Assembly: GCF_014161445.1 (NCBI RefSeq)
Contig: NZ_JABBXA010000017.1
Location: forward strand, 1 to 64,000
Source: Microbispora sp. H13382
GTDB lineage: Bacteria > Actinomycetota > Actinomycetes > Streptosporangiales > Streptosporangiaceae
Length of the DNA stretch: 64,000 bases
Reading direction: 5' to 3'
Shown: positions 1 to 64,000 of the stretch, in pieces
Position numbering within the stretch: the stretch's first letter is position 1
How the letters are laid out: each line of letters begins with the position of its first letter
Notes under the pieces: model-generated
What the model was told of the DNA's origin: nothing
Databases searched by the model: none
The model's input: the letters and a program-made list of their open reading frames with translations, nothing else
Translations under genes and position numbers: made by a program

Positions 1-93
1 CCCGACGTACTGGCCGCCCAGCGACGCGAACGCGCCCGCATCCGCAGCGAGAAACAACGCCGCTGGGGACGACCCGCCGACGAAGCCGCCTGA
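1..93 (+). CDS. 3' end of an unidentified protein (partial)
   Basis: The first base begins an open frame that runs for 30 codons to TGA at 91-93, so only the C-terminus is inside the window. The visible tail is very basic, with an Arg/Lys/Glu-rich stretch ending in GRPADEAA. Basic tails of this sort occur on actinobacterial recombinases and transposases, but 30 residues are not enough to assign a family, and it could be a chance open frame. The next gene is on the opposite strand and ends 30 bp downstream, so the two would converge. Confidence 0.4.
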   Translation, partial: PDVLAAQRRERARIRSEKQRRWGRPADEAA

Positions 94-123
94 CCAACCC
101 GGCGAACGTTCGTGGTCACCGCA

Positions 124-981
124 CTAGCCGTTCTTCAGGGCTTCGGCGAGGGTGTCGCGCAGCGGCGTGGTGGGGCGGCCGATGAGGCGGGACAGGTCGC
201 CGGGGGTGCCGCCGAGCCAGCCGTCGGCGATGTCGGCGTCGGTCTGGGCGAACATCGCGGCGACCGGCTCCGGCAGGCCGTTCGCCTCCAGCACCTTGGC
301 GTACTCGGCGACGGGCAGGTCCCGGTACTCGACCGGGGCGCCGGACAGTTCGGCGACCACGGCGGCCAGTTCGGGCATGCTCCAGGCGACGTCGCCCGAC
401 AGCTCGTACACGGCGCCTCGGTGTCCCTCTCCGGTCAGGACGGCCGCCGCGGCGGCGGCGAAGTCGGCCCGCGCCGCCGAGGCGACGCGGCCTTCGCGGG
501 CGCTGCCCGCGATGACGCCGTGCCGCGCGCCCTGCCGGGCCGTCGCGACGTAGTTCTCGTGGTACCAGCCGTTGCGCAGGAAGGTGAAGGACAGCCCGCT
601 CGCGCGGATGTACTCCTCGGTCGCCCTGTGCTCGGGCGCGAGGCCCAGCGGAGTGGTGTCGGCGTGCAGGATGCTCGTGTAGGCGACCGACTCCACCCCG
701 GCCGCCTTCGCCGCGTCCACCACGGCCTGGTGCTGGGCGAGGCGCCGGCCGGGCTCGGTGCCGGAGATGAGCAGGACCTTGGCGGCGCCCTCGAAGGCCG
801 GCCCCAGGGTGGCGGGACGGTCGTAGTCGGCCTCACGCACCTGGACGCCGCGTCCGGCCAGGTCGGCCGCCTTCTCCGGGCTGCGCACCGCCGCGACGAT
901 CCGCGAGGCGGGGACGCGCGCGGCGAGCTCCTCGATCACCAGACGGCCCAGATGCCCGGTCGCCCCGGTCACGACAATCAT
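124..981 (-). CDS. NmrA/QorB-type NAD(P)H-dependent oxidoreductase (SDR superfamily)
   Basis: A 285-residue Rossmann-fold protein with the dinucleotide-binding loop GATGHLG at residues 6-12, directly after the first beta strand, and the rest of the length typical of the NmrA/QorB branch of atypical short-chain dehydrogenases. Members such as QorB reduce quinones with NADPH; others are redox sensors without catalysis. The classical YxxxK catalytic pair is not obvious, as expected for this branch. ATG at 981 sits at the operator-proximal end of a 76-bp divergent region shared with an HxlR-type regulator. This pairing (qorB-like gene facing an HxlR/QorR regulator) is a familiar redox-response arrangement, so the gene is probably repressed by its neighbour. 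The physiological substrate cannot be told from sequence. Confidence 0.85.
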   Translation of the reverse strand: MIVVTGATGHLGRLVIEELAARVPASRIVAAVRSPEKAADLAGRGVQVREADYDRPATLGPAFEGAAKVLLISGTEPGRRLAQHQAVVDAAKAAGVESVAYTSILHADTTPLGLAPEHRATEEYIRASGLSFTFLRNGWYHENYVATARQGARHGVIAGSAREGRVASAARADFAAAAAAVLTGEGHRGAVYELSGDVAWSMPELAAVVAELSGAPVEYRDLPVAEYAKVLEANGLPEPVAAMFAQTDADIADGWLGGTPGDLSRLIGRPTTPLRDTLAEALKNG

Positions 982-995
982 GGTTTCTCCTCCAC

Positions 996-1035
996 AGTGC
1001 TTTCGTTCGGTTAGTGCTTTCTATCAGAAAGTACT
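996..1035. promoter_or_regulatory. Probable HxlR operator between divergent genes
   Basis: An interrupted palindrome lies at 1013-1035: arms AGTGCTTTCT and AGAAAGTACT match at 9 of 10 positions around a 3-bp spacer. A third half-site, AGTGCTTTC, sits at 996-1004 in direct orientation, 17 bp upstream. The cluster lies between the starts of the reductase (981, minus) and the HxlR regulator (1058, plus), so a bound dimer could control both. The repeats are seen directly; regulator binding is inferred. Confidence 0.7.
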
Positions 1036-1057
1036 TCGAGAGCGTAAGCTGACGGCC

Positions 1058-1429
1058 ATGGAGGAGTTCGAGGAGCTCGTCGCCGACGTCTTCTCACGGA
1101 AGTGCACCTCGCGCACCGTGCTGGAGACCATCACCGGCCGGTGGGCGATCCTGGCGCTTGCGGCCCTGTACGAAGGGCCCTACCGCTTCAACGCGCTGCG
1201 CCGCCGGGTCGACGGGGTGAGCGAGAAGATGCTGTCCCAGACCCTCCAGGCACTGGAACGCGACGGCATGGTGCTGCGGGAGGCCGAGCACACGATCCCG
1301 CCCCGGGTCGAATACAGCCTCACGCCGCTCGGCCGCGAGGCCGCCGAGCGCCTGCTCCCCCTCATCGCCTGGACGGAGGAGCGCATGCCCGAGGTCGTCG
1401 CCGCCCGGGAACGCCGCGAGGCGCGCTGA
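1058..1429 (+). CDS. HxlR-family winged-helix transcriptional regulator
   Basis: A 123-residue MarR-like winged-helix protein. The ATG at 1058 is chosen over the in-frame codon at 980 because the shorter form begins just ahead of the conserved Cys (residue 16, SRKC) and leaves the operator palindrome outside the coding region. The helix-turn-helix covers about residues 25-75 (GRWAILAL, then SEKMLSQTLQALERDGMV) and the wing reads PPRVEYSLTPLGR, both characteristic of HxlR proteins. In QorR/HypR-type members the N-terminal Cys senses quinones or electrophiles by oxidation, so this protein may be a thiol-based repressor of the divergent reductase. That sensing role is inferred from the family and from the position of the single Cys. 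Confidence 0.88.
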   Translation: MEEFEELVADVFSRKCTSRTVLETITGRWAILALAALYEGPYRFNALRRRVDGVSEKMLSQTLQALERDGMVLREAEHTIPPRVEYSLTPLGREAAERLLPLIAWTEERMPEVVAARERREAR

Positions 1430-1477
1430 GGCGGGCAAGCCCGCGCCAAGTTCGGAACAAGACCGTCCGCAGAGCCT

Positions 1478-2251
1478 GTGGGCATGGACACACAGCTGAC
1501 AGGTCCGTGGCGGATCGCGCCCGACGTGGTGCTCGTCCCGGTTATCGAACCGGTCGCGGCGGGATACGCCCACACCAACTCGATGGTCATCACCGGGCGC
1601 GAGCCGGTGATCGTGGACACCGGCGCGGCCGGGCACCGCGAGCGCTGGACCGAGGACGTCTTCGCGGTCGTGGAGCCGCGCGACGTGCGATGGATCTTCC
1701 TGAGCCACGACGACCCCGACCACGCGGGCAACCTGGAGGTCGCCCTGGAGATGTGCCCGGCCGCGACGCTGGTCACCGGCGCCCCCGTGCGCTCCGGCTC
1801 GGTACGCGGATTCGCGCCGCCACCGGGCCGCACGCGCCGGATCGCCGACGACGAGTCGTTCGACGCGGGCGACCGGCGGCTGACCGCGGTGCGGCCCCCG
1901 CTCTACGACGCGCCGGCGACCCGCGGCCTGTACGACGACCGCAGCGGCGTCTACTGGGCGGCCGACTGCTTCGGTGCCGAGACGCCGGTGGCGACGGCGG
2001 ACGCTGGGGACCTCCCGCTTGAGGACTACCTGGAGGCCGTGCGCGGGTTCGGCGCCGGGCTCAGCCCCTGGCACCGCTGGCTCGACCCGCGACTCTTCGG
2101 CCGGTACGTCGACCGGCTCGCGGCCATGGAGATCATCGCGATCGCCTCGGCCCACGGGCCGACCGCGACCGGGGACCGCGTCGCCCGGGTGATCGACGCC
2201 GTACGCGGCCTGGCCGGGGCGCCCGGTCCCTCGGTGAGCCCGGCACGCTGA
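1478..2251 (+). CDS. Metallo-beta-lactamase-fold protein of the ODP/flavodiiron type
   Basis: A 257-residue stand-alone MBL-fold protein. The metal motif is HDDPDH at residues 77-82 (in LSHDDPDHAGN). A second-strand VDTGA lies at about 47-50 and a late SAHGPT gives a terminal His. The third motif position is Asp rather than the His of class B hydrolases, resembling the HxExDH form of oxygen-binding diiron (ODP) domains. No flavodoxin or rubredoxin domain is attached. Two starts are possible, GTG at 1478 and ATG at 1484, with no strong ribosome site for either. It may be an NO/O2-reactive diiron protein or a hydrolase; the substrate is unknown. It lies 48 bp after the HxlR gene and could be co-transcribed with it. 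Confidence 0.75.
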   Translation: MGMDTQLTGPWRIAPDVVLVPVIEPVAAGYAHTNSMVITGREPVIVDTGAAGHRERWTEDVFAVVEPRDVRWIFLSHDDPDHAGNLEVALEMCPAATLVTGAPVRSGSVRGFAPPPGRTRRIADDESFDAGDRRLTAVRPPLYDAPATRGLYDDRSGVYWAADCFGAETPVATADAGDLPLEDYLEAVRGFGAGLSPWHRWLDPRLFGRYVDRLAAMEIIAIASAHGPTATGDRVARVIDAVRGLAGAPGPSVSPAR

Positions 2252-2450
2252 GGCGGCCGCGGTCCCCGGCGGGCGAGGGGCGGCCGCGGCGGGCCGGCCG
2301 TCCCGCACTCCGCCCTCCGCCCTCCCGGACTCCGTGCGTCGGGCCAGGTCACCGGCGCTTTGCCCACTGATGGCCGGTTCAACCCGTTGCCATACACGCA
2401 GTTAACGTGGCGGGACTGTCGGAGCCTTTTCTGGGCAGGCACGATGTCTT
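2252..2450. other. Intergenic region before the glycogen/trehalose operon
   Basis: No gene is supported here. The stretch separates the MBL gene from the leader ORF of glgX and probably carries the glgX-treY-treZ promoter. I see no convincing -35/-10 pair and no strong hairpin. Confidence 0.4.
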
Positions 2451-2591
2451 GTGAACGACACTCAGCACCACGATCTCGCGCGCGGGATTCCGGCAGGGGC
2501 ACGGACCGCGAGCGAGCGCGACCATAGAGCCGGTGGGCTCCGGGGCCTTCCCGGCATGACCGCCGAGCCGGCGGGCGAGGAGGTCCAGTGA
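2451..2591 (+). CDS. Possible 46-codon leader ORF overlapping the glgX start
   Basis: GTG at 2451 opens an uninterrupted frame whose TGA (2589-2591) overlaps the GTG start of glgX in the arrangement GTGA. A 4-bp overlap of this sort usually means translational coupling. The deduced peptide is hydrophilic (it starts VNDTQHHDL and ends PAGEEVQ) and matches no family I know. The ribosome site is weak (GCAGGC about 9 bp upstream), so it may be a chance frame; only conservation in related genomes would decide. Confidence 0.3.
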   Translation: MNDTQHHDLARGIPAGARTASERDHRAGGLRGLPGMTAEPAGEEVQ

Positions 2592-4741
2592 GGGAGATCT
2601 GGCCGGGGGATTCCTATCCGCTCGGAGCGACGTACGACGGCGCGGGCACCAACTTCGCGCTCTTCTCCGAGGTGGCCGAGCGGGTCGAGCTGTGCCTGTT
2701 CGACGACGACGGCAACGAGGAACGCGTCCCGCTGAGCGAGGTGGACGGCTTCGTCTGGCACTGCTACCTGCCCGGTGTGGGGCCGGGCCAGCGGTACGGC
2801 TACCGCGTCCACGGGCCGTACTCGCCCGCGGACGGCCTGCGCTGCAACCCCAACAAGCTGCTGCTGGACCCGTACGCCAAGGCGGTGGAGGGCTCGGTGC
2901 AGTGGGATCAGGCGGTGTACGGCTACCGCTTCGGCGAGCCGGACAGCCGCGACGACAGCGACTCGGCGCCCTACGTGCCGAGGTCCGTCGTCGTCAACCC
3001 GTTCTTCGGCTGGGGGCACGACCGGCCGCCGGCCACGCCGTACCACGACACCGTGATCTACGAGGCCCACGTGCGGGGCCTGACGATCAGCCACCCGAAG
3101 ATCCCCGAGCGGATCCGGGGCACGTACGCCGCCCTGGGCCACCCGGAGATCATCGACCACCTGACCTCGCTCGGAGTCACGGCGATCGAGCTCATGCCGG
3201 TCCACCAGTTCGTGACCGACCACATGCTGGAGAAGCGGGGGCTGTCCAACTACTGGGGCTACAACACGATCGGCTTCTTCGCGCCGCACAACGCGTACTC
3301 CAGCTCGGGGCAGCGCGGCGGTCAGGTGCTGGAGTTCAAGGCGATGGTCAAGGCCCTGCACGAGGCGGGCATCGAGGTGATCCTCGACGTCGTCTACAAC
3401 CACACGGCGGAGGGCAACCACCTCGGCCCGACCCTGTCCATGCGCGGCATCGACAACGCGAACTACTACCGGCTGGTCGAGGACGACCGGCGGTACTACA
3501 TGGACACCACCGGCACCGGCAACAGCCTGCTGATGCGCAGCCCGCACGCGCTCCAGCTCATCATGGACTCGCTGCGCTACTGGGTGCGCGACATGCACGT
3601 GGACGGCTTCCGCTTCGACCTCGCGGCCTCCCTCGCCCGAGAGCTGCACGAGGTCGACCGGCTGAGCGCGTTCTTCGACCTCGTCCAGCAGGACCCGGTG
3701 CTGTCGCAGGTCAAGCTGATCGCCGAGCCGTGGGACGTCGGCCCCGGCGGCTACCAGGTCGGCAACTTCCCGGCCCGCTGGACCGAGTGGAACGGCCGCT
3801 ACCGCGACACGATCCGCGACCTGTGGCGGGGCGAGCCCGCCGCGCTGCCGGAGTTCGCCAGCCGCCTGACCGGGTCGAGCGACCTCTACCAGGACGACAG
3901 CCGCCGCCCGGCCGCGTCGATCAACTTCGTCACCTGCCACGACGGCTTCACGCTGCAGGACCTCGTGTCGTACAACGACAAGCACAACGAGGCCAACGGC
4001 GAGGACAACCGCGACGGCGCGGACGACAACCGCTCCTGGAACTGCGGGGTCGAGGGTCCGGCCACCGGCCCGGTCGCGCAGCTGCGCGACCGGCAGAAGC
4101 GCAACTTCCTGGCCACGCTGTTCCTGTCGCAGGGCGTGCCGATGCTGTCGCACGGCGACGAGATCGGCCGCACCCAGCAGGGCAACAACAACTCCTACTG
4201 CCAGGACAACGAGATCAGCTGGGTCGACTGGGGCACGATCCTGGAGGCCGGCGCCCGGAACTCCACCACCGGGGACGACGCGGGCACCAGGGAGAAGCGC
4301 CAGCTGCTCGACTTCACCCGGCGCCTGGCCCGGCTGCGCCGTGACCACCCGGTCTTCCGCCGCCGCCGCTTCTTCTACGGCCGGCCCGTACGCGGCTCGC
4401 ACGACCAGCTGAGCGACATCGCCTGGCTCACGCCGTCCGGCACCGAGATGACCGACGCCGACTGGACGAACGGCTACGCCAAGGCGCTGGCGGTGTTCCT
4501 GAACGGCGACGCCATCACCGAGCCCGACCGGCGCGGCCGGCGGATCAGCGACGACTCGTTCCTCCTGCTCTTCAACGCCCACCACGAGGTCATCAAGTTC
4601 ACGATCCCGGACGACTACGGCGAGCTGTGGGCCACCGAGCTGGACACGGCGATGCCGGTGCTGAGCGAGTCGCGCGTGTGCCGGGCCGGCGAGGCCGTGC
4701 CCGTGAGCGGCCGGTCGGTGCGGGTGCTGCGCCGCGTCTGA
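2588..4741 (+). CDS. glgX: Glycogen debranching enzyme GlgX/TreX
   Basis: A 717-residue GH13 enzyme that hydrolyses alpha-1,6 branches of glycogen and releases malto-oligosaccharides. An N-terminal CBM48-like module covers about residues 8-110 (YPLGATYDGAGTNFALFSE). The catalytic barrel holds the nucleophile Asp near 344 (DGFRFDLA), acid/base Glu near 380 (LIAEPWDVG) and the transition-state Asp near 452 (CHDGFTLQD). GQNNNYCQD-type residues (QQGNNNSYCQDNEISW) are typical of the GlgX/TreX clade. GTG at 2588 has GGCGAGGAGG as ribosome site 6 bp upstream. Length is normal for the family. Its position ahead of treY and treZ suggests it debranches glycogen to feed them, the job called TreX in trehalose operons. 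Confidence 0.96.
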   Translation: MREIWPGDSYPLGATYDGAGTNFALFSEVAERVELCLFDDDGNEERVPLSEVDGFVWHCYLPGVGPGQRYGYRVHGPYSPADGLRCNPNKLLLDPYAKAVEGSVQWDQAVYGYRFGEPDSRDDSDSAPYVPRSVVVNPFFGWGHDRPPATPYHDTVIYEAHVRGLTISHPKIPERIRGTYAALGHPEIIDHLTSLGVTAIELMPVHQFVTDHMLEKRGLSNYWGYNTIGFFAPHNAYSSSGQRGGQVLEFKAMVKALHEAGIEVILDVVYNHTAEGNHLGPTLSMRGIDNANYYRLVEDDRRYYMDTTGTGNSLLMRSPHALQLIMDSLRYWVRDMHVDGFRFDLAASLARELHEVDRLSAFFDLVQQDPVLSQVKLIAEPWDVGPGGYQVGNFPARWTEWNGRYRDTIRDLWRGEPAALPEFASRLTGSSDLYQDDSRRPAASINFVTCHDGFTLQDLVSYNDKHNEANGEDNRDGADDNRSWNCGVEGPATGPVAQLRDRQKRNFLATLFLSQGVPMLSHGDEIGRTQQGNNNSYCQDNEISWVDWGTILEAGARNSTTGDDAGTREKRQLLDFTRRLARLRRDHPVFRRRRFFYGRPVRGSHDQLSDIAWLTPSGTEMTDADWTNGYAKALAVFLNGDAITEPDRRGRRISDDSFLLLFNAHHEVIKFTIPDDYGELWATELDTAMPVLSESRVCRAGEAVPVSGRSVRVLRRV

Positions 4742-4755
4742 CCGTGCGCCGGGCT

Positions 4756-4803
4756 CGGGAAATGTCGCCGCACGCGGCCCGGGAAATGTCGCCGCACGCG
4801 GCC
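4756..4803. repeat. Two perfect tandem copies of a 24-bp unit after glgX
   Basis: The unit CGGGAAATGTCGCCGCACGC... is present exactly twice, at 4756-4779 and 4780-4803, in the glgX-treY gap, starting 15 bp after the glgX stop. Each unit contains GCCGC...GCGGC, so it can fold weakly. Its role is unknown; it could be a recent slippage duplication or an RNA-processing/attenuation site within the operon. Confidence 0.8.
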
Positions 4804-4979
4804 CGGCTACGGTCCTGACCAGCGGCGATGCCGCAATAGAGTGCCTACCGGTGTTAGCGCGCGTCGCTTCGGGCAAGAGGGGTTCCAGTCCGGAGCTCCT
4901 GCCGGCCTTGGTGGTGGCAGGGGCGCGCTCGTGACGTGCACTATGAACACTCCGGCAACGCGCTGCGAAAGGTGGTTCG

Positions 4980-7190
4980 GTGACTTCTACCTATCGGGTC
5001 CAGCTGACGCCTGACTTCGGGTTCGCCCAGGCCGCGAGCCTCGTCGGGTACCTCCGCGAGCTGGGGGTGGGCCACCTCTACCTGTCGCCGATCCTCCAGG
5101 CCTGCCCGGACTCCCAGCACGGGTACGACGTGACCGACCACGGCCGCGTACGCGAGGAGTTCGGCGGGGAGGAGGGCCTGCGGGCGCTGGCGGCCGCGGG
5201 CATGCCGCTGGTGTCCGACATCGTGCCCAACCACATGACGGTGCCGGTGCCGGAGTCGGACAACGCCCAGCTCTGGGCGGCGCTGCGGGACGGCCCCGGG
5301 TCGCCGGCCTCCCGGTGGTTCGACTTCCAGTGGCCGGTCATCCTGCCGCTGCTCGGGGACGACGCCGACGAGGCGCTGCGTGTGGACGACGGCGTGGACG
5401 GTCAGGCGCTGCGCTACCACGACCACGCGTTCCCGATCAGGCCCGGCACCGAGCACCTGCCGTTGCCGGAACTGCTGGAGGCCCAGCACTACCGGCTGGC
5501 CCACTGGCGGGAGAGCCCCGGCTACCGGCGGTTCTTCGACGTCTCGTCGCTGATGGGCCTGCGCGTGGAGGACCCCGAGGTCTTCGAGGCCACGCACGCC
5601 GTCACCTTCCGCCTCATCGAGGAGGGGGTGATCCACGGCCTGCGCGTCGACCATCCGGACGGCCTCGCCGACCCCCGCGGCTACCTGCGGCGGCTGCGCC
5701 CGCACGTGCCCGGCCCGCTGTGGGTGGAGAAGATCCTCATCGACGGCGAGCGGCTGCCCGCCGAATGGCCGTGCGACGGCACCACCGGTTACGACGCGCT
5801 CAACATGGTCACCCGGCTGTTCGTCGACCCGGCGGGCCGCGACGCGCTGGTCGAGACGTTCGGACGTCACACCGGCGTGCGCGACGACTACGAGACCGTG
5901 CGCCACGACGCCAAGAAGCACGTCATCGACCTGTTCTTCTCGGGAGAGGTCGACCGGCTGACCGACGATCTCGGCGATCCGGCGCTGCGCGAGGCCGTCG
6001 TGGAGCTGCTGGCCGCGATGCCCGTCTACCGGGCGTACGTGAACCCGGGCGAGCAGCCGTCCGCCGAGTCCGAGGCGATCATCCAGGAGGCGGCCGCGCT
6101 GGCGGCCACCCGGACCGACCCCGACGCGGTGGCCAAGGCCGCCAACCTCGTCCTGTACGGCCCGCCCGAGGCGGTCACCCGCTTCCAGCAGACCTGCGGG
6201 CCGGTCATGGCCAAGGGCGTCGAGGACACCGCGCTCTACCGGTGGTATCCGCTGGCCTGCCTCAACGAGGTGGGCGGCGAGCCCGACAGGTTCGGGGTCT
6301 CGGCGGCCGAGTTCCACGAGTTCTGCGCGGGCCTGCCGCCGCGGACGATGACCACGCTGTCCACCCACGACACCAAGCGGTCGGAGGACGTGCGCGCCCG
6401 CCTGGCGGTGCTGGCGGAGATGCCCGAGGAATGGGCGATGGCCGTCGACTCCTGGGCCGCGGCCGTGTCGTTCGACCCCAAGCTCGACTACCTCGCCTGG
6501 CAGTCGCTGATGGCGGCCTGGCCGATCTCCCTCGACCGCTACACCGACTATCTGCTCAAGGCCGCGCGCGAGGCCAAGACGGCGATCTCCTGGCTCAACC
6601 CCGACCCGGCCTACGAGGACGGGATCCGGGACTTCGCCCGGCGGGCCATGGACGCCTGCGGCTACTCGGTCGCCGCGTTCACCGAGGTCGTGGACCGGTA
6701 CGCCCGGGTCAACTCGCTCGGGCAGAAGGCCGTCCAGCTCCTCATGCCGGGCATCCCGGACGTCTACCAGGGCAACGAGACCACCGACTTCTCCCTGGTC
6801 GACCCGGACAACCGGCGGCCGGTCGACTTCGAGCGGCGCCGCCGGCTGCTGGCCGAGCCCGACGACAGCTGGGACGGCCAGAAGATCCGCGTCACCGCCG
6901 CCGCCCTCGGCCTGCGGCAGCGGCTCGACCCCGAGGCGCCGTACGCGCCGGTCGAGGCGGGGGAGCACGCGGTGGCGTTCACCCGGGGCGTTCCCGGGCA
7001 GGGGACGGCCGCGGTCGTGGTCGCGACCCGGCTGCCGGTCGGGCTGGAGCGCGAGGGCGGCTGGGGGAGCGAGACGATCACGCTGCCGCCGGGGCGCTGG
7101 CGCGACCTGCTCACCGGCGCGGAGCACACCGGCGAGGTGCGGATGGCCGACCTGCTGTCCGCTTATCCGGTCGCGATTCTCGAGGGCTGA
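4980..7190 (+). CDS. treY: Maltooligosyl trehalose synthase TreY
   Basis: A 736-residue GH13 enzyme (family length about 700-850) that isomerises the reducing-end alpha-1,4 bond of maltodextrins to the alpha,alpha-1,1 bond of trehalose. The N-terminal STYRVQLTPDFGF is diagnostic of TreY. Catalytic residues are visible: Asp near 224 (GLRVDHPDGL), Glu near 250 (LWVEKIL) and Asp near 464 (STHDTKRSED). The long insertion between barrel strands present in all TreY proteins is here as well. GTG at 4980 follows an AAAGGTGG ribosome site. The cytoplasmic product is the substrate of TreZ, encoded 29 bp downstream; glgX lies upstream. The 238-bp gap before treY is long for an operon and could carry an extra promoter. 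Confidence 0.96.
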   Translation: MTSTYRVQLTPDFGFAQAASLVGYLRELGVGHLYLSPILQACPDSQHGYDVTDHGRVREEFGGEEGLRALAAAGMPLVSDIVPNHMTVPVPESDNAQLWAALRDGPGSPASRWFDFQWPVILPLLGDDADEALRVDDGVDGQALRYHDHAFPIRPGTEHLPLPELLEAQHYRLAHWRESPGYRRFFDVSSLMGLRVEDPEVFEATHAVTFRLIEEGVIHGLRVDHPDGLADPRGYLRRLRPHVPGPLWVEKILIDGERLPAEWPCDGTTGYDALNMVTRLFVDPAGRDALVETFGRHTGVRDDYETVRHDAKKHVIDLFFSGEVDRLTDDLGDPALREAVVELLAAMPVYRAYVNPGEQPSAESEAIIQEAAALAATRTDPDAVAKAANLVLYGPPEAVTRFQQTCGPVMAKGVEDTALYRWYPLACLNEVGGEPDRFGVSAAEFHEFCAGLPPRTMTTLSTHDTKRSEDVRARLAVLAEMPEEWAMAVDSWAAAVSFDPKLDYLAWQSLMAAWPISLDRYTDYLLKAAREAKTAISWLNPDPAYEDGIRDFARRAMDACGYSVAAFTEVVDRYARVNSLGQKAVQLLMPGIPDVYQGNETTDFSLVDPDNRRPVDFERRRRLLAEPDDSWDGQKIRVTAAALGLRQRLDPEAPYAPVEAGEHAVAFTRGVPGQGTAAVVVATRLPVGLEREGGWGSETITLPPGRWRDLLTGAEHTGEVRMADLLSAYPVAILEG

Positions 7191-7219
7191 CGGCTTCGTT
7201 CGACAGGGGGAGATGAGGC

Positions 7220-8917
7220 ATGTTCGAGGTCTGGGCGCCGGCGGCGGAGCGGATCGAGGTCGAGCACGGCGGTTCCCGGCACGCGATGACACGGGGCGAG
7301 GGCGGCTGGTGGACCGCCCCCGGCGACGAGCACGACCTCGACTACGCCTTCCACGTGGACGGCGACGGGCCGTTCCCCGACCCGAGGACGCGGCGGCAGC
7401 CGTACGGGGTGAACGGCCCGAGCCGGGTCTACCACCACGACAGGTTCGCCTGGAGGGACCAGGACTGGCTCGGCCGCGACCTGCGCGGCGGGGTGATCTA
7501 CGAGCTGCACGTCGGCACGTTCTCGCCGGAGGGCACCTTCCGGGGGGTGGCCGACCGGTTGGAGCACCTGGTGGACCTCGGCGTCGACTTCGTCGAGATC
7601 ATGCCGGTGCCGCCCGTGCCGGGAAAGCGCAACTGGGGTTACGACGGTGTCGAGCTCTACGCGGTCTTCGAGGAGTACGGCGGCCCGGACGGGCTGAAGA
7701 GCCTGGTGGACGCCTGCCACCGGGCCGGCGTCGGCGTCATCCTCGACGTCGTCTACAACCACCTCGGTCCTTCGGGCAACTACCTGGCCAAGTTCGGGCC
7801 GTACTTCCACGACGCGAAGGGGTCCTACTGGGGCGACGCGGTCAACCTCGACGGGCCCGGCTCGGACGAGGTACGGCGCTACTTCATCGAGAACGCCCTG
7901 CAGTGGCTGCGCGACTACCACGTCGACGGGCTGCGCCTCGACGCCGTGCACGCCCTGCACGACAAGCGGGCGGTCCACTTCCTGGAGGAGCTGTCGGCCG
8001 AGGTCGACGCCCTGTCCACCGCCGTGGGCCGGCCGCTCACGCTCATCGCCGAGTCGGACCTCAACGACCCGCGCATGGTCACCCCGCGCGAGGCCGGCGG
8101 CCTCGGCATGCACGCGAGCTGGAACGACGACGTCCACCACGCCATCCACGCGAACGTCACCGGGGAGACCAACGCCTACTACGGCGACTTCGCGACGCCG
8201 TCGTCGCTGGCGAAGGTGCTGACCAGGGGTTACTTCCACGACGGCACCTATTCGTCGTTCCGCGGGCGCAGCCACGGCAGGCCGGCGACCGGGATCCCCG
8301 GCCACCGGTTCGTCTGCTGCGCCCAGAACCACGACCAGATCGGCAACCGGCCCGAGGGCGACCGCATGCGGCCCGGGCAGCTCCGCCTGGCCTCCGGGCT
8401 GCTGCTGACCTCGCCGTTCACGCCCATGCTGTTCATGGGCGAGGAGTGGGGGGCGACGACGCCGTTCTACTTCTTCACCGACCACTTCGAGCCGCACCTG
8501 GCGGAGGGCGAGGGCGAACGGCGCAGGAAGGAGTTCGAGGGCTTCGGCTACGACTGGAAGGCCCCCGAGCCGGGCGACGAGGACACGTTCCTGCGTTCCA
8601 AGCTCGACTGGGAGGAGCTGTCGAAGGACGAGCACGCCTCGCTGCTGGGCTGGTATCGCGACCTGATCGCGCTGCGCCGGTCCCACCCCGACCTCGCCGA
8701 TCCCCGCCTGGACCGGGTGCGGGTCGAGGTGGACGAGGACCGGCGCGTCGTGGTGATCGAACGCGGCTCGCTGCGGGTCGCCGCCAACTTCGCCGACGGC
8801 CCGGTGCCCGTACGGCTGGCCGCGTCACGGATCCTGCTCGCGTCCGACGAGTCCGCCCGCCTCACCGGAGAGGCTCTCGAACTGCCCGGCCGTTCCCTGG
8901 CCATCGCGGAGGTCTGA
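7220..8917 (+). CDS. treZ: Malto-oligosyltrehalose trehalohydrolase TreZ
   Basis: A 565-residue GH13 enzyme that cleaves trehalose from the end of maltooligosyl-trehalose made by TreY. The N-terminal beta-sandwich (about 1-90, MFEVWAPAAERIEV) is followed by the barrel with WGYDGVELYAV, the nucleophile Asp near 241 (GLRLDAVHAL), Glu near 278 (LIAESDLND) and Asp near 372 (NHDQIGNR). LFMGEEWGATTPF is a TreZ hallmark. ATG at 7220 has a GGGGGAG ribosome site. It is the last gene of the glgX-treY-treZ set; a convergent gene ends 50 bp beyond its stop with no clear terminator between. Confidence 0.96.
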   Translation: MFEVWAPAAERIEVEHGGSRHAMTRGEGGWWTAPGDEHDLDYAFHVDGDGPFPDPRTRRQPYGVNGPSRVYHHDRFAWRDQDWLGRDLRGGVIYELHVGTFSPEGTFRGVADRLEHLVDLGVDFVEIMPVPPVPGKRNWGYDGVELYAVFEEYGGPDGLKSLVDACHRAGVGVILDVVYNHLGPSGNYLAKFGPYFHDAKGSYWGDAVNLDGPGSDEVRRYFIENALQWLRDYHVDGLRLDAVHALHDKRAVHFLEELSAEVDALSTAVGRPLTLIAESDLNDPRMVTPREAGGLGMHASWNDDVHHAIHANVTGETNAYYGDFATPSSLAKVLTRGYFHDGTYSSFRGRSHGRPATGIPGHRFVCCAQNHDQIGNRPEGDRMRPGQLRLASGLLLTSPFTPMLFMGEEWGATTPFYFFTDHFEPHLAEGEGERRRKEFEGFGYDWKAPEPGDEDTFLRSKLDWEELSKDEHASLLGWYRDLIALRRSHPDLADPRLDRVRVEVDEDRRVVVIERGSLRVAANFADGPVPVRLAASRILLASDESARLTGEALELPGRSLAIAEV

Positions 8918-8966
8918 CAGACGGCCGAGCCGGCGTCCGCGGAATCGGTGTCACCGTGTGATCGCT

Positions 8967-9749
8967 TCAGGCGACGATCGCGATGACCGACTTGACGTAT
9001 CCGACGGCGTCGAGCGCGGTCTTCACCGTGCCGTCGAGGTTGAGCTTGACGCTGTTCTGGCAGCTCCAGGTGTACCCCGAGGACGCACGCCAGGCCGTCG
9101 GCAGGGAGGAGATAGTGCCCGACTTGTTCCAGTTGTGGTCGCGGGATCCGGAGTCGAACGTCCCGTGGAGCCGCCCGAAGGTCTCGAAGACGAAAGCCGA
9201 GCCCGACGACGTGCGGACGACGCAGACGCCCGAGAAGTTGTAGCTGGTGCCGCCCGAGTCGTGCATGTGCCCGGACCACTGGTACGTCCCGTCGCGGTAC
9301 ACGGTCAGCGAGGTCCAGCCACCGACCGGGACCCCTCCGCTGAAGTTGACCCTGCGGTTGATGACGATCGGGGACGCGATGCCGGAGGACGAGGCCCGGC
9401 GGCCGGCCGCGGCGGCGTTGTCGTTGCGCGCCTGCTGACGTACGGCCGGCGTGACGCAGACGTCGTCACCGGTGAAAGCCTCGCGCCAGACGTAGCCCGT
9501 CACGCAGGTGTGCGGGCCGTATGCTCCGTTGGTCCAGCGGGAGAACCTGACACTGTTGTCCTTGGCGGTCTGCGTGCGGACGGCGGGGGTGACGCAGACG
9601 TGGTCGGAGGGGCGTGCCTCGCGCCAGACGTAGCCGCTCACACAGGTGTCGGAACCGGAGGCGGTGGCGGACGCGGGAACGGCGAGGGCGGGGAGGGCGG
9701 TGAGGCCGGTGATCGCGGCGGCGGCCATGCCGAGAGCGGTGCGCTTCAT
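8967..9749 (-). CDS. Secreted protein with two GYVWREA repeats, function unknown
   Basis: A 260-residue exported protein. An N-terminal signal peptide (MKRTALGMAAAAITGL, cleavage likely after ASA) precedes two tandem repeats of about 45 residues. Each has CVSGYVWREA or CVTGYVWREA, then D-x-VCVTPAVR, so two conserved Cys per repeat probably form disulfides. Residues from about 130 to the end form a different beta-rich domain with GGTSYNFSGVCVV and one further Cys pair. Similar GYVWREA...CVTP units recur in secreted actinobacterial proteins, but no biochemical role is established to my knowledge. ATG at 9749 follows GAGGAG. It converges with treZ and is monocistronic. Confidence 0.7.
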   Translation of the reverse strand: MKRTALGMAAAAITGLTALPALAVPASATASGSDTCVSGYVWREARPSDHVCVTPAVRTQTAKDNSVRFSRWTNGAYGPHTCVTGYVWREAFTGDDVCVTPAVRQQARNDNAAAAGRRASSSGIASPIVINRRVNFSGGVPVGGWTSLTVYRDGTYQWSGHMHDSGGTSYNFSGVCVVRTSSGSAFVFETFGRLHGTFDSGSRDHNWNKSGTISSLPTAWRASSGYTWSCQNSVKLNLDGTVKTALDAVGYVKSVIAIVA

Positions 9750-9938
9750 GATGATCTCCTCAGGGGGTGCTCCCGGCGTTTCCGCTGGCCGCCGGGCTTG
9801 TGCACCTAGTGAACGGCCGCCCCCTTGCAGATCCCTTGATCTCCGCTAGCCGATCCGCGCTGCAAGCGAACTTCAAGGCGGCGGTCCGTCAGGTGGGAAA
9901 CCGGCGGTTCAGACGCTCCTCTCCCCGGCATGCACGAG

Positions 9939-11537
9939 TCAGGCCCTGTCGAGGATGAGGTCGGCGGCGTGCCAGGCCATCGCCATGATGGGGCCGTTCA
10001 GGTTGCCCGAGATCATGGTCGGCAGCACCGAGCAGTCGACGATCCGCAGGTTGTCGAGGCCCCGCACGCGCAGCCGCGAGTCGACCACGTCGTCGTCGCC
10101 GGGGCCCATGGCGCAGGTGCCCATCGCGTGGTAGCCGCAGTAGCCGCCGCCCAGCGCCGCGTCGACGATCTCCTCGTCGGAGTCCACCTGCGGCCCGGGA
10201 AAGGTCTCGTGGGCGAGCCGTCCCGCGATCGGCTCCTGGGCGAAGTACTCCCGCATGCGGCGGAACAGGTCGACGCCGACGCGCCGGTCGTGCTCGGAGC
10301 CGAAGTAGTTGGGCTCGATGCGCAGCGGCGCGTCCGGGTCGGCGGAGGTGATGGCCACGCTGCCCTCCGCGGTCGGGCGGAGGATCTCGGCGACGACCGA
10401 GACCCCGGGCTGCCGCTCCACCGTGACCGTCTCGCCCGCCCGGTACGTCGCGACCGACCACGGCCCCATCAGGAGCTGGGCGTCCGGCCGGTCCAGCTCG
10501 GGCCGGGTCTTCAGGAAGGCGATCACGTCGTAGGCCGGCGCGGCGAGCGGGCCCCCGCGGTTCACCAGGTATCGCAGCGCGGTGACGCCCTGCCGCAGCG
10601 GCGTGGACAGCATGCGGTTGTAGCCGAGGTCGTCCTTCAGCCGGAACTTCAGCGCCAGGCACCGGTGCTCGCGCATGCGCGCGCCGACCATCGGCCGGTC
10701 CAGCCTGACCTCGACCCCGGCCGGCCGCAGCACATCCGCGGGGCCGATCCCGGACGACTGCAGCAGCTTCGGCGTGCCCAGGCTGCCCAGGGACAGGACG
10801 ACCTCCCGGGCGGCGCGATACTCGACCAGGGCGCCGCCGGCGTCCCGGGCGGTGACCCCGACGACCTTGTCGCCGTCGAACAGCAGCCCGGTCACCGTGG
10901 TCCCGGTCACGACGGTGAGGTTGGCCCGGTCGCGTACGGGGTGCAGGAAGGCCCTGGCCGCGCTGAACCGCCGTCCGTCCTTGATGGTCGCCATCGCGTG
11001 GCCGACGCGTTCGTCGTCGGACTCGTTGACGTCCGGCATGGCGGTCAGGCCGAGCGCGGCGCCGGATGCGATCATCTCGTCGCAGAGGGGATCGGGATCG
11101 CGCGGAGGGGACACGTGCAGCGGCCCGCCCGCTCCGCGGGTGGCCGTGGCGCCGAGGGCGTTGTCCTCCATCGCGCGGAAGACCGGCAGCATGGTCTCCC
11201 AGCCCCAGCCGGGGTTGCCGAGCCGTACGAGTTCGTCGTAGTCGGCGCGGTGGCCGCGGTTGTACACCATGCCGTTGATGGAGCTCGACCCGCCGAGAAC
11301 CCGGCCGCGCGGCCATATCTCGGCCTGGCCGTCGGGACCGAACGGCTGCGTCCGGTAGTGCCAGACCTTCCGCGGATCGTCGAAGAGTTTTCCGAAGCCC
11401 TTGGGCACGTGGTAGAGCGGGTGGCGGTCGGCGCCGCCCGCCTCGACCAGCAGCACGCGGACGGCCGGATCCTCCGACAGCCGGTTGGCCAGGACGCATC
11501 CGGCCGACCCGGCCCCGATCACTAAATAGTCGATCAC
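9939..11537 (-). CDS. GMC-family FAD oxidoreductase (choline dehydrogenase-like)
   Basis: A 532-residue flavoprotein. The start GTG at 11537 is taken because the protein then opens directly with VIDYLVIGAGSAGCV, the FAD-binding dinucleotide fold, with AGGG just upstream. GMC signature 1 is GGSSSINGMVYNRG at about 80-95 and signature 2 is GSLGTPKLLQSSGIGP near 250-265. The C-terminal HAMGTCAMG and NGPIMAMAWHAAD carry the catalytic His and the final FAD contact. The family oxidises alcohols (choline, polyethylene glycol, sugars, sterols) and the substrate here cannot be deduced. Leu codon 5 is TTA, rare in such GC-rich DNA. The next gene (NYN domain) starts upstream on the same strand and ends 29 bp before this start, so the two may be co-transcribed. 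Confidence 0.9.
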   Translation of the reverse strand: MIDYLVIGAGSAGCVLANRLSEDPAVRVLLVEAGGADRHPLYHVPKGFGKLFDDPRKVWHYRTQPFGPDGQAEIWPRGRVLGGSSSINGMVYNRGHRADYDELVRLGNPGWGWETMLPVFRAMEDNALGATATRGAGGPLHVSPPRDPDPLCDEMIASGAALGLTAMPDVNESDDERVGHAMATIKDGRRFSAARAFLHPVRDRANLTVVTGTTVTGLLFDGDKVVGVTARDAGGALVEYRAAREVVLSLGSLGTPKLLQSSGIGPADVLRPAGVEVRLDRPMVGARMREHRCLALKFRLKDDLGYNRMLSTPLRQGVTALRYLVNRGGPLAAPAYDVIAFLKTRPELDRPDAQLLMGPWSVATYRAGETVTVERQPGVSVVAEILRPTAEGSVAITSADPDAPLRIEPNYFGSEHDRRVGVDLFRRMREYFAQEPIAGRLAHETFPGPQVDSDEEIVDAALGGGYCGYHAMGTCAMGPGDDDVVDSRLRVRGLDNLRIVDCSVLPTMISGNLNGPIMAMAWHAADLILDRA

Positions 11538-11566
11538 GCCCTCATCGTGCCCACGCCGCTCCGGCT

Positions 11567-12046
11567 TCAAGCGGCCTGGGGGACGGGCAGCTCGAAGGTG
11601 ACGGTGTCGGGGACCGCGGTGTAGAGCCGCCAGCTCAGGCAGGCGCGCTGGGCGACGACGGTGACGTGCAGGCCGCAGCCCGCCAGCCAGAGGGCCAGGT
11701 CGGCGAAGTAGCCGTCGCCCGACCCGATCACCGCCCGCTCGAACCGCAGGTCCACCCGCGCCGTACGGGCCGCCTCGTCGAGGGCCTGATCGGCGCCGTC
11801 CCGTCCCGAGCGGGCCAGCAACTGCACCCCGCGCAGCGCGATCCCCACGGAGACGAGCGCGTTGTGGTTGACCGCCACGATGAACTGGTCCAGCGGCCCG
11901 ACCGGCACCGTCCGCTGGTAGGCGTGCATGACCCGCTGTACGTCGTGAGTCGTCGGGAGCGCGGTCCCGGTCAAATTCTCGATGTCGAGGAGATGGATCG
12001 CGCGCCCGCGGCGCAGCGACCTGAGGCGCGTGGTGGGGGTGCTCAC
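11567..12046 (-). CDS. NYN/PIN-like nuclease-domain protein
   Basis: A 159-residue protein made of one NYN (LabA-like PIN) domain. Conserved acids that would bind Mg2+ are visible: Asp21 in HLLDIENLTG, Asp86 in GRDGADQALDE, and Asp111 in VIGSGDGYFADLA. The family is mostly endoribonuclease. GTG at 12046 is preferred because AAAGGATC lies 5 bp upstream; an in-frame ATG at 12085 lacks a ribosome site. It is divergent from the DNA methylase gene over a 145-bp region, and ahead of the GMC gene. The pairing of a predicted RNase with a methylase and a nucleotide pyrophosphatase is reminiscent of defence loci, but a housekeeping RNA role is equally possible. Confidence 0.8.
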   Translation of the reverse strand: MSTPTTRLRSLRRGRAIHLLDIENLTGTALPTTHDVQRVMHAYQRTVPVGPLDQFIVAVNHNALVSVGIALRGVQLLARSGRDGADQALDEAARTARVDLRFERAVIGSGDGYFADLALWLAGCGLHVTVVAQRACLSWRLYTAVPDTVTFELPVPQAA

Positions 12047-12095
12047 GATCCTTTGCTCCCTTCCATGACGACTCCTGGCGTCCATTAGAGCATGT

Positions 12096-12156
12096 GTTGA
12101 CCGAATCAACCAGTCCTTGCCGGGACGTTGCCCGTGTCCGGTGCATCGGATATGGT
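12096..12156. promoter_or_regulatory. Divergent promoter region between NYN gene and methylase gene
   Basis: On the plus strand TTGCCC (12128-12133) and TATGGT (12151-12156) are spaced by 17 bp, 35 bp before the methylase GTG. On the minus strand TTGATT and TAATGG (read from about 12109 to 12082) are spaced by 16 bp ahead of the NYN gene. The perfect inverted repeat GTTGA-CCGAA-TCAAC at 12096-12110 overlaps the minus-strand -35 box. The methylase carries its own N-terminal helix-turn-helix, so autoregulation here is an attractive inference. Confidence 0.5.
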
Positions 12157-12191
12157 CCGGTCTGATCGGACAACTGGGAAGGCGGAGCGGC

Positions 12192-14186
12192 GTGCGGCGA
12201 GACGTACAGGTCACCGCGGCGGACATCGCCCGCCTGGCCGGCGTGGGACGCGCGGCGGTCAGCAACTGGCGGCGCCGGCACGACGACTTCCCCGAGCCCG
12301 TGGGGGGCACGTCCACCAGCCCGGTGTTCTCCTTCGCGGAGATCCGGGAGTGGCTGCGCGGCCACGCCGAGGACAGGGAACTCGCCGCGGACGAGTGGCT
12401 CTGGCAGGACCTGCGCGCGACCGTCGACGACGACGACCTCGCCGATCTGATCGCCGACCTCGGGGCCTTCCTCGTGTACGTGCAGCACGAGGCGGACGAC
12501 TGGGACGGGCTGTCGGCCGCCGACGACGGGACGGTCGCGCGGGACCTCCCGGCCCGGGTGCGCGCGACGTGCGCGAAGACCGCCGGTGCGGAGGCGTTTC
12601 CCGAGACCGTTCCGGTGACCCGGGTGCCGTTGGTCCGCTCGATCGCCCGGCTGGCCGCCGAGCGCGGCGCCCGCGACACCTTCGAGTTCCTGCGCGAGCG
12701 GTACTTCGAGGTGCACACCAGGCGCGTCTACTCCACCCCCGCCGAGATCGTCTCGCTCACGCTCGACCTCGTGGGCGACGGGTTCGGCTCACTGCTCGAC
12801 CCGGCCTGCGGTTCTGGCCGCATCCTCGGCCGCGCGCTGGAGCGCTCGCCCGGGGCCCGGCTGCTCGGCCAGGACGTCGATCCCGTGGCCGCCCGGCTTA
12901 CCGCCGTACGGCTCGCGCTGCGTTGCGACAACGCGCGGATCAGGGCGGGAGACTCGCTGCGCGCGGACGCCTTCCCCGGCGAGTTCGTCGACGCGGTGGT
13001 GTGCAACCCGCCGTTCAACGACCGCAACTGGGGATACGAGGAGCTGACGGCCGATCCCCGGTGGGAGTACGGCCTGCCGCCGCGCGTGGAGCCCGAGCTG
13101 GCCTGGGTGCAGCACGTGCTCGCGCACCTGGCGCCCGGAGGCGTGGCCGTGCTCCTCATGCCCCCGGCGGTGGCCAGCCGCAGGTCGGGCCGGCGAATCA
13201 GGTCGCAGTTGCTGCGGCGCGGCGCGTTGCGCGCGGTCATCACGCTCCCGCAGGGCACCGTGCCCAACGTGGCGGTCGGGTTGACGCTGTGGATCCTGTG
13301 CCAGCCGGCCGAGGGCGGCACGCCGAGCCACGTGCTGATGGTCGACACCTCCGGCAGGCCGGACGACTACGCCCGGGTGGCCGTCGAGGCCTGGCGGGAG
13401 TTCGGTGTGGGGCGCGAGCTGGACGAACCGGGAGTCAGCAGGTCGGTCCCGCTCGTCGACCTGCTCGACGAGGACGTGGACCTCACCCCCGCCCGCTACC
13501 TGTCCACGGCGGCCGACGACCTGTCGCCGGAGCGGATCGCCGCAGCCCGCTCCCGGCTCACCGGGCTGCTCGGGACCGTCGCCGGGCTGATGCCCGCGGC
13601 GGGGAGGCCGCCGTCGGAGGAGTTCGCCCCGGTCCCGCTGCCCGAGCTGGTGCGGCGCGGCATGCTCGTCCTGGAACAACAGACGCCGGCCCGGCCGGGG
13701 GAGGAACCCCCGCGGGAGGCGCCGGTGCTCACCGTCGAGGACGTGCTCGAAGGCCGGTCCGCGACGGGAACCCCCGAGCACGCCGGGGCGAAGCGGATCG
13801 TCACGCGGCCCGGCGACGTCGTGGTGCCCCAGGTCGTGACCATCCCGGTCGCGCGGGTGCTGGCGAAGGGCGACGCGCTGCTCGGCCCGTACCTGTCGCT
13901 GTTACGGCCCGACCCCGAGGCGCTCGACCCGGACTTCCTCGCCGGTTTCCTCTGCGCGTCCATCAACGTGCGTCATTACAGCTCCATGTCGTCGCGCTAC
14001 CGGGTGGACGTACGGCGTGCGGAGGTGCCGCTGCTGCCGATGGAGGAGCAACGCCGGTACGGCGAGGCGTTCCGGCGCCTGGCCGAGTTCCGGACGGCCC
14101 TTCGCGAGGCGGCGGCGCTCGGAGAGGACCTGGTCAGGCTGATGGCGGACGGTCTCACCCACGGCGCGGTGGGACCGGCCGAGTAG
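12192..14186 (+). CDS. HTH-containing N6-adenine DNA methylase with type I specificity-like tail
   Basis: A 664-residue protein with three parts. Residues 1-60 form a helix-turn-helix (VTAADIARLAGVGRAAVSNW). Residues about 170-430 are an HsdM-type gamma-class methylase with TPAEIV, the SAM motif DPACGSGRILG near 203 and the adenine catalytic motif NPPF near 271. Residues about 480-664 resemble a type I specificity (HsdS) half: a late RIVTRPGDVVVP segment, then EEQRRYGEAFRRLAEFRTALREAAAL, a coiled-coil-like helix. So methylase and target recognition appear fused. GTG at 12192 is chosen for its GGCGGAG ribosome site. No restriction subunit is near. Leu codon 571 is TTA. The predicted pyrophosphatase gene follows after 11 bp. 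Solitary regulator, orphan methylase or modification arm of a defence system are all possible. Confidence 0.85.
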   Translation: MRRDVQVTAADIARLAGVGRAAVSNWRRRHDDFPEPVGGTSTSPVFSFAEIREWLRGHAEDRELAADEWLWQDLRATVDDDDLADLIADLGAFLVYVQHEADDWDGLSAADDGTVARDLPARVRATCAKTAGAEAFPETVPVTRVPLVRSIARLAAERGARDTFEFLRERYFEVHTRRVYSTPAEIVSLTLDLVGDGFGSLLDPACGSGRILGRALERSPGARLLGQDVDPVAARLTAVRLALRCDNARIRAGDSLRADAFPGEFVDAVVCNPPFNDRNWGYEELTADPRWEYGLPPRVEPELAWVQHVLAHLAPGGVAVLLMPPAVASRRSGRRIRSQLLRRGALRAVITLPQGTVPNVAVGLTLWILCQPAEGGTPSHVLMVDTSGRPDDYARVAVEAWREFGVGRELDEPGVSRSVPLVDLLDEDVDLTPARYLSTAADDLSPERIAAARSRLTGLLGTVAGLMPAAGRPPSEEFAPVPLPELVRRGMLVLEQQTPARPGEEPPREAPVLTVEDVLEGRSATGTPEHAGAKRIVTRPGDVVVPQVVTIPVARVLAKGDALLGPYLSLLRPDPEALDPDFLAGFLCASINVRHYSSMSSRYRVDVRRAEVPLLPMEEQRRYGEAFRRLAEFRTALREAAALGEDLVRLMADGLTHGAVGPAE

Positions 14187-14197
14187 GGTCGGTTGCA

Positions 14198-14554
14198 GTG
14201 AGCGGTGAACTGGAGCACCTGACGGCCCGGTTGCGCGAGTTCGTACGCGTGCGGGACTGGGAGAGGTTCCACACGCCCAAGAACCTGGCGATGGCCCTCG
14301 CCGGTGAGGCGGGGGAGCTCGTCGCCGAGTTCCAGTGGCTGACGGCCGAGGAGTCGCGGAACCTCGACGAGGACGCCCTGCGCAGGGTCCGCGCCGAGAT
14401 CGGAGACGTCATGGTGTACCTGGTCAGGCTGGCCGACGTGCTGGGCGTCGACCTCGCGGAGGCCGCCAACGCCAAGCTGGACGACAGCGAGCGCCGGTAC
14501 GACCCCGAGACCTATCGCGGCTCCGCCAGGAAGGCGCCCCCGATGACCTCGTGA
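14198..14554 (+). CDS. MazG-like nucleotide pyrophosphohydrolase (iMazG/dCTPase type)
   Basis: A 118-residue all-alpha NTP pyrophosphohydrolase that would cut (d)NTPs to NMP and pyrophosphate. The divalent-metal signature is complete: E37-x2-E40 with E44 (AGEAGELVAEFQW) and E67-x2-D70 (EIGDVMVYL), spaced as in the EXXE...EXXD family motif. Size and the trailing ADVLGVDLAEAANAKL are typical of the small iMazG/RS21-C6 (dCTPase) branch. GTG at 14198 lies 11 bp beyond the methylase stop, so the two are probably one operon. Family members clean up modified nucleotides or act in stress and phage responses; which applies here is not shown by sequence. Confidence 0.85.
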   Translation: MSGELEHLTARLREFVRVRDWERFHTPKNLAMALAGEAGELVAEFQWLTAEESRNLDEDALRRVRAEIGDVMVYLVRLADVLGVDLAEAANAKLDDSERRYDPETYRGSARKAPPMTS

Positions 14555-14596
14555 CGGCCCTCACCTGATTCAGGAACGACAATCCGCCGCCCACCC

Positions 14597-14893
14597 TCAC
14601 TCCGGCCAGGCGAGGAGCTGGAACCAGACGGACTTGCCGTACGGGGTGAGGGCCCAGCCCCAGTGGTGGGAGAAGGCCTGGATGATCGCGAGCCCCCGGC
14701 CATGCGCGTCGAGCGTGCCGGCGCGGCGTAGCCGCGGAAGCGTGGGACAGGGGTCGTGGACGTCCACGACGAGCAGGTCTTTCTCGCGGCTGACCGTGAC
14801 GCGGACCGTACTCGTCGCCGAGGCTCCGCTGATGCCGGTCGTCCCGAATCCTCCGCGCGACGCGGAATCTGCCGTCCATGGTGACTGAGCCAC
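14597..14893 (-). CDS. Truncated ATP-binding (anti-sigma kinase-like, HATPase_c) protein
   Basis: A 98-residue protein corresponding to the C-terminal half of the RsbW-like ATPases abundant in actinomycetes. Visible are a central strand VRVTVSREKDLLVVDVHDP (G1-like box, here without the usual DxGxG glycines) and HGRGLAIIQAFSHHWG (G2 box), ending YGKSVWFQLLAWPE. The N-terminal half with the N-box (usually ELVTNAxxH), needed for Mg-ATP binding, is absent, and none of the other minus-strand frames upstream supplies it. GTG at 14893 has GAAGAGGG about 8 bp upstream. Full-length relatives are about 130-160 residues, so this is probably a decayed copy, although it could still be expressed. Confidence 0.6.
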   Translation of the reverse strand: MAQSPWTADSASRGGFGTTGISGASATSTVRVTVSREKDLLVVDVHDPCPTLPRLRRAGTLDAHGRGLAIIQAFSHHWGWALTPYGKSVWFQLLAWPE

Positions 14894-14955
14894 GCTGACT
14901 GCCCTCTTCGCCGACTCCCTGACCGGGCGCCGCTCCGGCCCCGGGCTGGTCGCGG

Positions 14956-16386
14956 TCAGCGCACGGCGCAGGGTGTGCCGTTGAGGGCGAAGGCGGTCGG
15001 CCTGCCGTTCGTTCCGGACTGGCCGGCGATGAATCCGAACGCCGCCGTGCCACCGGCCGGGATGGCGGCGTTCCACCCGGCGTCGCTCACGGTCACGGTG
15101 CTGCCGCTTTGACTGTAGGCGCCGTTCCATATCTGGCTGATCTGCTGCCCGCTGGGGAAGGACCAGGTCAGCCTCCAGCCGTTGACCGCCGTGCCGCCGG
15201 TGTTGCCGATCGTCACATCGCCCTGGAAACCACCCGGCCACTGGTTGGTGACGCTGTAGGTCACCGCGCAGCTTCCTGTCGCAGGCGGTGTCGGTGTCGG
15301 TGTCGGCGTGGGAGTGGGAGTGGGACGTGGCGACGGCGAGGGGGACCCGCCGAGCTTGGCGGAGATGATCGGGGTCAGGCGATCGGCGATCACTTGGTGA
15401 CCGGCGTCGTTGGGATGCACGGAGTCGCTGAGGTCCGCGCTGGTCAGCCATCCCTCGGTGTTGACGTAGTACACGTTGGCGTCGCCGCCGTCGTTGAGGG
15501 CCGTGACCGCCGCCTGCGTCTGGGCGGCGAATCGCTTGCTGAAGGTCTCAAGCGCGAAGATGGCTGCCTTGGGGTATTTCGCCCGCACCTGGCGGAGCAG
15601 GTTGGTGTAGGAGGTCTGGAATTCCGGCGTGTGAACCCCATGGCCGGAGTCGTTGGTACCCAGGTTGATCACGACGGCGTCGGCGGTGTAGCGGGAGAAG
15701 TCCCAGTCGGGGGTGGACGTGTTGGCGTCGAGCTTGACGAACTGCTTCTCCAGGCCGACGCAGCCGTCGGCGGTGGCGACCAGGCAGGCGCCGCCCTGGG
15801 CGATCTGGGTGTGCCGCGCGCCCAACCGCTCCCCGATGAGCCAGCCGTACGCGGTGAGCGCGTTCTTCGAAGTCGTCGTTCCCACGGTGATCGAGTCGCC
15901 GACGAACTCGATGAGCTCGCGCGGAACCGGCGGGGCGACGGTACCGGCGCCGGGGTCGAGGACGAGCCCCCGGAAGACGGCGTCACCGTGGTACGACCCT
16001 GCCACGACTCGGTAGGACACGCGCAGGGTGTGGGTGCCGGCCTTCAGCGGTGTCGGGGTCAGGTTCACCGTGCCGCTGACGTTCGTGTAGGAGATGTAGG
16101 GCCCTCCGTCGACGCTGGCGTACAGGTCGATGGTGTTGCGCTGCTTGAGCTTGACGGTGGTGCCGGTGAAGCCGGTGGTGAAGTAGGCGCCGGCCCAGTG
16201 CGGGGTGTAGGCGGTGGGGTCGCTGGTGTCCCACCGCCCGGTGAAGGAGATGTTGGGATCGGTCGGCGAGCCGTCGCCGGTGGCGGCGTGCCCGGAGGGA
16301 GGGGTCGCGATCGAGATCGCGGTGAGAACCGCGGCCAGTGTGCAGGCGAGCAGGGAGCGAAGCAGCCCTCTGGTGGGGTACGGCAC
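14956..16386 (-). CDS. Secreted CE2-type SGNH esterase with C-terminal CBM2
   Basis: A 476-residue exported carbohydrate esterase. Signal peptide about 1-34; N-terminal jelly-roll about 40-145 (as in CE2 acetyl-xylan/glucomannan esterases); SGNH hydrolase about 155-350 with the Ser165 block FVGDSITVG, GTNDSGHG, and the late VHPNDAGH with catalytic His. A Pro/Thr linker (alternating PT repeats) leads to a CBM2 cellulose-binding module about 373-476 (VTNQWPGGF, two terminal-type Cys). It would deacetylate plant polysaccharides while bound to cellulose. GTG at 16386 has CGGAGG 6 bp upstream, located just after the stop of the upstream paralogue (12-bp gap), so both are one transcript. Confidence 0.9.
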   Translation of the reverse strand: MPYPTRGLLRSLLACTLAAVLTAISIATPPSGHAATGDGSPTDPNISFTGRWDTSDPTAYTPHWAGAYFTTGFTGTTVKLKQRNTIDLYASVDGGPYISYTNVSGTVNLTPTPLKAGTHTLRVSYRVVAGSYHGDAVFRGLVLDPGAGTVAPPVPRELIEFVGDSITVGTTTSKNALTAYGWLIGERLGARHTQIAQGGACLVATADGCVGLEKQFVKLDANTSTPDWDFSRYTADAVVINLGTNDSGHGVHTPEFQTSYTNLLRQVRAKYPKAAIFALETFSKRFAAQTQAAVTALNDGGDANVYYVNTEGWLTSADLSDSVHPNDAGHQVIADRLTPIISAKLGGSPSPSPRPTPTPTPTPTPTPPATGSCAVTYSVTNQWPGGFQGDVTIGNTGGTAVNGWRLTWSFPSGQQISQIWNGAYSQSGSTVTVSDAGWNAAIPAGGTAAFGFIAGQSGTNGRPTAFALNGTPCAVR

Positions 16387-16398
16387 GGACAGCCTCCG

Positions 16399-17895
16399 CT
16401 AGGGGACGGGGACACCGATCTTGGGCGCGATGATGGGGGCGAGGCGGTTGGCGATCTTGATATGCCCGGCATCGTTGGGGTGCCCGTCGCCGTCGGCGTA
16501 GTCGATGCCGGTGGTCAGCCAGCCCTCGGTGTCGATGTAGTAGACGTTGGCGTCGCCGGAGGCGTTGCGCGCCGCCACCGCCGCCTTGGTCTCGGCGACG
16601 TAGCGCTGCTTGAACGTCTCCATCGCGAACAGGGCCGCATTCGGGTACTTCGCTCGGATGGCGCGCAGGAAGGTGGTGTAGGCCGACTGGAAGGTGGAGC
16701 CGGTGACGTGGTGGCCGATGTCGTTGGTGCCGAGGTTGATCACGACGGCGTCGGCGCGGTAGCGGGAGAAGTCCCAGTCCGCGGTGCCGGTGCTGCCGAG
16801 CTTGAAATACTGAGTGCTCTGCCCGGCGCACCCCTCCTGCGCGACGAGGCAGTAGCCGGCGCGGGCGATCTGGGTGTGCCGGACGTGCAGTCTCTCGCCC
16901 AGCACCCAGCCGTACGCCGACAGCGCGAGCTTCGAATCGAGGTATCCGGCGGTGATGGAGTCGCCGACGAACTCGATGAGCTTGGTGGAGGGGGGCGGGT
17001 CCACGGTGGTCGCCCCCGGGTCGAGCACCAGCCCTTGGAAGATCGTGTCCCCTGAGCGGTAGGACACGCGCAGCGTGTGGGTGCCGGCGGGCAGCGGGGC
17101 CGGGGTCAGGTTCACGGTGCCCTTGACGCCGGCGTAGAACACGTCGGCGCCCCCGTCGATGCTGACGTACATGTTGACGGCGTCCCGCTGTTTGATCTTC
17201 ACCGTGGTCCCGGTGAACGCGGTCGCGAGATAGGCGCCCGCCCAGTTCGGCACGTACCCGGTGCTCGAAGCGGTGTCCCACCGCCCGACATAGGTGATGT
17301 CGGGGTCGGGCGGGCTGCCGTCGCCGCCGCGCGGGGTCGGAGTGGGCGTGGGGCTCGGTGTCCGGCTCGCGGAGGGGCTGCCGGAGGGGCTCGGCGTGGA
17401 GGTCGCCGAGCCTGTGCAGGCGGTGCCGTTCAGCGTGAAGGAGGAGGGCACGGGGTTGGCGGAGTCGTTCCAGGAGCCGTTGAAGCCGAAGGCGGCGGAG
17501 CCGCCGGTGGCGAGGGTCGCGTTGTATCCGGTATCGGCCGCGGCGACCTGGGCCCCGTTCTGCGTGACGGTGGCGCTCCACGCCTGAGTAACCCTCTGAC
17601 CCGCGGAGAAGGACCATGCCAGCGTCCAGCCGGAGACGGGGTCGCCGAGGTTCGTCACGGAGACGGCGGCGGTGAACCCGCCGGGCCACTGCGACGTGAC
17701 GGCGTAGTCCACCCGGCAGGCGGCGGCGGACGCCCCGGCCGCCGCCTGGTGGGTCACAGCGCCGATCAGTCCGGTCAGGGCCGCCACGGAGCACGCGACG
17801 ACCGTGCGCATGCGCGAGCCGTACGCCGGGCTTCCGCTGCGGACCTGTGCGCGCTGCGCCGCCTGGCGATGACCGGTTCTTCGTATGCCACGCAT
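16399..17895 (-). CDS. Secreted CE2-type SGNH esterase with N-terminal CBM2
   Basis: A 498-residue exported esterase, paralogous to the next gene downstream but with reversed domain order. ATG at 17895 has GGAGG 4 bp upstream; a long basic n-region precedes the hydrophobic core (VVACSVAALTGLIGAV). CBM2 covers about 58-160 (VTSQWPGGFTAAVSV), then a Ser/Thr/Pro linker about 161-190, then jelly-roll and SGNH domains about 195-498 with FVGDSITAG, GTNDIGHH and HPNDAGH. The catalytic domains of the two paralogues align along their length. Both probably remove acetyl groups from hemicellulose outside the cell. Confidence 0.9.
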   Translation of the reverse strand: MRGIRRTGHRQAAQRAQVRSGSPAYGSRMRTVVACSVAALTGLIGAVTHQAAAGASAAACRVDYAVTSQWPGGFTAAVSVTNLGDPVSGWTLAWSFSAGQRVTQAWSATVTQNGAQVAAADTGYNATLATGGSAAFGFNGSWNDSANPVPSSFTLNGTACTGSATSTPSPSGSPSASRTPSPTPTPTPRGGDGSPPDPDITYVGRWDTASSTGYVPNWAGAYLATAFTGTTVKIKQRDAVNMYVSIDGGADVFYAGVKGTVNLTPAPLPAGTHTLRVSYRSGDTIFQGLVLDPGATTVDPPPSTKLIEFVGDSITAGYLDSKLALSAYGWVLGERLHVRHTQIARAGYCLVAQEGCAGQSTQYFKLGSTGTADWDFSRYRADAVVINLGTNDIGHHVTGSTFQSAYTTFLRAIRAKYPNAALFAMETFKQRYVAETKAAVAARNASGDANVYYIDTEGWLTTGIDYADGDGHPNDAGHIKIANRLAPIIAPKIGVPVP

Positions 17896-18319
17896 TGGAC
17901 CTCCGTCATGTGTGCGCCAACAGGAGCAGCCGCGAAGACCTCCGTCAGTTCGGCTCCAGATGCGGGAGCGGCGTGATCCCGCCGGTCGTGCGCCGCCAGA
18001 GGGAGAGTCAACGGCCGCCATGGCCAAGGTCAAGGCGTCGGCGGACGACTCCTGCCGTTCACCTCTTCAGCGGCCGATGACGGCGGAGCGGGCTGAATGT
18101 TTCAGCGGCCGGACCCGTGGCGGGCGACCAGGTGAAGCTTGCGTCGTCGGGCCCTCCTGGGGACGACGGCGGGTTTCGATTCAGCCGGCGCCGAGTGGCG
18201 CCCGGCATGATTCGCCTTGCCCAATTTGACTGTTTCGGTCATCTCCTGGTTGATGATCCGCAAGGATGATCGCCTGGACGCCGCCCGGACGGAGGGCGGC
18301 GGTTGGGAAAGGACAACGT
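17896..18319. other. Divergent intergenic region between esterase operon and SapA-like gene
   Basis: A 424-bp region with no supported gene. TTGACT at 18225-18230 resembles a -35 box toward the SapA-like gene, but no matching -10 is clear. The promoter for the two esterases should lie near 17900-18000; I see no CebR-type palindrome there. Confidence 0.4.
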
Positions 18320-18787
18320 ATGCGCAGGTCCGCGAGTACGGTCGTCGTCGCAGCGGCGCTGGCCGTCGGAGGACTCGTCGCCAACCCGGCATACGCGATC
18401 TCCGCCGGTTACACCCCGGAAGGGGTGTGCGGCTCCGGTTTCGGCCGGGTCAGTGACGGCACCCGAGCCGTGAAGACCCGGTCGGGAGAGGTCTTCGGGC
18501 ACGTCTACCTGCTCTACAACCGCAGGACGGCCCAGAACTGCGTCGTCACGATCAAGTCGAAGTACGTCGGCACGCCCACCAGGGCCACCGCCCAGCTCAT
18601 GGTGCGGCTGTCCGGCACGAGGACGGCCGAGAAGATCGACCACACGAAGAAGTACAAGTACTACGCCGGCCCGGTGAAGCTGAACGCCAGGGACAAGTGC
18701 GTGAAGTACTACGGCACGATCGCCGACACGCGCGTCGACGGGGAGATCGCCAGCGGTGGCCGCCTGAAGTGGGGCAACTGCGGCTGA
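18320..18787 (+). CDS. Secreted protein similar to spore-associated protein A
   Basis: A 155-residue secreted protein. ATG at 18320 with AAAGGA 6 bp upstream gives a clean signal peptide (MRRSASTVVVAAALAVGGL, cleavage near AYA). The mature part has four Cys in the spacing of the SapA-like family: GVCGSGFG, NCVVTIKS, DKCVKYYG and the terminal WGNCG, with KYYAGPVKL before the third. In Streptomyces SapA is found on spores; its biochemical activity is unknown. A strong hairpin follows the stop, so the gene is monocistronic. Confidence 0.7.
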   Translation: MRRSASTVVVAAALAVGGLVANPAYAISAGYTPEGVCGSGFGRVSDGTRAVKTRSGEVFGHVYLLYNRRTAQNCVVTIKSKYVGTPTRATAQLMVRLSGTRTAEKIDHTKKYKYYAGPVKLNARDKCVKYYGTIADTRVDGEIASGGRLKWGNCG

Positions 18788-18828
18788 CCCCCGCGAGTCC
18801 GTCACCGCGGCCTGATCCGGTGGACGTA

Positions 18829-18858
18829 GAGGCCGCCCGGCCGGTGCCGGGCGGCCTC
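18829..18858 (+). terminator. Factor-independent-type hairpin after the SapA-like gene
   Basis: A perfect 13-bp stem, GAGGCCGCCCGGC pairing with GCCGGGCGGCCTC, encloses the 4-nt loop CGGT, 41 bp beyond the stop codon. There is no U-tract, which is usual for actinomycete terminators. Confidence 0.8.
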
Positions 18859-18922
18859 GCCGTTCCCGGCGGACCTTTACCATCGGTGCGGCACGACCCG
18901 ATGCGAGGAGACGTACGTCCAG

Positions 18923-20260
18923 ATGGGCGCCAATCACATTCACGGCACGACCGCTCCGACCGCCCCGCCCGCGCCTGTCTCACGCCGGACCGTGGTGGCC
19001 ACGCTGGCCGTCATCGTCCCCGTCGCCCTGGCGACGGTGGCCGCCCTGATATGGCTGTGGCCGGGCCACGGCCGGCTGGACGGCCCGGCCTCGCCCTCGC
19101 TGCGGCAGGTCGACGGGACGGTCACCGGCATCGTGGCCAAGCCCTGCCCCGCCGTACCGGGCGAGCAGGCGGCCGGTACGGCCGCAGCGGCGGACTCCGG
19201 CTCCTGCGGGGACGTCCGGGTCAGGATCACCAGCGGGCCCGACGAGGGCCGGAGCGTGACCACCGATCTTCCCACCGGTCCCGGTGCGCAGCGGTTCGCG
19301 GTCGGCGAGGACGTGGTGCTGGTCCATGTGCCGGACGGCGCGCTCGACGCACCGGAGTATCTGCTGTCGGACCACGACCGGTCCTCTCCGCTGTGGCTGT
19401 TCGTCGCCGCGTTCGCCCTGGCGGTCGTCGCCTTCGGGCGCTGGCGCGGGCTGACGGCGCTGATGGGGCTGGCCGTGACCTTCGTCCTGCTGCTGACCTT
19501 CGTCGTCCCCGCGATCCTCGCCGGCGAGCCGCCGACCCTGGTCGCGATCACCGGCTCCGCCGCGATCATGCTGGCGGTCCTGTACCTCACCCACGGCTTC
19601 ACGATCACGACGTCGATGGCGGTGCTGGGCACGCTGGTCAGCCTCGCCCTCACCGGTCTGCTGTCCGCCTTCGCCATCGACGTCGCGTACCTCACGGGGG
19701 TCACCGACGACAGCTCGTTCCTGCTCAACGGCAACTACCGGATCAACGGGCAGGGCCTGCTGCTCGCGGGGATCATCATCGGCGCGCTCGGCGTCCTCGA
19801 CGACGTCACCGTGACCCAGGCGGCCACCGTGCGGGAACTGGCGGCGGCCAACCCCGGTTACGACTTCGGGCGTCTCTACCGGGCCACCGCCCGCGTCGGC
19901 CGGGCCCACATCGCCTCGGTGATCAACACGATCGTCCTCGCGTACGCCGGGGCCGCGCTGCCCCTGCTGTTGCTGTTCAGCGTCGGCGACCAGCCGCTCG
20001 CGGACGTGCTGCGCAACCCCGTGCTCGCGCAGGAGATCATCCGCAGCGTCGTCGGCACGCTGGGACTCATCGCGGCCGTCCCCGTGACCACCGCGCTGGC
20101 CGCGCTGGCGGCACCCCGGCAGCGCTCCGGGAAGGAGCCGGCTGAGCGTCGCCGGCGGCGCGAGGCGGTCTGGGACGACTCGGACGATTCCCCCGAGACC
20201 CACTGGCCTTCCGGGTCCGGGACGGAAAACGATTGGCCCGCCGGGCGGCACATCCGATAG
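18923..20260 (+). CDS. YibE/F-family multi-pass membrane protein
   Basis: A 445-residue inner-membrane protein. After one N-terminal segment (about 26-48) comes an extracytoplasmic stretch of about 100 residues with VDGTVTGIVAKPC, then roughly seven further hydrophobic segments between about 155 and 400, including the family block INGQGLLLAGIIIGALGVLDD near 275 and VTVTQAATVREL. The C-terminal tail is charged and cytoplasmic (Arg-rich, then DDSDDSPETHW). YibE/F proteins are conserved but uncharacterised; a transport role is only assumed. ATG at 18923 has GGAG about 15 bp upstream. Standing between two strong hairpin/operon borders, it appears to be transcribed alone. Confidence 0.85.
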   Translation: MGANHIHGTTAPTAPPAPVSRRTVVATLAVIVPVALATVAALIWLWPGHGRLDGPASPSLRQVDGTVTGIVAKPCPAVPGEQAAGTAAAADSGSCGDVRVRITSGPDEGRSVTTDLPTGPGAQRFAVGEDVVLVHVPDGALDAPEYLLSDHDRSSPLWLFVAAFALAVVAFGRWRGLTALMGLAVTFVLLLTFVVPAILAGEPPTLVAITGSAAIMLAVLYLTHGFTITTSMAVLGTLVSLALTGLLSAFAIDVAYLTGVTDDSSFLLNGNYRINGQGLLLAGIIIGALGVLDDVTVTQAATVRELAAANPGYDFGRLYRATARVGRAHIASVINTIVLAYAGAALPLLLLFSVGDQPLADVLRNPVLAQEIIRSVVGTLGLIAAVPVTTALAALAAPRQRSGKEPAERRRRREAVWDDSDDSPETHWPSGSGTENDWPAGRHIR

Positions 20261-20301
20261 AACAGGCGGACACCTTGACGAGGAGAGGAGGGGACGAGCC
20301 G

Positions 20302-20355
20302 ATGTGTACCGAGAATGTCGTGCCGGTTCCTTCCGGGGGTACGGCCGGACGCTGA
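20302..20355 (+). CDS. Possible 17-residue peptide with strong ribosome site
   Basis: ATG at 20302 follows GGAGAGGAGGGG, stronger than most ribosome sites in the window, and encodes MCTENVVPVPSGGTAGR before TGA. It lies 41 bp ahead of the GNAT gene. It could be a leader peptide or an unannotated small protein; conservation is needed to decide. Confidence 0.4.
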   Translation: MCTENVVPVPSGGTAGR

Positions 20356-20396
20356 CCCCTGGGCGCGAGCGGGCACGCCTCACCTGAGGAAGCGCC

Positions 20397-21356
20397 GTGA
20401 ACCCCGATAGTTTGATCATGCGCCCTGTCACGGGGCGTGCGGAACTCGACCTGTTCTGCCGCCTGCCGTACGTGCTGAACGACGAGCTGGACGACGACCT
20501 GGCCTCCGGCCGCCGGCGGCCCGAGTGGATGTGGATGGCACTGCGCGGCGACCGCCTCGTCGCCAGGCTGGCCTGGTGGGCCCCGCGCGCGGGCGAGCCA
20601 CCGGCATTGCTGGACATCCTCGACCTCGACGACGCCGCGCCCGGACCGGCGAGCCTCGACGCCGGGCTCCGGTTGTTCGAGACCGCGAGCGCCGCGGTGC
20701 TGCCCGAAGGGGTACGCCCGCCGGAATACAACGCGTTCATCCCACCGCGGTGGCGTGACGACGCGGAGACGAGGCGCGCCGTCGAGAACCGTATGGCCGT
20801 GCTGGAGCGGGCCGGTGCCCGGCCGCTCGTCGAACGGCTGCGGCTGGAGTGGCGGCCTGGCGCTCCCATCGCGGCGCAGAACGGGCGGCTGGATTTCCGG
20901 CCCGTGGCCGGCAGGGAGGAAATGGTCGCCCTGATGACCCTCGTCCTCGACGGCACGCTCGACGCCCACAGCCGCGCCGACCTCGCCCGCATGCCCGCCG
21001 AGCGGGCCGCTGCCGAGCACTACGACGACGAGCTCGCCCACTACCGAAGCCCACGGGAATGGTGGCGGATCGCCACGTCACCCGAGGGCGAACCGGTGGG
21101 ATTCGTCATTCCGGCGCGTAACGAGTACAACCCGGTGATCGCGTACATCGGGGTCGTGCCCGCTCACCGCGGCAACGGCTACATCGACGACCTGCTGGCC
21201 GAGGGGACGCGGATCCTCGCCGGGCAGGGCGTCCCGCGCATCCGCGCGGCCACCGACGTCGGGAACGTCCCGATGGCCCGGGCGTTCCTCCGCGCCGGAT
21301 ACGAGGTCATCGGGCGCCGGATCGACATGACATGGAGCGAAGGCGGGGGGCAGTAG
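20397..21356 (+). CDS. GNAT-family N-acetyltransferase
   Basis: A 319-residue protein with a C-terminal GNAT domain about 200-310. Motif A is IAYIGVVPAHRGNGYIDDLL near 245-265, holding the acetyl-CoA pyrophosphate loop HRGNGY, and motif B is GNVPMARAFLRAGYEVIGR. The N-terminal 160 residues look like a degenerate second GNAT repeat or substrate-binding domain (FCRLPYVLNDELDDDLASG). GTG at 20397 has GAGGAAG upstream. The acetyl acceptor is unknown; nothing adjacent suggests an antibiotic or protein target. Confidence 0.85.
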   Translation: MNPDSLIMRPVTGRAELDLFCRLPYVLNDELDDDLASGRRRPEWMWMALRGDRLVARLAWWAPRAGEPPALLDILDLDDAAPGPASLDAGLRLFETASAAVLPEGVRPPEYNAFIPPRWRDDAETRRAVENRMAVLERAGARPLVERLRLEWRPGAPIAAQNGRLDFRPVAGREEMVALMTLVLDGTLDAHSRADLARMPAERAAAEHYDDELAHYRSPREWWRIATSPEGEPVGFVIPARNEYNPVIAYIGVVPAHRGNGYIDDLLAEGTRILAGQGVPRIRAATDVGNVPMARAFLRAGYEVIGRRIDMTWSEGGGQ

Positions 21357-21440
21357 GACGGTCGCCGGTGTCCGCCGGGCAGCGGGAGCTGTGATGATGT
21401 CCTTCTCGCTGCCGTGATCGCTGTGGACGAGGGGAGTCGC

Positions 21441-21908
21441 GTGAACGATCTGGTCGCCCGGCTGTGGCGGAGCATCGGCGGCTCGGTGCAGTGGCGGCTG
21501 CTGTGGATCTCGCAGGCGAAGTTCATGGTCGGTGTCACCGGTATCGTCCGCGACGGGGACGGGCGGGTGCTGCTGCTGCGGCATCGGTTGTGGCCGGAAG
21601 GCCGGCAGTGGGGGCTGCCCACCGGCTCCGCGATCAAGGGGGAGACCTTCCAGGACACGGTCGTCCGTGAGGTGCGGGAGGAGACCGGTCTGGAGGTGCG
21701 CGTCGGCGGGCTCGTGCGGCTCAGGAGCGGCTTCCGGCTGCGGGTCGAGGTGGCGTACGAGGCCGAGTTCGCCGGCGGCACGATGAAGATCGACCCCAGG
21801 GAGATCCTGGAGGCGCGGTGGTTCACGCCGGACGACCTGCCGGAAGGGCTGCTGGAGTCGCATCGGCTCCTCATCCTCGGCGAAGGCGGGCAGGCCGGGG
21901 TGTCGTAA
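21441..21908 (+). CDS. Nudix hydrolase
   Basis: A 155-residue Nudix-fold pyrophosphohydrolase. The 23-residue box is complete: GSAIKGE, then seven residues, then REVREETGLEV, giving the Mg-binding Glu residues. GTG at 21441 is preferred over 21414 because GAGGGGAG lies 4 bp upstream. The N-terminal helix (RLWRSIGGSVQWRLLWI) before the fold is an extension seen in several actinobacterial members, with an aromatic, possibly membrane-proximal character. Substrate not predictable. It lies 84 bp after the GNAT gene. Confidence 0.9.
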   Translation: MNDLVARLWRSIGGSVQWRLLWISQAKFMVGVTGIVRDGDGRVLLLRHRLWPEGRQWGLPTGSAIKGETFQDTVVREVREETGLEVRVGGLVRLRSGFRLRVEVAYEAEFAGGTMKIDPREILEARWFTPDDLPEGLLESHRLLILGEGGQAGVS

Positions 21909-22133
21909 CCGGCCTGGCCTGTGGATCGCGGCGGCGTGACGCGCGGATTCGCCTGTCTTGTCCGTCCGCCGTTCCACAGAGCGGTGTTCGGTAGGCGCGG
22001 GCGGCTGGGGATTCGCGCAGGCTGTGGCCCTGCGGCAGTGCGAGGAGCGGTGGGTGCGGGGCCGGCTGCTCCTGCGGCACTTCCCGCGGCCGCTCCGGCG
22101 GTTGTACGTGCAGCACGTCGCGGAGGAGAAGCC

Positions 22134-23207
22134 ATGCGAATCACCTATCCCGTGCCCGCTCAGACCTCGTCGGTCTTCGTCGTCGTCACGGACCGGACGC
22201 CGACCGATCTCTCGTCGATCGTCCCCTGGCGGATGGGGCCGTCCCACCGGCGCGCCGCCAGGGACGCGCTCGGCACGCCCCGGCTGACGCTGGAGGCCTT
22301 CCGGTCGACGCGGTCCCCATGGCGGCGGATGGATCTGAGCGCCGAGGACCTGAAACGGGTGCGACGGGCCCGTCATCACGTGGTGGTGACGAGTACCGCC
22401 CCGGTCGAGGAACAACCCGAGGCCGCCCAGGTCGCCCGGGCGGCCGCGCGCGGGATCGCGGAGGCCTACCACGGCGCGTTGTACGACCCGCTCACCGGGG
22501 CGGCCGTCTACCACTGCGCGGACTGCCCGGGGGAGCGGCGGGACTTCCACCTCGGCGATGACTGGCTGGGCTGGAGGGTGTCGTGCGCCGACGAGGAACC
22601 CGCCTGCGCCCGCGGCGCTGCCGCTCGTGCCGGGGCTCGGGCCGGTGACGTCGGGGCCGATGTGGACGGCGGCTGCTCGTGCCTCGTCACGACCTCGCGC
22701 GGCCTGCGGCGCTTCGGGCTGCCGGAGATCACGCTGGCCGGCCTCGCCTGCGCGCACAGCCTGTGCTCGGTGACCGTTCTGCGCACCGTGGCCGAGGCGC
22801 TGCTCGCGGGCCACTTCGCCTGGCTGTCCACCGGCCTCCGGTCGCCCTGCCGGGGCGTCGCCCGCCGCCTCCGGGTTGCCGGGACGGAGTACGCCGTGCT
22901 GTCCGGCGAAGCGGACCTGGAGACCGCTCCCGTTCGCATCCCGGGCGCCGAGTTCGGGTCCCTGCCCGGCATATCGGAGGGGCCGCGCGAGCGGCCTGAG
23001 GTGGCGGGGACGAGCATGCTGTCCCGGGACAGCGGTCGCATCGCCGGCGCCGAGTTCGGGTCCCTGCCCGGCATGCCGCACGAGGCGGGCGGACTCCTGC
23101 GCGCACGCCTCACGCCGGACGCCGCCGCCCGCTCCTGCCTCAAACTCCGGCTGCCGGGCGGTCACGACGGAAACCCCCGCCACACGCCCGGCCTGCTGGT
23201 CGCGTGA
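22134..23207 (+). CDS. Conserved-type hypothetical protein with Cys pairs
   Basis: A 357-residue protein of unrecognised family. ATG at 22134 has GGAGGAGAAG upstream; an earlier in-frame ATG-like start at 21921 gives only Ala/Gly/Arg-rich low-complexity and is rejected. Seen in the protein: VYHCADCPGERRDFHLGDDW (a CxxC), SCADEEPACA and GCSCLV, so a zinc site or disulfides are possible. Near the C-terminus the segment GAEFGSLPG occurs twice, 34 residues apart, encoded by an exact 29-bp repeat. No signal peptide or membrane segment. The C-terminal 80 residues are low-complexity and may not be conserved. Confidence 0.55.
   Translation: MRITYPVPAQTSSVFVVVTDRTPTDLSSIVPWRMGPSHRRAARDALGTPRLTLEAFRSTRSPWRRMDLSAEDLKRVRRARHHVVVTSTAPVEEQPEAAQVARAAARGIAEAYHGALYDPLTGAAVYHCADCPGERRDFHLGDDWLGWRVSCADEEPACARGAAARAGARAGDVGADVDGGCSCLVTTSRGLRRFGLPEITLAGLACAHSLCSVTVLRTVAEALLAGHFAWLSTGLRSPCRGVARRLRVAGTEYAVLSGEADLETAPVRIPGAEFGSLPGISEGPRERPEVAGTSMLSRDSGRIAGAEFGSLPGMPHEAGGLLRARLTPDAAARSCLKLRLPGGHDGNPRHTPGLLVA
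22944..23074 (+). repeat. Exact 29-bp direct repeat inside the hypothetical gene
   Basis: The 29-bp sequence beginning GGCGCCGAGTTCGGGTCCCT occurs at 22944-22972 and 23046-23074. The offset of 102 bp is a multiple of three, so the frame is preserved and a 34-residue unit appears duplicated. Confidence 0.85.
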
Positions 23208-23332
23208 CCCCGCGGGCGCCGGGAGGATGCCTCGGCGCGGGCGTCGCGCCACCCCGGGCGGGTGGGCCGGTGATGCGGCGGGCCGCTGACCTGAGAGGGA
23301 ACGTTTGGGTATCTATCAGACGTCTGTGAAGT

Positions 23333-24277
23333 GTGACCCTTTTCGGTGCTATCGACGACGAGATCCGGGACGCGCGGGAGCGCGCCAGGCGCCGGGACCA
23401 GCTCACCCGGCAGCGTGCCACTCTCCTGACTCAAATCGAGGAGGTCCGTGGCGTGCTCGCGGACCTGGAGCGGCAGCTCGCCAAGGAGGACCGCGACGTC
23501 GTCAAGCTGGAGCAGGGCGGTTTCACCGCCTTTCTGGCGGGGCTGACCGGGGGCAAGGAGGAGCGCCTGGCGCGGGAACGGGCCGAGGCGGCGGCGGCCC
23601 GCCAGCGGGTCACCGGCCAGCGGACCCGCCTGGAGTGGCTCACCGGCGACCTGCGCACCACTGACCAGGCACTCGCGGAGCTCGGCAACCCGCACCACGA
23701 GCTGGAGGCGTTGCTCGCCCGTAAGGAGCGGATGCTGGTCGAGTCGGGCGATCCGCGCGGCCGGGAGCTCGCCGACATCGCCGCACGGCTGGCGAACGTG
23801 AGCGCCGACCTGCGCGAGCACCAGGAGGCGCAGCAGGCCGGGGCCGCCGCGGGTCAGGCGGTCGGCTACGTCCTGCGGCATCTGGGCAGCGCTCGCGGCG
23901 CCTCGACCTGGGACATGTTCAGCAGCGGCGGGGGCTTCGCCGACATGGTCGAGCACGGGCACCTGCGTCAGGCCGACGAGGCGGCCTGGCACGCGCAGGG
24001 GGCGCTCGACCGGTTCTCCCGCGAGCTGGCCGACATCGGCGTCAGCGCGGCGCCCCAGCTGCCGAAGGTGGACACCCGCTGGTTCGCCGACGTCTTCTTC
24101 GACAACATCATCACCGATGCGATCAAGCATCAGCGGATCGCCCGTACGGCGGAGGCGGTGCGCGAGGTCGCCGAGTGGGTCGCGGCGATGGTCAACCAGA
24201 TCTCCGACCGCTGCGGTGAGCTGGCCCGTCAGCAGGAGTCTCTCGCCCGGCGGCGCGAGGAGGTCCTCGGCTCCTGA
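23333..24277 (+). CDS. Coiled-coil protein of unknown function
   Basis: A 314-residue cytoplasmic protein. Residues about 8-165 are almost continuous charged heptad-like sequence (ARRRDQLTRQR, EEVRGVLADLERQLAKEDRD, ARERAEAAAARQRVTGQRTR), broken by the hydrophobic FTAFLAGLTGG near 67. The C-terminal half (about 170-314) is helical with WDMFSSGGGFADMVEHGHL and VDTRWFADVFFDNIITDAI. I do not recognise the family. GTG at 23333 lacks a ribosome site but a TATCTA box lies about 20 bp upstream, so translation may be leaderless or nearly so. The 10-bp palindrome CAGACGTCTG (23317-23326) sits in the same leader. Confidence 0.6.
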   Translation: MTLFGAIDDEIRDARERARRRDQLTRQRATLLTQIEEVRGVLADLERQLAKEDRDVVKLEQGGFTAFLAGLTGGKEERLARERAEAAAARQRVTGQRTRLEWLTGDLRTTDQALAELGNPHHELEALLARKERMLVESGDPRGRELADIAARLANVSADLREHQEAQQAGAAAGQAVGYVLRHLGSARGASTWDMFSSGGGFADMVEHGHLRQADEAAWHAQGALDRFSRELADIGVSAAPQLPKVDTRWFADVFFDNIITDAIKHQRIARTAEAVREVAEWVAAMVNQISDRCGELARQQESLARRREEVLGS

Positions 24278-24327
24278 CCGGTCCCGCCCGGCTCCGCAGA
24301 GTCGCCGGCGGGGGTGCGCCTTCGGTC

Positions 24328-24457
24328 GGGCCGGGCGGTTCGCGTCTTGGTCAACCCGCGCATTTCGCACCTTCGGTAGGCCGGTGGAGGTGTGCTTGCG
24401 GGCGGGCCGGGCGGTTCGCGTCTTGGCCGTGCATTTCGCACCTTCGGTCGGCCGGTG
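24328..24457. repeat. Imperfect tandem duplication in an intergenic region
   Basis: GGGCCGGGCGGTTCGCGTCT... (23 bp exact) occurs at 24328-24350 and 24404-24426, each followed by GCATTTCGCACCTTCGGT (24360-24377 and 24431-24448). The spacing inside the copies differs by 5 bp. CCTTCGGTCGG also recurs at the borders. The 227-bp gap between the coiled-coil gene and the LLM gene holds no gene; the repeats may act in termination between these converging genes. Confidence 0.75.
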
Positions 24458-24504
24458 CGGTTCCGCCTTCGGTCGGCCCGCGCGCAGGTCCGAGCGGCCG
24501 GTTC

Positions 24505-25431
24505 TCAGAACGCGTAGCCGGCCGACCGGGCGAGGCCGCCGAGCACCGCGAGGGTGCGCTCCTGCTCCCGGGGGTCCCCGTACGGCGATGCGGCGAACTC
24601 GGTGACGCCTGCCTCGGCGACCCGCCGGATCTGGTCGGCAACCGCGCGCTCGTCGCCGACGATCACAACGTCCTCCGGGCCGTCCGCGCCCTCCCGGTCG
24701 AGCACGGCCCGATATTCGGGCACCTGGCCCGCCAGGCCGAACTCTCCGGCGATCCGCCGCCGGGTGCCCGCTTCGTCGTCCGTCACGCAGACGATCAGCC
24801 CGGCGACGACGCGGGGGGAGGGGCGCCCGGCGGCGTGGGCCGCCCGCGTGACCGTCGGGACGATGTGGCCGGCCAGGGTGCGGGGGCCGGTCATCCAGGT
24901 CACCACACCGTCCGCGTGCTCGCCCGCCAGGCGCAGCATGGCGGGGCCGAGGGCGGCCAGCAGCACGGGCGGCGGCGCGGCGCCGGGAACGTGCACCGTG
25001 CCCTCCGCTGTGAACGTCTCGCCCCGATGGCTCACCTGCTCGCCCCTGAGTAGGGGACGGAGCACCGACAGGTACTCGCGCATCCGGGCGACGGGCCGAT
25101 CGGCGGGCAGCCCGAACATCGTCCGCGTCATCATCGCGATCCCCGCGCCGATGCCGAGCGTGAGCCGGTTGCCGGTCGCCGCCTGGACGCTCAGGGCCTG
25201 GCTCGCCAGCACCAGCGGATGACGTGCGGGCACGGGAACCACCGAAGAACCCAGCGCGATGCCCGGCACCTGTGCACCTGTCACGGCCAGCGCGGTCAGC
25301 GCGTCCCAGCCAAGTGCCTGCGCGGACCAGGCGGTGGCGAAACCGGCCTCCGCCGCCGCCCGTACCTGGCCGGTGAACTCCTCGGCCGTCGCGGCTCCCC
25401 GTACCTCGCCCACGAGAACACCGATCCTCAT
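24505..25431 (-). CDS. LLM-class F420-dependent oxidoreductase
   Basis: A 308-residue TIM-barrel flavin/F420-dependent oxidoreductase of the luciferase-like family. The N-terminal MRIGVLVGEV, GFATAWSAQALGWDAL and LGSSVVPVPARHPLVLA segments, then RLTLGIGAG near 100, are typical of the actinobacterial F420 branch. It would transfer hydride between F420H2 and an unknown small molecule. ATG at 25431 has GGAAGGAG upstream. It is divergent from a TetR regulator across two copies of the same palindrome, so it is very probably that regulator's target. Confidence 0.88.
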   Translation of the reverse strand: MRIGVLVGEVRGAATAEEFTGQVRAAAEAGFATAWSAQALGWDALTALAVTGAQVPGIALGSSVVPVPARHPLVLASQALSVQAATGNRLTLGIGAGIAMMTRTMFGLPADRPVARMREYLSVLRPLLRGEQVSHRGETFTAEGTVHVPGAAPPPVLLAALGPAMLRLAGEHADGVVTWMTGPRTLAGHIVPTVTRAAHAAGRPSPRVVAGLIVCVTDDEAGTRRRIAGEFGLAGQVPEYRAVLDREGADGPEDVVIVGDERAVADQIRRVAEAGVTEFAASPYGDPREQERTLAVLGGLARSAGYAF

Positions 25432-25456
25432 CGAACGGCTCCTTCCGGCCCTCAAG

Positions 25457-25506
25457 CGGAGAGCCTCTCCGGTTAGGGTGCGGCTAGAATACGGAGAACC
25501 TCTCCG
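25457..25506. promoter_or_regulatory. Twin TetR operators flanking a -10 box
   Basis: CGGAGAGCCTCTCCG (25457-25471) is a perfect 15-bp palindrome. CGGAGAACCTCTCCG (25492-25506) is the same site with one change, 35 bp away. TAGAAT at 25485-25490 lies between them and is placed to serve the TetR gene starting at 25527. Two sites about three helical turns apart suggest cooperative repression of both divergent genes. Confidence 0.8.
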
Positions 25507-25526
25507 GATGGCAATGTGAGGGTGAC

Positions 25527-26183
25527 GTGACGACCGAAAGCGCCAGGGCCCGTGGGCGGCAGGCGGAGCCCGGCGACGCGGGCTCATCGGCCGATGCTCC
25601 CGGGAGCCGGCGGATGCGGGCCGACGCGCGGGACAACCGCGAACGCGTGCTACGCGCCGCCAGAGCCGCCTTCGCCGAGCACGGAGCCCAGGCGTCGCTC
25701 AACAAGATCGCGCAGAGCGCGGGGGTGGGCGCGGGCACGCTGTACCGCCATTTCCCCACCCTCGGGGCCCTGCTCGTGGCGATCATCGGGGACGACGTGG
25801 CGGCGCTGTGCGAGAAGGGACGCGACCTGCTCGGCCACGAGTCGCCGGCGGAGGCGCTGCGCACCTGGCTGCGGGCCGTGGCGGTGCACGCGACCGCGAT
25901 GCGAGGCCTGGTCGCCGCGCGACTGGCCGTGCCGCCCGCGCCGCACGCCGACGCGGCGCTCGCGGCCTGCCAGGAGCGGATCCGCGCCACCGGCGCCGCC
26001 CTGCTCGAACGCGCGCAACGGGACGGCGCGGTGCCCGGCGACATCGGGATCGCCGACCTCCTCACCCTGGTCAACGCGATCGCGTGGGTGAGCGAGCAGG
26101 CCCCGGATGACGAATATCTGCTTGACCGTCTCCTCGCCCTCGTGCGCGGAATGGAGCCATCCGCCCACGAGGAGGGGACATGA
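25527..26183 (+). CDS. TetR-family transcriptional regulator
   Basis: A 218-residue repressor. After a disordered 35-residue N-terminal tail, the TetR helix-turn-helix runs about 38-85 (RVLRAARAAFAEHGAQ, then GVGAGTLYRHFPTLGALL), followed by a ligand-binding helical domain. GTG at 25527 is used; the tail is unusually long and a start nearer RMRADARDNRERV is possible. Twin palindromes lie immediately upstream. Its stop overlaps the MOSC gene start (ATGA), so both are translated together. The effector is unknown. Confidence 0.9.
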   Translation: MTTESARARGRQAEPGDAGSSADAPGSRRMRADARDNRERVLRAARAAFAEHGAQASLNKIAQSAGVGAGTLYRHFPTLGALLVAIIGDDVAALCEKGRDLLGHESPAEALRTWLRAVAVHATAMRGLVAARLAVPPAPHADAALAACQERIRATGAALLERAQRDGAVPGDIGIADLLTLVNAIAWVSEQAPDDEYLLDRLLALVRGMEPSAHEEGT

Positions 26184-26722
26184 CGAGCAGGGTGACGGCG
26201 GTCAGCCGTAGCGCGACCCACACTTTCAGCAAGACGCCGCTGGAGTCGATCCGGCTGCTGACCGGCCTGGGCGTCGAGGGGGACGCCCACGCCGGGGTGA
26301 CCGTGAAGCACCGGTCGCGGGTCGCCCGCGATCCCAGTCAGCCGAATCTGCGCCAGGTGCACCTCATCCACGCGGAGTTGCACGACGAGCTGCGTGAGGC
26401 GGGCTTCGCCGTACGGGCGGGGGACATGGGGGAGAACGTCACCACCAGGGGCGTCGATCTGCTCGCGCTGTCCACCGGGACCCGGTTGCACCTCGGGGAG
26501 ACGGCCGTCGTCGAGGTGACCGGCCTTCGCAACCCCTGCCTCCAGATCGACGGTTTCCAGGACGGGCTGCTGAAGGCGGTGCTGGACCGGGACGAGGAGG
26601 GCACCCTGGTGCGCAAGGCCGGGATCATGGGCGTCGTCCTCGCGGGTGGCGAGGTCCGGCCGGGCGACCCGATCCGTGTCGAGCCGCCGGCCGGCCCCCA
26701 CCACCCTCTTCAGGTGGTCTGA
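26180..26722 (+). CDS. MOSC-domain protein
   Basis: A 180-residue single-domain MOSC protein. The conserved cysteine, which in MOCO sulfurases and mARC/YiiM-type proteins contacts sulfur or molybdenum, is Cys120 in GLRNPCLQID. GVEGDAHAG near 31-39 and GDMGENVTT near 81-89 are the other family blocks. ATG at 26180 overlaps the TetR stop by 4 bp. It may handle sulfur carried to a molybdenum enzyme or reduce N-hydroxylated compounds; with the LLM oxidoreductase under the same regulator, a role in detoxification is a reasonable guess. Confidence 0.88.
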   Translation: MTSRVTAVSRSATHTFSKTPLESIRLLTGLGVEGDAHAGVTVKHRSRVARDPSQPNLRQVHLIHAELHDELREAGFAVRAGDMGENVTTRGVDLLALSTGTRLHLGETAVVEVTGLRNPCLQIDGFQDGLLKAVLDRDEEGTLVRKAGIMGVVLAGGEVRPGDPIRVEPPAGPHHPLQVV

Positions 26723-27017
26723 GCCCCGGAGGCCGGCGGCTCAGAGAGGACGTCGGCGAAGCGGTCGGCCTGTTCCGGGTCGCGTCCGCGGCGGTACGGC
26801 ATGACCTCGTCGGCGAAGGCGGGGACGGCGCGGCGGTGACGGCCACGAAGTCGACGTCGCTGGTGTTCGGGCGGAAGTCGCCCAAGGTCACGGACCCCTC
26901 CAGATACAGCCCCTCGACGAGGCCGCCGGCTTCGGCGTCGATCGCCTCGAGGTAGGCGGCTATGAGGTCGTCGACGGGAGCGGGGGCGTCATGTGACGGC
27001 AGTCTGCCGGATCACCA
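26710..27017 (-). pseudogene. Decayed nucleotidyltransferase
   Basis: Reading the minus strand from about 27017, an open frame gives DLIAAYLEAIDAEAGGL and then LEGSVTLGDFRPNTSDVDF, the GSx10DxD core of AadA/KNTase-like nucleotidyltransferases. The frame then loses sense near 26843. A second frame downstream reads PAFADEVMPYRRGRDPEQAD and ends at a TGA (26712-26710) overlapping the MOSC 3' end. The intervening catalytic and C-terminal domains of a normal 250-residue protein are missing, so it is a deletion remnant with a frame change. No usable start is seen. Confidence 0.6.
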
Positions 27018-27061
27018 TGGCCGGCATCATCCCCTCGGGTCCGGCGCGGGCGTTCGCCGTC

Positions 27062-27198
27062 TCAGGGGAGTGTGCCGCCCGGTCGCAGCGGCGGCGGCAC
27101 GAACAGGACGTCCCGCGAGGAGGGGCGGTCATCCGCTCGATCAGGGCGCGCCGGCCCGGCCCGTCGGCCGGTCCGACGCCCTCTCTCGTACACAGGCC
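27062..27198 (-). pseudogene. Possible remnant of a regulator C-terminus
   Basis: On the minus strand one frame reads RRALIERMTAPPR and the next frame continues with DVLFVPPPLRPGGTLP and a stop at 27064-27062. The two pieces join sensibly if one base is inserted or lost, and the end resembles the C-terminus of a LacI-type regulator. The assignment is weak. No intact gene fits between the nucleotidyltransferase remnant and the His-tailed protein. Confidence 0.25.
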
Positions 27199-27549
27199 TC
27201 AGTGGATGTGGCCCGGTTCGTCGTGGTCGTGGTCGTGGTCGTCCTCGTCCTCCAGGACCCCCTCCGACGGCTCGACGCCGAGCATCGCCTCACGCGGCTC
27301 GATCTCGGTGACGTGTTCGACGAGGCCGAGCACGTGGTCGGGTTCGATCAGCCACTGCAGGGCCGCCGCGCCCGTCTTGTCGGAGTTGACCAGCTCGATC
27401 TGCTCCTGCCGCTCGGCGTCGTCCAGTTCGGCCTGGGGGTCGCGGATCTCGGCGAGCGCCGCCGCCTGCAGCGCGTCGACATCGAGGACCTCGACCACCA
27501 GGTCGACGGTGAGCCGCAGATAGCGACCGGTGTCCGTTCCATCGCTCAT
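27199..27549 (-). CDS. Small acidic protein with His/Asp-rich C-terminus
   Basis: A 116-residue protein. About 90 residues of mixed alpha/beta sequence (RYLRLTVDLVVEVLDVDALQ) are followed by an acidic tail with alternating Asp/His (EDDHDHDHDEPGHIH) that could bind Ni, Zn or Co. ATG at 27549 is directly ahead of the ung gene on the same strand (24-bp gap from its start to the ung stop), so its own promoter must lie within or before ung's downstream side. No family recognised; domain and tail suggest a metal-responsive or storage role only by composition. Confidence 0.55.
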   Translation of the reverse strand: MSDGTDTGRYLRLTVDLVVEVLDVDALQAAALAEIRDPQAELDDAERQEQIELVNSDKTGAAALQWLIEPDHVLGLVEHVTEIEPREAMLGVEPSEGVLEDEDDHDHDHDEPGHIH

Positions 27550-27573
27550 GGTGGTGATCCTATCGGCAAGCCG

Positions 27574-28251
27574 TTATGGCAGTTTCCACTCGACCGGCGC
27601 CCCGCCCCGCTGCTCCAGCAGGGCGTTGGCCCGGCTGAACGGACGGGAGCCGAAGAATCCGCTGCGCGCGGACAACGGGCTGGGGTGGGCCGACTCGATG
27701 CACGGCACCTCCCCCAGCATGGGGCGCAGGTTGCGGGCGTCACGGCCCCACAGGATCGCCACGAGCGGCCCGCCCCGCGCGACCAGCGCCTTGATGGCCT
27801 GCTCGGTCACCTCTTCCCACCCCTTGCCCCGGTGGGAGGCGGGCTTGCCCGGCATCACCGTGAGCACCCTGTTGAGCAGGAGCACTCCCTGCTCGGTCCA
27901 CGGGGTGAGGTCGCCGTTCGACGGCGCGGGGTGGCCGAGGTCGGCCATGTACTCCTTGAAGATGTTGACCAGGCTCCCCGGCAGCGGCCGTACGTCCGGG
28001 GCCACGGAGAAGCTCAGGCCGACAGGGTGACCGGGGGTGGGGTAGGGGTCCTGACCGACGATCAGCACCCGGACCTCGTTCAGCGGCTGCTTGAACGCGC
28101 GGAGCACGTTCTCGCCCGCCGGGAGGTACTGGCGGCCTTCCGCGATCTCCTGCCTGAGGAAGTCGCCCATGGCGGCGATGCGCCCGGCCACGGGTGCGAG
28201 GGCCTCGGCCCATCCGGCTTCCACGAGTTCGTGCAACGGACGTCCTGACAT
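27574..28251 (-). CDS. ung: Uracil-DNA glycosylase, family 1
   Basis: A 225-residue enzyme that excises uracil from DNA, the first step of base-excision repair. The catalytic water-activating Asp68 lies in [18 protein letters not shown], and the late motif [18 protein letters not shown] holds the catalytic His and the minor-groove loop. Length matches family 1. ATG at 28251 lacks a strong ribosome site. The small His-tailed protein follows after 24 bp. An upstream hairpin (28306-28340) separates it from the sugar transporter operon. Confidence 0.96.
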
Positions 28252-28305
28252 GTCCGCGCACTCTATCGGCTTTTCCGTCCCCGTACGGCCCGGCGGGGGA
28301 AAGAT

Positions 28306-28340
28306 CGGATGCCCGCTTACCCCCGTGAAGCGGGCATCCG
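28306..28340 (-). terminator. Hairpin ending the sugar ABC transporter operon
   Basis: A perfect 13-bp stem, CGGATGCCCGCTT pairing with AAGCGGGCATCCG, encloses a 9-nt loop. It is 95 bp beyond the last permease stop and 55 bp before ung, on the minus strand. Confidence 0.8.
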
Positions 28341-28435
28341 ACGCCCTCTCGGCACGGTTCGCCACATACGGGACATTTCCCTTGGCGACCGCGGTGATGC
28401 CGGAGACCCCGGGACTTCCGGGGCCTCCGGCCGGG

Positions 28436-29323
28436 TCACTTGACCGAGCCCGCGAGCAGGCCCTGCACGAAATACCGCTGGAAGGCGAAGAACAGCACCA
28501 GCGGGATGATGAGCGACAGGAACGCGCCCGGCGCGAGGATGTCCACGTTCGTGCCGAACTGTCGCATTTGGGATTGCAGTGCCTTCGTCATCGGCTGGTT
28601 GTCGGTGTCGGCGAACACCAGCGCGACGAGCAGGTCGTTCCACACCCATAGGAACTGGAAGATGCCGAGCGACGCGATCGCGGGCTTGGCCAGCGGGAAC
28701 ACCACGGTGGCGAAGATCCGCCACTCCGGCGCGCCGTCCATCCGCGCCGCCTCGAGCAGCTCGCGCGGGATGCCCACGAAGAAGTTGCGCAGCAGGAAGA
28801 TGGCGAACGGCAGGCCGAACGCCACGTGGAACAGCACGACCCCGAGGATCGAGCCGAAGATCCCGAGGAACCCGTACAGCTTGGCGATGGGGATCAGCGC
28901 GATCTGCACCGGGACGACCAGCAGGGCGATGACCACGAGGAACACCGTGTCCCTGCCGGGGAACTCGATCCAGGCGAACGCGTACCCCGCCATGGCCGCG
29001 ATGCCGATCACCAGCAGCGTCGCGGGCACCGTGATCAGCACCGTGTTCCAGAACGAGGAGCTGAAGCCCGACGCGAGGAGGTTCGAGTAGTTCTCGAACG
29101 TGATCTGCGCCGGCTTGGTGAACAGCGTCCACCAGCCGGAGGAGTTGTTCTCGGTCTCGCCGCGCAGCGAAACGATCAGCAGGCCCAGGGTCGGGAGCAG
29201 CCAGAACAGCGCGACCAGGATCATGAAGACCTGCACCACGCCGCTGCCGAGGCGGTCGGTCACCCGCGTGATCAGGCCGCGGGCGACCGGCTGCGCGTGC
29301 CGGGGTTCGGCCAGGGTCGTCAT
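28436..29323 (-). CDS. Sugar ABC transporter permease, MalG type
   Basis: A 295-residue inner-membrane permease with six hydrophobic segments. The cytoplasmic EAA loop, which docks the ATPase, is [28 protein letters not shown] near 185-215. ATG at 29323 overlaps the stop of the MalF-type permease (ATGA), so translation is coupled. It ends the four-gene operon 33510-28436. No ATPase gene is present, so a shared MsiK-type ATPase elsewhere would power it, as is common for actinomycete sugar importers. Sequence resembles the alpha-glucoside/trehalose group; the substrate is inferred. Confidence 0.92.
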
Positions 29324-30900
29324 CCCTCGTCCCTCCTGAACCGGCGGATGTTGAAGATCATGAACGGCACCACCAGGACGAGCAGGAAGATGGACAACGC
29401 GCTACCCATGCCCTGGTTGCCTCCGCCGCCGAACGAGACGCGCCACATCTCCAGCGCGATCACGTTGGCGTTCGGCTGCACGGACCCGGGGGCGATGATG
29501 AACACCAGGTCGAAGACCTTGAGCACGTTGATGATCATGGTGACGAAGACGACGAGCAGCACCGGCGACAGCAGCGGCACGGTGATCCGGCGGAAGACCT
29601 GCCACTCGGTCGCGCCGTCGATCCGGGCCGCCTCCAGGGCGTCGCGGGGGATCGCCGACAGCCCGGCCGCGATCAGCACCATCGCGAACCCGGCCCACAC
29701 CCAGATGTACGCGCCGATGATCGCAGGGGTGATCAGCGACGGGCCGAGCCAGGTCAGGCCGTTGAACGGCGCCGTGAAGTTGTCCTGCGGCAGCCGTACG
29801 ACGTAGGAGCCGGCCGGGAGGCCGGAGAAGCGGAACGTGCCGTCCGCGGCCGTCTCGGTCGTCGCCTTGACCGCGCCGCCGGAGACCGCCTCGACCGTGA
29901 TGCCGGCCAGGCCCTTCTCCTGCGGGTCGATCTGGTTGAGCGTGCCACCGCCACCGCGGACCACGTCGAGCCAGACCGTGCCGCTGAGGCCGTCGCCACC
30001 GCCGGCCGGGGCGGCCTTGGCGGGCGCGGCGTCCTTCACCACGTCCTGGCTGAGGCCGACGAGCGGGATCAGCACCGGCGTGCCCGGCTGCGCCTGCTGC
30101 CGGGTCACCACCGCGCCGCCCTGCACGACGGCGGGCGCCTGGTCGTTCTCCCGCGGCCGGGCGCCGGGGTATCCGGCGCTGGAGGAGAACGTGTCGTGGA
30201 CGGTGGTGATGATGGCGTTGGCGACGCCCTTGTCGGGGTCCTGCTCGTAGACGAGGCGGAAGATGACACCGGCGGCGAGCAGGGAGACGGCCATCGGCAT
30301 GAACAGCACGAGCTTGAACGCCGTGGACCAGCGGATGCGCTCGGTCAGCACCGCGAAGATCAGGCCGAGCGCGGTGACGACGATCGGGGCCACCACGACC
30401 CAGATGATGTTGTTCCTGATCGTGGTGAGCGTCGCGGAGTCGGTGAAGATCGACAGGTAGTTGCCCAGTCCGACGAAGCGGTCGCCGGTGGCGTCGAAGA
30501 GGCTGCGCCAGATCGAGTAGATGACCGGGTAGATCACCCACGCGGCGAGCAGCAGCACCGCGGGCAACAGGAACAGCACCGCCAGCCTCGGCGACGGGCC
30601 GAGCCGTACGGGCGCCTCAGCCGCGCCCGCCGGCGCGACCGCGCCGGGCGGGGCCGCCGTCGGGTACCCGGCCGCCGCCGGACCCGCGGGCGGCTCGTCC
30701 GCGGCGGCCACGGGGTCCGCGGTGGCGGTCTCCGGGTCCGGCGAACCGGAGGAGTCCGAGGAGTCCGAGGAGCCGGGGGAGTCCGAGGAGCCCGAGGGGG
30801 CGGGGGAAGGATCTGCAGGGGTATCGCGCGGGCCGGAGGAGGCCCCGGCGGCGGAGTCGCCGCCGCCGGCGGCCTGCGGGCCGTCCAACCGTTCGGTCAC
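29320..30900 (-). CDS. Sugar ABC transporter permease, MalF type, with inserted Ig-like domain
   Basis: A 526-residue permease, far longer than the usual 290-320. Residues 1-100 are a Ser/Pro/Ala-rich cytoplasmic tail (SSDSPGSSDSSDSSGS). Helices start near 106. Between the third and fourth helices lies an extra extracytoplasmic segment of about 160 residues (about 225-385), containing an SdrD-B/carboxypeptidase-regulatory-like beta domain (LAGITVEAVSGG, then TAADGTFRFSGLPAGSYVVRLP). The EAA loop follows (DALEAARIDGATEWQVFRRI). GTG at 30900 is supported by AAAGGAAGG, so the tail is probably genuine. The insert may contact the binding protein or the cell wall; that is inference. Confidence 0.9.
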   Translation of the reverse strand: MTERLDGPQAAGGGDSAAGASSGPRDTPADPSPAPSGSSDSPGSSDSSDSSGSPDPETATADPVAAADEPPAGPAAAGYPTAAPPGAVAPAGAAEAPVRLGPSPRLAVLFLLPAVLLLAAWVIYPVIYSIWRSLFDATGDRFVGLGNYLSIFTDSATLTTIRNNIIWVVVAPIVVTALGLIFAVLTERIRWSTAFKLVLFMPMAVSLLAAGVIFRLVYEQDPDKGVANAIITTVHDTFSSSAGYPGARPRENDQAPAVVQGGAVVTRQQAQPGTPVLIPLVGLSQDVVKDAAPAKAAPAGGGDGLSGTVWLDVVRGGGGTLNQIDPQEKGLAGITVEAVSGGAVKATTETAADGTFRFSGLPAGSYVVRLPQDNFTAPFNGLTWLGPSLITPAIIGAYIWVWAGFAMVLIAAGLSAIPRDALEAARIDGATEWQVFRRITVPLLSPVLLVVFVTMIINVLKVFDLVFIIAPGSVQPNANVIALEMWRVSFGGGGNQGMGSALSIFLLVLVVPFMIFNIRRFRRDEG

Positions 30901-30913
30901 GGCCGTCCTTCCT

Positions 30914-32245
30914 TTACTTGAAGGCCTTGGCGGCGTCCGCCTCGAGCTTCTCCTGCGCGCCCTTCACGTCGGAGGGGTTGCGGAGGAAGTCCTGCAGGTC
31001 CTTCCACTCGCCCTTGCCGTCGGTGCCACCGAAGGCGCTGGGCGCCAGGTCGGACATGTCGTACCGCACCGACTCACCGGCAGAGATGATCGTCTGAGCG
31101 AGCTGCTTGGTCAGGTCGTCGGGGTAGTTGTCGGGCGAGACGTTGCGGTTGGGGGACAGGTAGCCCGGCTGCTTGGCCCAGACCTCGCCGCCCTCCTTGG
31201 AGGCCAGGTACTCCAGCAGCGCCTGCGCACCCTTCGAGTCCTTCATCGCCACCCCGACGTCACCGCCGAGGACGACCGGCTCGGTGTCGCCCGCCTTCGG
31301 GAAGGGCATGACCTTCGCCTCTTCGCCGACCTTCGCACCCGACTGGCCGACGGAGGCGGCGACGAAGTCGGCCTCGATGACCATCGCGGCCTTCTTCTGG
31401 CCGTACACCTGGGTGACGCAGGTCGGGAAGTCGGTCTGCAGCGCGCCGGACGAGCCGCCGAGCATGAACTCCTTCTTGCCGAAGATCTGCGCCATCTTCT
31501 CCAGGGCCGTCTTGACCGTGGCGTCGGTCCAGGGGATCTCGTGCTTGGCGAGCTTGTCGTAGTTCTCCGGGCCCGCGGTGGAGAGGTAGACGTTCTCGAA
31601 CAGGTCGGTCAGCGTCCAGCCGGAGGCGCCGCACAGCGCGAACGGCGCGACGCCGGAGTCCGACAGCGTCTGGGCGTTCTTGATCAGATCGTCCCAGGTG
31701 GCCGCGGGCTGGGCCCCGGCGTCGTCGAAGGCCGACTGGCGGTACCAGACGAGCGACTTGTGCGCCGCCTTGACGAGCACGCCGTACACCTGGCCCTTGG
31801 CGGAGCCGAGCTCCTTCCAGTACGGCGTGTAGTTCTGGTCGATCTGCGCCTGCACCTCGGCGGACAGTGGCTTGAGCGCGTTCTCGTCGGCGTACTGCTG
31901 CACCAGGCCCGGCTGCGGCAGGATGGCGACGTCCGGAGGGTTGCCACCCTGGATGCGGGGGCCGAGGTAGGCGCCGGTGTCCTCACCGGTGGAGGCGTAG
32001 GTGACCTTGGCGCCGGTCTTCTCCTCGAACGCCTTGAGCACCTTCTCGAAGTTGGCCTGCTCGTCGCCGGTCCACTTCGCGGCGATCTCGATCTTCTCGC
32101 CCTCCAGCGGCTTGGCGCCGGCGGCGGCCGAGGCGCTGCCCTGGGCCGCGGGCTCGCTGCCCGAGCCGGTGCCGGAGTCGCTGCCGCACGCGGCGGCGGC
32201 GGCGAGAGCGAGGCACGCGACCATGATCGGGGGGAGTTTGCGCAT
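30914..32245 (-). CDS. Sugar ABC transporter substrate-binding lipoprotein
   Basis: A 443-residue exported lipoprotein. The signal peptide ends in a lipobox (AAAAACGSD), then a Gly/Ser/Ala linker and the two-lobed binding fold with IEIAAKWTGDEQANFEKVLKAFEE at the N-terminus and repeated aromatic sugar contacts (WYRQSAF, GWTLTDLFENVYL). Two Cys (CGASGW, TCVTQ) may form a disulfide. Overall it fits the alpha-glucoside-binding (AglE-like) group. ATG at 32245 has GGAGG upstream. The permease gene starts 13 bp after its stop. It is the second of two binding proteins in the operon. Confidence 0.9.
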   Translation of the reverse strand: MRKLPPIMVACLALAAAAACGSDSGTGSGSEPAAQGSASAAAGAKPLEGEKIEIAAKWTGDEQANFEKVLKAFEEKTGAKVTYASTGEDTGAYLGPRIQGGNPPDVAILPQPGLVQQYADENALKPLSAEVQAQIDQNYTPYWKELGSAKGQVYGVLVKAAHKSLVWYRQSAFDDAGAQPAATWDDLIKNAQTLSDSGVAPFALCGASGWTLTDLFENVYLSTAGPENYDKLAKHEIPWTDATVKTALEKMAQIFGKKEFMLGGSSGALQTDFPTCVTQVYGQKKAAMVIEADFVAASVGQSGAKVGEEAKVMPFPKAGDTEPVVLGGDVGVAMKDSKGAQALLEYLASKEGGEVWAKQPGYLSPNRNVSPDNYPDDLTKQLAQTIISAGESVRYDMSDLAPSAFGGTDGKGEWKDLQDFLRNPSDVKGAQEKLEADAAKAFK

Positions 32246-32247
32246 AT

Positions 32248-33510
32248 CTATCCTCCGGGCTGGATGACCTCGCCGAGCCCCTGTTTGAGGTCGGCGACGG
32301 TCTCGTCTACGGGTTTGGCAAGGGTGAGCGCGCCGGTGACGGCGCTGGAGATCAGCAGGCTGACCTGGTTGTAGTCGGCGGTGACCGGCCTGGGCCGGGC
32401 CGACACGATGGCCTCCTTGAGCGCGGGCAGGTACGGGAACCGTTCGATGAGCTCCGGGTCGTCGTACAGGTCCGCCCACACCGGGGGGAACGAGCCCTCG
32501 GTGAGCACGAGCCGCTCGTTGTCCCGCCCGGTGAAGTAGCGGATGAAGTCGAGAGCCGACTTCTGCCGCTTGGAGAAGGCGCTGATGGCGAGGTTGTAGC
32601 CGCCCAGCGAGCTGGACCCGGGCCCGTTCAGGCCGGGCAGCCGGGCCACCGAGAACTTCCCGGCCAGCTTCGAATGGGCGGCGGGTCCGTACGCGTGGGG
32701 CCAGTTGCGGGCGAACAGCAGCCGCCCCTCCTGGAAGGCGAGCCGGGACTCCTCCTCCTTGTACGTCAGCGCCTCGCGGGGGATCCACCCCTCCTTGACG
32801 CCGCCGACCAGGAAGCCGAGCGCGGCCCGCGCGCTGCCGAGGTCCATCGTGACCGTGCGGGCGTCCGGGCTGAGGATCGACCCGCCCGCCGACTGGACGG
32901 CCTCGGCGAAGTTGACGGTCAGTCCCTCGTACGGCAGGAACTGTCCGGCGTATCCCCCGATGTGATACTTCGCGCTCAGGCGCGTGGCCTGCTCGCGCAG
33001 CTCCGCCCAGGTCCTGGGCGGCTTAAGGTGCTCCTTCTTCAGGATGTCCGACCGGTAGTAGAGCAGGCCGGCGTTGCTGGTGTAGGGCGCCGCCCACAGC
33101 CTGTCGCGGTAGATGGCGGTGTCCGCGACTCCCTTGAGCAGCTTGTCCAGGGGGAACAGGCTGCGGTCGAGCGGCGCGATCCAGCCGGCGTCGGCGAACT
33201 CCGCCGTCCACATCACGTCGAGCGCGAGCACGTCGTAGACGTCGTTGTGCGCCTGCAGGTTGGCCACCATCTGGGCGCGCTGCTCGTCGGCCGCCTCGGG
33301 CAGTTCGAGCAGCGACACCGGCTCGTCCGGGTGTGCCTGGTTCCACCGGTCCAGCAGCGGGCGAAGGTACGCGGTGGTGTCCCTGCCGATCGCCAGTGTG
33401 ATCGGCCCGGTGCCGTCGCTGCCCACAGCGGACTCGGTGCCGGTGTCGGCGAGCCCCGCACACCCGGCCACCAGGAAGGTGACCAGGACGACGACGGCTC
33501 GGCGAACCAT
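32248..33510 (-). CDS. ABC transporter substrate-binding lipoprotein (first of two)
   Basis: A 420-residue binding protein. The lipobox is VAGCAGLAD at about 15-23. The fold begins ITLAIGRDTTAYLRPLLDRWNQ and contains VYDVLALDVMWTAEFADAGWI, close to trehalose/maltose-binding proteins of the ThuE/LpqY type, then SSLGGYNLAISAFSKRQKSALDFI. ATG at 33510 has GGAGG upstream. The stop lies 2 bp before the next binding protein start. Two distinct binding proteins in front of one permease pair may widen the substrate range. A promoter with palindromic -10 lies about 53 bp upstream. Confidence 0.9.
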   Translation of the reverse strand: MVRRAVVVLVTFLVAGCAGLADTGTESAVGSDGTGPITLAIGRDTTAYLRPLLDRWNQAHPDEPVSLLELPEAADEQRAQMVANLQAHNDVYDVLALDVMWTAEFADAGWIAPLDRSLFPLDKLLKGVADTAIYRDRLWAAPYTSNAGLLYYRSDILKKEHLKPPRTWAELREQATRLSAKYHIGGYAGQFLPYEGLTVNFAEAVQSAGGSILSPDARTVTMDLGSARAALGFLVGGVKEGWIPREALTYKEEESRLAFQEGRLLFARNWPHAYGPAAHSKLAGKFSVARLPGLNGPGSSSLGGYNLAISAFSKRQKSALDFIRYFTGRDNERLVLTEGSFPPVWADLYDDPELIERFPYLPALKEAIVSARPRPVTADYNQVSLLISSAVTGALTLAKPVDETVADLKQGLGEVIQPGG

Positions 33511-33556
33511 GTGGCCTCCGTATGAAAAGCCGGTTACATACGTGTTAGGTAGGTGC

Positions 33557-33591
33557 ATGCATGTTATGCATAGCGATAATGTGAGCGTCAA
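33557..33591 (-). promoter_or_regulatory. Promoter of the sugar ABC operon with a palindromic -10
   Basis: Reading the minus strand, TTGACG (33591-33586) and CATAAC (33568-33563) are spaced by exactly 17 bp, 53 bp before the first binding-protein start. The -10 box lies inside ATGCAT-GTT-ATGCAT (33557-33571). A protein bound to this palindrome would block transcription. The adjacent PadR regulator is one candidate; a LacI-type sugar regulator encoded elsewhere is another. Confidence 0.75.
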
Positions 33592-33646
33592 CGGATCAGC
33601 CCGTAACGCTCCGATAACTGCTCGATACGGCTTGGGGGGTGGGCGC

Positions 33647-34153
33647 GTGCGGCAGTCGCTGCTGGCGCTCCTTGCGAAGGAACCTGCCCACGGATACGAG
33701 CTGAAACAGGCACTGGAAACGATCTTCGGCGGCGCCTACCCGTCACCCAACATCGGACAGATCTACGTCACCCTGGGCCGGCTGGAGAAGGACGGCTTCG
33801 TCCGCTCGGTCGACGTCGAGCAGGCCAACCGGCCGAACAAGAAGGTCTACTACATCACCGCCACCGGCCGGGAGGCGCTGGAGACCTGGGTGGAGGAGCC
33901 CACCGAGGGCCCCCGCGTGCGCGACGAGTTCTTCATGAAGCTCGTGCTGGCCCCGATGACCGGGTTGTCCGACCGCATGGCTTTGGTGAACCGGCAGCGA
34001 CGGCACTACCTTGCGCTCATGAGAGACCTCCGCGAGCTGGCCGAGCGCACCGACCCGGCCAACCGCGTCGCGTTGCTGCTCATCGAGGGGGCCATGCTCC
34101 ACCTCCAGGCCGACCTCGACTGGCTCGAGCGCTGCCAGGAGGACCTGCCATGA
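33647..34153 (+). CDS. PadR-family transcriptional regulator
   Basis: A 168-residue PadR regulator with a C-terminal dimerisation helix. GTG at 33647 is taken because GGGGGGTGGG precedes it and the protein begins directly with the wHTH (LLALLAKEPAHGYELKQALE, GQIYVTLGRLEKDGFV, wing NKKVYYITATGREAL). A longer in-frame start at about 33560 would add only low-quality sequence. Its stop overlaps a 36-codon ORF (ATGA) leading to the ABC exporter genes, so it is probably the first gene of that operon. PadR proteins typically repress neighbouring MDR transporters. Confidence 0.9.
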   Translation: MRQSLLALLAKEPAHGYELKQALETIFGGAYPSPNIGQIYVTLGRLEKDGFVRSVDVEQANRPNKKVYYITATGREALETWVEEPTEGPRVRDEFFMKLVLAPMTGLSDRMALVNRQRRHYLALMRDLRELAERTDPANRVALLLIEGAMLHLQADLDWLERCQEDLP

Positions 34154-34260
34154 GTGAGCGGAGCGAGCGAATCGGTAAGCACAGTGCGCTGCGCGACGCG
34201 GTCAACTGCGCGCCTCCGGCACGACGCGCCCCCGAGCCGCAAGGCGAGGGGGTGGCATGA
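34150..34260 (+). CDS. 36-codon linking ORF with MSERSERI start
   Basis: ATG at 34150 overlaps the PadR stop (ATGA) and the ORF's own TGA (34258-34260) overlaps the ATPase start (ATGA). The peptide begins MSERSERIGK; the underlying sequence (GAGCGGAGCGAGCGAATC) resembles a short element I recall from other actinomycete genomes next to start codons. Overlaps at both ends suggest it couples translation from PadR to the exporter. Whether the peptide itself works is unknown. Confidence 0.45.
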   Translation: MSERSERIGKHSALRDAVNCAPPARRAPEPQGEGVA

Positions 34261-35006
34261 GCGCCGGTGCTCCCGTCGTCCGGGCGGTGAACCTGGTCAA
34301 GATCTACCAGACCGGCGGGCTGCCCGTGCCGGCCGTACGCGGGGTCGACCTGACGGTCGAGGCCGGGGAGTTCGTCGCCATCATGGGCCCGTCGGGGTCA
34401 GGCAAGTCCACGCTGGTCCACATGCTCGGCGGCCTGGACACGCGTACCAGCGGCGAGATCTGGCTGGACGGCAAGCGGGCGGACACGCTCTCGGAGAGCG
34501 GCTGGGCGGTGCTCCGCCGCGAGAAGATCGGCTTCGTCTTCCAGTTCTTCAACCTGGTCGCCAACATGACCGTGGCCGACAACGTCGAGCTCCCCGCCCT
34601 GCTGGGCGGCGTTCCGCCCCGGCAGGCCAGGGAACGGCGCGAGTACCTCCTCGGCGAGCTCGGCCTCGCCGACCGCGCCGAGGCGTCGCCGGCGCAGCTC
34701 AGCGGTGGCGAGCAGCAGCGGGTCGCGCTGGCCCGCGCGCTCGCCAACCAGCCCCGGCTGCTGCTGGCCGACGAGCCGACCGGCAACCTCGACAGCCGCA
34801 ACACCCGTGACGTGCTCCGCCTGCTCGGCAAGGTGCACGGGCAGGGCCAGACGATCGTGCTGGTCACCCACGACGCCCGGGTGGCGAGCATGGCCGACCG
34901 CGTCGTCAGCCTGCTCGACGGTCAGATCGTCGACGACGGCGCCATCCCGAAGTCGCGCCGGCGCCCCTCGGGAGCGGCGGGGGACGTCGTCGAACTCCGG
35001 AGCTGA
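34257..35006 (+). CDS. ABC transporter ATPase, MacB/LolD type
   Basis: A 249-residue ATPase for an FtsX-type exporter. Walker A is GPSGSGKST near 44-52, the signature LSGGEQQR near 148, Walker B LLLADEPTGNLDS near 168, and the switch His in LVTHDARV. VFQFFNLVANMTV is the Q-loop. ATG at 34257 follows AGGGGGTGGC and overlaps the linker ORF. The partner permease starts 189 bp downstream. Export of lipids, peptides or drugs, or cell-wall signalling, are the usual roles of this class. Confidence 0.95.
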   Translation: MSAGAPVVRAVNLVKIYQTGGLPVPAVRGVDLTVEAGEFVAIMGPSGSGKSTLVHMLGGLDTRTSGEIWLDGKRADTLSESGWAVLRREKIGFVFQFFNLVANMTVADNVELPALLGGVPPRQARERREYLLGELGLADRAEASPAQLSGGEQQRVALARALANQPRLLLADEPTGNLDSRNTRDVLRLLGKVHGQGQTIVLVTHDARVASMADRVVSLLDGQIVDDGAIPKSRRRPSGAAGDVVELRS

Positions 35007-35195
35007 CCCGGTGCACCGCCAGGAATCACCCGAACTCCCGGACGGTCTGCGTGATCACCGTGCGCGCCGCCTCCGGCTCGCGGAAAACTGCAAGATCATG
35101 AACTGCTCCGTCGCGGGTCACGCCCCCTCGCTGCGACCTATCGCAAGATCACGCCATGTTGTCCCGCAGGTCACGGATCACGGCGGGGAGGTGGG

Positions 35196-37469
35196 GTGGT
35201 GACGGTGAGGACCGCGGAGCTGCGGTGGATCCGCGCGGACCTGCGGGCGCGCCGGGGGCAGGCCGCGCTCACGGTCCTCGCTGTGGCGGGGATCGTCACC
35301 GCTCTGATCGTCGCGGCCACGCTGCTGGAGGACGGCACCAACCCCTGGCGCGGCCTGTTCGCGCGCAGCAACAGCGCGCACATCTGGATCCACAGCAAGG
35401 ACGTCCCCGACGTGTCCGCGCTGCGCGGACTGAACGGCGTGACCGACGTCGCCGGGCCATACCGCAGCGCGCCCGCCACGCTGGTCACCCGTGGCCGGCG
35501 GGTGCCGATCACCCTGCAGGAGACGCCGGCGGCCTTCCCCGCGGTGGCCCGCCCGCTCCTGCGCGAGGGCCGCTGGCTCGACGTGCGCACCCCGAACGGC
35601 GTGGTCGTCGAGCGGTCGTTCGCCCGGGCCCTCGGCCTGCGGCCGGGCAGCCCGTTCACCGTCACCGGACTCAACGGCGCGACCCACACGCTGACCGTCG
35701 CCGGACTGGCCGAGAGCGGCGACCAGGGCTTCTACCCGGAGTGGACCCCGGGTCTGGCCTGGACGCTCGCGCAGACGCTCAACGTCGTCGAGCCCGCGCC
35801 CGGCCGCACCGAGACCGTGACCGGGCTGCGGCTGGCCGATGCCGCCACCACCGACCTCGTCGTCCAGAGGGCCGTCTTCACGTTGCGCAACCAGGTTCAG
35901 CGGGTGACGACCTGGCGCGAGGTGCGGGCCTCGATGGAGCTGGACAACCGGCTGCTCGGCCTGCTGCTCGCGCTGTTCGGCGGCGCGGGCCTGGTCGCCG
36001 CCGCGCTCGCGCTCGCCAACGCCGCCGGGGGCCGGGTGCTGATCCAGCTGCGCGACATCGCCACGCTCAAGTCGCTCGGGTTCACCCGGGGTCAGGTGGT
36101 CCGGATGCTCGTCGCCGAGCACGGCACGCTCGGGTTGCTCGGCATCGCCGCCGGCGCCGTCGCCGCCCGCCTGATCACGGCGTACGCCATGGGGGAGACG
36201 GTCGTCGTGCCGCTGTCGGCCGGCCCTCTCGCGGCGATCATCGCGGGGACGTCGCTGACGGTGCTGGTCGCGGTCCTGATCCCGGCCTGGCGCGGCGGGC
36301 GCACCCCGCCGATTCCGGCCGCCCCCGCGGCGCCGCCGCGCGGGCACCTGTCCCGGCTGGCCAGGGTCGCCCTGCTCGTACGGCTGCCGCCCGCGCTCGT
36401 CCTCGGCGCCAGGGACGCCTTCACCCGCAGGACGCCGGCCGCGCTCACGGTATGCGGCGTCGCCATCCCGATGATGATGATCGCGATCGGGCTCGGCTGC
36501 TGGGCGACCCTGGACGACTTCAGCCGCCACCCGGAGAGGGTGGGCCAGGCGGCGGCCCTGTCCCTGCGGCCGGGCGAGCTGACCGCCGAGGAGGCGCGCC
36601 AGCGCGCGATGGCCGATCCGGACGTGGTGGCGGCCTACCCGGGAGCCGAACTCGACGCGCTCGTCCCCTGGCAGACGAGGACCGTGCGGACCAGGGCGCT
36701 CGGCCTGTCCTCCGACCCGTACCCCTTCCCGGTGGTGGAGGGCCGGATGTTCGCCGACCGGGGCGAGGCCATCGCCGGGCAGGGCCTGCTCGATCTCCTC
36801 GGCGTACGGATCGGCGACCGGGTCCGCGTGACGATCGGGGGCACCCCGCTGATCGTGCGGATCGTGGGCCGGGTGGTCGAGCCGGAGCAGGACGGTGAGG
36901 TGCTGTCGTTCGGGGTGGACAGCCTGGCGGCCAAGGACGCGTTGCCGCCCCAGTTCTACGCCCTGGTGCTGCGGCCCGGCGCCGACGCGGCACAGGTGCG
37001 CGCCCGGCTGCAGGGGCAGGGACTCGAGGTGGCCCAGGCCGTGAACCCGGCCGACCGGCTGGCGGTCATCCGGGTGATCATCGTCGCCCTGGTCGCCGTG
37101 CTGGCCCTGATCGGGCTGGCCAGCCTGCTGACGGCCAGCGCGCTCGGGCTGCGCGACCACGTCCTCGACCTGGCCGTGCTCAAGGCGATGGGCCTGACTC
37201 CCCGCCAGGTGATGGCGACGCTGGTCACCGCCACCGGCCTGCCCGCCGCGGTGGGGGTCGTGCTGGGAGCGGCGGCGGGGGCGTCCTGCTCCCGGTGGCT
37301 GATCGACCTGGAGGGCCGCGGCAGTGGCGTCGGCGCGGGCATCGGCCAGGCCCCGACGCCGGGCATGCTGGCCGCGACCCTCGTGAGCGCGATCGGGGCG
37401 GCCCTGCTGGTGGCGCTGATCCCGGCCCGGCGGGCGGCGCGGGCACAGGTGCCCGTCACCGCCCGCTGA
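35196..37469 (+). CDS. FtsX/MacB-type ABC transporter permease (duplicated form)
   Basis: A 757-residue permease with two FtsX units. The first hydrophobic helix is near 24-44, followed by a large extracytoplasmic domain (about 50-255), helices near 262-375 in the first FtsX unit, a further helix near 415-440, a second extracytoplasmic domain (about 450-610), and three C-terminal helices (the first VIIVALVAVLALIGLASLL). GTG at 35196 follows GGGGAGG. It would work with the preceding ATPase. Substrate unknown. A strong hairpin follows 22 bp after the stop. Confidence 0.92.
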   Translation: MVTVRTAELRWIRADLRARRGQAALTVLAVAGIVTALIVAATLLEDGTNPWRGLFARSNSAHIWIHSKDVPDVSALRGLNGVTDVAGPYRSAPATLVTRGRRVPITLQETPAAFPAVARPLLREGRWLDVRTPNGVVVERSFARALGLRPGSPFTVTGLNGATHTLTVAGLAESGDQGFYPEWTPGLAWTLAQTLNVVEPAPGRTETVTGLRLADAATTDLVVQRAVFTLRNQVQRVTTWREVRASMELDNRLLGLLLALFGGAGLVAAALALANAAGGRVLIQLRDIATLKSLGFTRGQVVRMLVAEHGTLGLLGIAAGAVAARLITAYAMGETVVVPLSAGPLAAIIAGTSLTVLVAVLIPAWRGGRTPPIPAAPAAPPRGHLSRLARVALLVRLPPALVLGARDAFTRRTPAALTVCGVAIPMMMIAIGLGCWATLDDFSRHPERVGQAAALSLRPGELTAEEARQRAMADPDVVAAYPGAELDALVPWQTRTVRTRALGLSSDPYPFPVVEGRMFADRGEAIAGQGLLDLLGVRIGDRVRVTIGGTPLIVRIVGRVVEPEQDGEVLSFGVDSLAAKDALPPQFYALVLRPGADAAQVRARLQGQGLEVAQAVNPADRLAVIRVIIVALVAVLALIGLASLLTASALGLRDHVLDLAVLKAMGLTPRQVMATLVTATGLPAAVGVVLGAAAGASCSRWLIDLEGRGSGVGAGIGQAPTPGMLAATLVSAIGAALLVALIPARRAARAQVPVTAR

Positions 37470-37491
37470 GGGGCCCCTCCTGCTGAGAAGA

Positions 37492-37523
37492 GCCCCCTGC
37501 TGGAGGGAACTTCAGCAGGGGGC
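37492..37523. terminator. Bidirectional terminator between FtsX permease and treS
   Basis: GCCCCCTGCTG pairs perfectly with CAGCAGGGGGC around a 10-nt loop, 22 bp after the permease stop and 17 bp before the convergent treS stop. It can serve both strands. Confidence 0.85.
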
Positions 37524-37540
37524 GCCCTTCGCGGAGCCCG

Positions 37541-39280
<1,740 letters not shown>

Positions 39281-39551
39281 CTGGTTCTCGCTTGAGATAA
39301 GAGGGGGCGCGTGGTCAGGTCACACCCGAGCTTTGAAGCTCACGCCGTGATGTTTGGCTCTAGTTGACCAAAAATACCACTCAAGGTGTCCTGACCGAAA
39401 AGGCTGACAGGGGTCTGACATGCAGTTTTTACCTGTTTCCAACTGATCACGTACAGCTACCGCACAGGCGCGCAGCCGGACGGTGCGGGCTACCCGCCGG
39501 ACGGCGCCGGCCGGGGCGGGGCGGGGTGCGGGTGCGGGTGTGCGGCGCGGG
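39281..39551. promoter_or_regulatory. treS upstream region
   Basis: The region is noticeably richer in A/T than the genes. On the minus strand TTGAGT and TAGAGC are spaced by 16 bp (about 39393 to 39357), a possible treS promoter. The perfect palindrome GAGCTT-TG-AAGCTC at 39328-39341 lies downstream of it, about 48 bp from the start codon, and could be an operator or leader hairpin. CTGACA occurs twice at 39403 and 39415. Confidence 0.45.
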
Positions 39552-39566
39552 CTACCCGCCGGACGG
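39485..39566. repeat. 20-bp direct repeat at the 3' end of the asparagine-synthase-like gene
   Basis: GCGGGCTACCCGCCGGACGG occurs exactly at 39485-39504 and 39547-39566, 62 bp apart, with GC-only degenerate repeats (GGGGC, GGTGC) between. The second copy covers the stop codon of the gene. It looks like a small tandem duplication of the gene end, and may serve as a terminator. Confidence 0.75.
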
Positions 39567-41240
39567 AGCCGTCCAGGGCGGGGTGAGGTCGCCGAGCACG
39601 TCCTCGTAGTCGCTCAGCCACGCCCCGAACGCCACCAGGGCGCGCAGCCAGAACCGCGAGTTCCACGATCCGAAGGCGGTCAGCGCGTCCGGCCCGCCGG
39701 CGATCGCATCAAGCATCGGGCGCGACATCAGCCCGGGGATCTCCGCGGCCCTGACCAGCATCCGGTGGTTCCACTCGCGGGCGACCGGCCCGTTCGAGCG
39801 CAGCGGCACCCGGCGGTTCGGCAGCAGCGGGGTGTTGGTCGAGGGCAGCGCGGCCACCCTGGGGTTGGCGGCCCGCAGGACCTCCCGGTAGAACTTCCCG
39901 CCCTCCTTGCGGGCGACCGGCACCGACAGCGCCGCGTCGAAGAACTCCGGGTGCAGGAACGGGAAGACCGGGGTCGCCTCGGGGCCGACGAGGTTGACCG
40001 GCGACCGGGCGATACCGCGCACGGTCCGGGTGTGCAGCACGCTCAACGGCAGCTCGGCCCGGTGCCCGTGCAGCATGGAGGTCGCCCGGGTGAACGCCGT
40101 GCGGACCCGGTCGTCCATCCACGCGGCGGCGGCCTCGCCGAGCACGGGGACGTGGGCGTCGCCGGTCGCCAGCGCCTTCAGCAGCGCATCCTGGCGCGAC
40201 GCGCCGGTGCCCGCGCCGACGGCGTCCGCCGTGATCAGGAAGTTCTTCATCAGCGGGCCGCCCGCGAGACCGTCCACCAGTGCCCGGCCCGCGCCGTGGA
40301 CCTCCCGGGCGAAGGGGGAGTACCACGCGTGGTGGCTGGTGAGGAACTCCAGGCGGCGCGCCGCCCACAGCGCCTCCTGCGGATAGGCGGCCGGGTCCTG
40401 CGGCATGATCCGGTGCGGGATCCCCAGCTCACGGGTGATGTAGCGGGCGAAGTCGATGTCGTTGTCCAGCCCGTCGTCCGGGCTCGTGGTCCACGACTCG
40501 ACGTCCATCTTCCTGGCCACCGCCACGCTGGCCAGCAGCCGCGAGTCGTACCCGCCGCTCACCGGCACCAGCACCCGCTCGTACGGCTTGAGCGCGTCGT
40601 GCAGCAGTGCGACCAGGTCGCCGCCGGTGACGCCCCGGTCCACCGGCTCCTCCCGCACCCAGCGCGGGGTCCGCCGGTCGACGCGCAGCCTGCGCGCGCG
40701 GCGTGACCAGCTCAGCGCGGTCGCCCCGGGCAGGCGCCGGATCTGGCGGTACGGCGTGTCCTCCAGCAGTGGGTAGGTCAGCCGGAGGATCGCCGCCCAC
40801 GCCTCCCAGTTCACCTCGTACGGCCGCCGGGCCAGCGCGAGGAGCGGCTCGATGAGCGAGGAGAAGTAGACGGCCTCCCCGTCCTGCAGGTAGTAGACGT
40901 CGACCAGGCCGAGACCGCCCGTGTGCAGGCTCACGGTGTCCGGCTCGTCCACCAGGCCCGGGGTCTCGTACGTCTCCGCGACCCGCAGCCACGCGTTCGC
41001 CCGGGGCTCGCCCCCGGTCTCCGGCCGCCGGTCGCTCCATGCGTACGCGGTCGTCCGCTCGCCCGTGGCGTACGGTGCCAGGGAAGCCGAGGCGAGCAGC
41101 GCGGCCTCCGGGGCGCTGTGCACGCCCTGCACGGCGGGCCCCGACCGCGCCAGCAGGTCGAGCTTGGCCTGCTCGAAGGGCCCGACGGCCCCGCAGACGT
41201 ACGGCCTGGCCTGGAATCGCGGCCACTCACCCTTGCGCAC
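39552..41240 (-). CDS. Asparagine-synthase-like protein lacking the glutaminase Cys
   Basis: A 562-residue protein. The C-terminal synthetase domain holds the PP-loop VPVSGGYDSRL with Ser228, which activates a carboxylate with ATP, and SPDDGLDNDIDFARYI. The N-terminal region (about 1-190) has the shape of the class II amidotransferase fold (VYYLQDGEAVYFSSLIEPLL) but the start MRKGEW provides no Cys2 nucleophile, so glutamine-dependent amidation is unlikely. Homologues without the Cys form lactams, lasso peptides or modify sugars. No precursor peptide or other biosynthetic gene is adjacent, so the substrate is unknown. GTG at 41240 is supported by GGGAGGG. Confidence 0.8.
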   Translation of the reverse strand: MRKGEWPRFQARPYVCGAVGPFEQAKLDLLARSGPAVQGVHSAPEAALLASASLAPYATGERTTAYAWSDRRPETGGEPRANAWLRVAETYETPGLVDEPDTVSLHTGGLGLVDVYYLQDGEAVYFSSLIEPLLALARRPYEVNWEAWAAILRLTYPLLEDTPYRQIRRLPGATALSWSRRARRLRVDRRTPRWVREEPVDRGVTGGDLVALLHDALKPYERVLVPVSGGYDSRLLASVAVARKMDVESWTTSPDDGLDNDIDFARYITRELGIPHRIMPQDPAAYPQEALWAARRLEFLTSHHAWYSPFAREVHGAGRALVDGLAGGPLMKNFLITADAVGAGTGASRQDALLKALATGDAHVPVLGEAAAAWMDDRVRTAFTRATSMLHGHRAELPLSVLHTRTVRGIARSPVNLVGPEATPVFPFLHPEFFDAALSVPVARKEGGKFYREVLRAANPRVAALPSTNTPLLPNRRVPLRSNGPVAREWNHRMLVRAAEIPGLMSRPMLDAIAGGPDALTAFGSWNSRFWLRALVAFGAWLSDYEDVLGDLTPPWTAPSGG

Positions 41241-41658
41241 GGTTTGCCCTCCCTTGAACCCCAGCCGAGTCTACGGACCTCGGGCCGGCCGGGGGACCGG
41301 AGTCCGTCACGGCCGCGGGCGGGAGCGGTGGCCGCCCGGCATCGGCCGGACGAACGAAATGGGCTTCCTTTAATACCCCGCCAACAGGCGCCGGTTTCGC
41401 GCCGACGTGAGGGCGTGACAATCGAAAGATAACAGAGGGTGATATTCCGCATGTGAGTGTATATATAGATGAAATGTAGATGATCACCCCTTGATCGCTA
41501 ACTTGGCGCTGTTATACGTTTTTGAAGGTTTGCCGACCTTTGCCGGTTAATGCTGTTTTGCGGGACTGCTCCACCGCGCTCTGAACGTGACGAAGGTGTC
41601 GCCGAGAGAGGGCGTTTCCACCCCCGTCCGCGCGATTGCCTCTGGAGTGTGACGAGCC
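41241..41658. promoter_or_regulatory. AT-rich divergent region upstream of the RHS gene
   Basis: A 418-bp gap with no supported gene. From about 41400 to 41560 it is much richer in A/T than the surroundings (for example GTGTATATATAGATGAAATG). TTGATC (41491-41496) and TATACG (41513-41518), spaced 16 bp, could be the RHS promoter. The compositional drop fits recent acquisition of the RHS locus or silencing by a nucleoid protein such as Lsr2. Confidence 0.55.
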
Positions 41659-44600
41659 ATGCGGCGCAGCCGTCTTGGGCGCGATTTCGCGCGCCTGTTT
41701 GTCCGGATCGCCGTGGCGATTCAGGTGGCGTTGTTACCGAATTTCATTTCCGCCGGTATCGCGTCGGCTGCTGCGCGGAGTGGTCCGCCCCTCGTCTCGG
41801 TCGATCTGCCGAATGGCGAGGCTCCACAGCAGTTGACGGGGACGGCCGGCGGTCTGCCGCACCTGGTCGACAGCGCCGCCACGCGGGTGGGGGGCCTGCC
41901 GGCTCGGAAGACGGCTGAGCGTCCGAAGGGCAGCCTGCCGGTCGAGCAGCGGCACAAGACGTCCGGCGAGCCGGCCGAGGGCGGGCTCGCCTCTCCTCCG
42001 CCGTTGCCCGCGGCGCTGAGACCGTCGCCGGCCCCGGCCGCAGGGGCGGCGCGGGACGCGGACAAGACGGAGGTCGTGGCGGCGCTGGCGGCGGCACGGC
42101 GCACCAAGTCCCAGGTCCTGCTGGAGGGCGCGACCACCGAGAACTCCCGGACCTACGCCAACAGCAACGGGACGCTGACCACGCAGATCACCGCTCCCGT
42201 CAGCACGGACACGTACGTGGAGACCACCGAATACCAGGACGGCAGCTACCAGCTCGGGTCCGGTCATCCCTCCTCCTCCTCGCTGTGGGTCGGGACGAGC
42301 GCCAACACGTATGAAATTCCCACCAGCTATGTGCGGGACCGGGCGTTTCTGCGTTTCAATCTGTCGTCCGTACCCGCGGGCGCCACGGTGACGGCCGCCG
42401 AGATGAAGCTGTGGAACTCCAGCTCCAACGCGTGCAGCAGCGTTTCCACGACGGCCTCCAGGGTGACGTCATCGTGGTCGTCGAGTATCGCCTGGTACAA
42501 CCAGCCGTCGGCCGACCGATCGGCGATCTCGGGCACGAACGTCTCTCCGTCCTCGGGATCGTGCGGCAGTTCCAGTCCCAGGGCGATGAAGTGGGATGTC
42601 ACCACGATGGCGGCGGGATGGGTCTCCGGCACGTCCGGCAACTACGGAGTGCGGCTCACCGGCCCGGAGGGGACGAGCAGCCAGACGCGGACCTTCGCGT
42701 CCACCGAATCGTCCAACAAACCCGTCCTGACCCTCACCTACCAGCCGCCGAACACCGCGCCCACGGTGGCGGCCCCGCAGATCGCTCCCACGGTGACGGC
42801 GGAGACCGGCGGGGTGGTGACCTCGCTGACGCCGGTGCTGTCGGCCGTGCTGTCGGACGCGGACGGCGGCAGCCTCAGCGGGGAGTTCCAGGTGCAGGTG
42901 GGCAGTTCCCTGGTGTGGAGCGGCACCGCCAGCGGGGTCGCCGCCGGTGGTAAGGCGACGGTGGCCGTCCCCGCGGGGAAACTGTCGGACGGGCAGACGA
43001 TCCAGTACCGGGCCCGGGCCAACGACGGCGCGGCCTACTCCGCGTGGTCGGACTGGCAGACCGCGCGGGTGACGTCCATGCCGCTGGACACCGTGACCTT
43101 CCAGCAGTTCACCCCCGCCGACAACACGCAGGCCGGTTCGCTCACGCCGGCCCTGTCCGCGTATGCGCAGGCGCCCGGCGAGGCGGCTACGTCGTACTGG
43201 TACCAGGTCTGCGCGGGCCCCAAAGACGACTGGACCTGGTGCGAGTCGTCGACCTGGGTCAAGGGCGCGTGGACCGTCCCGTCCGGCAAGCTCAAGTGGG
43301 GCAAGACCTACTGGTGGTACGCGCAGGCGGCGACCAGCGCGGCGACGGCGACGTCGTCCTGGCGCAGCTTCACCGCGGTCCCGGAGCAGGACTCGATCAA
43401 CGCCCTGCTCGCCGCGGGCACGGACGGCCGCGAGTTCAACCACGTGACCGGCAACTACACCCACACCGAGACCGACCTCACGGTCGCCGCGGTGGGGCCG
43501 CCGCTGTCGGTGGTGCGCACCTACAACAGCCTCGATCCTCGCACCGACGGGGCGTTCGGAGCGGGCTGGACCACGCGCTGGGACACCCGGCTGGAGAACG
43601 AGCCGCTCAGGTCCACCGTGCTGATCACCTATCCCGACGGGCGGCAGTGGCGGTTCGCGGCCAAGGGCGACGGCACCTACGCGTCTCCGGCGGGCACCTA
43701 CGCCACCCTGGCCACGCAGAGCGGGAACGGCTGGCGGCTGATGGACAAGGAGTCCACCTCCTACTGGTTCGACTCCGCGGGACGGCTGGTCAAGGTCACC
43801 GACAGCCGGGGCCGCACGCAGACCCTGCAGTACGGCACGGACGGGAAGCTGGCCAAGGTCACCGGGGCGGGCGGGCGCTCGCTGACCTTCACCTGGAGCG
43901 GCGCTCATGTGACCGCCGTGGCCGGCGACCCGGTGGACGGCGCTCCCATCACCTGGACCTATGCCTATGACGGGGACCACCTCGTCAAGGTCTGCCCGCC
44001 GTCGTCCGGCGGCGCCTGCGTCCGCTACGAGTACGGCGACCCCTCCCAGTACCGCAGCGCCGTCATCGACGCCAAACCCGTGGGGTACTGGCGGCTGAAC
44101 GAGACCACCACCGGGATCGGCAGTGCGATCACGAACGTGATGAGCTCGATCTCCGGTCTCGGCAACGGAAGGATCGCCGGGAGCACCGCGGACGCCACCG
44201 GCGGCGCGCCCGCGCCGCTCGGCGGCTCGTCCGACACCGCGATGACCTTCAAGGGCGCGACCGGTTCCGCGTACGTCTCCCTGCCGCCCGGCGTGATCAA
44301 CGGACTCGGCGGCGAGACCACGATCGAGGCGTGGTTCAAGACCACCGGCTCGGGCGCCGTCTTCGGCTACCAGAACTCCGCCACCGACGCGCCCAGCGTG
44401 TACACACCGGCCGTCTACGTGGGCACCGACGGGAAGCTGCGCGGTCAGTTGTGGACCGGGACCGTCGCTCCGATCACCTCCGCCACGGCCGTCAACGACG
44501 GAAACTGGCACCACGTGGCGCTGTCGGGCGCCAGGACCAGCCAGACCCTCTACCTGGACGGCCAGGAAGTGGGCAGCCTCTTCCAGCAGATCACGCACCT

Positions 44601-47600
44601 GGGCCAGTGGGACGCCCGGCTCGGGTACGGTTTCGGCTCCTCCAGTTGGCCGGGCACGGTGAGCTCCAGCCGCGCCTTCCCCTTCGCCGGCTCGATCGAC
44701 GAGGTCGCCGTCTACAACAAGCCGCTGCGCCGGGAGCAGATCCTCAACCACTACCGGACCCGGCAGGTCCGGCACCAGCTCACAAAGATCATCAAGGCGT
44801 CGGGCCGGGTCGCGGCGGTGAACACCTACGCCGCCGACGGCGGCCGCCTGCTGACCCACACCGACGCGAACGGCGGCCTGTGGAAGCTGTCGTCCCCGGC
44901 GTACAGCAAGGACTCCACCGGGACGTCCCTGGCCACGATCACCGTCACCGACCCGCGCGACGGCACCCTGACGTACGTCAACGACGCCTCACGTGACGAC
45001 CGCCTCGTCTCCTGGACCGACCAGCTCGGCAAGACGGCCAGATACGAGTACGACACCGGCGGTTTCGTCGCGAAGGTCACCGACCGCAACGGCATCGCCT
45101 CGCAGTTCGCCAACGACGCGCGCGGGAACCTGCTGGCGAGGACCACCTGCCGGACGAGCGGCTCGTGCGGCACGGAGTACCTCGCGTACCACGTCGACGC
45201 CGACGACCTGTTCGACCCTCGCAACGACCAGGTCGTCGAATACCGGGACCGCAGATCGTCGGACGAGGACGACGACACCTACCTCACCACGATCGAGTAC
45301 GACCAGTACGGCGGCAGGGTCAAGCAGACGGGGCCGGCCACCGAGGGATTCCCCTCCGGGCGGTCCGTCCACTGGGCCTACACCGACGGCACCGAGACGG
45401 CGGCAGGCGGCGGCACGGTCCCCGCGGGCCTGCTGAAGAGCAAGAAGAAGCCGAACGGCGCCGAGACCACCTACCGCTACAGGTCCAACGGCGATCTCGC
45501 CGAGACCACGGACGCGGCGGGCCTGGTCACCCGCTTCGGCTACGACGCCCTCGGCCGCAAGACCAGCCAGACCGTCGTGTCGGCGGCCGAACCGGACGAT
45601 GTGACGACAAGCTACGCCTACGACGGCATGGGCCGCGTCGTCAAGGCGACCGGTCCCGGCGTCGCCAACGAGGTCACCTCGGCCACGCACACCGCCGAGG
45701 TCCGCACCGCCTACGACGCGGACGGCAACGTCCTCACCTCCACGCTGGACGACCTCACCGGGTCCGACCAGGACCGCGTCACCACCTACACGTACGACAC
45801 CCTCGGCCGGGTCAAGACCATGACCGGCCCCGAGGGCGGCACCACCCAGTACTCCTTCGACGCCACCGGCGGGCTGGTCTCGGTGACCAGCCCGACCGGC
45901 ACCCTGCTGCAGTTCGGCTACACCCCGCGCGGCGAGAAGGCGACGCTCACCGTCAAGAACTGGACGGGCAGCCCGGTCACCCCGCAGCCGGCGACCGATG
46001 TGGTCCTGGCGTCCTACGCCTACGACCCCGGAGGCCGGCTGGCCTCGGAGACCGACGCGTTGGGCCGCACGACTCGGTACACCTACTGGGACGACGACCT
46101 CGTGTCCCAGAAGATCGCCGACGACGCCCGTCTCAACGGCTCCACGACGCCGAGGGACGTCGTGGTCGCCTCGTACGAGTACGACTGGGCGGGCAATCCC
46201 CGCAAGACGGTTACTGGTGGCGGAAAGACCCGGATCGACTACGTCTACGACGCCGCCAACCGTCTCACCTCGCAGACGCTCGACCCGGCGGGGCTGGCCC
46301 GTACGACCAGCTACGGGTACGACGCCAACGGCAACGTCGTCTCCACGACGAGGACCGCGGCGGGCATGTCACGGACGGAAAGAGCGAGGGCGGAGTTCGA
46401 CGACGCCAACCGCAGGATCAGGCAGATCGTCGAGAACGGCGAGACCGACCTGATCACCAGCTGGAAGTACGACGACCGGGGACTGGTCACCGAGGTCACC
46501 TCGCCGCGCGGCAACGCGTCCGGCGCCGACCGGCTCGACCACACGACGCTGAACCGCTACGACGCCGTCGGCCGGCTCGTCGAGACGAAGCAGCCGCCGG
46601 TCGCGGTCGAGCGTGGGGGCGCGTCCCCGGCCGTCCAGCGGCCCGTCGTCCGGTACGGCTACAACACCGCCGGAGAACGGACCAACGTTGTCGACCCCGA
46701 GGGACGGGCCGGCTCGGTCGAGTACGACCGAGCAGGACAGCGGACCTCGCAGGCGTCCCCGTCGTACACGCCGCCCGGCGGCAGCGCGATCACACCCGTC
46801 ACCACGTACGGCTATGACGCCGCCGGCAGGCTGACCACGATCACCGATCCGCGGGGCAACGTCACGACCAACACCTACGACGCCCTCGACCGGTTGGTCC
46901 GGGTGATCCAGCCGCCCGCCGCCGGCGGCGTCACTCCCGGCCACACGGACTACACGTACACCTTCAATGGCGAGCTGCTGTCGGTCACCGACCCGACCGG
47001 TGCGCGCAAGGAGGCGACCTACGACGACCTGGGCCGCCCGATCACCTCGACCGTCATCGAGCGCAAGCCCACCACGGCCACGCTGACCTCGTACTCGACC
47101 TACGACGACGCGGGCAACCTCCTCACCGAGAAGCGGCCCGGGGGCGACACCACGGCCGCGACCGTCAACCCCGCCGGTGAGCTCACGGAGCTGACCGACC
47201 CGCTGGGCGACACGACCACCTTCGACTTCGACCTGGCGGGACGCCAGACCAAGGTCACCGATCCGCTCGGCAACACCGACAGCATCACCTACGACCTGGC
47301 CGGACGCCCCACCACGGTCAAGGAGCTGGACGCCGGCGGCGCGACCGTCCGCACCCGCTCGATCGGTTACGACCTCGACGGCGACCCGATCAGCCGCACC
47401 GACGCCGAGGGCCGCACCGTCACCTACGCCTTCGACGCGCTCGGCAGGATCACGCGCATGGTGGAACCGGTGAGCGACAGCGACTCGATCACCACGTCCG
47501 CCGGGTACGACGCGGTGGGCGCCCGCACCCGGTACACCGACGGGCGAGGCAACGCCACCGTCACCACCTACAACGCCCTCGGGCTGGTCGAGTCGGTGAT

Positions 47601-50025
47601 CGAGCCGTCCACGGCCCAGCATCCGAACGCCGCCGATCGCACGTGGACCACGAGCTATGACGCGGCGGGCAACCCCGTGAGGCGGCTCCAGCCGGGCGGC
47701 GTCACCATCACCAGCACCTTCGACAACCTCAACCGGCTGGCCCAGCAGGCCGGCAGCGGCGGCGGCGCCGCGCCCACCGCCCCGAAGACCTTCGGCTACG
47801 ACCTCGCGGGCCGGGCCGTCTCGGCCGGTGACATCGCCTTCACCCTCAACGACCGGGGCCAGATCCTCAAGACCGCGAAGGGCGGAGTGGACCAGGCGAC
47901 CTTCGCCTACGACGCCGACGACCGCCTGGTTCAGCGCGGCGACGCCGCGGGCGCCACGACCTTCACCTGGGACGGCAAGGACCGGCTGAAGACCACCGTC
48001 GACCCGCTGACCGGCGTGACGGTCGGCTACGGCTACGACAAGGCCGGCCGCCTGACCTCGGCGACGTACGGCGACGGGGGGCCGCAGCGCACCTACGGCT
48101 ACGACGCCCTGGACCGGGTCACCAGCGACGTCCTCAAGACCGGTGGCGGCGCGGATCTCGCGTCCATCACCTACGGGTACGACAAGGAGGACCGCCTGAC
48201 CTCCAAGGTCACCTCCGGGACCACGGGCGCGGGCGCTAACAGCTACACCTACGACTTTGCCGGGCGGCTCACCTCCTGGACCGACCCGTCCTCGGCGACT
48301 ACCACTTATGAGTGGGACGCGTCGGGGAACCGCACGCGGGCGGGGAACGACACCTTCACCTACGACGAGCGCAACCGCCTCGCCTCCGGCGCCGGTGTGG
48401 ACTACACCTACACCCCGCGCGGCACGCTGGCGTCGGCGACCAAGGACGGAACCGTCAGGGCCTTCTCCTTCGACGCCTTCGACCGGATGGTCGGCGACGG
48501 GAACGCCGACTACACCTACGACGCCCTCGACCGAATGACCGGCCGCACCAAGGGCGGCGCCACGACCAGGTACGTGTACGCCGACATGAGCAACGACCTG
48601 GTCGCGGTCACGGACGGAGCCGGGGCGACGCGGGAGGCGTACAGCCGCGGCGCCTTCGGTGACGTCCTGTCCGCCAAGATCGGTGGCGGCGCGGCCGAGT
48701 TCCAGGTGGCCGACCGGCACGGTGACATCGTCGCGGCCTTCGCCGCCGGCGCGACCGGTCTGACCGGCTCCACCGCCTACGACCCCTTCGGCAAGGTCGC
48801 CACCAGCACCGGCACCCGGCCTCAGCTCGGCTTCCAGGGCGAGTGGGCCGACGCTGACACCGGTCAGGTCAACATGCACGCCCGCTGGTACCAGCCCGGC
48901 ACCGGCACCTTCACCGGCCGAGACACGGCGAACCTGGATCCGGCGCCGTCCGTGCGGGCCAACCGCTATACCTACGCCGGCGCCTCGCCCCTGAACTACG
49001 TCGATCCCACGGGACATCAGCAGGTGGAGGTCTGCCTGTCCGGCTTCTCCTGTGGGACGGGGCTCATCTGCTCCGGTGACACCTGCCACGAGACCGACTC
49101 TCATGCGCGGTGGTTCGAACAGTATGTGAATTCTCCCGGATACGCCTTCTATAACCAGCCGCTGCTGTCGGACGAGGCGATCAAGAGGCTCGGGTACAAG
49201 TACATGCCCACCGGACAGGCCGTCGAGGAGGGCGTGCCCTTCTATCAGATGAGCGCGCGCGCCCAAGAGCTGTACATGATGGGCTATTCGCCACGGCTCA
49301 CTCACGACGAGAACCTCACGCTGGCCGTGGACTCGATGGTAGAAGCCGGAGACATGAAGGGGCTCGAGGTGATGATGGCGCTGCCAAGCGCGGGCGTACC
49401 CGGCAAGAAGTACCACGTGTCCGCCAAGGAACTCGCCGGCGCGTGGCGCGCCAACAAGAAGATGCTGAAGACCCTGCAGGACTGCCACTCCCAGCTCAGC
49501 ACGCAGGCATGCAAGGAAAAGATCGCATCGGACTGGCGCAACTGGCGGGAGTGGATGTGTGACAATGCGGACTCCCGCCCCTGTAACCCAAGCAACGTCG
49601 CAAGGGCCGCGAGTGTCTGGGGACTTCCGCTGGAACTCACCATGTTCCTCGTGAACACGCCTCCGTGGATCAGCATGAAGGAGTTCAACAAGGAGGTGAA
49701 GAAATGGGCGAAGAGCCGGGGCGGCACGTGTGAGAAGGACAGCGGGACAGGTCTCACCGTCTGCGGCGGGCTCACCAGCGGCCTGCACTTCGGGCGAGGC
49801 GGGACCACCGTCGGCTCGGTGTTCCTGAACAAATGGAATCTGGCCGATCTCAATCCGATCGTCATTGCACACGAGGCAGAGCACATGCGCCAGTGGAACT
49901 ACTACTACTCGCAGACCAAATTCTGGCCGACATTCCTCGTGTACTACCTCTCGCAGCCCACCGACCCCTGTGAGAACGTTTATGAAAGACAGGCGGATGC
50001 GATGGGCAACACGTATCACTGCTAG
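41659..50025 (+). CDS. Giant RHS/YD-repeat protein with HExxH C-terminal tip
   Basis: A 2788-residue exported protein, probably a polymorphic toxin. Order: signal-like segment about 10-40; Ala/Pro linker; DNRLRE-type beta domain about 172-364 (VRDRAFLRFNLSSVPAG); fibronectin-like modules to about 590; DUF6531-like start of the RHS shell (LTVAAVGPPLSVVRTYNSLD); LamG-like insertion about 807-1027 (PVGYWRLNETT, SIDEVAVYNKPL); dozens of YD repeats (YDAxGR-type) to about 2380; RHS core GRDTANLDPAPSVRANRYTY and YVDPTGH to 2453. The last 335 residues differ in style, are Cys-rich and hold HEAEH at 2738-2742 with a possible third ligand Glu2776 (YERQADAMG). That is a gluzincin-like metallopeptidase pattern. 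Leu codon 26 is TTA. A lipoprotein gene follows 16 bp later. Confidence 0.9.
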   Translation: MRRSRLGRDFARLFVRIAVAIQVALLPNFISAGIASAAARSGPPLVSVDLPNGEAPQQLTGTAGGLPHLVDSAATRVGGLPARKTAERPKGSLPVEQRHKTSGEPAEGGLASPPPLPAALRPSPAPAAGAARDADKTEVVAALAAARRTKSQVLLEGATTENSRTYANSNGTLTTQITAPVSTDTYVETTEYQDGSYQLGSGHPSSSSLWVGTSANTYEIPTSYVRDRAFLRFNLSSVPAGATVTAAEMKLWNSSSNACSSVSTTASRVTSSWSSSIAWYNQPSADRSAISGTNVSPSSGSCGSSSPRAMKWDVTTMAAGWVSGTSGNYGVRLTGPEGTSSQTRTFASTESSNKPVLTLTYQPPNTAPTVAAPQIAPTVTAETGGVVTSLTPVLSAVLSDADGGSLSGEFQVQVGSSLVWSGTASGVAAGGKATVAVPAGKLSDGQTIQYRARANDGAAYSAWSDWQTARVTSMPLDTVTFQQFTPADNTQAGSLTPALSAYAQAPGEAATSYWYQVCAGPKDDWTWCESSTWVKGAWTVPSGKLKWGKTYWWYAQAATSAATATSSWRSFTAVPEQDSINALLAAGTDGREFNHVTGNYTHTETDLTVAAVGPPLSVVRTYNSLDPRTDGAFGAGWTTRWDTRLENEPLRSTVLITYPDGRQWRFAAKGDGTYASPAGTYATLATQSGNGWRLMDKESTSYWFDSAGRLVKVTDSRGRTQTLQYGTDGKLAKVTGAGGRSLTFTWSGAHVTAVAGDPVDGAPITWTYAYDGDHLVKVCPPSSGGACVRYEYGDPSQYRSAVIDAKPVGYWRLNETTTGIGSAITNVMSSISGLGNGRIAGSTADATGGAPAPLGGSSDTAMTFKGATGSAYVSLPPGVINGLGGETTIEAWFKTTGSGAVFGYQNSATDAPSVYTPAVYVGTDGKLRGQLWTGTVAPITSATAVNDGNWHHVALSGARTSQTLYLDGQEVGSLFQQITHLGQWDARLGYGFGSSSWPGTVSSSRAFPFAGSIDEVAVYNKPLRREQILNHYRTRQVRHQLTKIIKASGRVAAVNTYAADGGRLLTHTDANGGLWKLSSPAYSKDSTGTSLATITVTDPRDGTLTYVNDASRDDRLVSWTDQLGKTARYEYDTGGFVAKVTDRNGIASQFANDARGNLLARTTCRTSGSCGTEYLAYHVDADDLFDPRNDQVVEYRDRRSSDEDDDTYLTTIEYDQYGGRVKQTGPATEGFPSGRSVHWAYTDGTETAAGGGTVPAGLLKSKKKPNGAETTYRYRSNGDLAETTDAAGLVTRFGYDALGRKTSQTVVSAAEPDDVTTSYAYDGMGRVVKATGPGVANEVTSATHTAEVRTAYDADGNVLTSTLDDLTGSDQDRVTTYTYDTLGRVKTMTGPEGGTTQYSFDATGGLVSVTSPTGTLLQFGYTPRGEKATLTVKNWTGSPVTPQPATDVVLASYAYDPGGRLASETDALGRTTRYTYWDDDLVSQKIADDARLNGSTTPRDVVVASYEYDWAGNPRKTVTGGGKTRIDYVYDAANRLTSQTLDPAGLARTTSYGYDANGNVVSTTRTAAGMSRTERARAEFDDANRRIRQIVENGETDLITSWKYDDRGLVTEVTSPRGNASGADRLDHTTLNRYDAVGRLVETKQPPVAVERGGASPAVQRPVVRYGYNTAGERTNVVDPEGRAGSVEYDRAGQRTSQASPSYTPPGGSAITPVTTYGYDAAGRLTTITDPRGNVTTNTYDALDRLVRVIQPPAAGGVTPGHTDYTYTFNGELLSVTDPTGARKEATYDDLGRPITSTVIERKPTTATLTSYSTYDDAGNLLTEKRPGGDTTAATVNPAGELTELTDPLGDTTTFDFDLAGRQTKVTDPLGNTDSITYDLAGRPTTVKELDAGGATVRTRSIGYDLDGDPISRTDAEGRTVTYAFDALGRITRMVEPVSDSDSITTSAGYDAVGARTRYTDGRGNATVTTYNALGLVESVIEPSTAQHPNAADRTWTTSYDAAGNPVRRLQPGGVTITSTFDNLNRLAQQAGSGGGAAPTAPKTFGYDLAGRAVSAGDIAFTLNDRGQILKTAKGGVDQATFAYDADDRLVQRGDAAGATTFTWDGKDRLKTTVDPLTGVTVGYGYDKAGRLTSATYGDGGPQRTYGYDALDRVTSDVLKTGGGADLASITYGYDKEDRLTSKVTSGTTGAGANSYTYDFAGRLTSWTDPSSATTTYEWDASGNRTRAGNDTFTYDERNRLASGAGVDYTYTPRGTLASATKDGTVRAFSFDAFDRMVGDGNADYTYDALDRMTGRTKGGATTRYVYADMSNDLVAVTDGAGATREAYSRGAFGDVLSAKIGGGAAEFQVADRHGDIVAAFAAGATGLTGSTAYDPFGKVATSTGTRPQLGFQGEWADADTGQVNMHARWYQPGTGTFTGRDTANLDPAPSVRANRYTYAGASPLNYVDPTGHQQVEVCLSGFSCGTGLICSGDTCHETDSHARWFEQYVNSPGYAFYNQPLLSDEAIKRLGYKYMPTGQAVEEGVPFYQMSARAQELYMMGYSPRLTHDENLTLAVDSMVEAGDMKGLEVMMALPSAGVPGKKYHVSAKELAGAWRANKKMLKTLQDCHSQLSTQACKEKIASDWRNWREWMCDNADSRPCNPSNVARAASVWGLPLELTMFLVNTPPWISMKEFNKEVKKWAKSRGGTCEKDSGTGLTVCGGLTSGLHFGRGGTTVGSVFLNKWNLADLNPIVIAHEAEHMRQWNYYYSQTKFWPTFLVYYLSQPTDPCENVYERQADAMGNTYHC

Positions 50026-50041
50026 GAGACTGGAACGTAAA

Positions 50042-50542
50042 ATGCGCGATCCCCGCCGACGCGGCGTCGTTTATGCCCTGCTCGTCTCGTCGATCTGTCT
50101 GCTCGCCTCGACAGCGTGCGTCGCGCGATTCGGCGACGACCTGCCACGACCGGTGGGGATCGGCCGCGCTGCCGACGGAAGCCTGCGGTTCGTCGTCACC
50201 TTGTGCTCCGGCGAGCGACTCTCCTCTTTCAGCGTCGCCGACCGCCGGACGCTCAAGCCTATTTGGAAGGTCTCGAAGCCGACCGGCGCAGTGGAGCAGG
50301 GTGGCGAGATAACAGTGGGCGACGCGACCGGTTTCAAGACCCTCGAAATGCCGTTGAAGACGCCCATTCCGCCAAACGTCCTCGCCACGGCTCGGTTGAC
50401 GGACGGGTTCGAGCTCCAGGTGTCCTTCCTGCAGGACCAGGTGCCGCGGGAGCTCGCCGAAACGAGCCAGGTTCTAGACGGCATGCGGGAGAAGGTCTCC
50501 CTGGAGGAGTTCCAGCGGGACGTCGAGAGGCGATACTGCTGA
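50042..50542 (+). CDS. Lipoprotein, candidate immunity protein to the RHS tip
   Basis: A 166-residue predicted lipoprotein. ATG at 50042 has GGAG in the leader; the signal peptide (VVYALLVSSICLLASTAC) ends in an STAC lipobox. The mature part, about 135 residues, is beta-rich and unlike any family I know (SLRFVVTLCSGERLSSFSV, then VSLEEFQRDVERRYC). It starts 16 bp after the RHS stop on the same strand, the usual position of a toxin's immunity gene. A membrane-anchored, extracytoplasmic inhibitor would suit an exported metallopeptidase tip. Immunity is inferred from position only. Confidence 0.65.
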   Translation: MRDPRRRGVVYALLVSSICLLASTACVARFGDDLPRPVGIGRAADGSLRFVVTLCSGERLSSFSVADRRTLKPIWKVSKPTGAVEQGGEITVGDATGFKTLEMPLKTPIPPNVLATARLTDGFELQVSFLQDQVPRELAETSQVLDGMREKVSLEEFQRDVERRYC

Positions 50543-50685
50543 CCCGGCCGGTAGCGGCCCCACGGGAGCATGCGGCAAGTCGGCGGGCGAGCTCCATGTG
50601 GACGAACCCCTACCTCGACACCGACGACGCGGCCCTGCCGGTTCTCCGGCACCGCGTCGACCTCGGCCTTGTCCTTGGTGCTGGG

Positions 50686-50994
50686 CTAACTTGCCTCCCG
50701 GAAGGGCTGGAACTGCACGCTGAGCCGTACCTCGAGGGCTTCGGCGAGGCGTTCCAGCATGGGAATCGTGGGCATGGTGCCGCCGGCCTCGAAGCGGGCC
50801 ACCGCGGGTTGTTTGAGGCCTGCGCGAGCCGCCAGCTCCGTCTGCGTCAGGCCGAGCTCCTCGCGCCGCCGCCGCACCGCGTCGCCGAGTTCGAAGCGGA
50901 GGCGAGCGGCCTCGTAGGCGGCTCCGGCGCCGGGGCGATTCATGATCTCAGAGCGCTTGTCCGACCATGCCCTGCGCTCGCTCAAGTCGATCAC
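50686..50994 (-). CDS. HigA-type XRE antitoxin, orphan
   Basis: A 102-residue XRE helix-turn-helix protein (ELGDAVRRRREELGLTQTEL, then AGLKQPAVARFEAGGTMPT). The N-terminal DLSERRAWSDKRSEIM helix is typical of HigA partners of RelE/HigB toxins in actinobacteria. GTG at 50994 overlaps the TGA of the upstream frame (GTGA), as in intact higBA operons where the toxin comes first. Here only 27 residues of a toxin-like frame remain upstream, so the antitoxin is an orphan. Alternative upstream ATG near 51028 would extend into that remnant. Confidence 0.8.
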   Translation of the reverse strand: MIDLSERRAWSDKRSEIMNRPGAGAAYEAARLRFELGDAVRRRREELGLTQTELAARAGLKQPAVARFEAGGTMPTIPMLERLAEALEVRLSVQFQPFREAS

Positions 50995-51098
50995 TCCTCG
51001 TCTGCCGTGTGCGCTTCCGTGACGCATCGCCGCATGGCCCGTACGGCTCGCTCGATCTCTGACCTCTCCCGCATCCGCTGCTGTGCGGAAGACCGTGG
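50991..51098 (-). pseudogene. C-terminal stump of a HigB-like toxin
   Basis: From a stop at 51101-51099 one frame runs to TGA at 50993-50991, overlapping the antitoxin GTG. It contains MRERSEIERAVRAMRRCVTE, matching the C-terminal helix of HigB/RelE toxins (normally about 110 residues). The N-terminal 80 or so residues with the catalytic fold are gone; the sequence goes straight from the operator to this stump. Confidence 0.6.
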
Positions 51099-51100
51099 TC

Positions 51101-51116
51101 ATAACAGGGACGTTAT
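51101..51116. promoter_or_regulatory. HigA-type operator
   Basis: ATAAC and GTTAT form an inverted repeat with a 6-bp spacer at 51101-51116 (extended: CATAAC...GTTATAG), directly upstream of the toxin stump. TTGAC lies beside it on the minus strand. HigA antitoxins bind such TATAACG-type palindromes, so autoregulation is likely retained. Confidence 0.6.
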
Positions 51117-51523
51117 AGTCAAGGCAAGCCCCCTGTCTCTCGGATCGGCAACAAGCCGGTGGGAATCGAGTGGGAGTCCTCTGGAGACGCCGGCCCGGCC
51201 GGCCGTGGTCGGGGGCGATTGACGAGGGCGGCTGAGCGACGACAGCGGGCCTTACGCTCGCGGGCCTCGAAAAGTCGCGTCTCCCCAGGTCACACTGCCT
51301 TTGTGGAGCGATGGTCGCGTGATCGGTGGCCGTTTGGTCGCTGGTGTCATGGTCGTTTGGCCGCAAGGTCCGTGGCGATCTGGTCGCGAGGTTCGTGGGC
51401 CACCGGTCGCGGGGGGATGTGGCGGACGAGGTGGACGAGGTCTCGGCTCTGCCTGAGAGCGATCAGGGTGTTCTGCGAATATTGTGACTCTGGTCCTGAA
51501 GGTCTACCGCGGAGTCACCCCCT
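51117..51523. other. Intergenic region with degenerate GT-rich repeats
   Basis: About 400 bp without a supported gene. From 51300 to 51420 words such as GGTCGC, GGCCG and GGTTCGTGG recur many times at irregular spacing, with strong purine/pyrimidine bias on the plus strand. I see no fixed unit and no open frame that looks coding. The glycosyltransferase promoter should lie near its end. Confidence 0.5.
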
Positions 51524-53545
51524 ATGAGCGAGGTAAGCGAGCCGGCAGCCGGACAGCCCGAGCGGAGCGACCCGGCGGCGCTGCGGCAGGCGCTGGCGGA
51601 GGCGGTGGAGCGGGCCTCCGGCGCGGCGGAGCTGGCCCGGCTGATCACGGACTACCAGCGGCGGCTGGAGGAGGTGGCGCGCTCGGAGGCCGAGGCGCTG
51701 ACCAAGATGCGTGAGGCCGAGGCGCGGCTGAAGACCGTCGAGCGGCAGAACGCGCAGCTCGCCAAGCAACTCGCGGAGCAGAAGTACCAGACCGAGGTCG
51801 CCAACTGGAAGCTCGCCTCGCTCCAGGACAGCCGGTGGAGCAAACTCGGCGACGCGATCCACAGCAAGAAGCCCGGCACGGTGGCCAGGACGCTCAAGGC
51901 GCCGGTCAGGAAGCGCCCCGCGCCCAAGCGCTCGGACTTCAAGCCGGAGATCCCCGCCGTCCCCGAGGTGAAGGCGGCCCCCGCGGCGCCCGAGCCCAAG
52001 GCTCCGCAGGTCTCCGCGCCGCTCGCCGAGTCGTTCGTGGTCCCCAAGGGCCCGACGGCCCGGCCGTACATGACGGTCGCCGCGATCGTGGACCGGCAGA
52101 CCGAGGCGCTCCTGCGGTACGAGTGGCGGCTGGTGACGAACTTCGGCCCGGACAACTGGGAGGCCATGCTCGACCAGCAGCGGCCGCACGTGCTGTTCGT
52201 CGAGTCCGTACGGCCCGGCCCCCGGCAGGGCAACGGCGGGCGCTGGCTGGAGGCGCTGGCCGGCGAGACGCGTGCGCTGCGCGACCTGGTGGCGGCCTGT
52301 CACAAGCGGGGCGTCAAGACGGTCTTCTGGCACTCCGGCGGCGCGGTGTCGCGGGCCGTCCCGGCGGCCGAGCACTTCGAGTACGTGCTGGCCACCACGG
52401 AGGCCCGCGCCCGCGAGTGGCGGTCGGCGCTGCGCCACGACCGGGTCGGCGTGCTCCCGCTCGCGATCCAGCCCCGCGTGCACAACCCCATCCCCGCCGA
52501 GGGCGGCAGGACCGGGGAGATCGTCACGCTCGGCACGGTCACCCCGCCCGCCGGCGGCGCGGCCTGGCAGCCGCTGGCCGGCCAGGGCGACGACAAGACG
52601 GCGTACGACGACGTGCTGACGGCCTACCGGCGGCCGGCCCTGGTGATCGCGGGCGCCGACGCCGAGCCGAGGGTGATAGGGGAGGTCGCGGCCTGCGGCA
52701 CCCCGGTGCTCCAGGTGCGGGCCGGGGCCAAGGGCGAGGAGATCCTCGCGGCGGCCGAGATCCTCATGGCCGATGAGGGACGACTGGCCAGGGAGGCCCA
52801 TCTCGCCTGGCGGGCCCGCGCCGGCGTCACCCCGTTGCTCGACCCGATCCTCGACACCCTCGGCGTGCCGAGCGTGCAAGGCAGCGGCGTGATCACGGCG
52901 ATCACCGCCGTCGCCGACCCGGCCGAGCTGGACCGCCTGCTCGCCCAGGTCACCCGTCAGATCGAGCGGCCCGGTCAGATCGTGATCGTGGCGGACGGCC
53001 TGGACGCGGGTCTGGTGGACAAGACGGTCCGCCAGGCGTGCCCGGACCTCGACGTCGTGGTCCGCGCCACCCGGGAGCCGGTCACCCGGGGCGCCGCCCT
53101 CGACCGCGCGGTCCGGCTCGCCGACGGCGACTACGTGGCCGTGCTCGACGCCAGGGACCTGTACGGCGAGCACTACCTGGCCGACCTCGTCCGCCACTTC
53201 GCCTCCACCGACGCCGAGGTGCTGGGGAAGGCGTCGTTCTACGCCCACCTGCCGGGGACGGGCGCGACGCTGTTGCGCCAGCCGGAGGCCGAGCACCGGT
53301 TCCTCCCCGAGGTGGCCGGGGGCACCGTCCTGGCCCGCCGTCAGGTCCTCACCGAGCTCGGCTTCGCCGACGTCTCCGAGGAGTGGGGCGAGGTCCTGAT
53401 GCGGCAGTGCCGTACGGACGGGGTGCGGGTCTACTCGGCCGACCGCTACTCCTACGTCTGCGTCCGCGACTCGGCCGAGGGCTCGCTGCTCGGTTCGGCG
53501 CGCATGGAGGGATACGTCCCGGCCGAACCCCTCGCCCTGCTCTAG
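51524..53545 (+). CDS. Coiled-coil glycosyltransferase-like protein
   Basis: A 673-residue chimeric protein. Residues about 20-115 form a coiled coil (RQALAEAVERASGAAELARL, EVARSEAEALTKMREAEARL), then a Pro/Ala/Lys linker. Residues about 180-430 resemble a CgeB/YkvP-type glycosyltransferase domain (GVKTVFWHSGGAVSRAVPAA, FEYVLATTEARAREWR). Residues about 465-660 look like a GT-A (family 2) domain with DGDYVAVLDARDLYGEHYLADL, the Asp-containing position that binds nucleotide-sugar and metal. ATG at 51524 is used. It would modify cell-surface polymers; similar proteins are found near actinomycete cell-wall glycopolymer genes, but none is adjacent. Confidence 0.75.
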   Translation: MSEVSEPAAGQPERSDPAALRQALAEAVERASGAAELARLITDYQRRLEEVARSEAEALTKMREAEARLKTVERQNAQLAKQLAEQKYQTEVANWKLASLQDSRWSKLGDAIHSKKPGTVARTLKAPVRKRPAPKRSDFKPEIPAVPEVKAAPAAPEPKAPQVSAPLAESFVVPKGPTARPYMTVAAIVDRQTEALLRYEWRLVTNFGPDNWEAMLDQQRPHVLFVESVRPGPRQGNGGRWLEALAGETRALRDLVAACHKRGVKTVFWHSGGAVSRAVPAAEHFEYVLATTEARAREWRSALRHDRVGVLPLAIQPRVHNPIPAEGGRTGEIVTLGTVTPPAGGAAWQPLAGQGDDKTAYDDVLTAYRRPALVIAGADAEPRVIGEVAACGTPVLQVRAGAKGEEILAAAEILMADEGRLAREAHLAWRARAGVTPLLDPILDTLGVPSVQGSGVITAITAVADPAELDRLLAQVTRQIERPGQIVIVADGLDAGLVDKTVRQACPDLDVVVRATREPVTRGAALDRAVRLADGDYVAVLDARDLYGEHYLADLVRHFASTDAEVLGKASFYAHLPGTGATLLRQPEAEHRFLPEVAGGTVLARRQVLTELGFADVSEEWGEVLMRQCRTDGVRVYSADRYSYVCVRDSAEGSLLGSARMEGYVPAEPLALL

Positions 53546-53576
53546 ATGTTCCGTCCACGGACCTCTCGGGTGGCGC

Positions 53577-55157
53577 TCAGGGCGCTGTGCGGCCGTCCGG
53601 CTGGAGGGGTGCGATGTTCTTCGGGCCGCGCAGGGCGACGTAGAGGAGCAGTGCGGCCATGACGGCGGCGCCGATCCACATGGCCTGCTGCCAGCCGTCG
53701 ACGAAGGACTGCTGTGCCGCGTGGATCAGGCCCTGGGCGTGGCCGCCGGTCTCGGGTGCGACCTCGACGGCGTTGGCGATGCCTTCGCGGGCGGTGTCCG
53801 CGGCGCCGGCGGGGATGCCGTCGAGCCTGCCGTCGATGGCACTGCGGTAGCCGTTGGCCAGGAGCGCGCCGAGCATGGCGACACCGAGAGCGGTGCCGAA
53901 CTCGCGGGTGACATCGTTGAGTGCGGAGGCGACACCTTGCTTCGCGCGGGGCAGTGAGCTGGTGATGGCCTCGGTGGAGGGCGTCATCGACAGCCCCATG
54001 CCGATGCCCATGGCGAGCATGCCGGCCAGGATGGACAGGTAGCCGCCGTCGACGGACACGAACAGGGCCATCAGGGCCAGGCCGAGGGTGGCCAGGGCGA
54101 CGCCCACGGTCATGGTGGAGCGGGCGCCGATCTTGGCGGCCATCTTCGGGGCCAGGCCCGAGGTCATCATCATCATGACGGCCATCGGCATCATCGCCAC
54201 GGTGGACATCAGTCCGGACCAGCCGAGTACGGCCTGGAAGAACGGGAAGAGCACGACGGCGATACCGGCCTGGACGCCGAAGACGACCAACAGGGTGATC
54301 GAGCCGCCGGCCAGGCCCCGCTCACGGAAGAGACGTACGTCCAGCAGGGACGCGTCGCGGCGCTGCAGCTCCCAGGCCACGAAGGCGATGGCGGCGATGA
54401 CACCCACGGTCAGGCTGATCAGGGTGATGGGGGCGGTCCAGCCGCGCTCGGGGCCTTCCTGCAGGACGAAGATGAGACCGATCACGGCGATGGTGGAGAC
54501 CAGCGCACCGATGGTGTCGAAGGAGTGGGTGGAGCGTTCGCGGGAGTTGGGCACTGATTTCAGAGTCATCGCCAGCGCGACGACGACCAGGACCACGGGC
54601 AGCACGAACAGCCGGCGCCAGTCGGCGACGTCGACCAGCAGGGCGGAGAGAAACATGCCCAGGATGCCGCCGCCTCCGGCGACACCGGTCCACACACCGA
54701 TCGCCTTGCCGCGTTCCTCCTCGGGGAAGGTGGAGGTGATGACGGCCAGTGTGATCGGCATGATCATCGCAGCGCCGATACCGGCGGCCACGCGGGCGCC
54801 GATCATCACCGCGGCCGACGGGGCGAGTCCCGCGACGACGCCGGCGGCGCCGAAGATGATGAGTCCGGTGATCAGCATGGGCTTGCGGCCCAGCCGGTCA
54901 CCGATCGCGCCGAGCGGCAGCAGCAGGGCGGCCAGGGCGAGGGTGTAGGTATTGATGATCCACAGAACGGTGCTCTGCGAGGCGCCGAACTCGACGGCCA
55001 TGTGAGTCTGGGCGACGTTCAGCCCGGACACCGAGGCGATGACAGCCATCAACGCGATGGAGACGGTGATCAGGATCGCGCGCAGCCGGCGCGCATCCGG
55101 CGCACCCCCGCCGCTTGCCGGCGCGGCCGCCGCCTGAGGAGGCTGATTGGTACTCAT
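53577..55157 (-). CDS. MFS drug exporter, DHA2 (14-TMS) family
   Basis: A 526-residue proton-driven exporter with about 14 hydrophobic segments. Motif A is GAIGDRLGRKPMLITGL near 82-98 and motif C-like GVAGGGGILGMFLSALLVD near 158. DHA2 members export dyes, disinfectants and antibiotics such as methylenomycin or actinorhodin relatives. ATG at 55157 has AAGGAA upstream. The gene is divergent from an XRE-cupin regulator over 281 bp, which probably controls it. The C-terminus converges with the glycosyltransferase gene. Confidence 0.93.
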   Translation of the reverse strand: MSTNQPPQAAAAPASGGGAPDARRLRAILITVSIALMAVIASVSGLNVAQTHMAVEFGASQSTVLWIINTYTLALAALLLPLGAIGDRLGRKPMLITGLIIFGAAGVVAGLAPSAAVMIGARVAAGIGAAMIMPITLAVITSTFPEEERGKAIGVWTGVAGGGGILGMFLSALLVDVADWRRLFVLPVVLVVVALAMTLKSVPNSRERSTHSFDTIGALVSTIAVIGLIFVLQEGPERGWTAPITLISLTVGVIAAIAFVAWELQRRDASLLDVRLFRERGLAGGSITLLVVFGVQAGIAVVLFPFFQAVLGWSGLMSTVAMMPMAVMMMMTSGLAPKMAAKIGARSTMTVGVALATLGLALMALFVSVDGGYLSILAGMLAMGIGMGLSMTPSTEAITSSLPRAKQGVASALNDVTREFGTALGVAMLGALLANGYRSAIDGRLDGIPAGAADTAREGIANAVEVAPETGGHAQGLIHAAQQSFVDGWQQAMWIGAAVMAALLLYVALRGPKNIAPLQPDGRTAP

Positions 55158-55392
55158 GGTTTCCTTCCGAACAAGGGCATGCAGGATCAGCGCCGGGACA
55201 GAGCCGGTCGCCAGGTCGGTGAGGTGGGGACTTGCTCACCGCGTGGACCGCCGGATGGCGGGCGCGCGGTTCTTCGGCAGCAGGGCTTCGGTGTCAGCCG
55301 GTGGTCTTGTGCGCGGCGGCGAGCGCGGCGTCGGTGTCGCGGTGGCCGGCAGGGCGTTGATGTGAGAGCCGGCCAGAGCGCCGCCGTCGTCG

Positions 55393-55441
55393 TTGACACG
55401 TTAACCCCGCGTTGCATAAGTGGCATAGCATGTTGCTTATG
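55393..55441. promoter_or_regulatory. Promoter and operator of the XRE-cupin regulator
   Basis: A consensus -35 box TTGACA (55393-55398) is followed after 16 bp by CATAAG (55415-55420). The same CATAAG forms an inverted repeat with CTTATG (55436-55441), 15 bp further, which overlaps the ATG. The regulator may thus bind over its own promoter and start. The transcript would have a leader of only about 10 bases. Confidence 0.6.
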
Positions 55442-56053
55442 ACGCAAGAAGATCGGCAGCTGGAAAGCCTCGTACGCAAACGGATCCGCGCGCTGCGCGT
55501 CGCACAGGGCTGGTCGCTGGAGGAGCTGGCCATGCGCGCCAACCTCAGCCAGTCGTCACTGAGTCGTATCGAGAACGGTCAGCGCCGCCTGGCCCTGGAC
55601 CAGCTGGTCACCCTGGCCCGCGCACTGGACACCACTTTGGACCAGCTCGTGGAGAACGCCGCCGACGACGTCGTCATCAGCCCGATGATCGACGGCGCCC
55701 ACGGCCTGATGCGCTGGCCCATAAAGGGCGACCCCGGTATGAGCGTGATGCGTCAGCGGATGACCGACCCGCCGCCCGACAATCCGGCCCGCATGCGCGC
55801 CCACCCCGGCCGCGAATGGCTGGTGGTGCTGTCCGGCACCGCCGTCCTCATGCTTGGTCACCGGCGCTATCGCATCGAGACCAACCAGGCCGCAGAGTTC
55901 CCCACCATGATGCCGCACGCCATCGGCGCCGAGGGCGGACCGTGCGAGATCCTGGGCATCTTCGACCGCGACGCCCGCCGCGGTCACCAGAAGGACGCCG
56001 GCGCCGACGGCTCCGAAGCCGCCTGCGGAGGCGCGCAGGCCCCCTGCGAATAG
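55439..56053 (+). CDS. XRE-family regulator with cupin domain
   Basis: A 204-residue regulator. The Cro-like helix-turn-helix covers about 13-65 (GWSLEELAMRANLSQSSLSRIENG) and a C-terminal cupin about 85-185 (HPGREWLVVLSGTAVLMLGH, with His residues that could bind metal). ATG at 55439 is chosen over 55412 because the latter lies within the promoter palindrome. Such proteins sense small molecules through the cupin. It is divergent from the MFS exporter, its likely target. A short hairpin follows 75 bp after the stop. Confidence 0.88.
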   Translation: MTQEDRQLESLVRKRIRALRVAQGWSLEELAMRANLSQSSLSRIENGQRRLALDQLVTLARALDTTLDQLVENAADDVVISPMIDGAHGLMRWPIKGDPGMSVMRQRMTDPPPDNPARMRAHPGREWLVVLSGTAVLMLGHRRYRIETNQAAEFPTMMPHAIGAEGGPCEILGIFDRDARRGHQKDAGADGSEAACGGAQAPCE

Positions 56054-56127
56054 CGGGCCCTTGTCGTGCCGGAGGCCCGCGGCGCGGCGGCCGATATTGC
56101 GTGCCGGGCAGCGAATCACGCGACCTT

Positions 56128-56144
56128 CTTGCGTGTTCCGCAAG
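56128..56144 (+). terminator. Short hairpin after the XRE-cupin gene
   Basis: CTTGCG and CGCAAG pair around a 5-nt loop, 74 bp beyond the stop. The stem is only 6 bp, so this is a weak terminator candidate. Confidence 0.35.
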
Positions 56145-56184
56145 CGGTCATGCGGCATGCGCATGAAGGGCTTACGGTGGTGCC

Positions 56185-57078
56185 ATGACCCCAATGCATC
56201 AGCACACCCCCCATCACGGACAAAGTGGTCACCACCCCGACCACGACCATGGCGGCCTCCAAACGCACGGCGATGGCGGTCAGGCGGAGATCCTCGATCT
56301 GGACGCCGAGGTGCTCGCCGAGCACATAGCGTCCATCACCGCCTGGCTGCCGCTGAAGAGCGAGCCGCGGCAGATCGTGGACCTGGGCTGCGGTACCGGC
56401 GCGGGCACCTTCGCGCTCCTCGATCGCTTCCCCTACGCGCACGTCACCGCCGTCGACACCTCGACCGGGCACCTCCGGCTCCTGCGCGAGAAGGCATGCG
56501 CCCGCGGTGTCGAGGGACGCGTACACACCGTGCAGGCCGACCTCGACACCGACCACTGGCCCGACCTCGGCACGCCGGATCTGGTGTGGGCCTCGGCCTC
56601 GATGCACCACATGGCCAACCCCGGCCGCGCCCTCCGGAGCGTCCGCGAACTGCTCGCCCCCGGCGGCCTGTTCGCCGTCGTCGAGCTCGCGGGCTTCCCC
56701 CGCTTCCTGCCCGCCCACGCCCCGGAGAACCGGCCTGGCCTCGAAGAGCGCGCCCATGCCGCGACCGACAGCTTCCACGCCGAGCACGTTCCGCACCGCG
56801 GCGCCGACTGGGGCCCGCTACTGATAGCCGCCGGCTTCACCGTCGAGGACGAGCGCACCATCACCGTCAACATCGAAGGTGAGCGCAGCGAAGCGATCGG
56901 CCGCTACGCCTACGGCAGCCTGCAGCGCATCCGCGGCGTCGCCGCACCCGCCCTCAGCCCCGAGGACCTCGCCGCACTCGACGAGCTTCTGGACCCCAAC
57001 AGCCCGAACAGCCTCCTGCACCGCGAGGATCTCGTCGTACGCACCGAGCGCACCGTCTGGGCCGCGCGCCGCGCCTGA
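56185..57078 (+). CDS. Class I SAM-dependent methyltransferase with His-rich N-terminus
   Basis: A 297-residue methyltransferase. The SAM-binding motif I is IVDLGCGTGAGTFALL near 64-80, with VTAVDTSTGHL as motif II and SASMHHMANP as motif III/IV region. The first 30 residues are extremely His-rich (HQHTPHHGQSGHHPDHDH), suggesting metal binding. Substrate unknown; the fold matches UbiE/Methyltransf_11 type. ATG at 56185 lacks a clear ribosome site. The TetR gene follows 115 bp downstream. Confidence 0.85.
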   Translation: MTPMHQHTPHHGQSGHHPDHDHGGLQTHGDGGQAEILDLDAEVLAEHIASITAWLPLKSEPRQIVDLGCGTGAGTFALLDRFPYAHVTAVDTSTGHLRLLREKACARGVEGRVHTVQADLDTDHWPDLGTPDLVWASASMHHMANPGRALRSVRELLAPGGLFAVVELAGFPRFLPAHAPENRPGLEERAHAATDSFHAEHVPHRGADWGPLLIAAGFTVEDERTITVNIEGERSEAIGRYAYGSLQRIRGVAAPALSPEDLAALDELLDPNSPNSLLHREDLVVRTERTVWAARRA

Positions 57079-57133
57079 CGCACAGTGCGCGGCGCTGAGG
57101 GGCGCCGCCGTTCAGGGCGAGGTCGAGCACGGC

Positions 57134-57152
57134 CATGCCACTCGGTGGCATG
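57134..57152. promoter_or_regulatory. Probable TetR operator
   Basis: CATGCCAC-TCG-GTGGCATG is a perfect 8-3-8 palindrome, 41 bp ahead of the TetR start at 57194. Its size and position suit autoregulation by TetR. A weaker hairpin (CGGCGC/GCGCCG, 57090-57107) precedes it and may end the methyltransferase transcript. Confidence 0.7.
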
Positions 57153-57193
57153 TGCCAGCAAGGCGCACCTCCTGCCGGGCTAGACTGGCCGCG

Positions 57194-57847
57194 ATGACGA
57201 CGACAGCCGTCCCGGCCGATCACCTTCGGCTGCGTGAGCGTAAGAAGCTGCGCACCCGCCGGGCGCTGGTCGACGCGGCCTTGGAACTGTTCACCGAGCG
57301 GGGGTTCGAGGCGACGACCCTCGACGACCTGTGCGCGGCCGTGGAGGTCTCCAAGCGCACCTTCTTCCGCAACTTCGCCGGCAAGGAAGACGTCGCGCTG
57401 ACGCCCGCGCAGGACATGTGGGCTGCGTTCCTCGACGAGCTGGAGCGGCGCGAGCCCGACGCGGGACGCCCGGTCATGGAGATGGTGCAGGACTGTCTGC
57501 TCGCCGCCGTCGGACGGATGACCGCCGGCGACTGGGCGCGCCAGGTCCGGCTCGGCGAGCTGCTGGCCGCCCGGACCCCCTCGATGGGGGCGTACGGCCT
57601 GCACTTGTGCGACCGCACCACCCGTGAGGCGCTCGCGATCCTGCGCCGTCGTCTCGACCTGGGCGGTGTGGACGACCTGCGGGCGAGGCTCGTGCTCGAC
57701 CTGCTCGTCGCGGCCTGGCGCGGCGCTCTGAAGTCCTGGGCGTCCCTGCCGGGGGAGCCCGCGTCCGGGGATCTGACCGCGTGCCTGCGTGCGGCGTTCG
57801 CCGCGATCCCCGGGTGTCTCACGCTGACCGCCGCGCCGAAGGCGTGA
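57194..57847 (+). CDS. TetR-family transcriptional regulator
   Basis: A 217-residue repressor. The DNA-binding domain is about 14-62 (KLRTRRALVDAALELFTERG, then VEVSKRTFFRNFAGKEDVAL); the C-terminal domain resembles the MftR/acyl-type TetR branch. ATG at 57194 is taken because it starts cleanly and leaves the 19-bp palindrome upstream. Its TGA overlaps the next gene's ATG (TGATG), so it is probably translated with nrtL-lysA-hom. A regulator heading an amino-acid operon this way is unusual; it may simply have inserted there. Confidence 0.9.
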   Translation: MTTTAVPADHLRLRERKKLRTRRALVDAALELFTERGFEATTLDDLCAAVEVSKRTFFRNFAGKEDVALTPAQDMWAAFLDELERREPDAGRPVMEMVQDCLLAAVGRMTAGDWARQVRLGELLAARTPSMGAYGLHLCDRTTREALAILRRRLDLGGVDDLRARLVLDLLVAAWRGALKSWASLPGEPASGDLTACLRAAFAAIPGCLTLTAAPKA

Positions 57848-58539
57848 TGATCATGGAGGCGCTGCGCGGCGTCCTCGGCGCGCCGCCGATGCCGCAGGGG
57901 TCGTGGGAGCGGGAGGCGCGATTCGTCTCCACCGCTGCGCTCCGGGGAACGGCGGAGCCCCCGGCCGAGGCGGCGGAGCGGCTCGCGTCACGGCTGCGCG
58001 CGGTGCCCGGGATCCGGCGGGTGGACGTCCGGCCGAACGGCTTCCTCGTCATCGGGGTCGCCGCGCCGGGAGAGATCGTCGACGAGGTCCTGGCCGCCCC
58101 GATCGCCGTGTCCCCGCCGCCGGCGTCCTGCGCGGCGCCGTGGCCGGACTTCCCCCGCACGTGGGACAACCCCGGTTTCGCCGTGCGGTACGCGTACGTG
58201 CGGGCGGGAGCCGTACGGCGATGGGCGCGTGACCTCGGCGTGCCGGCCCGCGCGGCGGTGCGGCCCGAGCTCCTCGACGGCCCGTTCGACCGGGCCGTGC
58301 TGCGGGTCCTGGCCGAGCTGCCGAGCAGGAAGGAGAGCCGCGATCCCGGGTGGGCGGCGTACCTCGAACGGCTGGCCGAGGTCTACCACACGGCCGTCGA
58401 GCGCGCGTCCCCGATCCCCAGGGGCGACGAGGCGCCGTCGGAGGTCCACGCGGCCCGGGTGCGGATGGGGGAGGCGGTGCGCCGGGTGCTCGGCGAGGGG
58501 CTGGCGGAGCTCGGCGTCGCGCCGCCCGGCAAAATCTGA
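57847..58539 (+). CDS. nrtL: ArgS-related anticodon-binding (DALR) protein NrtL
   Basis: A 230-residue protein related to the C-terminal DALR (anticodon-binding) half and an N-terminal piece of arginyl-tRNA synthetase, without the catalytic HIGH/KMSKS core. Blocks seen: RLRAVPGIRRVDVRPNGFL near the N-terminus, GFAVRYAYVRAG in the middle and the typical DALR end YLERLAEVYHTAVERA, RVRMGEAVRRVLGEGLAEL. In Streptomyces the same gene lies just before lysA. Its job is unknown; aminoacyl-tRNA-related chemistry is assumed from the fold. The ATG overlaps the TetR stop; an alternative ATG lies 6 bp further. Confidence 0.8.
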   Translation: MIMEALRGVLGAPPMPQGSWEREARFVSTAALRGTAEPPAEAAERLASRLRAVPGIRRVDVRPNGFLVIGVAAPGEIVDEVLAAPIAVSPPPASCAAPWPDFPRTWDNPGFAVRYAYVRAGAVRRWARDLGVPARAAVRPELLDGPFDRAVLRVLAELPSRKESRDPGWAAYLERLAEVYHTAVERASPIPRGDEAPSEVHAARVRMGEAVRRVLGEGLAELGVAPPGKI

Positions 58540-58654
58540 ACCAAATCGGGCGATCGCCGGAAGCAATGCCGTAGATGACCTGCGGATCTGAATATCTTCC
58601 TTTGGGGTCGTCTCGCAGGTTGAACAGCGGGCGCGAGTGAATCGCAGGGTCGGC

Positions 58655-58668
58655 TAGCCTCGTTCGGG
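58655..58668 (+). promoter_or_regulatory. Leaderless-type promoter of lysA
   Basis: TAGCCT (58655-58660) lies 7 bp before the GTG of lysA with no ribosome site between. That spacing places the transcript start at or next to the start codon, the pattern of leaderless mRNAs common in actinomycetes. No good -35 is seen at 17 bp. Confidence 0.6.
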
Positions 58669-60074
58669 TGAGTCGATTCGCCCACCCTGCCGGCGACCTG
58701 CACGCCGCCTCAACTATCGTCGCCGTCACCGCCGGACTGCCCGAGGAGCGTCCGCCGCACGTGCCCGCCGACCTCAACGCGCTCGAACCGGCCATCTGGC
58801 CGCGAACGTCCGGCCGGGCCGACGGTGCCGTCACGATCGGCGGAATCGACGCCCGTGACCTGGCGAAGGAGTTCGGCACGCCTCTGTACGTCATCGACGA
58901 GGAGGACTTCCGCTCACGCTGCCGCGAGTACCGGTCCGCCTTCCACGACGGCGAGGTCCACTACGCCGCCAAGGCGTTCCTGTGCCGCGAGGTCGCCCGC
59001 TGGATCGACCAGGAGGGCCTCGGCCTCGACGTGTGCAGCGCGGGCGAGCTCGCCGTCGCGCTCAGCGTGGGCTTCCCGCCCGAGCGCATCACGATGCACG
59101 GCAACAACAAGTCGCTCGCCGAGCTGGAGAAGGCCGTCCAGGCCGGCGTGGGCCACATCGTGATCGACTCGTTCGAGGAGATCGCCCGCCTCGGCTTCCT
59201 CGCCGACAAGCACGGCGTGCGGCCGAAGGTGATGATCCGGGTGACCGTGGGCGTCGAGGCGCACACCCACGAGTTCATCGCGACCGCTCACGACGACCAG
59301 AAGTTCGGCCTGTCGCTGAGCAGTGGCGCCGCCGCCGAGGCGGTGCGGCGCATCCTCGCGCTGCCGCAGCTCGAACTGGTCGGCCTGCACTCCCACATCG
59401 GGTCGCAGATCACCGACACCGGCGGCTTCGAGGTCGCGGCCCGCCGCCTGGCCCGGCTGCTGGTCGAGATCAAGGAGGAGCACGACGTCGTGCTCCCGGA
59501 GCTGGACCTCGGCGGCGGGTACGGCATTCCCTACGTGGTGGGCGACGAGTCCCTGGACGTCAAGGTCATCGCGGACGGCCTGCGGGAGATCGTCACGAAG
59601 GTGTGCGAATCGGCCGGGCTGCCCGTGCCCCGGCTCACGGTCGAGCCGGGCCGGTCGATCGCCGGAGTGTCCGGCGTCACCCTCTACGAGGCCGGTACCG
59701 TCAAGGACGTGGAGGGCCTGCGCACCTACGTGAGCGTCGACGGCGGCATGAGCGACAACATCCGCACCGCCCTCTACGGCGCCGACTACACGGCCGTGCT
59801 CGCCTCCCGCGTGAGCCAGGCGGCGCCGATGCTGTCGCGCCTGGTGGGCAAGCACTGCGAGAGCGGCGACATGGTCGTGCGTGACCTGTACCTGCCGGGC
59901 GACCTGGCCCCCGGCGACCTGATCGCCGTCGCCGGCACCGGCGCCTACTGCCGGTCGCTGGCCAACAACTACAACTATCTGCCCAAGCCCGCCGTCGTCG
60001 CGGTGTCCAACGGCCAGGCGCGGGTCATCATCCGCAGGGAGACCGAGGACGACCTGCTCAGGGGGCAGCTGTGA
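58668..60074 (+). CDS. lysA: Diaminopimelate decarboxylase
   Basis: A 468-residue PLP enzyme that makes L-lysine from meso-diaminopimelate, the last step of the pathway. Fold III TIM barrel with the Schiff-base Lys102 ([16 protein letters not shown]), [25 protein letters not shown] near 240, [18 protein letters not shown] and the cofactor/substrate Cys in [10 protein letters not shown] near 396. The N-terminal 50 residues are an extension common in actinomycetes. A leaderless promoter is predicted at the GTG. It is followed 42 bp later by hom. Confidence 0.96.
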
Positions 60075-60116
60075 CCGGCCGCTCCGGACAGTCCGGCGGC
60101 GAAGCGAGGAGGGGTC

Positions 60117-61424
60117 GTGAGTAAAGCCAAACCGGCGCTCAGGGTCGCGCTGCTGGGCTGCGGCGTCGTCGGGTCGCAGGTCGTGCGTCTGCTCCACGAG
60201 CAGGCCGACGACCTGGCCGCCCGTGTCGGCGCCCCGCTGGAGCTGGCCGGCGTCGCCGTGCGCAGGCTCGGGCGCAAGCGGGACGCCGACATGGACCCCG
60301 CGCTGCTCACGACGGACGCGGAGGGCCTGGTCACCCGCGACGACGTGGACATCGTCGTCGAGGTGATCGGCGGTATCGAGCCCGCCAGGTCGCTGATCCT
60401 CGCCGCGATGGCGCACGGCAAGTCTGTGGTGAGCGCCAACAAGGCGCTGCTCGCCGAGGACGGCGCCACGATCCACCGGGCGGCCCGCGAGAACGGCGCC
60501 GATCTGTACTTCGAGGCGAGCGTCGCCGGGGCGATCCCGCTGCTGCGCCCGCTGCGCGAGTCGCTGGCCGGTGACCGGGTGCGCCGCGTGCTGGGCATCG
60601 TCAACGGCACGACCAACTACATCCTCGACAAGATGGACTCCACCGGCGCCTCGTTCAACGACGCGCTGGAGGAGGCCCAGGCGCTCGGGTACGCCGAGGC
60701 CGACCCGACGGCCGACGTCGAGGGCTTCGACGCCGCGGCCAAGGCGGCGATCCTGGCCGGCATCGCCTTCCACAGCCGGGTGACGGCCGCCGACGTGCAC
60801 CGCGAGGGCATCACGGAGATCACCGCGGCCGACGTCGCCTCGGCCAAGGGCATGGGGTACGTCATCAAGCTGCTGGCCATCTGCGCCCGCTCCGACGACG
60901 GCCGATCGGTCGGCGTCCGCGTGCACCCCGCCATGATCCCGAGGTCGCACCCTCTGGCGGGGGTGCGTGAGGCGTACAACGCGGTCTTCGTGGAGGCCGA
61001 GTCGGCCGGGCGGCTGATGTTCTACGGCGCGGGCGCGGGCGGCGCGCCCACCGCCAGCGCCGTACTGGGCGACATCGTCGCCGTGGCGCGCAACCGCCTC
61101 GCCGGCACCCGCGGGCCGGAGGAGTCGACGTACGCCGACCTCAAGGTCCATCCGATGGGCGACAGCGTCACCCGCTACCACGTGTCGCTGGACGTCGCGG
61201 ACAAGCCGGGTGTGCTCGCCCGTGTCGCCGACATCTTCGCCACGCACGACGTGTCGATCCAGACGGTGCGGCAGGAGGGCCGCGGCGACGACGCCCAGCT
61301 CGTGCTGGTGACCCACCGGGCCAGCGACGCCGCCCTGTCGGGCACGATCAAGGACCTGCGCGACCTGAACATCGTCCGCGCGGTCGCGAGCGTCATGCGG
61401 GTCGAGGGCGACGACACGCCCTGA
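60117..61424 (+). CDS. hom: Homoserine dehydrogenase
   Basis: A 435-residue enzyme that reduces aspartate semialdehyde to homoserine for threonine and methionine. N-terminal NAD(P) motif VALLGCGVVGSQV near 10-22; catalytic domain with GIVNGTTNYILDKM, ALGYAEADPTADVEGFDAAA holding the catalytic Lys region; a C-terminal ACT domain about 350-430 (DVADKPGVLARVADIF) that senses threonine. GTG at 60117 has GAGGAGGGG upstream. thrC and thrB, which usually follow hom in actinomycetes, are not here: a hairpin and a convergent gene come next. Confidence 0.96.
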   Translation: MSKAKPALRVALLGCGVVGSQVVRLLHEQADDLAARVGAPLELAGVAVRRLGRKRDADMDPALLTTDAEGLVTRDDVDIVVEVIGGIEPARSLILAAMAHGKSVVSANKALLAEDGATIHRAARENGADLYFEASVAGAIPLLRPLRESLAGDRVRRVLGIVNGTTNYILDKMDSTGASFNDALEEAQALGYAEADPTADVEGFDAAAKAAILAGIAFHSRVTAADVHREGITEITAADVASAKGMGYVIKLLAICARSDDGRSVGVRVHPAMIPRSHPLAGVREAYNAVFVEAESAGRLMFYGAGAGGAPTASAVLGDIVAVARNRLAGTRGPEESTYADLKVHPMGDSVTRYHVSLDVADKPGVLARVADIFATHDVSIQTVRQEGRGDDAQLVLVTHRASDAALSGTIKDLRDLNIVRAVASVMRVEGDDTP

Positions 61425-61456
61425 CGCCGAGGGCGGCGGCTTCGTCTGACGTCGAA

Positions 61457-61486
61457 GGCACTCCCGGTGCTCTGCCCGGGAGTGCC
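61457..61486. terminator. Terminator after hom, between convergent genes
   Basis: GGCACTCCCGG pairs perfectly with CCGGGAGTGCC around an 8-nt loop, 33 bp after the hom stop and 20 bp before the convergent propeller gene ends. It can serve both strands. Confidence 0.85.
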
Positions 61487-61505
61487 CGCTGCCGCATCGG
61501 TCGAG

Positions 61506-62636
61506 CTAGAGGGCGACCTTCGCGATCTGGTCGACGTAGTTCTCGGTGAGCCAGACGTTGTCGTCGGGCCCGCTGGTGATGTCGAAGGGCCCGGCGAGGC
61601 TGGTCGGCATGTAGTACTCGATGATGATTCCCGAGGTGGTGACGGTGGCCGCCGCGTTGCCGAGTTGCTCGGCCACCCACAGCCTGCCGTCAGAGCCGCT
61701 GGTGATGCCCCATGGGAAGGCGTTGGGGTCGGGCAGTGCGTGCTCGGTGAAGTCGCCGTCCGTGGTGACGGAGCCGACCTTCCCGTTGCCGTCGGTGTAC
61801 CACAGGTTGCCGTCCGGCCCGGTGGTGATCCCTATGGGTATCGCTCCCGAGGAGGGGATGGCGAACTCGGTGATGTCCCCGTCCGGGGTGATCTGGCCGA
61901 TCTTGCCCACGAACGATTCGGTGAACCACAGGTTGCCGTCGGGACCGGCGGTGATCCGCATCGGGTAGGCGTCACCGGTCGGCAGGGCGTACTCGGTGAT
62001 GGTTCCCGAGGTGGTGATCCGCCCGATCTTGTTGCCGATCGTCTCGACGAACCACAGGGCGCCGTCGGGACCCGCCGTGATGCCCCAGGGGTAGGACCCC
62101 GCGTTGGGCAGCGCGTATTCCGTGATGACACCGGATGTGGTGATCCGTCCGATCTTGTCGCCGGTCGCCTCGGTGAACCACAGGGCGCCGTCCGGCCCGG
62201 TGGTGATGTGCCCCGGCTCGGCGTCGTCGGTCGGCACGGCGAACTCGGTGAAGTCGCCGCCGGTGGTGACGCGTCCGATGTTGCCGGCGTAGTTCTCCGT
62301 GAACCACAGCGCGCCGTCGGGACCCGAGGTGATGCCGACGGGCCCGGATGTATGGGTCGGAGTGTCCATTTCCGAGACCGTGGGGAACCGCGCCGCGTCG
62401 CCGGAGCCGGACGACCCGGCGAGCGGGCGCGGCCGGTGGACGGGACACCGCATGTGCCGGTGCTCCGGCATCCGCTTCAGCTTCTGGCAGATCCGCACCC
62501 AGGGCGGCGGGGGTTTGGGACGCTCGCCCGGTGCGGTGGCGCCGGCGGGCAGACCGGTGAACAGGGGCGCGGCCGTCGCCAGGGCCAGCGCCATCGCCGT
62601 GAGCGGGCGGCGGAGGTGTCGTGAGAAGCGTGGCAT
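61506..62636 (-). CDS. Secreted seven-bladed propeller, virginiamycin-B-lyase-like
   Basis: A 376-residue exported protein. After the signal peptide and a Pro/Arg/His-rich stretch (about 35-75), seven repeats of about 42 residues follow, each like ITTGPDGALWFTE...IGRITTSG.ITEYALP. This is the Vgb/NHL beta-propeller. True virginiamycin B lyases are cytoplasmic and need several catalytic His and Glu; here most of the loop positions that carry PHGI in Vgb read WGIT, MRIT or IGIT, and the protein is secreted, so lyase activity is doubtful. ATG at 62636 has AAGGGA upstream. More likely a binding or structural propeller. Confidence 0.75.
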   Translation of the reverse strand: MPRFSRHLRRPLTAMALALATAAPLFTGLPAGATAPGERPKPPPPWVRICQKLKRMPEHRHMRCPVHRPRPLAGSSGSGDAARFPTVSEMDTPTHTSGPVGITSGPDGALWFTENYAGNIGRVTTGGDFTEFAVPTDDAEPGHITTGPDGALWFTEATGDKIGRITTSGVITEYALPNAGSYPWGITAGPDGALWFVETIGNKIGRITTSGTITEYALPTGDAYPMRITAGPDGNLWFTESFVGKIGQITPDGDITEFAIPSSGAIPIGITTGPDGNLWYTDGNGKVGSVTTDGDFTEHALPDPNAFPWGITSGSDGRLWVAEQLGNAAATVTTSGIIIEYYMPTSLAGPFDITSGPDDNVWLTENYVDQIAKVAL

Positions 62637-62797
62637 GGCATCCCTTCGGCTGAGAAGCGACATGAGAAACCGGGCCGGAAGCCGCGCCCCCGGCCCGGCG
62701 GGCCTCACTATCGCCGACCCGCCCGACCGGCCGTCGATCCGCCGCGTCCGTGGCGGGTCACGAGACCCCCAACTCCTGTACGGAGCGGAGACGACGG
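62637..62797. other. Gap upstream of the propeller gene
   Basis: A 161-bp region that should hold the propeller promoter. I see no clear promoter boxes or hairpin in it, and no gene. Confidence 0.3.
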
Positions 62798-63376
62798 TCA
62801 GGCGACCGAGTGCGTGATGGTCCCGGTGTAGACGCCGGCGGCGGCGTTGGACGGGATGGTGATGACCAGGGTGGGCTGCCAGCTCGTCGACATCGGCGTG
62901 GCCTGCTTGCGCCCGCTGAACGCGGTGACCGGCGAGGTGAGGGCCACCCGGCTGGCCGCGGTGGGCTGACCGGGGTTGCGGGTGCCCACTCCCGACGACG
63001 CGGTGACCGGTCCCGACCAGTAGGAGACGTTCGCCGTCGTGATCGTCTGCGTGGGCGTGCCGCTGCCGGTGGTGAAGTTCGTGGCGGACACGGTCGCCGT
63101 CCACGGAGGGATTCCCGTCCTGGAGTCGGCCACGGTCACCGTGCCCATGGAAGCGCTCAGCGTGCCGCCCTGCGCGACGCTGCCGAGGTTCACCGAGCCG
63201 GGCACGGTGATCGTCAGCGGGTCGGCCCGCAGGGGGACCAGCGCCGTTCCCGTGTCGGCCTGCGCCGCCGGCGCGAGGCCGGGCACGGCGAACAGCGAGG
63301 TGGGCAGCGCGACCGGCGCAGCGATCGACGCGGCCAGCGTCACCGCCACGATCGCGCCCACACCGACCTGCCGCAT
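62798..63376 (-). CDS. Secreted WxL-like beta protein
   Basis: A 192-residue exported protein. The signal peptide (AIVAVTLAASIAAPVAL) is followed by an all-beta domain with PLTITVPGSVNLGSVAQGG, IPPWTATVSATNFTTGSG and the end WQPTLVITIP...YTGTITHSVA. This is the layout of WxL-type surface domains as seen in actinobacteria. No anchor is visible, so it probably binds the cell surface non-covalently. ATG at 63376 has GAGGAAGG upstream. It is divergent from a gene for a similar protein. Confidence 0.65.
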   Translation of the reverse strand: MRQVGVGAIVAVTLAASIAAPVALPTSLFAVPGLAPAAQADTGTALVPLRADPLTITVPGSVNLGSVAQGGTLSASMGTVTVADSRTGIPPWTATVSATNFTTGSGTPTQTITTANVSYWSGPVTASSGVGTRNPGQPTAASRVALTSPVTAFSGRKQATPMSTSWQPTLVITIPSNAAAGVYTGTITHSVA

Positions 63377-63651
63377 GTCTGGCCTTCCTCGTCGCCGTGC
63401 CGTCGGTCCGCCGCGCGGCCGATCTCTCCTGTGAACGACCCACGGCAGGTTAGGGCACCGGGGTGGCTCCAGGCCGCCGCCACGCCGGGAGCAGCCGTGA
63501 CCGTGGAGATCGGGCCCCACGTCTCCGTCCGTCGTCATCTGATCACAAAGGGTCTCCAGACGCCGGCCTCGCGACCGTGTCGTACGCCCAGGACCGGCCA
63601 GGATGTCACCGACCGAGGCTCGAAACAGCGCATCGACGGGGGAGATCGGCT
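63377..63651. other. Divergent region between two WxL-like protein genes
   Basis: A 275-bp region without a gene. It should hold promoters for both divergent genes; I see no reliable -35/-10 pair or palindrome. Confidence 0.4.
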
Positions 63652-64000
63652 GTGTGTAAGAGGAATGTCGCCGCGCCGTCGGCGATCGCGGCGGCGCTGG
63701 CGCTGTCGGCCGCGCTGACCGTGGCGTCGACGGCGACGCCCGCCGGAGCGGGCACCTGTCCCGCATCCACGACCTGTCCCACGACCGTCACCTTCACCGT
63801 CAACGCCCCCGACGGCCTGACGATCACCGTGCCCGACGGTCCCGCGAACATCGGCGCCAACGTGCCGGGGAACCAGATCAGCGGTCAACTCGGCCTGGTC
63901 ACGGTGTCCGACCAGCGCGCCACGCTCACCGCGACCTGGGTGGCCACGGCGTCCGCGACCAGTTTCACCACCGGCGGTGGCGGCGCGGCCGAGACCATTC
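63652..64000 (+). CDS. Secreted WxL-like protein (partial, 3' end outside window)
   Basis: GTG at 63652, with GGGGAG 8 bp upstream, opens a frame that runs off the window after 116 codons. A signal peptide (AIAAALALSAALTVAS) is followed by a Cys pair (GTCPASTTCP) and a beta-rich domain with VTFTVNAPDGLTITVP and LTATWVATASATSFTTGGGG. The last block matches the PWTATVSATNFTTG block of the divergent neighbour, so the two are paralogues. Confidence 0.7.
   Translation, partial: MCKRNVAAPSAIAAALALSAALTVASTATPAGAGTCPASTTCPTTVTFTVNAPDGLTITVPDGPANIGANVPGNQISGQLGLVTVSDQRATLTATWVATASATSFTTGGGGAAETI

What the first reader, a model, noticed from the sequence alone, without database searches (positions are those of the whole stretch)
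11567..14554. NYN nuclease, HTH-methylase-specificity fusion and iMazG pyrophosphatase in one neighbourhood
Seen: a NYN-domain gene with all expected acids faces an HTH/N6-adenine methylase carrying an HsdS-like tail, and an iMazG-type pyrophosphatase follows 11 bp later. Known: NYN/PIN proteins cut RNA, HsdM-type proteins methylate adenine, and MazG-like enzymes degrade dNTPs; all three activities recur in phage-defence loci. No restriction subunit is present. Inference: the set may be a defence or stress system in which methylation marks self and the RNase or dNTPase is the effector; the shared palindrome and the methylase's own HTH suggest common control.
Basis: partly seen in the sequence, partly recalled or inferred. 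Interest (0 to 1): 0.75.

Follow-up and report, generated by a model that had tools for sequence, protein, structure and literature searches.

The report
RNase gene paired with HTH-methylase regulator
A soil bacterium carries a gene for a small RNA-cutting type of enzyme back to back with a DNA-methylase gene that also looks like a gene switch, and relatives of this pair head anti-virus (restriction) operons in distant bacteria, which suggests a built-in guard that acts when the defence is attacked.

Summary
The three genes are real: NYN (11567-12046, -), HTH-N6-methylase-TRD, here M' (12192-14186, +), MazG-like (14198-14554, +). NYN and M' form a genuine pair; MazG is a bystander. The host is a Microbispora. 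Outside its family the same NYN gene lies directly before M', with overlapping stop/start codons in 8 of 8 genome loci, often heading HsdM-HsdS-HsdR operons: Gemmatimonadota, Acidimicrobiia, and Dietzia, Mycolicibacterium and Corynebacterium plasmids; once DISARM DrmA/DrmB. In Streptosporangiaceae the pair is divergent around an operator found exactly once per Microbispora genome (12 of 15), which tracks the M' partner (15 of 17 loci; 0 of 39 other NYN loci, five of them distant M' pairs). The window's genome has no HsdM_N or HSDR_N match: a stand-alone pair under purifying selection. M' keeps its HTH while catalytic motif IV often drifts. Best model: M' is sensor and repressor, NYN the RNase released when M' is lost or titrated; PrrC-like in logic, not in family. 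RNase activity, toxicity and phage defence are untested. Seven literature searches found no description.

The parts
11567..12046 (-). NYN-domain (PIN-like) nuclease gene, 159 aa, GTG start
12047..12191 (.). divergent intergenic region; by eye, NYN promoter -35 12104-12109 and -10 12082-12087 (minus strand), M' promoter -35 12128-12133 and -10 12151-12156 (plus strand)
   Evidence: conserved block in 19 aligned loci of 8 genera; promoter boxes assigned by eye, no tool
12095..12112 (.). operator TGTTGACCGAATCAACCA (pattern TGTTGAYNNNATCRACCA), overlapping the proposed NYN promoter
12192..14186 (+). M': HTH + N6-adenine methylase + TRD, 664 aa, GTG start
12207..12365 (+). HTH (winged-helix-like) part of M', residues 6-58
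   Evidence: (weak)
12729..13511 (+). methylase core of M', residues about 180-440, motif I at 203-209, motif IV NPPF at 272-275
13629..14162 (+). single TRD-like part and C-terminal helix of M', residues about 480-657
14198..14554 (+). MazG-like gene; neighbour, judged not part of the unit

Best explanation
The unit is a two-gene module, NYN plus M'. Shown: the genes are neighbours in distant bacteria, share an operator (Streptosporangiaceae) or overlap in coding sequence (elsewhere), and often head a type I restriction-modification operon; in the window's genome they stand alone, without an HsdM_N or HSDR_N match. Inferred: M' binds the operator with its HTH and represses NYN and itself; its methylase-TRD half samples DNA target sites, and in Microbispora probably still methylates adenine there. 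When M' is drawn away or blocked, by many unmodified sites on incoming DNA or by DNA-mimic anti-restriction proteins, NYN is made or freed and cuts RNA, stopping the infected cell. This is the logic of PrrC guarded by EcoprrI, built from unrelated parts.
For: Pair recurs: 22 of 76 named NYN loci within 340 bp, including Gemmatimonadota, Acidimicrobiia and a Cenarchaeum MAG; 7 of 13 plasmid NYN records. NYN stop overlaps an in-frame M' start in 8 of 8 genome loci outside the family. Type I context: HsdM, HsdS, HsdR behind the pair in L247, L250 and three plasmids; HsdM_N protein behind M' in Planomonospora L129, HSDR_N protein in Microtetraspora L125. Operator private to the locus and tracking M' in the family. 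dN/dS 0.26 and 0.28 for NYN and M', 12 genomes, no internal stops. M' folds like type I M subunits; the top PDB match was solved with the phage protein Ocr, and Ocr and ArdA bind a type I M1M2S complex (PMC9613975, passages).
Against: No activity, toxicity or phage data exist. 52 of 76 NYN loci have no methylase match within 1.6 kb, 23 of them have another divergent partner, c3. M'-like genes are common without NYN, including M'-HsdM pairs in L112 and L119. The operator is absent from 5 distant M' pairs, so operator control is not ancestral. NYN may have a non-defence role. HTH binding to the operator is not shown.
Confidence: 0.45

Rival explanations
1. A two-gene restriction-modification system: M' methylates its sites and NYN is the restriction nuclease that cuts unmethylated DNA, standing in for HsdR.
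For: No HSDR_N match in the genome; M' in Microbispora keeps motifs I and IV and a TRD; both genes selected.
Against: In relatives NYN accompanies a complete HsdR, so it does not replace it there; the family's solved relative is an RNA-stability protein, MARF1; NYN proteins are held to be RNases (PMC10853773 reference title, and recalled).
Confidence: 0.15
2. A cellular regulatory pair without a defence role: M' is an epigenetic or transcriptional regulator and NYN an RNA-processing enzyme.
For: Present in 13 of 15 Microbispora genomes, if G014's contig end is counted; many M' paralogues stand alone, five copies in this genome; NYN occurs with c3 in a conserved gene context in other genera.
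Against: Type I and DISARM contexts and plasmid carriage of relatives; segment absent in G002 and G004.
Confidence: 0.22
3. The reader's three-gene system, with MazG as a dNTP-degrading effector.
For: MazG lies 11 bp behind M' in the window, follows M' in 9 of 12 Microbispora loci and is under purifying selection (0.16, n=9).
Against: Absent from the pair in 3 Microbispora loci and in the other genera compared; elsewhere MazG lies away from M'.
Confidence: 0.05
4. A decaying remnant of a type I system with no remaining function in Microbispora.
For: HsdM and HsdR are missing here and in several relatives of the genus; a neighbouring gene, c16, is a fragment.
Against: dN/dS 0.26-0.28, no internal stops in 12 genomes, intact motifs and operator.
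Confidence: 0.08

Closest known systems
PrrC anticodon nuclease in the EcoprrI type I R-M operon (E. coli)
   Same: An RNase-type gene genetically linked to a type I R-M system; PrrC is silenced by the R-M enzyme and activated by a phage anti-restriction factor (PMC2610378 abstract; PMC3710099 and PMC3874165 passages)
   Different: PrrC has an ABC-ATPase and a HEPN nuclease; here the nuclease is a small NYN protein, with an extra HTH-methylase-TRD protein; in the window no M, S or R subunit is left
Fused M-TRD gamma-class / minimal type I methyltransferases (e.g. Vibrio vulnificus enzyme, PDB 7eew; PacII M1, 7vru)
   Same: Fold of methylase core and TRD; NPPF motif as in m6A M1 subunits (PMC9613975 passages)
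   Different: N-terminal HTH, NYN partner, frequent loss of motif IV in relatives
NYN-domain RNases (MARF1; LabA-like)
   Same: Catalytic acids and profile match
   Different: Short stand-alone protein tied to an HTH-methylase
Type II toxin-antitoxin pairs with PIN-like toxins (VapBC; recalled)
   Same: Small PIN-like nuclease beside a DNA-binding partner with a private operator
   Different: The partner is a 664-aa methylase-TRD protein, divergent or behind the nuclease gene; toxicity and neutralisation untested
DISARM
   Same: One relative, L257, has NYN and M' before DrmA and DrmB
   Different: The window has neither; a chance or modular link is possible

Membership tests
NYN (PIN-like) nuclease family | Sequence or profile match to NYN | tested here: met
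   44 of 49 members at E<=0.01; MARF1 profile match; the window protein alone is below the Pfam cut-off
NYN (PIN-like) nuclease family | Conserved catalytic acids | tested here: met
   invariant D21, E23, D53, D86, D111 in 49 sequences; their catalytic role is recalled
NYN (PIN-like) nuclease family | RNase activity | not testable with these tools
   no assay
Type I restriction-modification | HsdM, HsdS and HsdR present in the window's genome | tested here: not met
   0 HsdM_N and 0 HSDR_N matches; met in relatives
Type I-like fused M-TRD adenine methylase | Motifs I and IV, methylase core and TRD | tested here: met
Type I-like fused M-TRD adenine methylase | Methylation of DNA | not testable with these tools
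   needs long-read sequencing of strains
PrrC anticodon nuclease | ABC-ATPase plus HEPN nuclease | tested here: not met
   159-aa NYN protein
PrrC anticodon nuclease | Linked to and silenced by a type I enzyme | not testable with these tools
   link seen in relatives only; silencing needs an assay
DISARM | DrmA and DrmB beside the methylase | tested here: not met
   no such gene among the neighbours called in the window; met in L257
MADS | MAD2 equivalog match | tested here: not met
   18.1 bits against a cut-off of 720; PADLOC mad2 match is generic, E 4.2e-22
Toxin-antitoxin | Adjacent pair with a private operator | tested here: met
Toxin-antitoxin | Toxicity neutralised by the partner | not testable with these tools
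   needs expression assays

The most novel reading that the evidence does not exclude
M' belongs to a family of HTH-methylase-TRD proteins that have become DNA-site sensors rather than enzymes: they read the methylation or occupancy state of DNA and hold a dedicated NYN RNase in check, a plug-in guard at the head of type I and DISARM operons that can also work alone, as in Microbispora.
Probability: 0.35. Interest if true: 0.82.

Novelty: new variant of a known kind. Interest (0 to 1): 0.64.

Why it matters
Restriction systems are usually described as M, S and R. An RNase plus a methylase-like sensor heading the operon in several phyla would mean that a second, self-directed line of defence is built in more often than PrrC suggested, with unrelated parts. 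A methylase-like protein kept for reading DNA while its catalysis drifts would be an unusual kind of regulator. The Microbispora pair is the reduced form in which the core can be tested by itself.

Tried and rejected
MazG as third component: rejected on distribution. MADS membership: rejected. A trans partner HsdM/HsdR in the same genome: no match; 7 and 6 of 15 Microbispora genomes do have HsdM_N and HSDR_N matches. Operator as a regulon site: rejected for Microbispora, one copy per genome. Operator as ancestral: not supported, absent in 5 distant pairs. Operator as the methylase's own target: left open; its right arm varies. NYN as a member of the PrrC family: rejected. Rfam families and tRNAs in the window: none. 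A fold search with the NYN model could not be run. Papers: searches of an open-licence library found no description of the pair; PMC8547433 was listed for NYN with HsdM, but a find in its main text returned no occurrence, and its supplements were not looked at. Closed journals, preprints and REBASE were not searched.

Rows dropped and labels: the methylase profile was built from 52 rows that include several HsdM, so a match at 100 bits or more need not be an HTH-type M' (L167, 132 bits, probably is not). The NYN tree used 70 of 76 named loci plus the window; L182, L187, L188, L190, L205 and L219 were left out; in it L167 was relabelled, and L161 stayed labelled although its methylase lies 1.5 kb away. 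For one search, 22 of the 52 rows were removed by locus and 4 for lack of an HTH signature (three HsdM and one short row), so the HTH of the remaining 26 unpaired rows is partly by selection; two of these 26 (L136, L141) have a NYN gene 0.8 and 2.3 kb away. One search examined 56 of 76 loci (17 methylase, 21 of 23 c3, 18 other). My gene caller is home-made and misses genes. The match list was cut by the tool.
Full report
1. What is there. The window lies in an 8.71-Mb genome whose closest named NYN loci are Microbispora. NYN is 159 aa; alone it misses Pfam's cut-off, but 44 of 49 aligned relatives match PF01936 at E<=0.01, the family profile matches the solved MARF1 NYN domain, the acids are invariant and the model is confident. 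M' is HTH + N6-adenine methylase + one TRD, with motifs DPACGSG and NPPF. The HTH is a weak Pfam hit, but it is seen in the model and in relatives.

2. The pair is real, MazG is a bystander. NYN and M' are divergent neighbours in 14 fetched loci (L005-L018: 12 Microbispora, two other genera); MazG follows in 9 of the 12 Microbispora loci. A second set adds divergent pairs in five more genera (L125, L128, L132, L133, L138). MazG has a match in 27 of 60 relatives, but outside those nine loci its 20 places (18 genomes) are on another contig than, or over 20 kb from, the listed methylase matches (by eye, against one search's cut list). Two of 15 Microbispora genomes (G002, G004) lack the segment; in G014 the contig ends inside NYN.

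3. Elsewhere. A scan of species genomes gave 76 NYN loci. Of these 24 have a methylase-profile match within 1.6 kb (22 within 340 bp), 23 a different neighbour of unknown family (c3), and 29 neither. These loci are related, so they are not independent counts; on a NYN tree (71 rows, quick method, several long branches) the M' label needs 8 changes against a shuffled mean of 20.3. Outside the family the order becomes NYN then M' on one strand, and in 8 of 8 such genome loci an in-frame M' start overlaps the NYN stop (three are close Gemmatimonadota relatives, and the Cenarchaeum one is a 4.7-kb MAG contig that may be mis-binned). Behind them lie HsdM, HsdS and HsdR in L247 and L250, and DrmA and DrmB in L257. 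Among plasmids 13 records match NYN, and 7 of the 13 have an annotated N-6 DNA methylase next to it, 3 of them followed by HsdM-HsdS-HsdR; in Gordonia no R gene is listed. Of these seven, three overlap by 4 bases, one by 1, and three have gaps of 1, 2 and 58. The other six plasmids have other neighbours.

4. The operator. Nineteen intergenic regions of 8 genera share a block; the perfect GTTGA-N5-TCAA form is in 15 of 19. The pattern TGTTGAYNNNATCRACCA occurs once in each of 12 of 15 Microbispora genomes, at this locus, and not in the other three; the backward control gave none. Among 56 NYN loci examined it is exact in 15 of 17 loci of the family with M', has one mismatch in one and is absent in one (L161, where the methylase is 1.5 kb away), and is absent from 21 c3 loci and 18 others, 5 of them distant M' pairs (Fisher p 8e-12, which ignores relatedness). 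When the partner changes, the upstream DNA changes with it; c3 loci carry conserved TTCCA repeats instead.

5. Enzyme or sensor? In 34 NYN-paired M' rows the HTH core stays near AVSNWRRR. Motif IV NPP[FYW] is kept in 18 of 19 NYN-paired rows of the family and 2 of 15 outside it, and in 8 of 26 unpaired M' rows (regrouped from its printed rows; selection of the 26). Some variants (DPPF/Y, SPPF) could be active (recalled); EPPF, HPPF, IPPF, DPPL and DAPF are less likely. So the constant function is probably DNA binding (inference). The Microbispora form keeps its catalytic motifs.

6. Origin of the window form. Microtetraspora, Planomonospora and Sphaerimonospora relatives have a second methylase behind M'; the Planomonospora one is HsdM_N by Pfam, and Microtetraspora L125 also has an HSDR_N protein. 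L112 and L119 have M' and HsdM without NYN. Planomonospora L129 and some Microbispora loci share the following genes c16-c19-c24, and the window keeps a piece of c16. This fits loss of HsdM in the Microbispora line (inference). The window's genome has no HsdM_N or HSDR_N match. NYN and M' are under purifying selection, dN/dS 0.26 and 0.28 against 0.15 and 0.20 for two neighbours.

7. Mechanism. Shown: pairing, operator or coding overlap, type I context, motif states. Inferred: M' represses NYN and senses DNA sites; NYN is an RNase that stops growth when M' is drawn off. The model is PrrC, silenced by its type I enzyme and released by a phage anti-restriction factor (PMC2610378 abstract; PMC3710099 and PMC3874165 passages). 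Ocr and ArdA bind a type I M1M2S complex (PMC9613975 passages), and the top fold match of M' was solved with Ocr, so a phage inhibitor acting on M' is plausible. Nothing here proves RNase activity, toxicity or defence.

8. Novelty. Searches of an open-licence library found no description of the pair; closed journals, preprints and REBASE were not searched. I call it a new variant of a known kind, an RNase guard on a restriction system.

Noticed in passing
L137:10022-10789 and 23 of 76 named NYN loci: A protein of about 255 aa with no Pfam match (c3) is the alternative divergent neighbour of NYN; its intergenic region has conserved TTCCA repeats about one helical turn apart.
   Followed up: partly
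L037, L039, L045, L049, L115, L116, L120, L123: M' paralogues without NYN sit between a PP2C-phosphatase-like gene (c14) and a Ser/Thr-kinase-like gene (c2); both named by eye from sequence.
   Followed up: no
L296, L299, L303 (plasmids): Other plasmid NYN genes head operons with a PP2C phosphatase; one also has FHA and FtsW/RodA genes.
   Followed up: no
window 14603-14845 (-): C-terminal fragment of an ATP-binding-type gene (c16), 86% identical to the complete copy in L104.
   Followed up: yes
window 9939-11570 (-): GMC-oxidoreductase-like gene directly behind NYN on the same strand in most Microbispora loci; named by eye.
   Followed up: no
   Followed up: partly
L107:14383-16491, L119:11900-13516, L129:7169-9442, L125:1800-3920: GmrSD_N (L107), DUF6119 (L119) and AIPR (L129) genes by Pfam, and a GmrSD-like gene in L125 by cluster, near M' loci, in line with defence islands.
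   Followed up: no
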